This document shows, piece after piece, positions 1-34,649 of a stretch of 34,649 nt of DNA. Position 1 is the first letter of the stretch, and every line of letters starts with the position of its first letter. Origin of the DNA: Actinomycetota bacterium (GTDB lineage: Bacteria; Actinomycetota; Acidimicrobiia; Acidimicrobiales; Iamiaceae); assembly GCA_019639095.1 (NCBI GenBank), contig JAHBSN010000007.1, positions 1 through 34,649 on the forward strand. Direction: 5' to 3'. The translations under genes and the position numbers were made by a program. The notes below the pieces were generated by a model. That model was not told where the DNA came from and searched no databases. It was given only the letters and a program-made list of their open reading frames with translations.

Positions 1-396
1 GAAGACCTCGGCCACCGCGGTCAGCTCGTGGCCGAGCGTCGCCTCGAACAGCGGACCGTTGTTGGTGAACGCCGCGGTCGGGGCCGAGACGCGGTCCACC
101 AGGCGCAGCACCCGGGGGTCGGGGTCGAACGCGGTGGCCCAGGCCGCCCGCAGCTCGGCGTCGTCGGTGTCGGGCCCGAGCGCCAGCAGGGCGCGCAGCT
201 CGGCGGTGAAGCCCGCCAGGTCGAAGCGGCCCCGGTCGGCGGCGTCGTCGAAGCCCGACGCGAAGACCAGCTCGTCGACGGTGGCGGCCGGCAGACCCGA
301 GAGCTCGGCCAGCCGGTGGAGGCGACGATCGGGGAGCCAGCGACAGACCACTCCGCCCAGGTCCATCACCAGCAGCTCGGGCGAGGGCTCGATCAC
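1..396 (-). CDS. HAD-superfamily hydrolase, 3' part missing at window edge
   Basis: Only the first 132 codons are present; the rest lies beyond base 1. The N-terminus has a strand followed by MDLGGVV, a HAD motif I of the DxGGV type in which the second Asp of DxDxT is Gly, as in the YihX-like HAD-IA branch. An all-alpha cap-like stretch follows, and TNNGPL near residue 115 fits motif II (T followed by N). Such proteins usually dephosphorylate sugar phosphates or other small phosphoesters in the cytoplasm; the substrate cannot be told. The GTG start at 396 is chosen because its bases overlap the TGA of the upstream acetyltransferase in a 4-base GTGA junction, which suggests translational coupling. 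An ATG lies ten codons further in. It is the last visible gene of a four-gene operon. Confidence 0.75.
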   Translation of the reverse strand, partial: MIEPSPELLVMDLGGVVCRWLPDRRLHRLAELSGLPAATVDELVFASGFDDAADRGRFDLAGFTAELRALLALGPDTDDAELRAAWATAFDPDPRVLRLVDRVSAPTAAFTNNGPLFEATLGHELTAVAEVF

Positions 397-926
397 GAGG
401 GGCCCCCCGAAGGCGCAGGGTCGGGCAGGTCGAGCTGGAGCAGGACGAGGTCCACCGGGCGTCCCCACTTGCGGCCGATGCCCGGCATGCGGGCCACCTC
501 GCGGAAGCCGTTGCGCTCGTGGAACCGGATCGACCCCTCGTTGCCGCCGTCGACGCCGGCCACCACCACCCGCCGCCCGTCCGCCGCGGCCCGTCGCAGC
601 AGGTCGTCGAGCAGCGCCTGGCCCACGCCCCGGCCGCGGTGGTCCCGGTGGACGTGGATCGTGTGCTCCACGGTGGGCCAGTAGCCGGCCTTGGCGCGGA
701 ACGGCCCGAAGGAGCCGTAGCCCACCACGTGGTCGTCGTCGCCGTCGGCCACCGCCACCAGCACCGGGAACCCGGCAGCCACCTGCTCGTCGTACCAGGC
801 CAGGCGGTCGGCGTGGGTCACGTGCTCGTCGAGCCAGATGGCGTCGGAGGTGTCGATGACCTCGTTGTAGATGTCGACGATCGCCGGCAGGTCACGTGGC
901 TCGGCGTCGCGCACCACGACGGTCAT
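393..926 (-). CDS. GNAT-family N-acetyltransferase (phosphinothricin acetyltransferase-like)
   Basis: A 177-residue single-domain GNAT protein, normal for the family. The N-terminus (VRDAEPRDLPAIVDIYNEVI) is typical of the Pat/YncA group that acetylates the amino group of phosphinothricin, methionine sulfoximine or related amino acids. The acetyl-CoA pyrophosphate loop is the HRDHRGRGVGQALL segment around residues 95-108 (Q/RxxGxG/A type), and the C-terminal FHERNGFREVA is the usual GNAT motif B end. Its ATG overlaps the stop of the oxidoreductase upstream (ATGA) and its own stop overlaps the HAD gene start, so the three are probably co-translated. The real acceptor is unknown; a detoxification or metabolite-repair role is inference. 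Confidence 0.85.
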   Translation of the reverse strand: MTVVVRDAEPRDLPAIVDIYNEVIDTSDAIWLDEHVTHADRLAWYDEQVAAGFPVLVAVADGDDDHVVGYGSFGPFRAKAGYWPTVEHTIHVHRDHRGRGVGQALLDDLLRRAAADGRRVVVAGVDGGNEGSIRFHERNGFREVARMPGIGRKWGRPVDLVLLQLDLPDPAPSGGPS

Positions 927-1927
927 CGGGCGTGCACCTCCCCGACCAGGGCGGCCAGGTCGGCGTCGGCGATCCCTCCGGGCGTGCTGAGCGCCATCCG
1001 GTCGGCGTGGCTGCCGTAGCGCGCCAGCAGGCGGCCGGCCACCGCGCCGGGATCGCCGCGGAGCACCACCGCGTCGAGGAGGTCGTCGTCGACCATGGCC
1101 GCCATCTCGTCCCAGCGGCCCTCCCTCGAGAGGCGCCGCAGCTCGGGGTGGAGGTGGCCCCGGCCCTCGGCCTCGAGCACGGGCGCGTAGGCGGGGGTGG
1201 AGCCGTAGAAGCCGATCATCCAGCGCGCCGCCGTGTCGAGGTCGCCCTGGAGGGCGGGGTCCGACGTGCAGGCCACGATGGCCTGGCCCACCACCGTGAG
1301 CTCGGACCGGGCCCGCCCCGCGGCGGCGAGGCCCTCGGCCACGCGCGGGAGGGTCACCTCGGCGAGGTGGCGATCCGAGGTGAAGGGGTGCACCAGCAAC
1401 CCGTCGGCCGCCTCCGTGGCCAGGGCCACCATCTTCGGTCCGAGGGCGCCGAGCCAGACCGGCGGTGCGCCGTCGGGCAGCGGCCCGGGGTCGAACGCCG
1501 GGGTCATGAGCGAGTGACGGGTGTGGGCGCCCTCGAACGCGAGCGGCGCGCCGTCCTGCCAGCGGGCCGCGATGGCGCGATAGGCGGCCACCCACTCCCG
1601 CATGCGGGCCACCGGACTGCTCCAGGTGGCGCCGTAGCGTCGCTCCACGTGGGCCCGCACCTGGGTGCCCAGGCCGAGCGCGAACCGCCCGCCGGAGAGG
1701 GCGGCCAGGTCCCACGCGGTGTGGGCCAGGTGCATGGGCGATCGGGGGAAGGCGATGGCCACGTTCGTGTAGAGCCGGCAGCCGGTGGCGGCGGCCAGTG
1801 CGAGCGGCAGGAAGACGTCGTGGGGGCCCTCGAAGGTGAACAGGCCGTCGACCCCGGTGGCGGCGAGCTCCTCGGCCCGCCGGCGCAGGTCGGGCGGCGA
1901 GGCCATGAGCAGGGCGTCGACCTCCAC
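923..1927 (-). CDS. LLM-class F420-dependent oxidoreductase
   Basis: A 334-residue luciferase-like monooxygenase fold protein. Recognisable pieces are the N-terminal strand MEVDALL, the TFEGPHDVFLPLALAAA segment, TNVAIAFPRSPMHLAHTAWDL near residues 54-75, the LSGGRFALGLG segment typical of the LLM barrel, and PPVWLGALGPKMV. This pattern fits the TIGR03617-type (MSMEG_2256-like) actinobacterial subfamily, predicted to use coenzyme F420 rather than FMN; the assignment is from memory of the family. The substrate is unknown. It lies 24 bp downstream of the glycosidase gene and overlaps the GNAT gene by 4 bp, so it sits inside the operon. The ATG at 1927 gives a full-length protein. Confidence 0.85.
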   Translation of the reverse strand: MEVDALLMASPPDLRRRAEELAATGVDGLFTFEGPHDVFLPLALAAATGCRLYTNVAIAFPRSPMHLAHTAWDLAALSGGRFALGLGTQVRAHVERRYGATWSSPVARMREWVAAYRAIAARWQDGAPLAFEGAHTRHSLMTPAFDPGPLPDGAPPVWLGALGPKMVALATEAADGLLVHPFTSDRHLAEVTLPRVAEGLAAAGRARSELTVVGQAIVACTSDPALQGDLDTAARWMIGFYGSTPAYAPVLEAEGRGHLHPELRRLSREGRWDEMAAMVDDDLLDAVVLRGDPGAVAGRLLARYGSHADRMALSTPGGIADADLAALVGEVHAR

Positions 1928-1951
1928 GGTCGCCGAGTGTAGGGAGGTGGC

Positions 1952-3268
1952 TCAGCCCTCGTGGCCGAGCCAGTCGAGGGCCACCGCCGCCGTCCAGGAC
2001 TGGGCGGGCGAGCCGAGGGCCTGGCCCGTGAGCGGATCGACGTACTCGGCGCAGCCCACGGCGCGCAGCTGGTCGAGGCCGGCGGCGCGGAGCCGGTCGG
2101 CGCTGCGTCGGTGCCCGGCGCGCTGGAGCGCCCACCAGACGAGCCAGGTGATCGGCGCCCACTGCGGGCCCCGCCAGTAGGCGCGCGGGTCGAACGCCGG
2201 GTCGTCCACCGCGGTGCTGGGCGGCACCGCCCACCGCAGCGCGTGGTGGCCGGCCGACGACGGCGACCACAGCCGCTCCACGAGCACGGCCGTGCGGTCC
2301 ATGGAGGTGCCAGCCAGCAGCGGGGCGAAGGCCGCCACCGTGTCGGCCACGAGCGGCAGGCCGGTGGTGCGGTCGACGTCGTGGCAGCGCTTGGCGTCCG
2401 CGTCCCAGCAGGCGTCCACCGCCTCTCGGGTGCGGTCGGCGGCGGCCCGGTGGCAGGCGGCGTCCTCGGGGCGCCCCGCCGGCACCGCCAGCTCGGCGAG
2501 CGCGTCGTCGGCGGCGGCCAGGATGGCGCTGAACCACACGTCGGCCACCCGGAACGGGTGCTCGGCCAGCGCCGCCGCCTGGTCGTGGTCGAGGGCCACC
2601 AGCCGGTCCACCAGGTGGCGGTAGCGGCGGTACTCCAGGTCGGTGGGCCGTTCGCCCGGATCGGCCACGTGGGTGAGGTCGGGACGTGCCGGCGCGTCGG
2701 CGTCGCCCGGGTCGATCGCCGCCAGCGCGACGTCCCACCGCGGGGAGTTGTCGAGGCCGCTCTCCCAGGGGTGCAGGATCGTGACCAGGCCACTGGCCTC
2801 GGGATCGCGTGCGGTGTGCAGCCACCGGTGCCACGCCACCAGGCGCGGGTACAGGTCGACGATGGCGTCGTCGACCTCGGCCAGCACGTCGGCGCCCCGG
2901 CGTTCGGCCAGCTGGCGCACGCGCGCCAGGGCGATGGCGTGCACCGGCGGTTGGCAGAGGGCGCTGGTGGCCGTGCCCGGCGGGGCGTGGCCCACCGTGC
3001 CCCAGGCGTTGGGGCCGGGCTCGTAGGCGCCCCGCGCCACCGTGAGGTCGAACACGATGTGGGGCACCATCCCGGTGGCCCACTGGCCGCGGAAGAGCGA
3101 CCACAGCTCGGCCACGCCGCGGAGCGGATCGAGGTGCGCCCACCCCATGGCCACGAACGCCGCATCCCACGACCACTGGTGGGGGTAGAGCCGGGGCGAC
3201 GGGCGGGTCCAGGTGCCCCGGGCGTTGCGCCACAGGACCGAGATCGCCTCCTGGGCCAGGTCGTCCAC
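1952..3268 (-). CDS. GH63/MGH1-like glycoside hydrolase (mannosyl- or glucosylglycerate hydrolase type)
   Basis: A 438-residue (alpha/alpha)6-barrel glycosidase of the size of mannosylglycerate and glucosylglycerate hydrolases. Hallmarks are YPHQWSWDAAF at 28-38, WATGMVPHIVFD at 63-74, WESGLDNSPRWD at 168-179 with the candidate general-acid Asp173, YWRGPQWAPITWLVW at 364-378, and EYVDPLTGQ at 408-416 with the candidate base Glu408. There is no signal peptide, so it acts on an internal substrate, probably a compatible solute or a short glucoside; which one cannot be told. The GTG start at 3268 has a -10-like TACCCT only 7 nt upstream, suggesting a leaderless transcript, and no ribosome-binding site is needed. 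It is the first gene of the operon that runs down to base 1. Confidence 0.8.
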   Translation of the reverse strand: MDDLAQEAISVLWRNARGTWTRPSPRLYPHQWSWDAAFVAMGWAHLDPLRGVAELWSLFRGQWATGMVPHIVFDLTVARGAYEPGPNAWGTVGHAPPGTATSALCQPPVHAIALARVRQLAERRGADVLAEVDDAIVDLYPRLVAWHRWLHTARDPEASGLVTILHPWESGLDNSPRWDVALAAIDPGDADAPARPDLTHVADPGERPTDLEYRRYRHLVDRLVALDHDQAAALAEHPFRVADVWFSAILAAADDALAELAVPAGRPEDAACHRAAADRTREAVDACWDADAKRCHDVDRTTGLPLVADTVAAFAPLLAGTSMDRTAVLVERLWSPSSAGHHALRWAVPPSTAVDDPAFDPRAYWRGPQWAPITWLVWWALQRAGHRRSADRLRAAGLDQLRAVGCAEYVDPLTGQALGSPAQSWTAAVALDWLGHEG

Positions 3269-3275
3269 GGCCGGG

Positions 3276-3281
3276 AGGGTA
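3276..3281 (-). promoter_or_regulatory. -10 hexamer for the glycosidase operon
   Basis: On the minus strand TACCCT ends 7 nt before the GTG of the glycosidase, the spacing expected for a leaderless mRNA. The same hexamer at nearly the same spacing precedes the vapB-like gene. No clear -35 box is visible. Confidence 0.4.
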
Positions 3282-3374
3282 CCGGTGCCCCGACGCCCGA
3301 TCCGAGCGGTCGGGCCCGGTTCACCGAGCCTTCACGCGCCGGTGACGTGCGGTGGGCCCGTCGTGGGGGCGCAC

Positions 3375-3380
3375 TAGGTT
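3375..3380 (+). promoter_or_regulatory. -10 hexamer for the acyltransferase gene
   Basis: TAGGTT lies 9 nt upstream of the ATG at 3390, in the 121-bp divergent gap with the glycosidase gene. There is no ribosome-binding site between it and the start, so a leaderless transcript is likely. The -35 region is not convincing. Confidence 0.35.
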
Positions 3381-3389
3381 GGCCGGGCC

Positions 3390-5282
3390 ATGGGAGACGT
3401 CGGGTCCACGCAGGACGCTCGAGCGACGGCGCCCCGGATGGCCCACGTGCCGGCCCTGGACGGCCTCCGAGGTGCGGCGGTGGCCGCGGTGCTGTGGTTC
3501 CACGCCGGGCACCTCACCGGCGGCTACCTGGGCGTCGACCTCTTCTTCGTCCTCTCCGGCTACCTCATCACCTCGCTGCTGGTGATCGAGTGGGACGGCT
3601 CCGGGGGCATCGACCTCCGGGCGTTCTGGGGCCGGCGGGCCCGTCGCCTGCTCCCGGCGCTGTTCGCCGTGCTGGTGGTGGTGGGCATCGCCGCCCGATC
3701 GCAGGTGCTGCCCGTGGCCCGCGGCCAGCTGCGCGGCGCCGGCCTGGCCACCCTCGCCTACGTGGCCAACTGGTACGCCATCGTGTCGGGCAACGGCTAC
3801 TGGGACCGCGCCCTGGCGCCGTCGTGGCTCGAGCACACCTGGAGCCTCGCGATCGAGGAGCAGTTCTACGTGCTCTGGCCGCTCGTGGCGCTGTTCGTGC
3901 TGCGCCGGGCCGGCGTGCGGGGCCTGGGCCGGGTGGCGGCGGTGGGGGCGGTCGCGTCGGCCGGGCTGATGGTGGCCGGGTCCTTCGCCGGCTGGAGCAC
4001 CGAGCGGCTCTACCTGGGCACCGACACCCGGGTGGCGGCCATCCTCCTCGGGGCCGTGGTCGCCTGCCTCCAGCGCTCGGGGCGGTCCGAGCCCACGGGT
4101 ACCCGGCGCGAGGTGTTGGCCGGTGCCGCGGTGGCCTCGGTGGCGGTGCTGGGCGTGGCGTGGACCGGGCTCGAGGGCACGAGCGACCAGCTGTACCGGG
4201 GCGGCCTGCTGGTGTGCGGCGTGGCCGCCGTGGTGGTCATCGCCGACGTCACCACCCCGGGCCGCAGCGTGGTCGCGCCGTTCCTGTCCCTTGCCCCGCT
4301 GTGCTGGCTCGGCACCATCAGCTACGGCCTCTACCTCTGGCACTGGCCGATCTTCCAGTACCTCCACCCCGGTCGCTTCGGGCTCACCGGGTGGACGCTC
4401 GTGGCCGTGCGCATGGCAGCGTCGGTGGCGGTGGCGGTGGCCTCCCTCGTGCTGCTCGAGCGCCCCGTCCTGGAACGTCGGTGGCCGATCCCGCTCGGCC
4501 CCCTCGTGCCCGTGGGCATGGCCCTCGCCGCGGTGGCCCTGCTGGTGGGCACCCAAGGGGCCATCGACCCGGTGCCGGCATCGGGCGAGGGCACGGCGTC
4601 GAAGGTGCTCCCCGGCCGGGAGGACGACCCGACCGTGCTCGTGGTGGGCGACTCGGTGGCCTACGCCCTCGCCGAGGACGGCCTCATCCCCGAGGCCGAC
4701 GAGGGCTCGGGCCTGCGCGTCGTGGACCGGGCCTCGATCGGCTGCACGATCATGCGCGACGTCGACGACCCGGTGGACGAGGTGATCCGCAACTGCAGCC
4801 CGGCGTGGCCCGGCGACGTGGCCGAGGTGCAGCCCGACGTGGCCGTGCTCCTGCTCGGCGGGTTCGCCGGGGTGGTGCCGGTGCCGGTCGACGGGCGCGA
4901 CGTGTGGCCCTGCGAGCCCGCCTTCGATGCCCGGTGGCGCGAGCGGCTCACCGACGCGGTCGACGTGCTGGGCGCCGACGGCGCCACCGTGGTGCTCGTG
5001 AGCGCACCCACCACGTCGCTGGCGGTGGTGAAGGGGGAGGACCCCGAGCGCTTCGACGCCCGGCAGGCCTGCACCAACCGGGTGCTGGAGCAGGTGGTGC
5101 GGGACCACCCGGGGGTGGTGCTCGCCGACCTGGCCGCCTGGACCTGCCCGGCGTGGCCGACCTGTCGGACCGAGGTCGACGGCGTGGAGCTGCGCGCCGA
5201 CGGCGTGCACTTCAACGACGAGGGCGCCAGGGTGGTGGCCCGGTGGCTGACTCCCCAGCTCCTCGCCGCCGCCGGCCCCTGA
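3390..5282 (+). CDS. Acyltransferase 3 (OafA/YrhL type) with C-terminal SGNH domain
   Basis: A 630-residue integral membrane O-acyltransferase. The N-terminal acyltransferase-3 domain (about 18-385) has ALDGLRGAAV at 22-31, WFHAG with His38, GVDLFFVLSGYLIT at 48-61, RRARRLLPA at 82-90, SLAIEEQFYVLWP at 152-164 and ISYGLYLWHWPIF at 310-322, with about ten hydrophobic helices. The last helix leads to an extracytoplasmic SGNH domain (about 413-630) with GDSVAYA at 420-426 (nucleophile Ser422) and DGVHF at 604-608 (Asp604/His607). In this architecture the membrane half brings an acyl group across the membrane and the SGNH half transfers it to a surface glycan, as in OafA or peptidoglycan O-acetylation. 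The target here is unknown. It stands alone, divergent from the glycosidase operon and convergent with aidB. Confidence 0.88.
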   Translation: MGDVGSTQDARATAPRMAHVPALDGLRGAAVAAVLWFHAGHLTGGYLGVDLFFVLSGYLITSLLVIEWDGSGGIDLRAFWGRRARRLLPALFAVLVVVGIAARSQVLPVARGQLRGAGLATLAYVANWYAIVSGNGYWDRALAPSWLEHTWSLAIEEQFYVLWPLVALFVLRRAGVRGLGRVAAVGAVASAGLMVAGSFAGWSTERLYLGTDTRVAAILLGAVVACLQRSGRSEPTGTRREVLAGAAVASVAVLGVAWTGLEGTSDQLYRGGLLVCGVAAVVVIADVTTPGRSVVAPFLSLAPLCWLGTISYGLYLWHWPIFQYLHPGRFGLTGWTLVAVRMAASVAVAVASLVLLERPVLERRWPIPLGPLVPVGMALAAVALLVGTQGAIDPVPASGEGTASKVLPGREDDPTVLVVGDSVAYALAEDGLIPEADEGSGLRVVDRASIGCTIMRDVDDPVDEVIRNCSPAWPGDVAEVQPDVAVLLLGGFAGVVPVPVDGRDVWPCEPAFDARWRERLTDAVDVLGADGATVVLVSAPTTSLAVVKGEDPERFDARQACTNRVLEQVVRDHPGVVLADLAAWTCPAWPTCRTEVDGVELRADGVHFNDEGARVVARWLTPQLLAAAGP

Positions 5283-5292
5283 CCGGAGGGGC
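5275..5292. terminator. Hairpin at end of acyltransferase gene
   Basis: GCCCCT/AGGGGC form a perfect 6-bp stem with a 6-nt loop that spans the acyltransferase stop codon; a weaker, wider pairing reaches the aidB stop at 5317. No U-tract follows, as is common in high-GC actinobacteria. Confidence 0.4.
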
Positions 5293-5316
5293 GGTGGACC
5301 CGGCCCGGCCGCCCGC

Positions 5317-6951
5317 TCAGGCGGTGGGCCAGGCCCGGTCGAGGATGGCGCCCACGTCGGTGCCGGGCGGCAGGGTGCCGAACGCCCGGCCGCCGTCGCC
5401 GCCGAGGCGCGTGGCGCAGAACGCGTCGGCCACCGCCGGCGGCGCGTGGCGCACGAGCAGCGAGCCCTGGAGGGCGAGGGCGGCGCGCTCCACGATGCGC
5501 CGGGCCCGGAGCTCGAGCTGGTCGAGGTCACCCAGCTCGGCGTGCAGGTCGTCGACGGCGCGATCGAGCCGGGCGTCGGCGCCCCGGGCCAGCGCGATCT
5601 CGTCGAGCAGCGCGGCGACCGACTCGGGGTCTCGGGCGGCGGCGCGCAGCACGTCGAGGCAGATCACGTTGCCCGACCCCTCCCAGATGCCGTTGAGCGG
5701 GCTCTCCCGGAACAGCCGGGCCATGGGCGCCTCCTCCACGTAGCCGGCCCCACCGAGGCACTCGAGTGCCTCCGCCGCGAACACCGGCGCCCGCTTGCAC
5801 ACCCAGTACTTGCCGACGGCGGTGGCGATCCGGGTGAAGGCGCCTTCGCTGCGGTCGTAGCCGCCGGCCAGCCGGGTCATCAGCGTGGTGGCGGCCTCGG
5901 ACTCCACCGCGAGGTCGGCCAGCACGTTGCGCATCAGCGGCTGGTCCACCAGGAGCTTGCCGAACGCGGCGCGGTGCCGGGCGTGGTGCACGGCCTGCGA
6001 CAGGCCGGCGCGCATCTGGCCCACCACGCCGATCACGCAGTCGAGCCGGGTGTGGTTGACCATCGTGAGGATGGTGGGGACACCCCGGCCCTCGTCGCCC
6101 ACGAGCCTGCCGAGCGCCCCCTCGAGCTCGATCTCGCTCGACGCGTTGGAGCGGTTGCCGAGCTTGTCCTTCAGGCGCTGCACCTCGATGGCGTTGCGGG
6201 TGCCGTCGGGGAGCCAGCGGGGCACGGCGAAGCAGGACAGCCCGGCGTCGGTGTTGGCCAGCACCAGGAACAGGTCGCTCATGGGCGCCGAGCAGAACCA
6301 CTTGTGGCCGGTGAGCGCGTACTCGCCGCCACGGCCACCGCCGTTCGTGGGCACGGCCCGCGTGGTGTTGGCCCGCACGTCGGAGCCGCCCTGCTTCTCG
6401 GTCATGGCCATGCCGGCGATGGCCCCCACCTTGGTGCCGGGCGCCGGGGCCGGCCCCGGGCTGGGGTCGTAGGTGGTGGAGGTGAGCAGCGGATCCCACG
6501 CGTCGGCCACCGACGGCTCGGCCCGCAGTGCCGGCACGATCGAGTACGTCATCGAGATCGGACACCCGTGGCCGGCCTCCACCTGGGTCCAGATGGCGAA
6601 CTTGGCCGCCCGGCCGACGTGGGCGCCGGGCCGGGGGTCGGTCCACGGCGCGCCGGCGAGGCCCTCGGCCACCGCCACCCGCATCAGCTCGTGGTAGGCG
6701 GGGTGGTACTCCACCTCGTCGACCCGGTGGCCGAAGCGGTCGTGGGTGCGCAGCACGGGCGGGTGCTCGTTGGCCAGCTCGCCGTGGTGGATGTTGACCG
6801 GGTCGCCGGCGAGGCGGCCCACCCGGCCGATGTCGTCGAGGTGCTCGGCGCCGCCCTCCCGGCGGACGCCGTCGAGCAGGGCGACGTCGAGCGCGGCGGC
6901 GTCGTGGCCCTCGAGCGGGACCGACTGGTTGAAGACCTGGTGGGTGACCAT
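5317..6951 (-). CDS. aidB: AidB-like acyl-CoA dehydrogenase-fold protein
   Basis: At 544 residues it matches E. coli AidB (about 541) and is longer than ordinary acyl-CoA dehydrogenases. Recognisable AidB features are the N-terminal THQVFNQSVPLEG, the HPAYHELM and HGCPISMTYS segments, AIAGMAMTEKQGGSDVRANTT around 173-193, GHKWFCSAPMSDLFLVLA, LKDKLGNRSNASSEIE, ALECLGGAGYVEE and SPLNGIWEGSGNVICLDVLRA. AidB is an FAD protein of the adaptive response to alkylation that binds DNA; its enzymatic role is unsettled. The gene lies 45 bp downstream of, and in line with, the fused acyl-CoA dehydrogenase, so it may share its KstR-like control. A ribosome-binding site (CGGAGGG) stands just before the ATG. 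An alkB gene lies elsewhere in the window but is not linked to it. Confidence 0.9.
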   Translation of the reverse strand: MVTHQVFNQSVPLEGHDAAALDVALLDGVRREGGAEHLDDIGRVGRLAGDPVNIHHGELANEHPPVLRTHDRFGHRVDEVEYHPAYHELMRVAVAEGLAGAPWTDPRPGAHVGRAAKFAIWTQVEAGHGCPISMTYSIVPALRAEPSVADAWDPLLTSTTYDPSPGPAPAPGTKVGAIAGMAMTEKQGGSDVRANTTRAVPTNGGGRGGEYALTGHKWFCSAPMSDLFLVLANTDAGLSCFAVPRWLPDGTRNAIEVQRLKDKLGNRSNASSEIELEGALGRLVGDEGRGVPTILTMVNHTRLDCVIGVVGQMRAGLSQAVHHARHRAAFGKLLVDQPLMRNVLADLAVESEAATTLMTRLAGGYDRSEGAFTRIATAVGKYWVCKRAPVFAAEALECLGGAGYVEEAPMARLFRESPLNGIWEGSGNVICLDVLRAAARDPESVAALLDEIALARGADARLDRAVDDLHAELGDLDQLELRARRIVERAALALQGSLLVRHAPPAVADAFCATRLGGDGGRAFGTLPPGTDVGAILDRAWPTA

Positions 6952-6996
6952 GCCCTCCGGTCTACCAACGGCCGGGCGACACGGACACCCGCGGCG

Positions 6997-9282
6997 TCAG
7001 CGGTTGCGGGGGAGCTGCAGGCCGCGCTCGGCGATCACGCCGCGGAGCACCTCGGAGGTGCCGCCGTAGATGGTGGTCACCTGGCAGTGCCGGTAGATGG
7101 CCTCGATCCACCCGTCGGCGGCGGTGGCCGACGGGTCGCCGTGGCGGCGCAGGCCGTCGGGCCCGAGCGCGTCCACCAGCTCGTTGGCGGCGAACTGGTA
7201 GTGCTCGGTGGTGAACAGCTTGGCCATGGTGCCCTCCACGCCCGGGAGCGTGCCCTCCGAGGCCATCCACGCGGCGCGCCACCCGAGCAGGTTCGACACC
7301 TCGTTGCCGATGGCGATCCGGGCCAGGCGCTCGCGCACGAGCGGATCGTCGGCCATGGTGCCGCCGGCGGGCGACGGGGCGGTGCGGGCCCAGCCGAGGC
7401 CGTGGTCGAGCAGGCGGACCAGCTCGCCGTACCAGGCCGAGTTCCGCTCGAACACCAGGGCGGTCATCATCACCGACCAGCCGCCGTCGACATCGCCGAC
7501 GCGGTACTTGTCGTCGACCTTCACGTCGTCGTAGTACGTGATGTTCGTGCGCTCGCCACCCATGGTGTGGACCGGGGTGACCGAGATGCCGGGCTGGTCC
7601 ATGGGCACCACGAACATCGTGAGGCCCTTGTGCTTGGCCACCTCGGTGTTGGTGCGGGTGAGCAGGAACACGTAGTTCGCCTCGTGGGCGAGCGTGGTGA
7701 ACATCTTCTGGCCGTTGATCGTCCACTGGTCGCCGTCGCGCACGGCGCGGGTGGCGCAGGCGGCCACGTCGGAGCCGGCGTCGGGCTCGCTGTAGCCGAG
7801 GCAGCACATGGCGGCCCCCGAGAGGATCTCGGGGATGATCGTGCGCTTCTGCCAGTCGGTGCCGTCGAGCAGGATCGTGTGGGCCACGAGCGAGGCCACG
7901 CCGAGGCCGTCCACCGGTGCGCCCGACAGGTACATCTCCTCCTGGAGGGCGTTCATCTCGAGCGGCGAGCGGCCCCCGCCGCCGAACTCGGCGGGCCAGC
8001 CCGCCGAGATCCACCCGGCGTCGGCCATGGCCCTGTGGAGCCCGTTGTCGTGGATGGTGCCGGTGTGGTGGGCACGCTCGATGATCTCGTCGGTCACGTG
8101 CTCGGCGAGGAAGGCCCGGACCTCGGCGCGGTACTGCTCCACGTCGGCGCCGAGGCGGAAGTCGAATCCGCCCTGGTCGTCGTGGCCGGGGGCGGCAGCC
8201 TCAGATGCCTGGTCGGCGCCCCGGGTCGAGCGGTGGGTGGAGCCGGGGATCGGTCCGCTGGTGGGGTCGTCCCAGAGGCGACCGGCCAGCGCCTGCAGCT
8301 CTCGGCGCGGGTCGCCCAGCACCAGGCGGGCCGCCTTGGCCCGGCGGAAGTGCAGCTGGATGTCGTACTCCTCCATGAACCCGTAGCCGCCGTGGACGTG
8401 GAGGGCCCAGGCCGCGGTGCGCTGGGCGGTGTCCCCGCAGAACCAGAAGGCCATCGACGGGAACGACGTGGCCACGGGGTCGCCGACGTCGATTGCCCAC
8501 ACCGCCTTGTTCGAGAGGAGGTCGGCGCCGTCGAGGTCGGTCTGGAGGTCGGCGAAGCGGTGCTGCAGGGCCTGGAAGGACCCGACGGCCACGCCGAACT
8601 GGCGGCGGTCCTTGGCGTACTGGATGCCGATGGCCTGGGCCTCGCGTCCGAGGCCCACGAGCCAGCGGGCGGTGAGGGCGCGCCACTCGTCGACGGCGAG
8701 GGCGTGGACGGCCCGTGCGGCGGGGCCGCTGGCGAGCACCGTGCGGGTGCCGGCGGCCAGGTCGACGTCGGCCAGGGGCGCCGAGCCCAGGTTGGTGGGG
8801 GAGCGGGGCGGCTCGGCGGGCTGGACCACCACGAGGTCGTCGCCGTCGAGGGCGATCACGGCGGTGGCCACGGCGGCGCCGGGCACGAGGGCGGCCCGCC
8901 CGTCTACCGACGGGTGCAGGGCGAGCACCACGGGGTCGCCCCCGGCCACGAGCTCGGCGAGCACGCCCGCCGAGGCGTCGGTGTCGGCGTGGCGGGCCAG
9001 CAGGCGGGCGGCCACCATCGCCTCCACCACGGGGGCCGACGCGAGGCGGGCGCCGGCGGCCTCGGCCACCACGGCCAGGTCCCGCAGCGACGCGCCGGAC
9101 CCGCCCTGGGCCTCGGGCACGCCCAGCGTGGGGATGCCCATCTCGGTCAGCCCGGCCCAGACCTTCGGGTCCCAGCCGAGCGGTTCGGCCTCCCGGACGG
9201 CCTCGGGCGACGACGCCTTCTCCAGGAAGCGCGCGACCGCGTCGCGCAGCGCTTCCTGCTCCTCGGTGGGCTGCAGGTGCAT
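6997..9282 (-). CDS. Two-domain fused acyl-CoA dehydrogenase (FadE34/FadE6-type architecture)
   Basis: A 761-residue protein made of two acyl-CoA dehydrogenase units. The first (about 1-340) is of the small, degenerate subunit type, with KDRRQFGVAVGSFQALQHR at 224-242 and ALHVHGGYGFMEEYDIQLHFRRAK at 293-316. A Gly/Ser/Ala-rich linker follows (about 341-370). The second unit (about 375-761) is of the active type: CLGYSEPDAGSDVA at 494-507, WTINGQKMFTT at 520-530, HKGLTMFVVP at 551-560, FERN with candidate base Glu612, and TIYGGTSEVLRG at 737-748. This order (inactive half first) is that of mycobacterial FadE34, which desaturates a steroid C24 acyl-CoA; sequence identity in the second half looks moderate, so orthology is not claimed. 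A KstR-like box overlaps its -10 region, and TAGGAT lies 7 nt before the ATG. Confidence 0.85.
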   Translation of the reverse strand: MHLQPTEEQEALRDAVARFLEKASSPEAVREAEPLGWDPKVWAGLTEMGIPTLGVPEAQGGSGASLRDLAVVAEAAGARLASAPVVEAMVAARLLARHADTDASAGVLAELVAGGDPVVLALHPSVDGRAALVPGAAVATAVIALDGDDLVVVQPAEPPRSPTNLGSAPLADVDLAAGTRTVLASGPAARAVHALAVDEWRALTARWLVGLGREAQAIGIQYAKDRRQFGVAVGSFQALQHRFADLQTDLDGADLLSNKAVWAIDVGDPVATSFPSMAFWFCGDTAQRTAAWALHVHGGYGFMEEYDIQLHFRRAKAARLVLGDPRRELQALAGRLWDDPTSGPIPGSTHRSTRGADQASEAAAPGHDDQGGFDFRLGADVEQYRAEVRAFLAEHVTDEIIERAHHTGTIHDNGLHRAMADAGWISAGWPAEFGGGGRSPLEMNALQEEMYLSGAPVDGLGVASLVAHTILLDGTDWQKRTIIPEILSGAAMCCLGYSEPDAGSDVAACATRAVRDGDQWTINGQKMFTTLAHEANYVFLLTRTNTEVAKHKGLTMFVVPMDQPGISVTPVHTMGGERTNITYYDDVKVDDKYRVGDVDGGWSVMMTALVFERNSAWYGELVRLLDHGLGWARTAPSPAGGTMADDPLVRERLARIAIGNEVSNLLGWRAAWMASEGTLPGVEGTMAKLFTTEHYQFAANELVDALGPDGLRRHGDPSATAADGWIEAIYRHCQVTTIYGGTSEVLRGVIAERGLQLPRNR

Positions 9283-9293
9283 GGTGCGAATCC

Positions 9294-9307
9294 TAGAACC
9301 CGTTCTA
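9294..9307. promoter_or_regulatory. KstR-like operator upstream of fused acyl-CoA dehydrogenase
   Basis: TAGAACCCGTTCTA fits the KstR consensus TnnAACnnGTTnnA at every fixed position, with perfect 6-bp arms. It overlaps the minus-strand -10 hexamer TAGGAT (9290-9295), so a bound repressor would block the promoter. KstR is the TetR-family repressor of cholesterol catabolism in mycobacteria; its gene is not in the window. Confidence 0.75.
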
Positions 9308-9326
9308 CTTCTCCACCCCACCGACC

Positions 9327-9381
9327 GAATGTGCGGTACCCCAGCGGCGTTCCTTCCGATCTCGCGCGTGATGTTCGCCGG
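9327..9381 (+). repeat. ~55-nt interspersed repeat, copy A
   Basis: Begins with GAATGTGCGGTACC and ends GATCTCGCGCGTGATGTT plus CGCCGG; a variable middle of about 17 nt separates the two conserved blocks. It forms an inverted pair with copy B, 24 nt away, and could fold into a long imperfect stem-loop. Non-coding. Confidence 0.75.
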
Positions 9382-9405
9382 CCCAACCAACCGTCCGCCC
9401 CGTCG

Positions 9406-9460
9406 CCCGTCAATCTCACGCGCGAAACCGACGCGAACGCGGCTCCGGTACCGCACATTC
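9406..9460 (-). repeat. ~55-nt interspersed repeat, copy B (inverted)
   Basis: Read on the minus strand it begins with the identical GAATGTGCGGTACC, has GCGTT in the same place as copy A, and ends with TTCGCGCGTGA followed by a diverged tail. It is inverted relative to copies A and C. Confidence 0.75.
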
Positions 9461-9488
9461 GCCGGGGGTGGGTCCGGGCCACCGAGGT

Positions 9489-9544
9489 GAATGTGCGGTA
9501 CCAGGGCTGCAGGAACGCGGGATATGCGCGTGCGGTTCGGGCGG
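9489..9544 (+). repeat. ~55-nt interspersed repeat, copy C
   Basis: Starts with the identical 14-nt block GAATGTGCGGTACC; 32 nt after its first base comes GATATGCGCGTGCGGTTC, an imperfect match to the end block of copy A. It lies 28 nt after copy B and just upstream of the putative promoter of the DUF2237 gene. The whole stretch 9283-9577 contains no convincing gene; these three copies, the KstR-like box and a promoter fill it. Confidence 0.65.
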
Positions 9545-9563
9545 GATCGGGCGGGGCGGCTGC

Positions 9564-9569
9564 GATACT
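9564..9569 (+). promoter_or_regulatory. -10 hexamer for the DUF2237-pepF pair
   Basis: GATACT lies 8 nt before the ATG of the DUF2237 gene and no ribosome-binding site is visible, which points to a leaderless transcript. The -35 region falls at the end of repeat copy C, but no good hexamer is evident. Confidence 0.35.
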
Positions 9570-9577
9570 CGGTCGCC

Positions 9578-9988
9578 ATGGCCGAACCACGAGCGGAGCG
9601 CAACGTGCTGGGCAGGCCCCTCGAGCCCTGCGGCACCGACCCCATGACCGGCTTCTTCCGGGACGGGTGCTGCGCCACCGGCCCGGAGGACCAGGGCAGC
9701 CACACGATCTGCGCGGTGGTGAGCGCCGAGTTCCTGGCCCACCAGCGCAGCATCGGCAACGACCTGAGCACGCCCATGCCCCAGTACCGCTTCCCCGGCC
9801 TGGTGCCCGGCGATCGGTGGTGCGTCACCGCCCGCAACTGGGCGCTGGCCTACGACGCCGGGGTGGCCGCCCCCGTGGTGCTGGCCGCCACCAACGAGGC
9901 CGTGCTCGAGCTCGTGCCGCTGACCGCCCTCCAGCAGCACGCGGTGGACGTGCCCGACGACCCGGGCGACCTGGAGGAACCGTCGTGA
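9578..9988 (+). CDS. DUF2237 family protein
   Basis: A 136-residue protein that is almost entirely DUF2237 (COG3651): NVLGRPLEPCGTDPMTGFFR at 9-28, the DGCCATGPEDQGSHTICAVV segment at 29-48, FLAHQRSIGNDLSTPMPQYRFPGL in the middle, PGDRWCVTA and YDAGVAAPVVLAATNEAVLE toward the end. The family is widespread and conserved, but no function is established; the conserved Cys residues (CCATG, RWC) suggest metal or redox chemistry, which is inference. Its TGA overlaps the GTG of the downstream peptidase (GTGA), so the two are co-expressed. Confidence 0.9.
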   Translation: MAEPRAERNVLGRPLEPCGTDPMTGFFRDGCCATGPEDQGSHTICAVVSAEFLAHQRSIGNDLSTPMPQYRFPGLVPGDRWCVTARNWALAYDAGVAAPVVLAATNEAVLELVPLTALQQHAVDVPDDPGDLEEPS

Positions 9989-11814
9989 CCACCGTCGAGC
10001 AGCCCACCGAACCCGACGCCGACGACCTGCCCCGCTGGGACGTCACGCCGTTCTTCCCGTCGATCGGTTCGCGCCAGTTCGCCGTGGCCCACGAGGAGGT
10101 CACCGGCGAGATCGCCCGCCTGCAGGCGCGGTTCGACGAGCTGGGCATCCGCGGCGGCGACCCGCTGCCCACCACCGACGAGGTGGTGGCGGCGGTCGAC
10201 GAGGTGGTGCCCGCCTTCAACCAGCTCCTCGCCCAGATGCGCCTGGTGGGCTCGTACCTCTACGCCCACACCACCACCGACGCTCGCAACGATGAGGCCT
10301 CCGGCGCCCAGAGCCGCTACCAGGCCGACACGGCTCCCTTCGCCACCCTCGACAACCGCTTCGACGCGTGGCTCGCCCGCCTCGACCTGGCCGAGGTCAC
10401 CGCCCGCAGCACCGAGGCCGCCGACCACGCCTACGCCCTCGTGCGCGGCGCGCGAGCCGCGCAACACCAGATGAGCGAGGCCGAGGAGGACCTGGCCTCC
10501 GAGCTGGCCCTCACCGGTGGCCGGGCCTGGGCCAAGCTCCACGCCGACCTCACCGCGCGCCTCACCGCCACCGTCGCCGTGCCGGGCGCCGAGCCCGAGA
10601 CCCTTCCCATGAGCGTGGTGCGCGGGCTCGCCACCCACCCCGACGCCGCCCGCCGCCGCGCCGCCTACGAGGGCGAGCTCGAGGCGTGGGACACCGTGGC
10701 CGTGCCGCTCGCCACCGCGCTCAACGCCTTCAAGGGCGAGGCCAACACCCTCAACCGCCGCCGCGGCTGGACCGATTCGCTCGATCCCGCCCTCGAGCAC
10801 AACGGCGTCACCCCCGAGATCCTCGCCGCCATGCAGGAGGCGGTGGTGGCGTCGCTCCCGCACTGGCACCGCTACCTGCGCGCCAAGGCCGCGCTGCTCG
10901 GCCACGCCGACGGCCTGCCCTGGTGGGACCTCATCGCGCCGGTGGGCAGCCCCCGCCGCTTCGCCTGGCCCGAGGCCACGGCATCGGTGCGCGACGCCTT
11001 CGCCACCTACTCGCCCCGCCTCGCCCGGCTGGTGGACACGGCGGTCGACGAGGCCTGGATCGACGCCGGCCCCCGTGCCGGCAAGGTGGGCGGGGCGTTC
11101 TGCATGAGCGTGCAGGGCGGGGTGAGCCGGGTGCTGTGCAACTTCGACGGCAGCTTCGACTCGGTGCAGACCCTGGCCCACGAGCTCGGCCACGCCTACC
11201 ACAACGTCAACCTGGGCGATCGCACGCCCATGCAGCGCAACACCCCCATGGCCCTGGCCGAGACGGCGAGCATCTTCTGCGAGACGATCATGGTGCAGGC
11301 CGGGCTGGCGGCGGTGGGCGACGACGCCGGGGGTCGACTGGCCCTGCTCGACGGCGACCTCGCCGGCGCCTGCCAGGTGGTGGTCGACATCCACTCCCGG
11401 TTCCTCTTCGAGCGGGCGCTCTCGTCCGAGCGAGAGCACGGCGTGCTGTCGGTGGACCGCCTGCGCGAGCTGATGCTCGAGGCCCAGGCCGCCACCTACG
11501 GCCCCGGCGTGGACCCGGCGTTCCGCCACCGCGACATGTGGGCGGTGAAGGGGCACTACTACACCGCCTACTACAACTGGCCCTACACCTTCGGGCTGCT
11601 GTTCGGCATCGGCCTCTACGCCGAGTTCCAGCGCGACCCCGAGCGCTTCCGCGCCGGCTACGACGACCTGCTCTCGGCCACCGGCCTGGGCGACGCCGCC
11701 ACCCTCGCCGCCCGGTTCGGCATCGACGTGGCCGACGTCGCCTTCTGGACCGCCAGCCTCGACGTCCTCACCGCCCGCATCGACGAGTTCACCGCCGCCG
11801 CCGATCAGCCCTGA
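9985..11814 (+). CDS. M3-family oligoendopeptidase (PepF-like)
   Basis: A 609-residue zinc metallopeptidase, the usual length for PepF/M3B enzymes. The N-terminal part begins LPRWDVTPFFPSIGSRQF, as in oligoendopeptidase F. The catalytic motif HELGHAYH starts at residue 399 (His399, Glu400, His403), and the third zinc ligand is expected in the ETASIFCE segment about 25 residues on. HYYTAYYNWPYTFGLLFGIGLY near residues 525-545 is the usual substrate-binding end of the family. There is no signal peptide, so it degrades short peptides in the cytoplasm. The GTG start at 9985 is inferred from the 4-base overlap with the DUF2237 gene. Confidence 0.92.
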   Translation: MTTVEQPTEPDADDLPRWDVTPFFPSIGSRQFAVAHEEVTGEIARLQARFDELGIRGGDPLPTTDEVVAAVDEVVPAFNQLLAQMRLVGSYLYAHTTTDARNDEASGAQSRYQADTAPFATLDNRFDAWLARLDLAEVTARSTEAADHAYALVRGARAAQHQMSEAEEDLASELALTGGRAWAKLHADLTARLTATVAVPGAEPETLPMSVVRGLATHPDAARRRAAYEGELEAWDTVAVPLATALNAFKGEANTLNRRRGWTDSLDPALEHNGVTPEILAAMQEAVVASLPHWHRYLRAKAALLGHADGLPWWDLIAPVGSPRRFAWPEATASVRDAFATYSPRLARLVDTAVDEAWIDAGPRAGKVGGAFCMSVQGGVSRVLCNFDGSFDSVQTLAHELGHAYHNVNLGDRTPMQRNTPMALAETASIFCETIMVQAGLAAVGDDAGGRLALLDGDLAGACQVVVDIHSRFLFERALSSEREHGVLSVDRLRELMLEAQAATYGPGVDPAFRHRDMWAVKGHYYTAYYNWPYTFGLLFGIGLYAEFQRDPERFRAGYDDLLSATGLGDAATLAARFGIDVADVAFWTASLDVLTARIDEFTAAADQP

Positions 11815-11830
11815 GGCGACCGGCCCTCAG
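11811..11830. terminator. Shared hairpin between pepF-like and vapC-like genes
   Basis: CTGAGG/CCTCAG form a perfect 6-bp stem with an 8-nt loop. The stop codon of the peptidase lies in one arm and that of the convergent PIN-domain gene in the other, so it could terminate both transcripts. Confidence 0.55.
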
Positions 11831-12267
11831 CCGGCGACGACTCGGGTGGCCACTCCGACCATCTCGGCGGCCTCGCGCAGCGCGAGGTTGTCGTCGACCT
11901 CGGCCACGAGGATCGTCGCCTCGAGGTGACGGGCCGCGGCCAGCGCCTCGAGCCCGAGGAGGTTGAGCCGGCAGCCGCGCCGGAGGAGGGTGCCCATGTC
12001 CCAGCCCAGGTCCCGCAACGACACGAGACCGATCGACTCCGGCAGGTCCACCACCGCGCCGAGCACGTCGGCGGCGATCGACTCGTCGACCGCCCCGAGC
12101 CGCCTCGACAGGGCGCCGACCACGGCCCCGTCGCCGAGCGCTCGACAGAGGCGGTGGTACCAGAGCCCGGTCGTGGCGATCGAGTCGTCGGCGGTGCGCA
12201 GCGACGGCGGCTCGTCGTCGAGGAGGATCCGCAGCAGGAGGTGGTCGTCGACGAGGACGACGCTCAC
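11827..12267 (-). CDS. PIN-domain protein, VapC-like toxin
   Basis: A 146-residue protein of PIN-domain size. It starts VVLVDDHLLLRILL, with the first acidic active-site position (the DD), and the C-terminal EATILVAEVDDNLALREAAEMVGV matches the end of PIN folds, where an Asp follows the beta-strand. The middle (LGAVDESIAADVLGAV) supplies further acidic residues. VapC toxins are Mg-dependent ribonucleases that cut tRNA or rRNA. The GTG start overlaps the stop of the AbrB-type gene upstream by 4 bases (GTGA), the normal antitoxin-toxin order. The four-acid PIN signature is less clear than in textbook VapC, so activity is not certain. Confidence 0.7.
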   Translation of the reverse strand: MSVVLVDDHLLLRILLDDEPPSLRTADDSIATTGLWYHRLCRALGDGAVVGALSRRLGAVDESIAADVLGAVVDLPESIGLVSLRDLGWDMGTLLRRGCRLNLLGLEALAAARHLEATILVAEVDDNLALREAAEMVGVATRVVAG

Positions 12268-12506
12268 GCCAGGTCTGGTTCCTCGACGCCCACGGACGTG
12301 GCGAGCGCGGCGTACCCGCCGGCCTCGTCGAGGGCCGATCGCACCAGGGCCCGGAGCCCGCCGCGTTCGGCCGGCACGATCACCAGCGCATCACCGAGGT
12401 CGACGATGTCGACCGCTCCTCCCTCGGACAGGTTCCAACGCCGCCGGGTGCCGGCGGGCAGCGCCATCTGGCCTCGGTCGGACACGCGGTAGGTCGCCAC
12501 GGACAT
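12264..12506 (-). CDS. AbrB/SpoVT-type DNA-binding antitoxin, VapB-like
   Basis: An 80-residue protein from the ATG at 12506. The N-terminus VATYRVSDRGQMALPAGTRRRWNL is a swapped-hairpin AbrB/MazE DNA-binding domain (RVSDRGQMALPA, then a WNL helix and GGAVDIVDLGDALVIVP). The C-terminal third (LRALVRSALDEAGGYAALATSVGVEEPDLA) should bind and neutralise the toxin. I prefer 12506 over the in-frame ATG at 12530 because the domain begins right after it and a -10 hexamer lies 6 nt upstream. As in other type II systems it probably represses its own promoter; the repeated CCTTGTA in that promoter could be its site. Confidence 0.72.
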   Translation of the reverse strand: MSVATYRVSDRGQMALPAGTRRRWNLSEGGAVDIVDLGDALVIVPAERGGLRALVRSALDEAGGYAALATSVGVEEPDLA

Positions 12507-12512
12507 GGCCTC

Positions 12513-12542
12513 AGGGTACAAGGCGATCATGCGTTCCTACAA
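12513..12542 (-). promoter_or_regulatory. Promoter of the vapBC-like pair with CCTTGTA direct repeats
   Basis: On the minus strand TTGTAG (12537-12542) and TACCCT (12513-12518) are 18 nt apart and the start codon follows after 6 nt. CCTTGTA occurs twice, 21 nt apart (two helical turns), at the -35 and just before the -10. This suits autorepression by the antitoxin (inference). Confidence 0.5.
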
Positions 12543-12546
12543 GGGA

Positions 12547-13191
12547 TCAGGCGGCCAGGGGCTCGCGGTGGCGGAGGGTGACGCTCAACCTCGGGCCCAC
12601 CGGCACCGCGGTCTTGGGCACCGAGTGCTGCCAGGTGCGCTGGCAGGTGCCGCCCATCACGAGCAGGTCCCCGGGCGCCGGGCACAGCTTCACCGAGCGG
12701 CCCCCGCCCTTGGGTCGCAGCAGGAACCGGCGCGCCGTGCCGAGCGTGAGCACGGCGACGAGCGCCCGGTCCTGCTCCCGGTACACGCGGTCGCCGTGCC
12801 AGGCCACGCTGTCCCGGCCGTCCCGGTAGAGGTTGGCTCCGAGCGAGTCGAACTCGACGCCGTAGCGCTCGCCCAACGCCTCGGCGATGGGCGCGATGTG
12901 GTCGGGCCACGGTCCGGCGGCGGCCGCACCCCACCACGCCGACAGGCGCGGTTGGGTCACCACGTTCTCGTACATCGGCACCTCGTGGGCCTGCCACGGC
13001 ACCGAATCGACGAGGTGCGCGAAGAGGGTGTCGGCACCCGACAGCCAGCCCGGCACCACGTCGACCCACGCCTCGTCGTCGAGCGCCACCCGCCGGCATC
13101 GGGCGAAGGAGCGATCGGGCGCGGGGTCACCCGCACCGAGCAGGGAGCCCTGCCAGGCCATCGCCGGGGGAGCGGCCGGGGTGGAGGTCAC
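12547..13191 (-). CDS. alkB: AlkB-type 2-oxoglutarate/Fe(II) dioxygenase (DNA repair)
   Basis: A 214-residue AlkB-family protein. It has LYRDGRDSVAWHGD at 121-134 with the iron ligands His132 and Asp134, the third ligand His189 in WQHSVPK, and the oxoglutarate-binding arginines in PRLSVTLRHR (Arg201, Arg207). VPMYENVVTQPRLSAWWG at 71-88 is the nucleotide-recognition region. AlkB enzymes oxidatively remove methyl groups from 1-methyladenine and 3-methylcytosine in DNA. The GTG at 13191 is taken because -10 TAGCCT lies 6 nt upstream; an ATG ten codons further in is the alternative. A LexA-type box sits just upstream of the -10, so induction by DNA damage is likely. The vapB-like gene follows 40 bp downstream with its own promoter. 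Confidence 0.9.
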   Translation of the reverse strand: MTSTPAAPPAMAWQGSLLGAGDPAPDRSFARCRRVALDDEAWVDVVPGWLSGADTLFAHLVDSVPWQAHEVPMYENVVTQPRLSAWWGAAAAGPWPDHIAPIAEALGERYGVEFDSLGANLYRDGRDSVAWHGDRVYREQDRALVAVLTLGTARRFLLRPKGGGRSVKLCPAPGDLLVMGGTCQRTWQHSVPKTAVPVGPRLSVTLRHREPLAA

Positions 13192-13197
13192 GCCGCC

Positions 13198-13203
13198 AGG
13201 CTA
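13198..13203 (-). promoter_or_regulatory. -10 hexamer of alkB
   Basis: Minus-strand TAGCCT ends 6 nt before the GTG start of alkB, consistent with a leaderless transcript. It lies 4 nt from the LexA-like box. Confidence 0.4.
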
Positions 13204-13207
13204 GGGG

Positions 13208-13221
13208 CGAACACCTGTTCT
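13208..13221. promoter_or_regulatory. LexA (SOS) box upstream of alkB
   Basis: CGAACACCTGTTCT has GAAC-N4-GTTC, the core of the actinobacterial/Gram-positive LexA box (TCGAAC-N4-GTTCGA); only the outermost positions deviate. Its place between the -35 and -10 regions of alkB is right for repression. The N4 centre separates it from the KstR-like boxes, which have N2. Confidence 0.6.
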
Positions 13222-13265
13222 GTCGAGGTCGGCGAAGGGCCGGGCCGAGCGGCCCGGTCGACCGC

Positions 13266-14501
13266 TCAGCCCAGCGCGCCGCTCTCGCGCAGCTCGGCGA
13301 TCTTGGCGTCGTCGTAGCCGAGCACGTCGTGGAGGACCTGCTCGGTGTGCTGGCCGACGGTGGGCGCCCTGGTGGGCAGTGGCACGTCGACGTCGAGGTA
13401 CTTGATGGGCGACGGGAGCTGGTCGGCGCCGAGCCGCGACGCCGGGATCCACGGGAAGCGGTCCTGGAACTGGGGGTCGTCGGCCAGGGTCTGCGGGGTG
13501 TTGACGTTGATGATGGGCACCTCGATCTCGAGGCCGAGGTCCACCCACTCCTTGGCGGTCTTGGTCAGGAAGATCTCCTGGAGCTGGCGGCGCAGCTGCA
13601 CGTTGCCCACGGCGTGGTCGGCGAACTTGGCGCCCGGGTTGGCCTCGAACAGCTCCGGTCGCCCGACGCCCTTGCAGAAGTTCTCCCAGAACTCGCGCTC
13701 GGAGGCCTGCAGCAGCACGTAGCGCCCGTCGGAGGCCTCGTAGAACTGGTAGCGGACGCCGTCGCGCATGCCGGCGGTGCCGGGGGCGCGGCGCACGTAG
13801 TCGTCCGACGCGTTGCCGGTGACCTCGGACTCGGGCCGCTCGTAGGCCTTCCAGGTCTCGCTGCGCAGCCAGTCCATGGCCGCGGCGGCGTCGCTCTGGG
13901 CGATCTCCATGCGGCAGCCCTCCCCGGTGGCGCGGGCGCGGATGACGCCGGCCAGCACGCCGAGCGCGCCGAACAGCGGCCCGGCGTGGATGCCCATGGA
14001 CGGGTGCTCGGGGATGGCGGCGAAGCCGTCGTCGGTGATCTCGGGCTTCACCAGGCCGGCCCACACGTCGTAGGCGACGCCGTGGCTGGGCAGGTCGGCG
14101 TATGGGCCGGTCATGCCGTAGCCGGAGATGGTGGCGAACACGATGCGGGGGTTGACCTCGCGCAGCTTCTCGTAGCCGAGACCGCGGCGCTCGAGCCCGC
14201 CGGGGCGCATGGCCTCGATGACGACGTCGGCGTCCTTCACGAGGGCGAGGTAGGTCTCCACGGCCTCGGGCTTGCGCAGGTCGAGCACCAGCGAGCGCTT
14301 GCCCCGGTTGACGTGGAGGTGCATGAGCGAGTCGCCCTCCACGATGGGCCAGGTCATCTGGCGGATGTAGTCGCCCGAGGGGCTCTCGACCTTGATGACC
14401 TCGGCGCCGAGGTCGGCCAGGTGGGTGGTGATGGCGGCGGGTCCGAGCATCGAGCTCTCGATGATCCGGACGCCGGCCAGGGGAGCGGAGCTGGTTGCCA
14501 T
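13266..14501 (-). CDS. Family III CoA transferase (CaiB/BaiF)
   Basis: A 411-residue protein of the CaiB/BaiF family. It has PLAGVRIIESSMLGPAAITTHLADLGAEVIKVE at 7-39, RGKRSLVLDLRKPEA, ADVVIEAMRPGGLERRGLGYE, FATISGYGMTGPYADLPSHGVAYD, GVLAGVIRARATGEG and the C-terminal PTRAPTVGQHTEQVL. These enzymes move CoA between carboxylic acids or racemise 2-methylacyl-CoAs. In the segment where the family normally has its catalytic Asp (before the GALGVLA helix) I read SMGIHAGPLF without an Asp, so the chemistry may differ. It diverges from the amidohydrolase across a 125-bp gap with two palindromic operators. A GAGG ribosome-binding site precedes the ATG. A 2-methylacyl-CoA role in side-chain catabolism is inference. 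Confidence 0.82.
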   Translation of the reverse strand: MATSSAPLAGVRIIESSMLGPAAITTHLADLGAEVIKVESPSGDYIRQMTWPIVEGDSLMHLHVNRGKRSLVLDLRKPEAVETYLALVKDADVVIEAMRPGGLERRGLGYEKLREVNPRIVFATISGYGMTGPYADLPSHGVAYDVWAGLVKPEITDDGFAAIPEHPSMGIHAGPLFGALGVLAGVIRARATGEGCRMEIAQSDAAAAMDWLRSETWKAYERPESEVTGNASDDYVRRAPGTAGMRDGVRYQFYEASDGRYVLLQASEREFWENFCKGVGRPELFEANPGAKFADHAVGNVQLRRQLQEIFLTKTAKEWVDLGLEIEVPIINVNTPQTLADDPQFQDRFPWIPASRLGADQLPSPIKYLDVDVPLPTRAPTVGQHTEQVLHDVLGYDDAKIAELRESGALG

Positions 14502-14548
14502 GGGTTCGACCTCGTGGTGTGGCGGGGCACGCGGGGGTACCGTGGAAC

Positions 14549-14562
14549 GAGAACACGTTCTC
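14549..14562. promoter_or_regulatory. KstR-like operator between CoA transferase and amidohydrolase
   Basis: GAGAACACGTTCTC contains the AAC-N2-GTT core with arms that extend to 7 bp when the flanking C and G are included; the outer T/A of the KstR consensus are G/C here. It is shared by two divergent genes. Confidence 0.55.
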
Positions 14563-14579
14563 GTTTCGTGCGCCGATTT

Positions 14580-14594
14580 CTGACGGACCGTCAG
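14580..14594. promoter_or_regulatory. Second-type palindrome CTGACGGACCGTCAG
   Basis: Perfect 7-bp arms around a central A, 33 nt upstream of the amidohydrolase GTG and 17 nt after the KstR-like box. The same palindrome recurs in variant form at 21048 and 22033. The cognate regulator is unknown; TetR-like by its shape. Confidence 0.6.
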
Positions 14595-14626
14595 ATTAGC
14601 GCCTACCCGATGCAGGGGGACCCGCC

Positions 14627-15805
14627 GTGACCACCGTGGACTACGAGATCTTCGACGCCGACAACCACTACTACGAGGCCACCGACGCCTTCACCCGCCA
14701 CCTCGAGCCGCAGTTCGCCAAGCGCGCCATGCAGTGGGCCGAGGTCGACGGGCGCACCCGCCTGGTGGTGGGCGGGCGCATCAACCGCTTCATCCCGAAC
14801 CCGCAGTTCGACCCGGTGGCCCGCCCCGGCTGCCTCGACGACTACTTCCGCGGCCGGTCGCCGGCCGACGACATCCGCGGCGCGTTCGGCCAGCTCGAGC
14901 CCATCAGCCCTGCGTACCGGAACCGCGATGCCCGCATCGAGGTGCTCGACGCGCAGGGCATGAAGGGCTGCTTCATGTTCCCCACGCTGGGTGTGGGCAT
15001 GGAGGAGGCGCTGATCGGCGACCCCGACGCCGCCCACGCCGCCTTCCGCGCCCTCAACCGCTGGGTGGACGACGACTGGGGCCTCCACTACCAGGAGCGC
15101 ATCTTCAGCGCCCCGTACCTCACCCTGCTGGACCCCGACCAGGCGCTCGACGAGGCGCGCTGGGCGGTGGCCGGCGGCGCCCGCGTGGTGGTGATGCGGG
15201 CCGGTCCGGTGATGGCGCCCACCGGCGGTCGCTCGCCCGGCGACGCCCGCTACGACCCGATGTGGAGGGTGCTGGCCGACGCCGGCGTCACCGTCGCCTA
15301 CCACTCGGGCGAGGCCGGCTACGGCCGCTACGTGGTGGATTGGGGCGAGTCGGCGGAGTTCGAGGCGTTCCGTCGCACGCCGCTCTACGGCCTGCTCACC
15401 TCCGACCGCGCCATCAGCGACACCGTGGCCGCGCTGATCTGCCACGGCGTGTTCGACCGCTTCCCGTCGCTGCGGGTGGCCACGATCGAGAGCGGCTCGG
15501 AGTGGGTGCACCCGCTCATCAAGAAGCTGGGCAAGGCCTGGTCGATGACCCCGGGCGCGTTCGCCGCCGACCCGGTGGCCCGGCTCCGCAGCAACGTCTG
15601 GGTGGCCCCGTACTACGAGGACGACATCCGGCACCTGGCCGACGCCATCGGCTCGGACCACGTGCTGTTCGGCTCCGACTGGCCCCACGCCGAGGGCCTG
15701 GCCGACCCGCGCTCGTTCGTCGACGACCTGGAGGGGTTCTCCGACGACGAGGTGCGCCTCATCATGCGCGACAACGCCGAGGCGCTCAGCCGGCCGCCCG
15801 CCTGA
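14627..15805 (+). CDS. Amidohydrolase-2 family protein
   Basis: A 392-residue metal-dependent hydrolase of the ACMSD/amidohydrolase_2 type. The N-terminal FDADNHYYE at 9-17 is the first metal motif (Asp10/Asp12/His14, in place of DxHxH), VTVAYHSGEAG in the second half holds a barrel-end His, and LFGSDWPHAEG near the C-terminus carries the conserved Asp. Members perform decarboxylation or hydrolysis of cyclic or aromatic acids; such genes are frequent in actinobacterial lipid/steroid clusters without a known reaction. The GTG at 14627 is preceded by a good ribosome-binding site (GGGGGA). fadD follows 25 bp downstream in the same direction, so the pair probably forms an operon controlled by the two palindromes upstream. 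Confidence 0.82.
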   Translation: MTTVDYEIFDADNHYYEATDAFTRHLEPQFAKRAMQWAEVDGRTRLVVGGRINRFIPNPQFDPVARPGCLDDYFRGRSPADDIRGAFGQLEPISPAYRNRDARIEVLDAQGMKGCFMFPTLGVGMEEALIGDPDAAHAAFRALNRWVDDDWGLHYQERIFSAPYLTLLDPDQALDEARWAVAGGARVVVMRAGPVMAPTGGRSPGDARYDPMWRVLADAGVTVAYHSGEAGYGRYVVDWGESAEFEAFRRTPLYGLLTSDRAISDTVAALICHGVFDRFPSLRVATIESGSEWVHPLIKKLGKAWSMTPGAFAADPVARLRSNVWVAPYYEDDIRHLADAIGSDHVLFGSDWPHAEGLADPRSFVDDLEGFSDDEVRLIMRDNAEALSRPPA

Positions 15806-15830
15806 GGCGCCCTCTGCCACAGTGTCCCCG

Positions 15831-17492
15831 ATGAACGACGCCGCGGCCCCCGCCTCGTACAACTTCGCCGACCTCTGGGAGGCCGTCTGGCCGCTGGTGT
15901 CCGATCGCGAGGCGCTCGTGTGCGGCCCGCAGCGGCGCACCTACGCCCAGCTCGCCGAGCGGGCCAACCGGCTGGCCCACCACCTGCGCGCCGCCGGGGT
16001 GGGACCGGGCGACCGCATCGGGCTGTTCCTGCGCAACGACGCCGGCTACCTCGAGGCCATGATCGCCGCCTTCTCGTTGCGCGCCGTGCCGGTGAACATG
16101 AACCACCGCTACACCGGCGAGGAGCTCGGCTTCCTGATCGCGGACTCCGGCGCGGTGGCCCTGCTCGTCCACGAGACGCTCACCGGTGCGGTGGCCACCG
16201 TGCCCGGCGGGGTCGATCACCTGCGCACGCTCCTGGTGCTCGACGACCCCGACCCCGCCACGGTGGAGGGTGATCGGGCCGACCTCCCGGGGGCCACGAC
16301 CTACGAGGACGCCCTCGCCGCGTCGTCGCCCGATCCCGTGGCGACCCCGGGCCGCAGCGGCGACGACGAGTACCTCATGTACACCGGCGGCACCACAGGG
16401 CGGCCCAAGGGCGTGCAGTGGCGCCAGGAGGACGCCTTCTTCGCGTGCATCGGCGGTGGCGACCCCATGCGCCTCTCGGGCCCGGTCGACGAGCCCGGCC
16501 AGCTGCTCGAGCGCATCGTGCCCGCCTTCTCGTTCCTGCCCCTCGCGCCGCTCATGCACGCCGCCGCCCAGTGGACCACCTGGTCGTGGCTGCTGGCGGG
16601 CGGCAAGACCGTGCTCATGCCCGGTCGCCTCCACGGACCGACCGTCTGGCAGGCCGTGGTGGACGAGGGCGTCAACTCCCTCACGGTGGTGGGCGACGCC
16701 GTGGGCCGCCCGCTGGTGGAGGCCTGGGAGGCCGAGCCCGACCGCTGGGACGTGGCCAACCTGTTCGCCATCTCCAACGGCGGCGCGCCCATGTCGCCGT
16801 CGCTCAAGACCCGCCTCGCCGAGCTGTTCCCCGGGCGGGCGATCGTCGACGGCTTCGGGTCGAGCGAGAGCGGGGTGCAGGGCTCGCAGCGCCTCCAGGC
16901 CGGCGACCCCATCACCGGGTTGGCCCGCTTCGCCCCCGGCCCGCTCACCGGCGTGTTCGACGACGACCTGCGCCCCGTGGCGCCCGGCTCCGGCGTGATC
17001 GGCCGGGTGGCCAACGCCGGGCGCCTGCCGCGCGGCTACCTCAACGACCCCGCCAAGACCGCCGAGACCTTCGTGGAGGTCGACGGGCAGCGCTACTGCT
17101 TCACCGGCGACCTGGCCACGGTGGAGCCCGACGGCACCATCCAGCTGCTCGGCCGGGGCTCGCTGTGCATCAACACGGGTGGGGAGAAGGTCTTCCCCGA
17201 GGAGGTGGAGTCGGTCCTGGTGGACCACCCCTCGGTGGCCGACGTGCTCGTGGTGGGCACGCCCGACGAGCGCTGGGGCAGCGCGGTCACCGCCGTGGTG
17301 GAGCCGGCCGACGCCGACGCCCCGCCGAGCCTCGACGACCTGCGCGAGCACGCCCGCGCCCACCTCGCCGGCTTCAAGATCCCCAAGCGCCTCGTGGTGG
17401 TCGACCGCGTGGTGCGCTCGCCCGCGGGCAAGGCCGACTACCGCTGGGCCCAGGCCGCCGCGGCCGAGGGCTTCGAGGCCACGGGCGGCTGA
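15831..17492 (+). CDS. Acyl-CoA synthetase, FadD19/FadD17-like
   Basis: A 553-residue ANL-superfamily enzyme. P-loop YTGGTTGRPKG lies at 184-194 followed by VQWRQEDAFFACIGGGD, a run characteristic of the FadD19-type (PRK07798) branch. Also visible are the SNGGAPMSPSLK and DGFGSSESG segments, YCFTGDLATVEPDG (adenylate-binding Asp), and the C-terminal catalytic Lys534 in SPAGKADYRW. In mycobacteria FadD19 and FadD17 activate cholesterol side-chain acids to CoA thioesters, so a steroidal or long branched acid is a likely substrate; this is by family, not shown here. ATG 15831 is preferred to the GTG three codons upstream. Confidence 0.85.
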   Translation: MNDAAAPASYNFADLWEAVWPLVSDREALVCGPQRRTYAQLAERANRLAHHLRAAGVGPGDRIGLFLRNDAGYLEAMIAAFSLRAVPVNMNHRYTGEELGFLIADSGAVALLVHETLTGAVATVPGGVDHLRTLLVLDDPDPATVEGDRADLPGATTYEDALAASSPDPVATPGRSGDDEYLMYTGGTTGRPKGVQWRQEDAFFACIGGGDPMRLSGPVDEPGQLLERIVPAFSFLPLAPLMHAAAQWTTWSWLLAGGKTVLMPGRLHGPTVWQAVVDEGVNSLTVVGDAVGRPLVEAWEAEPDRWDVANLFAISNGGAPMSPSLKTRLAELFPGRAIVDGFGSSESGVQGSQRLQAGDPITGLARFAPGPLTGVFDDDLRPVAPGSGVIGRVANAGRLPRGYLNDPAKTAETFVEVDGQRYCFTGDLATVEPDGTIQLLGRGSLCINTGGEKVFPEEVESVLVDHPSVADVLVVGTPDERWGSAVTAVVEPADADAPPSLDDLREHARAHLAGFKIPKRLVVVDRVVRSPAGKADYRWAQAAAAEGFEATGG

Positions 17493-17538
17493 CCGCAGCC
17501 GGGCGGGCCGCAGCCGGCGGCCGGTGGCCAGCGCTCAG
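17489..17538. terminator. Shared hairpin between fadD and carotenoid oxygenase genes
   Basis: CTGACCGC and GCGCTCAG pair with one mismatch in 8 bp and contain the stop codons of both convergent genes. Inside lies a second small stem (GCCGC AGCCG GCGGC). No U-tract. Confidence 0.4.
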
Positions 17539-18971
17539 GCGTCGGCGGCGAACCAGTTGGCGTGGAACCCGAACGGCATCCGGTGGCGCAGGTGCACCCG
17601 GGCGATCGGGCCGGCCGCCACGTCGCGAGCGTCGAGGATGCACACGTCGGTGCGCTCGGTGGCCGAGTCGTAGACCGCGTTGATCAGCCATCCGTCGTCC
17701 TCGGCGGAGCCCTGCGGGTCCGGCGCGAAGACGCTCTCGCCCACGTGGCCGGTGGGTCCGGCGCTCCAGACCTGGCGGGCACCGGTCCGGTCGTCGTAGG
17801 CCACGATGCTGTCGAAGTCGCCGAGGCGACGGTCGGGCGCGATGGCCGACGACATGTAGTGGTATCGGGAGCGGACGCCGTCGTAGTCGTCGTTGAAGCG
17901 GCAGAAGTCGCCGCCGAGGTCGTCGATCTGCTCCCAGCCGGCGGTGCCCGCGGCGAGGTCGACCCAGAAGCGCGCCGGGTAGGGCGGGTCGTCGTCGTTC
18001 GCCCGCTCGTCGATGGGTGCCGTCGGGTCGATCCCGAAGTTCGGGTGCTCGAAGCGCGTGCCGGAGAACTCGATCCGGTCGCCGTCGGCCCAGCCGTTCC
18101 AGAAGTGCTGGACGTGGCCCGGGTCGATCTCGAACCAGCGCACCTCCGGGGCGGTCCCCAGCCGCGGCATGACCCCGATCCGGGTGCCGTTGTCGGGACG
18201 CCACTGCACCATGGGGCCCTTGCCCAGGTTGGCGACGTCGAACACGATCGGCGAGTCGAGGAACACCATGTGGTCCTCGGTGATGATGCAGTCGTGCATC
18301 ATCACCGGCGCCGGGATGGGCAGCTTGGCGCGGTGGACCAACTTCCCGGCGGCGTCGACCACGTAGTAGCGGATGATCGGCTCGAAGACCGAGTACGAGA
18401 AGAAGAACATCTCGCCGGTGCGGGGGTCGAGGCGGGGGTGGGCCGTCATGGCCCCGTGGAAGGCGCCGTCGAAGTCGTACTCACCGACGGTGTCGAGCGA
18501 CGCGGTCACCTCGGTGGGCGGCCCGCCCTCCCACAGCGCCAGGTAGCGGCCGGCGTGGCGGACGATGTGGGTGTTGGCCGGGTTCTTCACCGGGCCGGCA
18601 TCGCCCACCAGCGACGCGTCGGGGAAGTTCATGACGTCGCCGAGCCCGGGGTAGACGGCGTGGCCGAGCCGGGCCTCGGCCTCGAGCCCTCGGCTGCGGA
18701 TCCAGCGGTTCCGGTAGGAGGCGCCATCGTCGGCGAAGGTGACGGCGTGCAGCATGCCGTCTCCGTCGAACATGTGGTAGCGACCGATCGGCTGGAAGGC
18801 CGGGTTGGGGCCGTTGCGCACGAACGCGCCGCGCAGGCCGGCGGGCAAGTGGCCGGTGACCTCGAGGGCGACGTCGTCGACCTCTTCGCTGACCGGGAAC
18901 AGGTTGCCCTCGAGGTCGGGCTGGTGCTCCTGGTTCGTCACGTGGCCGACGAGGGTGGCAGGGCCGTTCAC
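17535..18971 (-). CDS. Carotenoid oxygenase family protein
   Basis: A 478-residue seven-bladed-propeller dioxygenase of the carotenoid/stilbene cleavage family. All four iron-binding histidines can be seen: His178 (MTAHPRLD), His226 (MMHDCIITE), His289 (HVQHFWN) and His470 (FGFHANWF). The N-terminal GAFVRNGPNPAF at 48-59 and FDGDGMLHAV at 68-77 are also diagnostic. Substrates in the family range from carotenoids to stilbenes and isoeugenol; none can be assigned, and no carotenoid synthesis gene is near. The GTG at 18971 is chosen for the AAGGAG ribosome-binding site six bases upstream. A palindrome at 19011-19025 may be its operator. Confidence 0.88.
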   Translation of the reverse strand: MNGPATLVGHVTNQEHQPDLEGNLFPVSEEVDDVALEVTGHLPAGLRGAFVRNGPNPAFQPIGRYHMFDGDGMLHAVTFADDGASYRNRWIRSRGLEAEARLGHAVYPGLGDVMNFPDASLVGDAGPVKNPANTHIVRHAGRYLALWEGGPPTEVTASLDTVGEYDFDGAFHGAMTAHPRLDPRTGEMFFFSYSVFEPIIRYYVVDAAGKLVHRAKLPIPAPVMMHDCIITEDHMVFLDSPIVFDVANLGKGPMVQWRPDNGTRIGVMPRLGTAPEVRWFEIDPGHVQHFWNGWADGDRIEFSGTRFEHPNFGIDPTAPIDERANDDDPPYPARFWVDLAAGTAGWEQIDDLGGDFCRFNDDYDGVRSRYHYMSSAIAPDRRLGDFDSIVAYDDRTGARQVWSAGPTGHVGESVFAPDPQGSAEDDGWLINAVYDSATERTDVCILDARDVAAGPIARVHLRHRMPFGFHANWFAADA

Positions 18972-19010
18972 GACGTGCTCCTTGGGGGCGGCGAGGTGGA
19001 TCCGCCTCAG

Positions 19011-19025
19011 CTTAACAGTGTTCAG
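19011..19025. promoter_or_regulatory. Palindrome upstream of carotenoid oxygenase gene
   Basis: CTTAACAGTGTTCAG has 7-bp arms with one mismatch about a central G, in the 92-bp gap between the crotonase and carotenoid oxygenase genes. It looks like a TetR-family operator but differs from both other operator types in the window. Confidence 0.45.
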
Positions 19026-19063
19026 ACGGAGCGACCGAGGTCGGTCGCCGAGGCCGGTGGCGC

Positions 19064-19834
19064 TCAGCGTCCGTGGCGGCCCTCGCCGTCGCGGAACCGG
19101 GTGGCGCCCTCCACGGCCTCGCCGCTCGCCAGCGTCTCGGTGCCGTGGTGGTACTCGGTGCGCAGTGCGTCGTCGAGGTCGAGCGACCACTGCTCGTAGG
19201 ACGACAGCCGGTCGTTGCGCAGGCACACCTGGGGGAAGGCGGCGATCTGGGCGGCCAGCTCCACGGCGCCGTCGAGCGCCCCGCCGGGCTCGGTCAGGCG
19301 GTTGGCCAGCCCCATCGCGAGCGCCTCGGGTCCCGACACCCCGCGACCGGTGAGGATCAGGTCCAGCGCGTGGCTGTGGCCGACCAGGCGGGGGAGTCGG
19401 ATGGTGCCGCCGTCCACCAGCGGCACGCCCCAGCGCCGGCAGTACACGCCGAAGGTGGCGTCGGTTGCCGCCACGCGCAGGTCGCACCACACCGCCAGCT
19501 CCAGCCCACCGGCCACGGCGTGGCCCTCCACGGCCGCGATCACCGGCTTGGTGAGCAGCATCCGGGTGGGACCCATCGGGCCCGGGCCCTCCTCGAGGAC
19601 GCGGTTGCCCCGGCCTTCGCTGATGCCCTTCAGGTCGGCCCCGGCGCAGAACGTGCCGCCGGCGCCGGTGAGCACGGCCACCGCGACGTCGTCGTCCCCG
19701 TCGAACGCGGCGAAGGCGGCCTCGAGTGCGTCGGCGGTGGGCCGGTCGACGGCGTTGCGGACCTCGGGGCGGTCGATGGTGACGATGCGGACGGGCCCGC
19801 GGTCCTCGACCCGGACCGAGTCGCTCGCCGCCAC
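19064..19834 (-). CDS. Enoyl-CoA hydratase/isomerase family protein (crotonase fold)
   Basis: A 256-residue crotonase. The N-terminal VRIVTIDRPEVRNAVDR, GTFCAGADLKGI (first oxyanion-hole strand), AAVEGHAVAGGLELAVWCDLRVA (second), and CRRWGVPLVDGGTIRLPRLVG are all standard. In the last segment the hydratase glutamates are not in their usual places (RRWGVPLVDGG), so it may be an isomerase or hydrolase rather than a classical hydratase; this is a sequence impression. Its GTG lies one base after the stop of the P450 gene (TGAGGTG), so P450 and crotonase are almost certainly one operon. Confidence 0.85.
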   Translation of the reverse strand: MAASDSVRVEDRGPVRIVTIDRPEVRNAVDRPTADALEAAFAAFDGDDDVAVAVLTGAGGTFCAGADLKGISEGRGNRVLEEGPGPMGPTRMLLTKPVIAAVEGHAVAGGLELAVWCDLRVAATDATFGVYCRRWGVPLVDGGTIRLPRLVGHSHALDLILTGRGVSGPEALAMGLANRLTEPGGALDGAVELAAQIAAFPQVCLRNDRLSSYEQWSLDLDDALRTEYHHGTETLASGEAVEGATRFRDGEGRHGR

Positions 19835-19835
19835 C

Positions 19836-21029
19836 TCAGGCTCCCGCCGGTGCGACGGGCGAGAAGCGGACCGGCATCGACTCGTAGCCCGACACGAAGT
19901 TGGCGGCCCGGTAGGCGGGCTCCTCCGGGGACACCAGCTCGAGGTCGGGCAGCCGGGCCAGCAGCTGCTCGAACATCACCCGCAGCTCGAGGCGGGCCAG
20001 GCTGTTGCCCAGGCAGAAGTGCGTGCCGAACCCGAACGCCACGTGGTCGTTGGGCGTGCGCTCGACGTCGAACCGGAAGGGGTCGTCGAACACGTCCTCG
20101 TCGCGGTTGGCCGACGGGTACAGCAGCAGCACGTTGTCGCCCTCGCGGATCTGCTGGTCGCCCACCACCACGTCTCGCGTGGCCGTGCGGTTCATGTTCT
20201 TGATGGGCGTCACCCACCGCAGCATCTCCTCGATGCCGACGGTGAGCTTGGCCGGATCGGCGGCGAGCAGGTCCCACTGGCGCCGGTCGGCGAGCAGCTG
20301 CCAGGCGCCGCCGGAGATGACGTGGCGGGTGGTCTCGTCGCCCCCGATCAGGATCAGCAGCGACTCGTGGACCAGCTCGTCGTGGCTCAGCACGTCGCCG
20401 TCGACCTCGGCGTGGCAGAGCACGCTCATGAGGTCGTCTCGGGGCTCGGCCTTGCGGTCGGCGATCACGCCGCCGGCGTACTCGGTGTACCCGATGAACG
20501 CCTCGGTGGCCGGCCCGATCGAGTCGGGGTCGCCGGTGAGGGCGGTGAGCATGGCGTCGCTCCAGGTGAGGAGCTGGTTGCGGTCCTCGGGGGCCACGCC
20601 GAGGTCGTTGCCGATCATGATCAGCGGCAGGGGGGCGGCGATGTCCCACACGAAGTCGCACTCGCCGCGCTCGGCCACCCGGTCGATGATCTGGTCGCAC
20701 ACCTGGCGAACCTCGTCCTCGCGCTCGCGCACCCGGGCCGGCGTGAACCCCTTGTTGATGAGCTTGCGGCGCCGCAGGTGCTCGGGGTCGTCCATGTCGA
20801 TCATCATCGGGATGGCGTCGGCGTCGGCCCGGATCCCCCTGGCGTTGGAGAACGTGGCCGGGTCCTTCGAGATGGCCTTGAGGTCGGCGTAGCGGGCGAT
20901 GCCCCACGCCTGGCCGTCCCAGTAGACGGGCGCGTTGGCGCGCATCCAGGTGAACGCGTCGTGGGGGTTCCGGCCCCAGAACGCGCCGCTCACGAGATCG
21001 ATGTCGTCGCGGGTGGGGTGGTCGGGCAC
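19836..21029 (-). CDS. Cytochrome P450, CYP142-like steroid C26/C27 monooxygenase
   Basis: A 397-residue soluble P450. GGDETTR at 229-235 is the oxygen-binding I-helix motif, EEMLR at 267-271 the ExxR motif and FGFGTHFCLGN at 332-342 the heme loop with ligand Cys339. Several runs closely resemble, from memory, mycobacterial CYP142: the PMMIDMDDPEH stretch at 74-84, LLILIGGDETTRH, EEMLRW followed by TPIKNM, and ANFVSGYESMPV near the C-terminus. CYP142 hydroxylates and further oxidises the terminal methyl of the cholesterol side chain to the acid. The GTG at 21029 has GGAGG about eight bases upstream. It diverges from the alpha/beta hydrolase with a palindrome between them and is followed by the crotonase. 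Confidence 0.88.
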   Translation of the reverse strand: MPDHPTRDDIDLVSGAFWGRNPHDAFTWMRANAPVYWDGQAWGIARYADLKAISKDPATFSNARGIRADADAIPMMIDMDDPEHLRRRKLINKGFTPARVREREDEVRQVCDQIIDRVAERGECDFVWDIAAPLPLIMIGNDLGVAPEDRNQLLTWSDAMLTALTGDPDSIGPATEAFIGYTEYAGGVIADRKAEPRDDLMSVLCHAEVDGDVLSHDELVHESLLILIGGDETTRHVISGGAWQLLADRRQWDLLAADPAKLTVGIEEMLRWVTPIKNMNRTATRDVVVGDQQIREGDNVLLLYPSANRDEDVFDDPFRFDVERTPNDHVAFGFGTHFCLGNSLARLELRVMFEQLLARLPDLELVSPEEPAYRAANFVSGYESMPVRFSPVAPAGA

Positions 21030-21047
21030 CGGATGGCCTCCAAGATC

Positions 21048-21060
21048 TGACGGGTCGTCA
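21048..21060. promoter_or_regulatory. Second-type palindrome TGACGGGTCGTCA
   Basis: TGACG/CGTCA arms around a 3-nt centre, in the 43-bp gap between the P450 and alpha/beta hydrolase genes. It abuts the hydrolase -10 hexamer and lies 18 nt from the P450 start, so it could control both. Confidence 0.5.
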
Positions 21061-21066
21061 TATTGT
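21061..21066 (+). promoter_or_regulatory. -10 hexamer of the alpha/beta hydrolase gene
   Basis: TATTGT lies 6 nt before the GTG start and directly follows the palindrome at 21048-21060. This again suggests a leaderless transcript. Confidence 0.4.
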
Positions 21067-21072
21067 GGACCC

Positions 21073-21957
21073 GTGACCGCCGCGACCCAAGAAGTGGCCC
21101 CCGACGCACCGGGCGGGCCGCCCATCCCGCTCGGGCGGCGGGTCGAGCTCCCCGGCCGGGGCACCACGTTCGTGCGGGAGGTGGCCGGCCCGCCGGGTGC
21201 GCCCACCGTGGTGCTGCTCCACGGCCTCATCGCCAGCGGGGGGCTCAACTGGTTCCAGGCCTTCGAGCCGCTGGCCGACCACTTCCGGGTGGTCGCCATC
21301 GACCACCGGGGCCACGGGCGCGGCATCCGATCGTGGAGCCGGTTCCGCCTCGCCGACTGCGCCGACGACGTGGCCGCCCTCATGGACGTGCTCGGCATCG
21401 ACCGGGCGATCGCCGTCGGCTACTCGATGGGCGGGCCCATCGCCCAGCTCCTCTGGCACCGCCACCCGGAGAAGGTGTCGGCGCTGGCCTTCATCGCCAC
21501 GAGCAACCGGTTCGTGCCGGGCGTCCGGGAGCGGCTCATGTTCGTGACCGCCGTGTCGGCGGTGGCCGGGTCCACCCGCGTGGGCCAGTTGGCCACCCGC
21601 ATCCCGGTGGCGGCGTTCCAGCGCCAGGTGCCCCCGGCCGTGCGGGCCCGGCCCGACAGCCTCACCCGCTGGGCGTCGGCCGAGATGCGCCGCCACGATC
21701 CTCGGGTGGTGGCCGAGGCGCTGGCCGCGGTGACCAACTTCGATAGCCGGGGGTGGCTCAACACGGTCGACGTCCCCACCACGCTGATGGTCACCACCCA
21801 CGACAAGGCGGTGCCGGCCCAGGAGCAGCTGCGGCTCCTGCTGGCCATCCCGCACGCCATCGTGGAGCAGTACGACGAGGGCCACACCTGGTGCGCCAAG
21901 CCCTCGTTCGGCCCGGCCGTGGCCGCCACCTGTCGCTCGCTCGCCACGGCCACCTGA
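21073..21957 (+). CDS. Alpha/beta-fold hydrolase
   Basis: A 294-residue alpha/beta hydrolase. VVLLHGLIASGGLNWF at 45-60 is the oxyanion HG motif, VVAIDHRGHGRG at 74-85 follows, GYSMGG near residue 118 is the nucleophile elbow with the catalytic Ser, and YDEGHTWC near the end has the catalytic His. There is no signal peptide. Substrate unknown; an esterase, lactonase or C-C hydrolase are all possible. The GTG at 21073 is chosen because the -10 hexamer ends 6 nt before it and the region upstream is taken by the palindrome and the P450 start. Confidence 0.82.
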   Translation: MTAATQEVAPDAPGGPPIPLGRRVELPGRGTTFVREVAGPPGAPTVVLLHGLIASGGLNWFQAFEPLADHFRVVAIDHRGHGRGIRSWSRFRLADCADDVAALMDVLGIDRAIAVGYSMGGPIAQLLWHRHPEKVSALAFIATSNRFVPGVRERLMFVTAVSAVAGSTRVGQLATRIPVAAFQRQVPPAVRARPDSLTRWASAEMRRHDPRVVAEALAAVTNFDSRGWLNTVDVPTTLMVTTHDKAVPAQEQLRLLLAIPHAIVEQYDEGHTWCAKPSFGPAVAATCRSLATAT

Positions 21958-21981
21958 CCGGACGGCTCGCCCGCCCGGTCA
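21955..21981. terminator. Hairpin after alpha/beta hydrolase gene
   Basis: TGACCGG/CCGGTCA, a perfect 7-bp stem with a 13-nt loop, begins with the stop codon itself. The same arms recur at 30601-30621. No U-tract. Confidence 0.5.
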
Positions 21982-22014
21982 GGCGGCGCCGGACGGCCGC
22001 GGCGGGGCACCTGC

Positions 22015-22028
22015 TAGAACGTGTTCTC
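22015..22028. promoter_or_regulatory. KstR-like operator upstream of fadE26-like gene
   Basis: TAGAACGTGTTCTC fits the KstR consensus except for the last base (C for A). It is followed after only four bases by a second-type palindrome. Confidence 0.6.
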
Positions 22029-22032
22029 GTTT

Positions 22033-22047
22033 CTGAGGGACCGTCAG
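22033..22047. promoter_or_regulatory. Second-type palindrome CTGAGGGACCGTCAG
   Basis: Variant of the 14580 palindrome with one mismatched arm position. It lies directly downstream of the KstR-like box, its end overlaps the AGGAG ribosome-binding site, and the GTG of the acyl-CoA dehydrogenase follows 8 nt later. Confidence 0.55.
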
Positions 22048-22055
22048 GAGTCGTC

Positions 22056-23237
22056 GTGCACATCGCGTACACGCCCGAGCAGGAAGCGCTCCGCAAGGAG
22101 CTGCGGGACTACTTCGCCGAGCTGATGACCCCGGAGGTGCTCGCCGATGCGTCGGCGGGCGAGACCGGCAGCCCGGCCTGCCTGGAGGCGGTGCGCCAGA
22201 TGGGGCGGGACCGCTGGCTCGGCGCCGGCTGGCCCACCGAGTACGGCGGCCGGGGCTTCGGGCCGGTGGAGCAGTTCATCTTCATGAACGAGTCGTGGCG
22301 GGCCGGGGCCCCCACGCCGTTCCTGTCGATCAACACCGTGGGCCAGACGATCATGCAGTTCGGCAACCAGGAGCAGAAGGACTTCTTCCTGCCTCGCATC
22401 CTGGCCGGGGAGCTGCACTTCTCCATCGGCTACACCGAGCCCTCGGCCGGCACCGACCTGGCGTCGCTCACCACCAAGGCCGTCAAGGACGGCGACGAGT
22501 GGGTGATCAACGGCCAGAAGATCTACACGTCGCTGGCCAGCTACGCCGACTACGTGTGGCTCGCCGCCCGCACCGACCCCGACGCTCCCAAGCACAAGGG
22601 CATCACGATCTTCGCCGTGCCCACCACCGACCCGGGCTACTCGTACTCGAAGATCTCCACGATGGTGAACGCCAGCACGTTCAACACGTTCTACGACGAC
22701 GTGCGGGTGCCCGACAGCGCCATCATCGGCGAGCTGCACGGTGGCTGGAACCTCATCGTCAACCAGCTCAACTACGAGCGGGTGGGCCTCGCCCCGCCCG
22801 GGATGATGGAGAAGAACTACGAGGACGTGCTCGCCTGGGCCCGGGAGACCGACGCCCCCGGCGGTGGTCGCGTGATCGACCAGGAGTGGGTGCAGCTCAA
22901 CCTGGCCCGGGTGCGCGCCGGCATCGAGTACCTCACGCTGCTCAACTGGAAGGTGGCGGCGCTCGAGGCGGCCGGCGAGCACGTCAACCCGGCTGACGCC
23001 AGCTCCATCAAGGTGTTCGGCACGGAGTTCTTCACCGACGCCTACCGCCTGCTCGGCGAGGTCGTCGGCCAGGACGCCGTCCTCGCCCACGGGTCGCCGG
23101 CCGCCGCGCTCAGCGCCCGGCTCAACCGCGGCGCCCAGGGCACCCTCATCCTCACCTTCGGCGGTGGGGTCAACGAGATCCAGCGCGATCTCATCGCCAT
23201 GTTCGGCCTCGGCATGCCCCGCATGCCCCGCATGTAG
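22056..23237 (+). CDS. Acyl-CoA dehydrogenase, FadE26-like (ChsE4-type) subunit
   Basis: A 393-residue acyl-CoA dehydrogenase. It begins HIAYTPEQEALRKELRDYF and has MGRDRWLGAGWPTEYGG at 49-65, IGYTEPSAGTDLASL at 124-138, WVINGQKIYTSL at 149-160, HKGITIFAVPTT at 180-191, NYERVGLA with candidate catalytic Glu241 at helix G, and LILTFGGGVNEIQRD near the end. These runs closely resemble mycobacterial FadE26, which with FadE27 makes the heteromeric enzyme that desaturates a 26-oyl steroid CoA. The next gene, 10 bp on, is the matching small subunit. The GTG at 22056 has an AGGAG ribosome-binding site. Two operators stand upstream. Confidence 0.88.
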   Translation: MHIAYTPEQEALRKELRDYFAELMTPEVLADASAGETGSPACLEAVRQMGRDRWLGAGWPTEYGGRGFGPVEQFIFMNESWRAGAPTPFLSINTVGQTIMQFGNQEQKDFFLPRILAGELHFSIGYTEPSAGTDLASLTTKAVKDGDEWVINGQKIYTSLASYADYVWLAARTDPDAPKHKGITIFAVPTTDPGYSYSKISTMVNASTFNTFYDDVRVPDSAIIGELHGGWNLIVNQLNYERVGLAPPGMMEKNYEDVLAWARETDAPGGGRVIDQEWVQLNLARVRAGIEYLTLLNWKVAALEAAGEHVNPADASSIKVFGTEFFTDAYRLLGEVVGQDAVLAHGSPAAALSARLNRGAQGTLILTFGGGVNEIQRDLIAMFGLGMPRMPRM

Positions 23238-23247
23238 GGACACCACC

Positions 23248-24369
23248 ATGGACTTCGCACTCTCCGACGAGCAGGCCGCCATCGCCGACCTGGCCGGGCG
23301 CATCCTCGGCGAGCAGCTCACCCCCGAACGTCTGAAGGAGCTCGAACAGGACGACGACTGGTTCGCCCGGGACACCTGGGCCGAGCTGGCCAAGGCCGAC
23401 CTCCTCGGCATCGCCGTGCCCGAGGCGCACGGCGGCGGGGGCTACGGCCTGTTCGAGCTGGCGCTCATCCTCGAGCAGGTGGGCCGCACCGTGGCCCCGC
23501 TGCCCCTCCTGCCCACCCTCGTCCTCGGCGCGCTGCCCGTGGCGCGGTTCGGCACCGCCGAGCAGCAGGCCGCGCTGCTCCCCGGCGTGGTGGCCGGCGA
23601 CGTGGTCCTCACCGCCGCGCTCGGCGAGGGCGGCGACGCCCTGCCCCCGGCGGTGCCGGCCACCGTGGCCGAGCCCGACGGCGCCGGGTGGCTGCTCACC
23701 GGCTCGAAGCCGCTGGTTCCGGCCGCCCACCTGGCGCAGCGCATCCTCGTGCCGGCCCGCACGGGCGACGGGGCCACCACCGTGTTCCTCGTCGACCCGG
23801 CGGCCGACGGCGTGTCCCTCGAGCGCAACCGCTCGTCCAACCTCGAGCCGCTGTCCACCGTGGCCCTCGAGGGCGTCCGGGTCGGTCCGGCCGACGTGCT
23901 CGGCACGGTCGACGGCGGCGCCGAGGTGGTCGACTGGACCACCGAGCGAGCCGTGGCCGCGTACTGCTCGGTGCAGGCCGGCGTCTGCGAGGCGGCCACC
24001 CGCCTCACCGCCACCTACACCAGCGACCGGCGCCAGTTCGACACCCCGATCGCCACCTTCCAGGCCGTGGCGCACCGCGCCGCCGACGCCTACATCGACA
24101 CCGAGGCCGTCCGCCTCACGTCGCGCCAGGCCGCGTGGCGCCTCGCCGAGGGCGTGCCCGCCGGCGAGGAGGTGGCCATCGCCAAGTTCTGGGCCGCCGA
24201 GGGGGCGCACCGGGTGGTCCACGCCGCCCAGCACCTCCACGGCGGCATCGGCGTCGACACCGACTACCCCGTGCACCGGACGTTCCGCTGGGCCAAGCAC
24301 GTGGAGCTCAGCCTGGGTGGCGGCACCGCCCACCTGCGGCGCCTGGGCGCGCTGCTGGCCGCGCCGTAG
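23248..24369 (+). CDS. Acyl-CoA dehydrogenase, FadE27-like (ChsE5-type) partner subunit
   Basis: A 373-residue acyl-CoA dehydrogenase-fold protein starting MDFALSDEQAAIADL. SDRRQFDTPIATFQAVAHRAADAYID around 257-282, RQAAWRLAEG and QHLHGGIGVDTDYPVHRTFRWAKH near the end resemble mycobacterial FadE27. It lacks an obvious catalytic Glu and has the less conserved middle of the non-catalytic subunit, so it should work only as a complex with the preceding gene product, which is 10 bp upstream. The heterotetramer arrangement is family knowledge. Confidence 0.85.
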   Translation: MDFALSDEQAAIADLAGRILGEQLTPERLKELEQDDDWFARDTWAELAKADLLGIAVPEAHGGGGYGLFELALILEQVGRTVAPLPLLPTLVLGALPVARFGTAEQQAALLPGVVAGDVVLTAALGEGGDALPPAVPATVAEPDGAGWLLTGSKPLVPAAHLAQRILVPARTGDGATTVFLVDPAADGVSLERNRSSNLEPLSTVALEGVRVGPADVLGTVDGGAEVVDWTTERAVAAYCSVQAGVCEAATRLTATYTSDRRQFDTPIATFQAVAHRAADAYIDTEAVRLTSRQAAWRLAEGVPAGEEVAIAKFWAAEGAHRVVHAAQHLHGGIGVDTDYPVHRTFRWAKHVELSLGGGTAHLRRLGALLAAP

Positions 24370-24377
24370 GCGGGGGC

Positions 24378-24383
24378 TACCAT
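24378..24383 (+). promoter_or_regulatory. Possible -10 hexamer of the ABC transporter operon
   Basis: TACCAT in the 41-bp gap after fadE27, about 27 nt before the GTG of the substrate-binding protein. No clear -35, so read-through from the fadE pair is equally possible. Confidence 0.3.
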
Positions 24384-24410
24384 CCGGCGCCTGATCGAGG
24401 GGGACATCCT

Positions 24411-25829
24411 GTGAAGATCCGATCCACCGCGCTCCTCTGCGCCCTCGCCCTCGTGGTGGCCGCCTGCGGCAGCCGCCTGAGCGAGGACGACCTGGCCAGC
24501 GGCGCGGGAACGGGCGGCGGGGCCGTGGTCACCACCCCCGCCGGCTCGGGCACCTCCGGCGCCGGCATCACCGAGGGGGAGGGCGACACCGGCCCCAAGG
24601 TGGGCACGTTGCCCGTGCCCTGCGGCGAGGCCGAGGGCGGCGGCGCGCCGGCCAAGCCCAACAGCACCGACCCCGGCGTCAGCGCCGACACGATCAAGAT
24701 CGCGGTGATCTCGGACCGAGCTGCGGTGGTGAAGGTGCCCACCGCCAGCATCGAGGAGTCCATGCAGGCCTTCGTCGACTTCTGCAACGGCTTCGGTGGG
24801 ATCAACGGGCGCAAGCTCGAGCTCACCAAGATCGACTCGAAGCTCTTCAGCCACCTCGAGGCCACCAAGGAGGCCTGCGACGCCGGCGTGTTCGCCATCG
24901 TCGGCTCCGGCTCGGTCACCGACAACCAGGGCGCCCAGCAGATGGTGGACTGCGGCCTCATCGAGGTGCCCGCCTACACCGTCACCGCCGCCAAGGGCAT
25001 GAGCGAGCGCCTCGTCGCGCCGCTGCCCAACCCGAGCGACGCCTACAACGTGGGCCCGGCGAGGTTCATGGCCGAGGAGCACCCCGACGCCATCAAGAAG
25101 GCGGCGATCATCCACGGCAAGATCGACGCGGTCGACGTGCAGGCCCGCCGGGTGAAGGAGGCCTACGAGGCCGAGGGGTTCACCTTCATCTATGACAAGC
25201 AGACCGAGGTGGTGCAGGAGAACTACGTGGCCGAGGCCAAGGCCATGAAGGACGCAGGCGTCGAGTACTTCACGATGGTCTCCTCCACCCAGGAGACCGT
25301 GAAGATGCTCCACGACATGAAGGTGCAGGGCGTCGACCCCGAGGTGATCGACCTGGGCCAGCAGTTCTACGACCCCGAGATGCTGGCCGAGCCGGGGGCC
25401 GAGGGCGCCTTCGTGCTGCTGAACACCACGCCCTTCGAGGAGGTGAGCAGCTCGAAGGCGCTGCAGGCCTACCTCGCCGCCTACGACGCGGTGAACTCGA
25501 AGGGCAAGCCCGAGCCCACGTCGCTCGGCGTGCAGGCGTTCTCCGCGGGCCTGCTGTGGGCCACCGCCACCAAGGCCGTGGGCGACGACCTCACCCGGGC
25601 CAACGTGCTCGCCGAGCTGAAGAAGGTCAAGGAGTGGGACGGCGGCGGCCTCCACTTCCGGTCCGACCCCGGCGACAACCACGTGGCCACCTGCTTCATG
25701 TACTCGCAGATCGTCGACGGGAAGTGGGTGCGGTACACGCCGAAGAAGGCCGGCACCTGGACCTGCGACGAGGCCTTCGCCCTCCCGCTGACCGGCGACT
25801 ACGGCAGCGGCGCCAAGGCCGGAAGCTGA
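24411..25829 (+). CDS. ABC transporter substrate-binding lipoprotein (LivK-like)
   Basis: A 472-residue lipoprotein. The signal peptide ends in the lipobox VVAAC with Cys19. A low-complexity, Gly/Thr-rich tether (about 28-65) carries it away from the membrane. The rest is a type 1 periplasmic-binding fold (Peripla_BP_6): VSADTIKIAVISDRA, FCNGFGGINGRKLELTKIDSK, FAIVGSGSVTDNQGAQQMVDC and later DVQARRVKEAYEAEGFTF and YFTMVSSTQETVKMLHDMKVQG. Members bind amino acids or small organic acids; in this setting an acid or lipid side chain is possible. GTG 24411 is preceded by a GGGGGA ribosome-binding site. First gene of a five-gene transporter operon. Confidence 0.88.
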   Translation: MKIRSTALLCALALVVAACGSRLSEDDLASGAGTGGGAVVTTPAGSGTSGAGITEGEGDTGPKVGTLPVPCGEAEGGGAPAKPNSTDPGVSADTIKIAVISDRAAVVKVPTASIEESMQAFVDFCNGFGGINGRKLELTKIDSKLFSHLEATKEACDAGVFAIVGSGSVTDNQGAQQMVDCGLIEVPAYTVTAAKGMSERLVAPLPNPSDAYNVGPARFMAEEHPDAIKKAAIIHGKIDAVDVQARRVKEAYEAEGFTFIYDKQTEVVQENYVAEAKAMKDAGVEYFTMVSSTQETVKMLHDMKVQGVDPEVIDLGQQFYDPEMLAEPGAEGAFVLLNTTPFEEVSSSKALQAYLAAYDAVNSKGKPEPTSLGVQAFSAGLLWATATKAVGDDLTRANVLAELKKVKEWDGGGLHFRSDPGDNHVATCFMYSQIVDGKWVRYTPKKAGTWTCDEAFALPLTGDYGSGAKAGS

Positions 25830-25863
25830 TGCCCCACCTGGCGCCGGGCGCCCCGCGGGCTTC

Positions 25864-27906
25864 GTGAACGATCTGCTGAGCCTCCTCGTCCTGGGGCTCG
25901 CCAGCGCCGCCATCTACGCGGTGGCGGCCTCGGGGCTGGTGGTCACCTACACCACCTCGGGCATCTTCAACTTCGCCCACGGCGCGGTGGCCATGGTGTC
26001 GGCGTTCGTCTACTGGCAGCTGAGCTCGCCCGATGCGTGGGGCCTGCCGGTGCCGGTGGCCCTGGTGCTCACGCTGTTCGTCTTCGCGCCGGGCCTCGGC
26101 TGGGGGATCGATCGCCTGCTCATGCGCCGGCTCCACGATGCCTCGCCCATGATCCGGATCGTGGTCCCCATCGGCCTGCTGGTGGCGCTCATCCAGGTGG
26201 CCACCGTGATCTGGCCGCCCGGGGAGCTCACCGCCAGCGTGCCGCTGTTCTTCGCCGGGCGCTCCGTGGAGCTGGGCGGCGTGGTGATCGAGTACCACCA
26301 GCTCGTGGTGTTCGCGGCCGCCATCGCCGTGGCCATCGGGCTGCGCATCCTGCTGTACGGCACGCGCATCGGCGTGGCCATGCGCGCCGTGGTCGACAGC
26401 CGAGAGCTCGCCGCCCTCAACGGCGTGTCCCCGGACCGGGTGTCGGGGCTGGCCTGGGCGCTCGGCTGCAGCCTCGCTGCGCTGGCCGGCATCCTCGTGG
26501 CGCCGATCCTCAAGCTCGACCAGACCCAGCTCACCCTGCTCGTGATCAACGCGTATGCGGTGGCCATGGTGGGTCGCCTGCGCAGCCTGCCGATGGCGGC
26601 GGTGGGCGCGGTGATCCTCGGGCTGTCGCGCGAGGCGGCCAGCCGCTACGACGAGTCGCTCCCGTTCTGGATCACCAAGGACACCGTGCCGGCCCTGATG
26701 CTGTTCGTGGTGCTGCTGGTGGTGCCCCAGGAGAAGGCCTCGGTGTTCCGGGACCAGCCCGATCGCAGCTCGGTGCCCGATCCGTCGTGGCGCACCGTGG
26801 TGCTGGGCTGCATCGGGTTGGTGGTGGCGGCCCTCGTGGTGCCCGCCGTCTTCGAGGGCCGCACCCTCGACGCCGTCGGCTACGGCATGGCCCTCTCCAT
26901 CGTGGCGCTCTCCCTGGTGCCGCTCACCGGGTTCGCCGGCCAGATCTCCCTGGCCCCGCTCGCCTTCGCCGGCATCGGTGCGGTGGTCATGTACCGGTGG
27001 GGGAGCGACGGCAACCCGCTCGCGCTCGTGGCCGTGGTGGCGTTGTGCGCGGCGGTGGGCGCCCTCGTGGCCCTTCCCGCCCTGCGCTTGAAGGGCCTGT
27101 ACCTCGCGCTGTCCACGTTCGCCTTCGCGCTCTTCTGCGAGAAGGCGGTCTTCCCCAACGTCGACGAGTTCAGCCAGGGCGACGCGTCCTACGAGCGGCT
27201 CCACCTCGGGCCGTGGACCGCGGCGAGCGATCGGTCCTACCTGGTCCTGCTCACGGTGGCGTTCGTGGTGCTCGCCCTCGGGGTCACCGCCCTGCGGCGC
27301 GGGCCGATGGGCCGGCGCCTCCAGGCCATGAAGGACAGCCCGGCGGCCTGCGCCACCATGGGCCTGGACCTCACCGCCCTGAAGCTCGAGGTCTTCGCGC
27401 TGTCGGCCGCCATCGCCGGCCTGGGCGGTGCGCTGCTCGGCGGGTGGCGCGGCAAGCTCGGCACCGAGCAGTTCTCGCTCCTGGCCGGCGCCCTCCCCGG
27501 GCTCCCGCTCGTGCTGCTCACCGTGGTGGGTGGCATCGCCGCCGTGTCGGGTGCACTGGTCGGCGGACTGGCCCTCGCCATGTTCCCCGAGATCGCCGAG
27601 GCGGTGCCCGCCCTCGCCAACCTCATGACGGTCCTACCCGGGCTCGCCGGCATCAGCCTGGCCGCCAACCCCGACGGGGCCGTGGCCCAGACGGTGGCCC
27701 AGGTGGGCGCGGCCATCGAGCGCCTGCGCGGCCAGGCACCCCCGCGCGACACCGGCCCCGCGCGAGCGCTGGCCCTGCTCGCGCCCGCGGCGCCGTCGAT
27801 GGTCCCCGAGCGGATCGCGGTCGGGGCATCGGCGGCCGGGGTGGACCTGGCGGCGGTGGACGACGAGACCGGACTGGCGTGGGGGCGGTGCCGTGTCGAT
27901 CCTTGA
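25864..27906 (+). CDS. ABC transporter permease, LivH-LivM fusion
   Basis: A 680-residue double permease. The N-terminal half (about 1-290) is LivH: LGLASAAIYAVAASGLVVTYTTSGIFNFAHGAVAM, then GTRIGVAMRAVVDSRELAALNGVSPDRV, the permease EAA-like loop. The second half (about 305-600) is LivM: LVPLTGFAGQISLAPLAFAGIGA, LKGLYLALSTFAFALF and MGRRLQAMKDSPAACATMGLD. The C-terminal 70 residues are Ala/Pro-rich and carry no clear domain. LIV permeases are usually two genes, so the fusion fixes the heterodimer in one chain. The GTG at 25864 starts the first helix. It overlaps livG by 14 bp. Confidence 0.9.
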   Translation: MNDLLSLLVLGLASAAIYAVAASGLVVTYTTSGIFNFAHGAVAMVSAFVYWQLSSPDAWGLPVPVALVLTLFVFAPGLGWGIDRLLMRRLHDASPMIRIVVPIGLLVALIQVATVIWPPGELTASVPLFFAGRSVELGGVVIEYHQLVVFAAAIAVAIGLRILLYGTRIGVAMRAVVDSRELAALNGVSPDRVSGLAWALGCSLAALAGILVAPILKLDQTQLTLLVINAYAVAMVGRLRSLPMAAVGAVILGLSREAASRYDESLPFWITKDTVPALMLFVVLLVVPQEKASVFRDQPDRSSVPDPSWRTVVLGCIGLVVAALVVPAVFEGRTLDAVGYGMALSIVALSLVPLTGFAGQISLAPLAFAGIGAVVMYRWGSDGNPLALVAVVALCAAVGALVALPALRLKGLYLALSTFAFALFCEKAVFPNVDEFSQGDASYERLHLGPWTAASDRSYLVLLTVAFVVLALGVTALRRGPMGRRLQAMKDSPAACATMGLDLTALKLEVFALSAAIAGLGGALLGGWRGKLGTEQFSLLAGALPGLPLVLLTVVGGIAAVSGALVGGLALAMFPEIAEAVPALANLMTVLPGLAGISLAANPDGAVAQTVAQVGAAIERLRGQAPPRDTGPARALALLAPAAPSMVPERIAVGASAAGVDLAAVDDETGLAWGRCRVDP

Positions 27907-28623
27907 GACCACCGAGATCTCGGTGCGCTTCGGCGGCCACATGGCGGTCGACGGGGTGAGCCTGCGGGTGCCCGAGGGGGCCATCACCGGCCTCATCGGG
28001 CCCAACGGCGCCGGCAAGACCACCACCTTCAACGTGATCACCGGCCTCCAGGCGCCCACGCGCGGCAAGGTGCACCTGGCCGGGAAGGACGTCACGCGCC
28101 TGTCGGCGCACAAGCGGGCCCGAGCCGGCGTCGGGCGCACCTTCCAGCGCCTGGAGCTGTTCGGGTCGCTCAGCGTGCGCGACAACGTGCTCACCGCCGT
28201 GGAGCTGAACCGGGTGCCCGGCGAGGACCCGCGGCGCGCCGCATCGTCGCACCTCGAGCGCGTGGGCCTGGCCGACCTCGCGGGTGTCCGGGCCGACACC
28301 CTCTCCACGGGCAACGCCCGGTTGCTCGAGCTCGCCCGCTCGCTCGCCTGTCGGCCTCGAGTGCTGCTGCTCGACGAGCCGGCGTCGGGTCTCGACGACG
28401 AGGAGACCGACCGCTTCGCCGACATCCTCGGCGAGCTCGCCGCCGATGGCCTGGCCGTGCTCCTCGTGGAGCACGACGTGCCCCTCGTGATGCGCCTCTG
28501 CCACGACATCACCGTGCTGAACTTCGGACGGGTGCTGGCCCAGGGGTCGCCCTCGGTCATCCAGGCCGACCAGCAGGTCATCGACGCCTACCTCGGCCAG
28601 GGCACCGACGTCGGGGCCGCCCG

Positions 28624-28627
<4 letters not shown>
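27893..28627 (+). CDS. ABC transporter ATPase, LivG-like
   Basis: A 244-residue ATPase. Walker A GPNGAGKTTT lies near residues 37-46, the LivG-type RAGVGRTFQRLELFGSLSVRDN follows, and Walker B is VLLLDEPASGLDDEE. The signature motif reads LSTGN rather than the usual LSxGQ, with ARLLELARSLA after it. The D- and H-loops (GLDDEE, LLVEHDV) are intact, so ATPase function is expected. It overlaps the permease by 14 bp and the next gene by 4 bp (GTGA). Confidence 0.9.
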
Positions 28628-29357
<730 letters not shown>

Positions 29358-29361
<4 letters not shown>

Positions 29362-29750
29362 CCGAACCCACGTCGCCCTCCTCGCCCGCGGACCGCCTCG
29401 AGGCGGGGGTGGCCGACCTCCACGTGCCCGAGCCGAAGGGCGACACCGAGGCGCTGCTGCTCAAGCTCGGCCTCGCGCTGCCCGTGCTCGGCGTGGTCCT
29501 CATCCTGGTGGCCTGGTGGAACGCCGCCGGCACGAAGTACGTGGCCGACCAGATGCCGATGCTCATCTCCGGCGGCCTGTTCGGCCTGGCCCTGATCATC
29601 GTGGGCCTCGGGCTGTTCCTGCGCTTCTCGCTCGCCCGCCTGCTCCGGTTCTGGCTGGCCCGCCTGGTGGTGGAGCAGCAGGCGCAGACCGACCGGATCG
29701 TGGACGCCCTGGCCAAGGTCGAGGCGGCGGCGCGCGAGGGTCGGAGCTGA
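29358..29750 (+). CDS. Small two-helix membrane protein of the ABC operon
   Basis: A 130-residue protein I do not recognise. Two hydrophobic helices are clear, about residues 36-52 (LGLALPVLGVVLILVAW) and 70-90 (LISGGLFGLALIIVGLGLFL), separated by a short loop with YVADQMPM. The C-terminal 35 residues (RLVVEQQAQTDRIVDALAKVEAAAREG) look like an amphipathic coiled coil in the cytoplasm. It overlaps the livF stop by 4 bp (ATGA), so it is made together with the transporter and may be an accessory subunit. LIV transporters normally have no such subunit. A function is not claimed. Confidence 0.7.
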
Positions 29751-29774
29751 GCCCGTCGGACGGCGGGCCGCAAC

Positions 29775-29788
29775 TGGAACGTGTTCTA
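29775..29788. promoter_or_regulatory. KstR-like operator upstream of echA-like gene
   Basis: TGGAACGTGTTCTA fits TnnAACnnGTTnnA at every fixed position. It overlaps the -10 hexamer TAGTGT (29787-29792), the same geometry as at the fused acyl-CoA dehydrogenase promoter. Confidence 0.75.
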
Positions 29789-29792
29789 GTGT
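29787..29792 (+). promoter_or_regulatory. -10 hexamer of the echA19-like gene
   Basis: TAGTGT ends 7 nt before the ATG, with no ribosome-binding site between; a leaderless transcript is likely. Its first two bases are the last two of the KstR-like box. Confidence 0.45.
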
Positions 29793-29799
29793 TCGGCCC

Positions 29800-30603
29800 A
29801 TGTCCGATGCCGAAGAACCGCACCTGCTCGTCGAGCGGGACGGCCACGTCCTGACCGTCACCCTCAACCGGCCCGCCGCCAAGAACGCGTTCAGCCCCAC
29901 CATGCTCGTGGGCGCCGCCGACGCCTGGAAGCTGCTCGACGAGGATCCCGAGCTGCGCGTGGGCATCCTCACCGGCGCCGGTGGCGACTTCTGCTCGGGC
30001 ATGGACCTCAAGGCGCTGGCCACCGGGTTCTCCGAGGAGGAGATGAACCGGATGGCCGAGGACCCCGACCTGCACTGGAAGGCCCTGCTGCGGCACTTCC
30101 GGCCGTCGAAGCCGATCATCGCCGCGGTGGAGGGCTACTGCGTGGCCGGCGGCACCGAGATCCTCCAGGCCACCGAGATCCGGGTGGCGGGCGAGTCGGC
30201 GCAGCTCGGCATCGCCGAGGTGCGCCGGGGGCTGTTCCCGCTGGGCGGGTCGACGGTGCGCCTCCAGCGCCAGATCGCCTACACCAACGCCGCCGACCTA
30301 CTGCTCACGGGCCGGCTGATCTCGGCCGCCGAGGCCAAGGAGATCGGGCTCATCGGCCACGTGGTGCCCGACGGCCAGGCGTTGGCCAAGGCCCGCGAGA
30401 TCGCCGACCAGATCGCCGCCAACGGCCCGCTCGCGGTGAAGGCGGTGCTCCAGTCGATGCGGGAGACCGCCGGGATGACCGAGGCCGACGGCCTCGCCCG
30501 GGAGCTCGAGATCGGCGAGCCGATCATCTTCAACACCAACGACGCCAAGGAGGGCCCGCGGGCGTTCAAGGAGAAGCGGGCCCCCAACTTCACCGGGACC
30601 TGA
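29800..30603 (+). CDS. Enoyl-CoA hydratase, EchA19-like
   Basis: A 267-residue crotonase. GDFCSGMDLKAL at 62-73 and AAVEGYCVAGGTEILQATEIRVA at 108-130 form the oxyanion hole, and GIAEVRRGLFPLGGSTVRL at 137-155 carries the catalytic-type Glu140. The C-terminus (DAKEGPRAFKEKRAPNF) and GLIGHVVPDGQAL closely resemble mycobacterial EchA19, which hydrates the steroid C24 side-chain enoyl-CoA. It has its own promoter with a KstR-like box, separate from the ABC operon upstream. It converges on egtBD through a shared hairpin. Confidence 0.88.
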   Translation: MSDAEEPHLLVERDGHVLTVTLNRPAAKNAFSPTMLVGAADAWKLLDEDPELRVGILTGAGGDFCSGMDLKALATGFSEEEMNRMAEDPDLHWKALLRHFRPSKPIIAAVEGYCVAGGTEILQATEIRVAGESAQLGIAEVRRGLFPLGGSTVRLQRQIAYTNAADLLLTGRLISAAEAKEIGLIGHVVPDGQALAKAREIADQIAANGPLAVKAVLQSMRETAGMTEADGLARELEIGEPIIFNTNDAKEGPRAFKEKRAPNFTGT

Positions 30604-30621
30604 CCGGCCCGGGTCCGGTCA
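30601..30621. terminator. Shared hairpin between echA-like and egtBD genes
   Basis: TGACCGG/CCGGTCA, a perfect 7-bp stem with a 7-nt loop. The first three bases are the stop codon of the echA-like gene and the last three, read on the other strand, the stop of egtBD. Confidence 0.6.
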
Positions 30622-32952
30622 GGCCCGGCTCGACAGGCTGAGCGCGAAGTCGCCCCGGGCGTCGGTCCACCAGTGCGTGGTGGTGAACCCGGCGGCGGCC
30701 AGCTCGTCCTCCACGCGCTCGCGGCGGAACTTGGCGCTGATCTCGGTGCGGATGCTCTCGCCGGGGGCGAACGACCGGGAGACGCCCAGGCTCGGCACCG
30801 ACACCTGCTGGGACCCGCGCGCCACCAGGTGCATCTCGATCCACTCGTCGACGTCGTTCCATCGGGCCTCGTGGGCCCAGCCGTCGGGGTCGAGCTCGGC
30901 GTCGAGGCGATGGGCCAGCACGGCCAGCACGTTGCGGTTGAACTCGGCGGTCACCCCGGCGTCGTCGTCGTAGGCGGCTACGAGCCGCTCGGGATCCTTG
31001 ACCAGGTCGGTGCCGAGCAGCAGCCAGTCGCCGGGGCGCAGGCTGGCGGCGAGGTCGGCCAGGAAGCGAGCTCGGTGGGCGGGCTCGAAGTTGCCGATGG
31101 TCCCGCCCAGGAGCGCCACGGTGCGGCGACCGCCGGCGGGCAGCGCGTCGAGGTGGTGGTCGAAGTCGCCGATCACGCCGTGCACCGCCAGGCCGGGGTG
31201 GCGCTCGGCGATGGTGTGGGCCGCCCAACGCAGGATCCCCTCGGACACGTCGAAGGGCACGAACCGCTCGAGCTGCCCGGTGGCCTCGAAGGCATCGAGT
31301 AGCAGGCGCGTCTTGTCCGAGGTGCCCGAGCCCAGCTCCACCAGGGTGTCGGCGCCCGACGCCTCGGCGATCGTGGCCGCCTCGCGCTCGAGGATCTCGC
31401 GCTCCCGGCGGGTGGGGTAGTACTCGTCGAGCCGGGTGATCTGGTCGAACAGCTCGCTGCCGCGGTCGTCGTAGAACCACTTGGGCGGGAGGGTGGCGGG
31501 CGTGGCGCCCAGCCCGGTGGCGACGTCGGACCGCAGCGCCCGCTCCAGGTCGGCGGGGTGGAGGTGGACGTCGACCCGGGGCTCGACCACCGGCGGTGCC
31601 GCCGCGCCGGTCAGGTCGATGGTGGTGGACGCAGCGGTCCGGCCCGCGGACCGCGAGGGGCGGGGCGGCTCGAGGTCGTCGGCGAGGCGGACGGTGCTGA
31701 ACGCCCAGCGGGCCGAGGCGGGGAAGAAGTTGCGGTAGGTGGGCCGGGTGTGGCCCGAGGGCGTCACGGGCGCGCCGCCGCGCAGCGTGAGCTGGTTGCA
31801 CATGAACTTGCCGTTGTACTCGCCGATCGCCCCAGCCACGGGCCGGAAGCCCGGATAGGGGGCGTAGGCGCTGGCGGTCCACTCCCAGCCATCGCCCAGG
31901 AGCTGTCGAACGCCGTCGGTCACGGCGGGGTCCGCCGGTCGGGGGTGCAGGGCGCCGGCGCCGAGGTCGTTCGGGGCCTCGCCGGCACCCACCCGGGCGC
32001 ACGCGACCTCCCACTCCGCCTCGGTGGCGAGGCGGGCGCCCGACCAGCGGGCGAAGGCGTCGGCCTCGAAGTAGCTGATGTGGACCACCGGCGTGGCGTC
32101 GAGGACCGGACGGGTGCCGCCCAGGGTGAACACGCTCCAACCGTCGCCATCGCGATCCCAGTAGAGGGGCGCCCGCCAGCCCTGGGCCGACACCGTGTCC
32201 CAGCCCTCCAAGGCGTGCCAGAACTCGTGCCGCTCGTAGCCGCCGTCGGCCATGAAGGCGAGCCACTCGCCCTCGGTGGCCAACCGGTCGGCCAGGCGGA
32301 ACGGGCGCAGGAGGACGTCGTGGGCCGGGCCCTCGTTGTCGAACGCGAACCCGTCGTGGTCGGCGCCCACCCGCTCGATGCCGACGTCGGCCACGTCCAC
32401 CCAACGGAGGGCCTCGGTGGCCGGGCCCGACACGGGTGCGGTGCCCAGGCGGTAGGCGGGGCGCATCGGGTTGCACGAGAACACGTGCTTGATGTCCATG
32501 AGCAGCAGCTCCTGGTGCTGCTGCTCGTGGTGCGCGCCGAGCTCGAGGAGCGGGGCCACCTCGGCCAGGGCATCGTGGTCGAGGGCGGCGATGAGGTCGT
32601 CCAGGGCGCGGTCGACCGCGGCGCGGTACTCGCCCACCTCCTCTGCCGTTGGGCGCGAGATCAGGCCGCGCTCGGCCCGGGGGTGCCGCGGCCCGACGGC
32701 CTCGTAGTACGAGTTGAACAGGTAGTCGTAGGCCGCGTGCACCGGCTGGTAGCCCGCCAGGTGGGGCCCGAGCACGAAGGTCTCGAAGAACCAGGTGGTG
32801 TGGGCGCGGTGCCACTTGGTGGGGCTGACGTCGGGCATCGACTGCACCACCTGGTCCTCGGGCGCCAGCGGCGCGGCGAGCCCCTCGGTGAGCCGGCGGG
32901 TGGCACGGAGGCGCTCGACGACGTCGTTGACCGTGCGCGTCTGGGTGGACAT
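30619..32952 (-). CDS. EgtB-EgtD fusion, ergothioneine biosynthesis
   Basis: One 777-residue frame with two enzymes. Residues 1-425 are EgtB: a DinB-like iron-binding domain with WHRAH (His51) and HHEQQHQE (His142/His146), then a formylglycine-enzyme-like domain with RLATEAEWE, GDGWEWTASAYAPYPGFRP and GEYNGKFMCNQLTLRGG at 377-393. A linker rich in Ala, Pro, Ser and Thr follows (about 426-460). Residues 461-777 are EgtD: PPKWFYDDRGSELFDQIT at 489-506, SAM motif VELGSGTSDKTRLLL at 538-552 and GGTIGNFEP at 616-624. EgtD trimethylates histidine to hercynine; EgtB couples hercynine to a thiol with oxygen. Fungal Egt1 joins the same enzymes in the opposite order. No egtA, egtC or egtE is near. The ATG at 32952 has an AGGGAG ribosome-binding site. 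Confidence 0.93.
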   Translation of the reverse strand: MSTQTRTVNDVVERLRATRRLTEGLAAPLAPEDQVVQSMPDVSPTKWHRAHTTWFFETFVLGPHLAGYQPVHAAYDYLFNSYYEAVGPRHPRAERGLISRPTAEEVGEYRAAVDRALDDLIAALDHDALAEVAPLLELGAHHEQQHQELLLMDIKHVFSCNPMRPAYRLGTAPVSGPATEALRWVDVADVGIERVGADHDGFAFDNEGPAHDVLLRPFRLADRLATEGEWLAFMADGGYERHEFWHALEGWDTVSAQGWRAPLYWDRDGDGWSVFTLGGTRPVLDATPVVHISYFEADAFARWSGARLATEAEWEVACARVGAGEAPNDLGAGALHPRPADPAVTDGVRQLLGDGWEWTASAYAPYPGFRPVAGAIGEYNGKFMCNQLTLRGGAPVTPSGHTRPTYRNFFPASARWAFSTVRLADDLEPPRPSRSAGRTAASTTIDLTGAAAPPVVEPRVDVHLHPADLERALRSDVATGLGATPATLPPKWFYDDRGSELFDQITRLDEYYPTRREREILEREAATIAEASGADTLVELGSGTSDKTRLLLDAFEATGQLERFVPFDVSEGILRWAAHTIAERHPGLAVHGVIGDFDHHLDALPAGGRRTVALLGGTIGNFEPAHRARFLADLAASLRPGDWLLLGTDLVKDPERLVAAYDDDAGVTAEFNRNVLAVLAHRLDAELDPDGWAHEARWNDVDEWIEMHLVARGSQQVSVPSLGVSRSFAPGESIRTEISAKFRRERVEDELAAAGFTTTHWWTDARGDFALSLSSRA

Positions 32953-32985
32953 GGGCGGCTCCCTGCGCGAGCGGGCGGTGGGCGA

Positions 32986-32991
32986 ACGGTA
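32986..32991 (-). promoter_or_regulatory. Possible -10 hexamer of egtBD
   Basis: Minus-strand TACCGT, 33 nt before the ATG, gives a short leader that contains the AGGGAG ribosome-binding site (32959-32964). The -35 is not convincing. Confidence 0.35.
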
Positions 32992-33069
32992 CCCACCCCC
33001 ACCGACACCGAGACGGTCGACCGCCCGGTTCGGCCCGATGTTCACCCCCTCGTAAGGGCAATGACTTAC

Positions 33070-33099
33070 TTGACTCACCCAGCGGGTGAGTAGTACGCT
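33070..33099 (+). promoter_or_regulatory. Transposase promoter with palindrome in its spacer
   Basis: TTGACT (33070-33075) and TACGCT (33094-33099) are 18 nt apart, and the GTG start follows after 7 nt, so the mRNA would be leaderless. ACTCACCCAGCGGGTGAGT (33073-33091), a palindrome with perfect 8-bp arms, overlaps the -35 and fills most of the spacer, as expected of an operator. Confidence 0.6.
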
Positions 33100-33106
33100 C
33101 ACCTAC

Positions 33107-34027
33107 GTGAGCAAGTCGCCCCTCCCCTCCAACCTCATGGAAGCGATCCGCTACTTCAGCGATCCCGACGTGTGCGTCGAGTTCGTGGCGTCGCTCCGCT
33201 GGGAGGACGGCAAGCCTGTCTGCCCCGAGTGCGGCGGCATGGATCACTCGTTCCTGACCACGCGGCGCCTCTGGAAGTGCAAGGCGTGCAAGAAGCAGTT
33301 CTCCGTCAAGGTCGGCACGATCTTCGAGGACTCGCCCCTCGGTCTGGACAAGTGGCTCTGCGCCATCTGGCTCATCGCCAACTCGAAGAACGGCATCTCG
33401 TCGCACGAGCTCGGCCGCTCCATCGGCGTCACCCAGAAGTCCGCTTGGTTCATGCTCCACCGCATCCGCCTCGCCATGCAGACGGGTTCGTTCGACAAGT
33501 TCGACGGCATCGTGGAGGTGGACGAAACCTTCATCGGGGGCCTCGCCCGCAACATGCACAAGAACAAGCGGCCCAAGGGCACCGGGTTCGTCGGCAAGAC
33601 GATCGTGGCCGGTGCGCTCAACCGGGGCGGCGAGGTCACGGCCCGAGTCGTCCCGAACACGAAGACCACCACCCTCACCGGGCACGTGGAGGACGTGGTG
33701 GAGCCTGGGGCGACCGTCTACACCGACGCCCACTCGGGCTACCGCACCCTCGCTCGGGACTACGAGCACGCCACCATCGACCACGCCACCCACTACGTCG
33801 ACGGCCAGGTCCACACCAACGGCATGGAGAACTTCTGGTCCCTGCTGAAGCGTGGCCTCCACGGCACCTACATCTCGGTGGAGGCCTTCCACCTGTTCCG
33901 CTACATCGACGAGCGGGTGTTCACCTTCAACCACCGCGAGGCCACCGACCTCGGCCGGTTCTCCACCGTCGTGGAGATGGCGGCCGGTCGCCGCCTCACC
34001 TGGGACCAGGTCACCGGGAAGGCGTGA
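33107..34027 (+). CDS. IS1595-family transposase
   Basis: A 306-residue transposase. An N-terminal zinc ribbon has CPEC (Cys39/Cys42) and CKAC (Cys58/Cys61), followed by a helix-turn-helix-like ISSHELGRSIGVTQKSAWFMLHR at 97-119. The DDE-type core (ISXO2-like) has EVDETFIGG with Asp139, VYTDAHSGY with Asp207 and HTNGMENFWSLLKRG at 236-250, where Asn238 or Glu241 is the third catalytic residue. The frame is intact. No terminal inverted repeats or target duplication could be fixed; the right end is probably beyond the window. The GTG start is taken from the promoter spacing. Confidence 0.9.
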   Translation: MSKSPLPSNLMEAIRYFSDPDVCVEFVASLRWEDGKPVCPECGGMDHSFLTTRRLWKCKACKKQFSVKVGTIFEDSPLGLDKWLCAIWLIANSKNGISSHELGRSIGVTQKSAWFMLHRIRLAMQTGSFDKFDGIVEVDETFIGGLARNMHKNKRPKGTGFVGKTIVAGALNRGGEVTARVVPNTKTTTLTGHVEDVVEPGATVYTDAHSGYRTLARDYEHATIDHATHYVDGQVHTNGMENFWSLLKRGLHGTYISVEAFHLFRYIDERVFTFNHREATDLGRFSTVVEMAAGRRLTWDQVTGKA

Positions 34028-34341
34028 CAGTGAACACTGAGGCCCCGCCAAGGCTTCTCGGAGCGTTCGGCGCTAGCGTTCGCGCCGTGGAGAAGAAGCG
34101 GAAGATCACGGGGCCTGACGGCACCGAGTACGACGCGACCGAACTCAACTTCCGAACCGAGGGTGAGTACTTCAACGAGTACCTGCTCGATGACGGCACG
34201 GTCCTGCGGTTCAAGGCAGTCGTGACGAAGGTGCAGCGGCTCGACGGGATCTACGACAACGAGGGGATGCCGGTGTACATGGTCCTCTCCAACAACGTCG
34301 TAGTGACGTCGTCCCCGGATGAACTGCGCAAGGGAGGCTGA
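34024..34341 (+). CDS. Small hypothetical protein downstream of the transposase
   Basis: A frame of up to 105 codons whose first GTG overlaps the transposase stop (GTGA). A later GTG at 34087, with TAGCGT 7 nt upstream, gives an 84-residue product (VEKKRKITGPDGTEYDATEL and so on) that fits the conserved-looking part better; I keep the longer frame but favour the second start. The protein is hydrophilic, rich in beta-prone residues (EYLLDDGTVLRFKAVVTKV, YMVLSNNVVV). I do not recognise it. Codon use is less GC-rich than in the rest of the window, in line with recent transfer. It ends 4 bp before the HicB-like gene. Confidence 0.55.
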   Translation: MTVNTEAPPRLLGAFGASVRAVEKKRKITGPDGTEYDATELNFRTEGEYFNEYLLDDGTVLRFKAVVTKVQRLDGIYDNEGMPVYMVLSNNVVVTSSPDELRKGG

Positions 34342-34345
34342 AGCG

Positions 34346-34649
34346 GTGAGCGAAGCGTTAGCTGTCTCGAGGACCGACGTTGAGTACAAGGCAGACCTGT
34401 CCGTCATCAAGGACGTGGCGAAGGACGGACCGACCTTGACGATCGTCTACCAAGTGCCGAGCGAGTCTGGCGATGGTGAGGGGGTCATGGAGCGACTCAT
34501 CCGGCGCTGGGTGGAGAAGGCATCAAGGCACTACCGAACCACCCAAGTCGACCCCGGCGTCTGGGTAGCGGACGTAGTTGGGATCGACGGGGCATGGGCG
34601 GACGGCAAGACCCGTCGAGAAGCCATTGCGAACCTCCCCAGCGTCCTGG
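34346..34649 (+). CDS. HicB-like domain protein, cut by window end
   Basis: From a GTG with GGGAGG about nine bases upstream, 101 codons run off the window. The last 30 residues (VWVADVVGIDGAWADGKTRREAIANLPSVL) have the HicB-antitoxin pattern: a beta strand with Val/Ala, a GxxG-W-A-DGKTRxEA turn, then a helix. The N-terminal 65 residues are unfamiliar (YKADLSVIKDVAKDGPTLTIVYQ). A TTA codon and several GTA/ATT codons, rare in this genome, point to foreign origin. It could be an antitoxin-like passenger of the IS element or the edge of another accessory region; the toxin partner is not seen. Confidence 0.5.
   Translation, partial: MSEALAVSRTDVEYKADLSVIKDVAKDGPTLTIVYQVPSESGDGEGVMERLIRRWVEKASRHYRTTQVDPGVWVADVVGIDGAWADGKTRREAIANLPSVL

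Follow-up and report, generated by a model that had tools for sequence, protein, structure and literature searches.

The intergenic region between a double acyl-CoA dehydrogenase gene and a DUF2237 gene (PF09996) holds three related repeats, and the question that it raises is what they are: a structured RNA, a REP- or MITE-like DNA element, or simply a local duplication. An earlier note on the window (the whole stretch of 34,649 nucleotides that was analysed, with a GC content of 73%) described three repeat copies in +,-,+ orientation, each opening with an identical 14-mer and carrying an end block at the same distance. This description was confirmed. The 14-mer GAATGTGCGGTACC lies at 9327-9340 (+), 9447-9460 (-) and 9489-9502 (+), and GCGCGTG is found 37 nt from the start of each (GCGCGTGATG in copy A, GCGCGTGAGA in copy B and GCGCGTGCGG in copy C). 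The features of the region are as follows.

6997-9282, minus strand: double acyl-CoA dehydrogenase gene, a flanking gene whose start faces copy A
9316-9382, plus strand: copy A; C-rich leader 9316-9326, core 9327-9376, short G/C tail; model R1, 64.0 bits, E 3e-17
9377-9410, no strand: tail-to-tail spacer between A and B, 34 nt; sequence unconserved, length among the preferred values 24, 25 or 34
9405-9471, minus strand: copy B, inverted; core 9460-9411, C-rich leader 9461-9471; 66.3 bits, E 6e-18
9478-9544, plus strand: copy C; core 9489-9538, middle block in the inverted form CTGCAGGAACG; 42.6 bits, E 1.5e-10
9578-9988, plus strand: DUF2237 gene, a flanking gene; likely start codon 39 nt past the end of the copy C core

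The greatest divergence is seen in copy C, which matches the 50-nt core consensus at 32 positions, as against 44 in A and 43 in B. Measured on this core, the gaps are 34 nt between A and B and 28 nt between B and C; of the 24 and 28 nt given previously, the second stands, while the first depends on where the end of the unit is set. An ATG within copy C (gaATGtg) opens an in-frame ORF of 165 aa (window 9491-9988), which is the DUF2237 gene extended by 29 N-terminal codons; the true start is likely at 9578.

Another type of site occurs in the window. Palindromes of the form TNNAACNNGTTNNA are located at 9294-9307, 29775-29788 and 22680-22693, and the one upstream of the acyl-CoA dehydrogenase gene reads TAGAACCCGTTCTA. 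They presumably resemble the KstR operator, and their number in the genome (26 sites, versus 4 for the reversed control) suggests a lipid-degradation regulon.

A dispersed family confined to one genome

The repeats extend far beyond the window. In the source genome, a 4.0 Mb draft in 475 contigs that is 92.5% complete, the exact 14-mer occurs 60 times (reversed-pattern control: 0), and 114 times when up to two mismatches are allowed (control: 16). A sequence-only model recovers 107 nearly full-length copies at E<1e-4, with 100 scoring above 50 bits and few intermediate, spread over 60 contigs in both orientations; 110 model matches in total were used for the placement counts below. A search seeded on the 3' block instead yielded 84 matches, only three of which fall outside the listed copies, and none for the control, which indicates that truncated copies are rare and that the result is independent of the 14-mer. 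Thus, a local duplication is excluded within this genome. An assembly artefact or contamination, which a draft in so many contigs might invite, has next to no probability, as the genes around the copies are ordinary, their coding flanks are normal and the cores differ from copy to copy. A CRISPR array, already dismissed in the earlier note, is likewise rejected on the mixed orientation and dispersal of the copies.

The repeat unit comprises 62 nt, consisting of a C-rich leader, CCCACCCCGGC, and a 50-nt core, GAAYGTGCGGTACC…GCGCGTGRRGTTC. In the aligned copies, the consensus after the leader is GAAYGTGCGGTACC-VVR-GCCGCGTTC-(GC|CT)-GYCGRTYYCGCGCGTGRRGTTC. An alignment of 88 copies contains neither indels nor gaps, the copies are full length, and the edges are sharp, at about -11 and +50, with information at background level by about -12 and +56. 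The C content of the leader is 72% both near and far from stop codons, and the leader is therefore part of the element. Within the core, 28 of the 50 columns show one base in at least 95% of copies. Beyond a distance of 8 nt, variable columns are almost statistically independent of each other (mean z 0.1-0.3), so there are no clear sub-families. A coding element was rejected, since the GC3-rich frame places the variable columns mostly at codon positions 1 and 2 and not at the third. The repeats are a previously uncatalogued family of short dispersed intergenic DNA elements.

Some variation within the core occurs in blocks. Columns 26-27 (GC or CT) and 19-20 (CG or GA) each have two-base states, with single-substitution intermediates almost absent. 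Additionally, the middle 10-mer stands in inverted form in a few copies (ACGTTCCTGT versus ACAGGAACGT), namely L049:608-674 (-), C48:9870-9933 and window copy C, as though the centre had turned round.

No counterpart was found in any other genome searched. A profile search of 60 relatives, 11 of them in the same genus, gave no match above 21.4 bits, and a 26-position pattern had no match in a further 396 genomes of the order, in the GTDB species collection or in IMG/VR. Comparison with plasmids and phages by blastn found nothing. A looser 17-base pattern returned 27 singletons only, spread across many phyla, and these were taken as chance matches rather than divergent relatives. The nearest relative examined (G010; DUF2237 identity 87%) showed no comparable repeat family among its commonest 14-mers in the approximately 0.5 Mb covered. 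The family is called species-specific here in the sense that it is present in its own genome and in no other searched, in collections that may omit records of that genome. The lack of conservation in relatives, which the earlier note would have taken, together with a lack of further copies, as a sign of local duplication only, here marks lineage specificity.

Placement, pairing and insertion

Genes were called with a purpose-made simple codon-usage gene finder. By these calls, 108 of the 110 matches are intergenic, and one of the two exceptions may reflect a misplaced start codon. In gaps offering a stop codon, single elements lie at a median of 4 nt from the nearest stop, compared with 12 under the null, and none of 200 random placements was as close on average. 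In tandem gaps, 41 of 51 elements are closer to the stop than to the start (p 1.5e-5). Convergent, tandem and divergent gaps are all occupied, and there is no strand or orientation bias relative to GC skew. Such stop-adjacent placement would be expected if the insertions that persist are those that do no harm, and E. coli REPs are likewise often found near stop codons (PMC12306157).

To judge by their commonest domain families, the neighbouring genes are unremarkable. Flanking proteins, 142 in number, match 203 Pfam families, the 25 commonest of which are ordinary and include no transposase. Gene cassettes enclosed by inverted copies (e.g., on C107, C161 and C195) were considered and rejected, as the enclosed genes encode ordinary-looking proteins. 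One such interval, C161:1430-3362 (L109), contains an AbiEi/AbiEii-type toxin-antitoxin-like two-gene module between two inverted copies, possibly by coincidence.

Direct evidence of insertion comes from one copy, C58:6287-6351(-), which lies in frame within a long ORF, P0001. Homologues of its product in G010, G008, G001, G023, G005 and G013, as well as a paralogue in the same genome, have 12-17 residues fewer exactly at this place. Their empty site indicates that the copy was inserted. It is the sole clear case of this kind. At the window junction no syntenic empty site was available, the DUF2237 and acyl-CoA dehydrogenase genes not being adjacent in the relatives' loci; in the part of G010 that was read, 1 of 25 syntenic junctions holds a copy in the source genome, and the corresponding G010 gap is built differently. 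In a search for target-site duplication, direct matches between the flanks were not consistently enriched at any offset or length.

Single units are the main form (63 of 110), and copies standing close together differ according to their arrangement. Among head-to-tail neighbours, 5 of 11 pairs are near-identical, agreeing at 19-21 of 22 variable columns compared with 14 for random pairs, which points to local tandem duplication. The nine intact tail-to-tail pairs, in turn, agree at a mean of only 11.6 of 22, below the random value. The core gaps of tail-to-tail pairs take only the values 24 (six pairs), 25 (two) and 34 (two, including A/B of the window), and the spacers are unrelated in sequence despite these fixed lengths. 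The centres of such pairs would lie about 74 or 84 bp apart, corresponding to 7 or 8 helical turns, and the fixed distance suggests that units bound by protein touch each other. Conservation is as high in single units (43.5 of 50 core positions, n=63) as in tail-to-tail members (42.3 of 50, n=24).

These features may also be read as a chromosomal network of sites for a dedicated DNA-binding protein, either a nucleoid organiser or a global regulator, in which selection keeps the core and the phase of the pairs. Long invariant blocks, independent variable columns, spacing steps of one helical turn between unrelated spacers, the scarcity of truncated copies and the equal conservation of single and paired units are all consistent with it. 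However, adaptive regulation would hardly be expected to place its sites next to stops in any type of gap, insertion within a coding sequence and absence from all relatives searched are odd for such a network, 62 nt would make a long binding site, and orientation does not follow GC skew. We regard this explanation as possible but doubtful.

Folding and action at the RNA level

The suggestion that the region encodes a structured RNA was not borne out. Single units fold like their shuffles (mean z -0.2 on the plus and 0.06 on the minus strand), an RNAalifold consensus has almost no covariation, and Rfam gave no match up to E=1. Inverted partners, being less alike than random pairs, also argue against it. 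The ends of the consensus are weakly inverted (CCCGGCGAA / TTCGCCGGG), but they do not co-vary in individual copies, and the idea that the flanks pair into a hairpin stem was rejected. The potential for alternative A/B and B/C stem-loops, claimed earlier, does exist: the repeat region folds with z of -2.3 and -2.2, and 3 of 200 shuffles are equally stable on each strand. It is a mere by-product of related copies standing in inverted orientation.

Action on the upstream mRNA as a 3' element, for example a terminator, a rut-like site or a translation-stalling structure, is a separate matter. Among co-directional copies, 48 of 63 start no more than 16 nt past the stop of the upstream gene, the C-rich leader following it immediately, and ribosome stalling can be caused by REPs lying no further than 15 nt from a stop, according to work cited in PMC12306157. 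Nevertheless, such a role is very unlikely. The orientation preference is weak (63 copies in the direction of the upstream gene and 43 opposite, p=0.06), 21 copies occupy divergent gaps, the leader is equally present far from stops, and neither a fold, nor covariation, nor an Rfam match accompanies the element.

Proposed mode of spread and relation to known repeats

The family has about 107 nearly full-length copies of 62 nt with sharp boundaries, lies between genes and close to stops, has no counterpart in the relatives searched and shows one insertion within a coding region. On these grounds, the three repeats probably represent a lineage-specific, non-autonomous, short dispersed mobile DNA element. 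A sequence-specific recombinase or transposase would act on the duplex and carry copies of single units to new sites, as the whole core is conserved and no hairpin is needed. The core would be read by a protein, and the enzyme would act in trans, from a gene elsewhere or one that has since been lost. Surviving insertions would come to rest mostly in the harmless slots directly past stop codons, head-to-tail arrays would often grow by local tandem duplication, and tail-to-tail pairs would arise from separate events, at a distance that helical phase dictates (core gaps of 24/25 or 34), so that two protein-bound units may touch. The 28 near-invariant columns, the few decayed copies and the unlinked distant columns speak against mobility, as they look more like present selection than like a neutral mobile repeat with sub-families. 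The absence of target-site duplication, of a linked transposase or recombinase and of more than one clear empty site weighs against it too.

A more specific form of the mobile-element reading can be offered tentatively, and we consider it improbable as it stands: a new class of element, non-palindromic and Y1-independent, copied as a single 62-bp duplex by a sequence-specific enzyme, with a second unit placed opposite at fixed helical phase and an occasional 10-bp central inversion suggestive of a recombinase-like core.

Short dispersed bacterial repeats tend to be attributed either to REPs driven by a RAYT or to the MITEs of a resident insertion sequence. The present family displays REP-type genomic behaviour in copy number, stop placement and inverted pairs without the palindrome or, as far as the assembly goes, the RAYT transposase, and its paired copies hold an exact phase though the intervening sequence is unrelated. 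It provides a clean case in which both the spread of such repeats and their possible reading by a protein can be put to the test. For this species, the copies might also be used as markers in strain typing and annotation.

The REP/MITE-like label of the earlier note holds in kind, given more than 100 dispersed intergenic copies, restriction to this genome and one insertion, and does not extend to a strict REP. A true REP/REPIN family, with tail-to-tail pairs as the replicating unit and a RAYT gene either lost or missing from the 92.5%-complete assembly, is quite unlikely. Its appeal is that high copy number (over 100 extragenic copies), short length, stop-proximal intergenic placement, species specificity and inverted pairs with spacers constrained in length and variable in sequence are all described for REPs, BIMEs or REPINs (PMC3116915, PMC3733652, PMC12306157). 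Several features differ. In place of an imperfect palindromic, foldable unit of 20-60 nt, there is a non-palindromic one of 62 nt without a hairpin, whose core ends, GAAYGTG and GTTCG, bear no GTAG or CGTC tag when the alignment is inspected by eye. The RAYT (Y1) transposase that the earlier note proposed to look for was not detected, with no PF01797 match at E<=10 in the source genome, whereas 10 of 14 control genomes were positive. Moreover, single units outnumber pairs and are equally conserved, whereas in REPINs the doublet is the conserved form, and inverted partners here avoid similarity.

Other systems share individual traits. RIB elements, BIMEs that bind IHF where transcription units end at their 3' side (cited in PMC2817692), resemble the family in 3'-end placement and possible protein binding, but here conservation resides in the repeats and not in the spacer between them. 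MITEs are similarly non-autonomous and dispersed, with sharp ends, and the C58 insertion at a site empty in homologues agrees with them. The consensus ends of the family are weakly inverted, without covariation between them in individual copies. Unlike MITEs, the family shows no target-site duplication, and no parent transposon was found.

The MIRU of mycobacteria is a short dispersed repeat of a GC-rich host that lies at gene junctions beside stops and grows head to tail. Set beside this general description rather than the MIRU sequence, the family is alike in being short and dispersed in a GC-rich host, in its stop-adjacent junctions and in its head-to-tail duplication; it differs in that single units predominate, copies point either way, convergent and divergent gaps are occupied too, and tail-to-tail spacing is specific. 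Since the palindrome, the tag (as judged by eye), the RAYT and the dominance of doublets that characterise REPs and REPINs are not found, and MITE status is unproven without target-site duplication, the family is best placed, with MIRU weighed by its general description only, as a new family of bacterial short interspersed repeat.

Follow-up and report, generated by a model that had tools for sequence, protein, structure and literature searches.

Half of a predicted IS1595-family transposon at a contig end, with a toxin-antitoxin-like gene pair and a putative companion gene of the transposase

Insertion sequences of the IS1595 family are described with a single transposase gene (PMC8101967, in excerpt), and forms that carry passenger genes, such as tISCpe8 and MTnSag1, are known as well (PMC5704250, in excerpt). 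Toxin-antitoxin pairs are known as passengers in Tn3-family transposons, which also exchange modules; the Tn3 transposase, however, is unrelated and much larger, and the excerpted text on Tn3 toxin-antitoxin pairs does not mention HicA (PMC7157771). The element described here resembles the IS1595 family in its transposase domain and zinc ribbon, its ends beginning with GG, its 8-bp target duplication, and its passenger genes. As in the excerpted family description (PMC8101967), there is one transposase gene, but here a conserved second gene that does not encode a transposase accompanies it. Because of this second gene, we regard the clade to which the element belongs as an IS1595 variant; the element itself further differs from the family in its HicA/HicB-like cargo. 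It resembles the type II toxin-antitoxin system HicAB in having a HicA domain, the mark of a family of mRNA-cleaving toxins, and, at a score below the cutoff, a HicB-like match in the putative partner. In contrast to HicAB, the HicB-like gene comes first and hicA second, both lie inside an IS1595 element with the junction between them unsequenced, and hicA is followed by a third small gene that begins within its stop. We know of no clade-wide small gene of comparable kind in Tn3-family transposons. In our literature search, conducted outside ISfinder and Siguier 2009 and partly on excerpts, we came across neither such a small gene nor a HicAB pair within an IS1595 element.

The window analyzed here is a stretch of 34,649 nucleotides that makes up the whole of contig C443, in a genome of 475 contigs. 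The end of this contig is, as judged from its sequence, half of a bacterial transposon with a toxin-antitoxin-like gene pair; the element runs off the contig end (Table 1). Its transposase is intact, with a GTG start, a further in-frame GTG upstream at 33086, and a terminal TGA. It matches DDE_Tnp_IS1595 (PF12762, 3.3e-35) and, in its N-terminal part, the IS1595 zinc ribbon (PF12760, 4.2e-14) in Pfam, and transpos_IS1595 (NF033547, 5.7e-54) in NCBIfam. Two small ORFs follow. Searches of Pfam, NCBIfam, PADLOC, and PHROGs gave no match for ORF2. ORF3 could start at GTG 34346 or at ATG 34319 and runs to the contig end; a weak PADLOC match to "subtilase" (0.0025) was taken as chance. An earlier note, made from the letters of the window, had described both this intact IS1595-family transposase and the two ORFs behind it. 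It had also pointed to a lower GC content, which we measured at 64.0% from 33060 onward vs 73.4% in the rest of the window, and to rare TTA codons, a thin claim given one in ORF3 and none in ORF2.

Table 1. Features of the two halves of the element, in window coordinates or in coordinates of locus L002 on contig C223
Feature	Position	Strand	Remark
Target duplication, 8 bp, CTCGTAAG	33049..33056	.	partner at G000:C223 37949-37956, reading CTTACGAG there
Left terminal inverted repeat, 24 bp	33057..33080	+	identical to right repeat
Promoter-like pair	33070..33099	+	putative transposase promoter; compare the pattern in 57 left ends
IS1595-family DDE transposase with zinc ribbon	33107..34027	+	Pfam/NCBIfam profile matches
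ORF2, 84 aa	34087..34341	+	no relatives found in other elements
ORF3, weakly HicB-like, open at contig end	34346..34649	+	sub-threshold UPF0150 match
HicA domain, cut by contig end	L002 2298-2501	-	outside window
Conserved small gene, 57 aa	L002 2125-2298	-	outside window
ORF, 95 aa	L002 1834-2121	+	outside window
ORF, 105 aa	L002 1545-1862	+	outside window
Right terminal repeat, 24 bp	L002 1503-1526 (G000:C223 from 37957)		outside window

The same note had begun the element at 33060 and left its left end undefined; the terminal repeat begins three bases earlier. The window contains no other copy of this repeat at up to 3 mismatches, and none arose in 100 shuffles. The next best 24-mer past 33000 matches at only 15 of 24 positions; therefore, the window holds no second repeat. 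A right end inside the window is ruled out, including one between 34027 and 34087, in agreement with the earlier placement of that end outside the stretch. Two hexamers read from the sequence could form a promoter for the transposase: TTGACT at 33070-33075, which falls within the repeat, and TACGCT at 33094-33099, a weak -10-like match. Since the GTG start sits close behind this weak -10, the transposase mRNA may be leaderless.

The right end was found on contig C223. Within its own genome, the element has one further match, 29 bp on C223, and this is the only other copy of the repeat that we found. There, in inverted orientation, 24/24 repeat bases and 8/8 duplication bases agree with those on C443. 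We also examined the flanking genes in G003, a genome of the same genus assembled as a single contig. In G003, osmC (1911185-1911607, 72% identity) and egtB (from about 1911735) are adjacent without the element; the joined flanks align across the site, and G003 reads CTTGCGAC where the genome under study has CTTACGAG. We take the G003 junction to be the empty site. This adjacency is found in G003 alone among the 12 genus genomes searched, own included; in G001, the matches to osmC and egtB lie on different contigs. Because C223 carries the same repeat and the same 8 bp, and because the flanks are adjacent in G003 without the element, the two contig ends are, on this comparison of sequences, the halves of a single insertion between osmC and egtB. 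Alternatively, the C223 end could be a separate insertion of a sister element, in which case its HicA would not be the partner of the HicB-like ORF in the window. C223 and C443 do not overlap, and other elements of the clade carry toxins too, as such a scenario would allow; nevertheless, the shared 8-bp duplication at both ends, the neighboring flanks in G003, and the presence of only these two repeat copies make it very improbable.

With the halves of one insertion joined, the left end, the transposase, ORF2, the HicB-like ORF3, the gap, hicA, and the 57-aa gene follow one another in one direction; the 95- and 105-aa ORFs come next in the opposite direction, and then the right end. The start of the 57-aa gene sits within the hicA stop (ATGA). 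We estimate a total length of ~2.7 kb, of which roughly 100 to 150 bp would be missing between the contigs, a figure drawn from the sizes of HicA and TTHA0281. The terminal inverted repeats, the 8-bp duplication, and an empty site in a relative, all of which the earlier note had named as checks, were thus found. They confirm that the element is real and larger than first noted and, together with the transposase, the ORFs, and the HicA domain, support its interpretation as a passenger-carrying IS1595 element. The overlapping 105- and 95-aa ORFs point from the right repeat into the element, toward hicA; neither has a convincing match in Pfam, PADLOC, or PHROGs. On the other side of the insertion, a 777-aa ORF (window 30622-32952, minus strand) looks by eye like an EgtB-EgtD fusion of ergothioneine synthesis, and G003 matches this stretch in three separate segments, as though frame changes had split it.

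The HicA domain (PF07927) is matched at 2.9e-8 and 34.1 bits, above the Pfam cutoff of 27, and its best match in the PDB is 1whz (E 0.49). The C terminus of ORF3, which is cut by the contig end, matches UPF0150 at 0.0067 and 16.8 bits, below the cutoff of 27.3, and gives a weak PDB match to 2dsy/TTHA0281 (E 0.11). We take 1whz to be a HicA-type protein and 2dsy/TTHA0281 a HicB-type one. Once the contigs are joined across the unsequenced junction, hicA and ORF3 are codirectional, and hicB would run into hicA. The HicB-like reading of ORF3, made at the outset for its C terminus, gains weight because the element's other half holds an above-cutoff HicA in the same direction; the ORF3 match itself stays below the cutoff. 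Such a HicAB-like pair could plausibly act as a stabilizing device for the element. It is not cargo common to the clade: ORF2, ORF3, and HicA have no relatives at E<0.1 among the 893 ORFs of 56 bounded elements, so the recurrence of this ORF pair beside other IS1595 transposases, considered in the earlier note, was not observed. L155, an element from the class to which the window belongs, does carry a different HicA/HicB-like pair, in which a further HicA (4.8e-7) lies next to a HicB-like ORF (DUF1902, 7.7e-5; UPF0150, 0.0078, below cutoff); DUF6941 is also present in that element.

To place the element among its relatives, we scanned genome contigs and found 470 related loci, the best 80 of which were analyzed. 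They come from MAGs and genomes labelled Acidobacteria, Actinomycetota, Chloroflexi, Planctomycetota, and others. With a threshold of 14/20 repeat matches plus an exact 8 bp, 56 of these best 80 of 470 show the repeat at both ends together with an exact 8-bp duplication; no ends were found at this threshold in the other 24, among them L099, which scored 12. In control runs, a shifted upstream window passed in 0 of 63 cases (the true window in 46 of those 63), and shuffled flanks passed in 0 of 80. The bounded elements (n = 56) span 1727 to 4405 bp, with a median of 2484.5, and the consensus of their terminal repeats is GGCAATAATATACTTGACTCAC. A TTGACA-like hexamer (at least 5/6) lies within the repeat at 55/57 left ends and 35/57 right ends. 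Downstream of it, at a spacing of 16 to 18, a -10-like hexamer (at least 4/6) is found at 51/57 left ends vs 15% in shuffles, and at 22/57 right ends vs 10% in shuffles. At the right end, the closest gene points into the element in 43/56, a count made on mechanically picked ORFs, some of them on the wrong strand. Overall, the clade appears to share a plan in which a left end with an inward promoter is followed by the transposase, a conserved small protein (mostly 40 to 70 aa), and exchangeable cargo.

Closer to the window, a clade transposase is present in 6 of the 395 genomes of its class, own included, where G141 is counted as L050 again, since its match does not differ from that of the L050 genome in coordinates or score. 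The small gene is present in three of the other four class loci (L152, L153, and L155) and absent from L154. Duplications CAAATTTG and ACCCGGTG flank the repeats in L152 and L155, respectively; no element ends were found in L153 or L154. In L154 (G217:C85), the clade transposase thus stands without the small gene or recognizable ends, and the next ORF looks HNH endonuclease-like by eye. Nine of 60 relatives of the genome under study have IS1595 transposases, at 28 to 51% identity. Among plasmids, 44 records hold relatives, all below 60% identity, which were not judged members of the clade.

Of the six nontransposase proteins of the element, only the 57-aa protein has relatives across the locus set. 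An HMM profile built from nine seeds, and iterated on the same loci as were counted, found this gene in 77/80 loci and in 54/56 bounded elements; one extra copy lies outside the element in L127. L075 and L089 were missed by the HMM, though small ORFs there look related by eye, and the sequence of L090 stops 2 bases past the transposase match. The median length of the protein is 57 aa. We then searched 25 whole genomes with such loci, which gave 49 matches to the small-protein profile and 76 to the transposase profile. A small gene lies within 5 kb of 39/41 transposases of at least 330 bits, that is, those of the clade; 25 of these 41 are the loci by which the genomes were chosen, which leaves at most 16 new ones, 14 of them with the gene. 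As for the two misses, L145 breaks off at a contig end, and L144 does hold the gene (2.6e-5), along with the repeats and the duplication. The corresponding counts are 0/26 for more distant full-length IS1595 transposases (200 to 330 bits) and 6/9 for transposase fragments below 200 bits. Conversely, 43/49 small genes have a transposase within 5 kb, and six (L138 to L143) have none. In L138 and L143 the gene has a terminal-repeat match nearby, so some of these six may be remnants or nonautonomous elements; L142 has a weak match, and none was found at a score of 12 in L139 to L141.

The small gene is, to judge by its codons, real and under purifying selection: dN/dS in 12 pairs was 0.09 to 0.15 in six and 0.35 and 0.51 in two, and was not computable in four, where dS was saturated. 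Distances between its copies track those between the transposases: Mantel r was 0.468 (n = 72) vs a maximum of 0.161 in 1000 permutations, with L127, L056, and every locus whose transposase could not be read cleanly left out. The predicted structure consists of two helices (residues 23 to 38 and 42 to 56), with a pTM of 0.36 and a pLDDT near 90 from residue 31 on and 57 to 59 over the first 20 residues. No family could be assigned. Pfam searches with 60 small proteins returned 14 families at E<=0.1, none convincing; DUF7416, the most frequent, was rejected with only 4 members at 0.036, as was DUF6291, which had the best E value (0.00076) in only 2 members. NCBIfam gave no match, PHROGs a best of 0.063, and PDB folds a best E of 7.4; the best match among PDB sequences, syntaxin-6 at 0.032, was not accepted.

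What the small protein does can be approached from what it stays with. It remains and covaries with the transposase while the cargo changes, and we tentatively read it, at somewhat below even odds, as an accessory or regulatory factor of transposition that would serve the transposon itself. Its position gives a mixed picture. We considered 77 small genes, counting that of the element itself and omitting L127. The 60 bp upstream contain the end of a same-strand ORF in 55 cases and no such end in 22; this ORF is a full-length transposase in 15/77 and another ORF in 40/77. The small protein could thus serve the cargo instead, as a general regulator or as an antitoxin-like partner of the upstream gene. 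In those 40 cases the nontransposase ORF has at least 60 aa, often with a 4-bp overlap, as at hicA. Moreover, the small gene is on the strand opposite the nearest transposase in 28/43, which, with its frequent place directly behind a cargo ORF, fits coexpression with the cargo better than with the transposase. Yet cargo from different elements is unrelated, whereas the small gene is retained and covaries with the transposase; in 15/77 the gene follows the transposase directly, and HicAB and other pairs already have partners of their own. A cargo role is therefore possible and on the doubtful side, and the mixed position picture is also why the accessory role is held as loosely as it is.

In a third scenario, the small gene became fixed in the ancestor of the clade as a selfish or neutral hitchhiker, with no part in transposition or cargo function. 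The 6/49 copies without a transposase within 5 kb would fit such a scenario, as would the clade transposase of L154, which does without the gene. Its near-universal retention and the low dN/dS in close pairs make this improbable, and we retain the accessory role as the working interpretation.

Related elements appear to keep the small gene with the transposase nearly always and to exchange their other genes. For example, the transposases of L092, L115, L118, and L121 are 94 to 96% identical, and L092 and L115 share a cargo type while L118 and L121 carry others. In turn, the 12 transposases with cargo of the DUF3800 cluster are on average 0.597 alike, vs 0.586 over all pairs. To survey the cargo, we assembled 97 ORFs, after adding 7 by hand and removing 12 that we took for wrong-strand ORFs or for the small gene. 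These match 24 families at 1e-4, most commonly DUF3800 (6 ORFs), and most of the ORFs match nothing. Several of the 24 families are tied to restriction, toxin-antitoxin, or abortive infection functions. In comparison, 97 flank ORFs, which are longer than the cargo ORFs (290 vs 239 aa), match 96 families, and the 25 of these 96 that were listed are mostly metabolic or housekeeping. An enrichment of defense genes in the cargo over the flanks is thus suggested, based on those 25 of 96 flank families.

In chosen cargo, Pfam identified AIPR (L054), GmrSD (L059), RhuM (L065), PIN (L098 and L152), PIN_10 beside a just-below-cutoff HTH (L114), HTH_3 (L073), DUF1828 (L123), AAA_15/21 with DUF3226 (L102), DUF4145 (L084), DUF3800 (L085), and an N6/N4 methylase with an Mrr-type part (L122 and L152); the Mrr part of the L083 protein falls just short of the cutoff. 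In L106, an HTH_3 protein with a sub-threshold MqsA match lies beside a sub-threshold DUF4258, both toxin-antitoxin assignments being below the cutoff. Seven of the 20 first-chosen cargo proteins are weak or without a family, and the cargo of L109, L071, L105, L074, and L078 matched nothing in Pfam at 0.01. DUF3800 is predicted to have an RNase H fold (PMC10910872, in excerpt). Two further proteins recur. One, of about 250 to 290 aa with a conserved DKH motif (L075, L078, L083, L091, L107, and L126), gave no Pfam or fold match for the members searched. The other is found in L052, L069, L074, L095, L106, L120, and L125, and its L074 copy matches the phage family phrog_32483 at 2.8e-23. For cargo cluster A5, the predicted fold had a pLDDT of 65.7 and a best Foldseek E of 1.1, and no use was made of it.

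Taken together, our explanation is that one IS1595-family transposon, split over two contigs, lies between osmC and egtB with HicA/HicB-like cargo and follows a clade plan that includes the small protein; we give it a probability of about 75%. The transposase would act on the 24-bp ends and move the unit, HicA and the HicB-like protein would form a toxin-antitoxin pair favoring cells that keep the element, and the small protein would help or regulate transposition while cargo is swapped around it and the transposase. A bolder proposal, for which we hold out less hope, is that the clade is a two-component transposition system, with the small protein required or controlling, and at the same time a shuttle that trades toxin-antitoxin, restriction, and other defense genes between distant bacteria. 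If the second protein is obligatory, transposition or its control in this clade would differ from that in the rest of the IS1595 family. With nearly identical transposases and unrelated cargo, the clade would represent a natural experiment in cargo exchange. Its cargo, partly from restriction, abortive infection, and toxin-antitoxin families along with much that has no family, may be a place to seek new defense genes.
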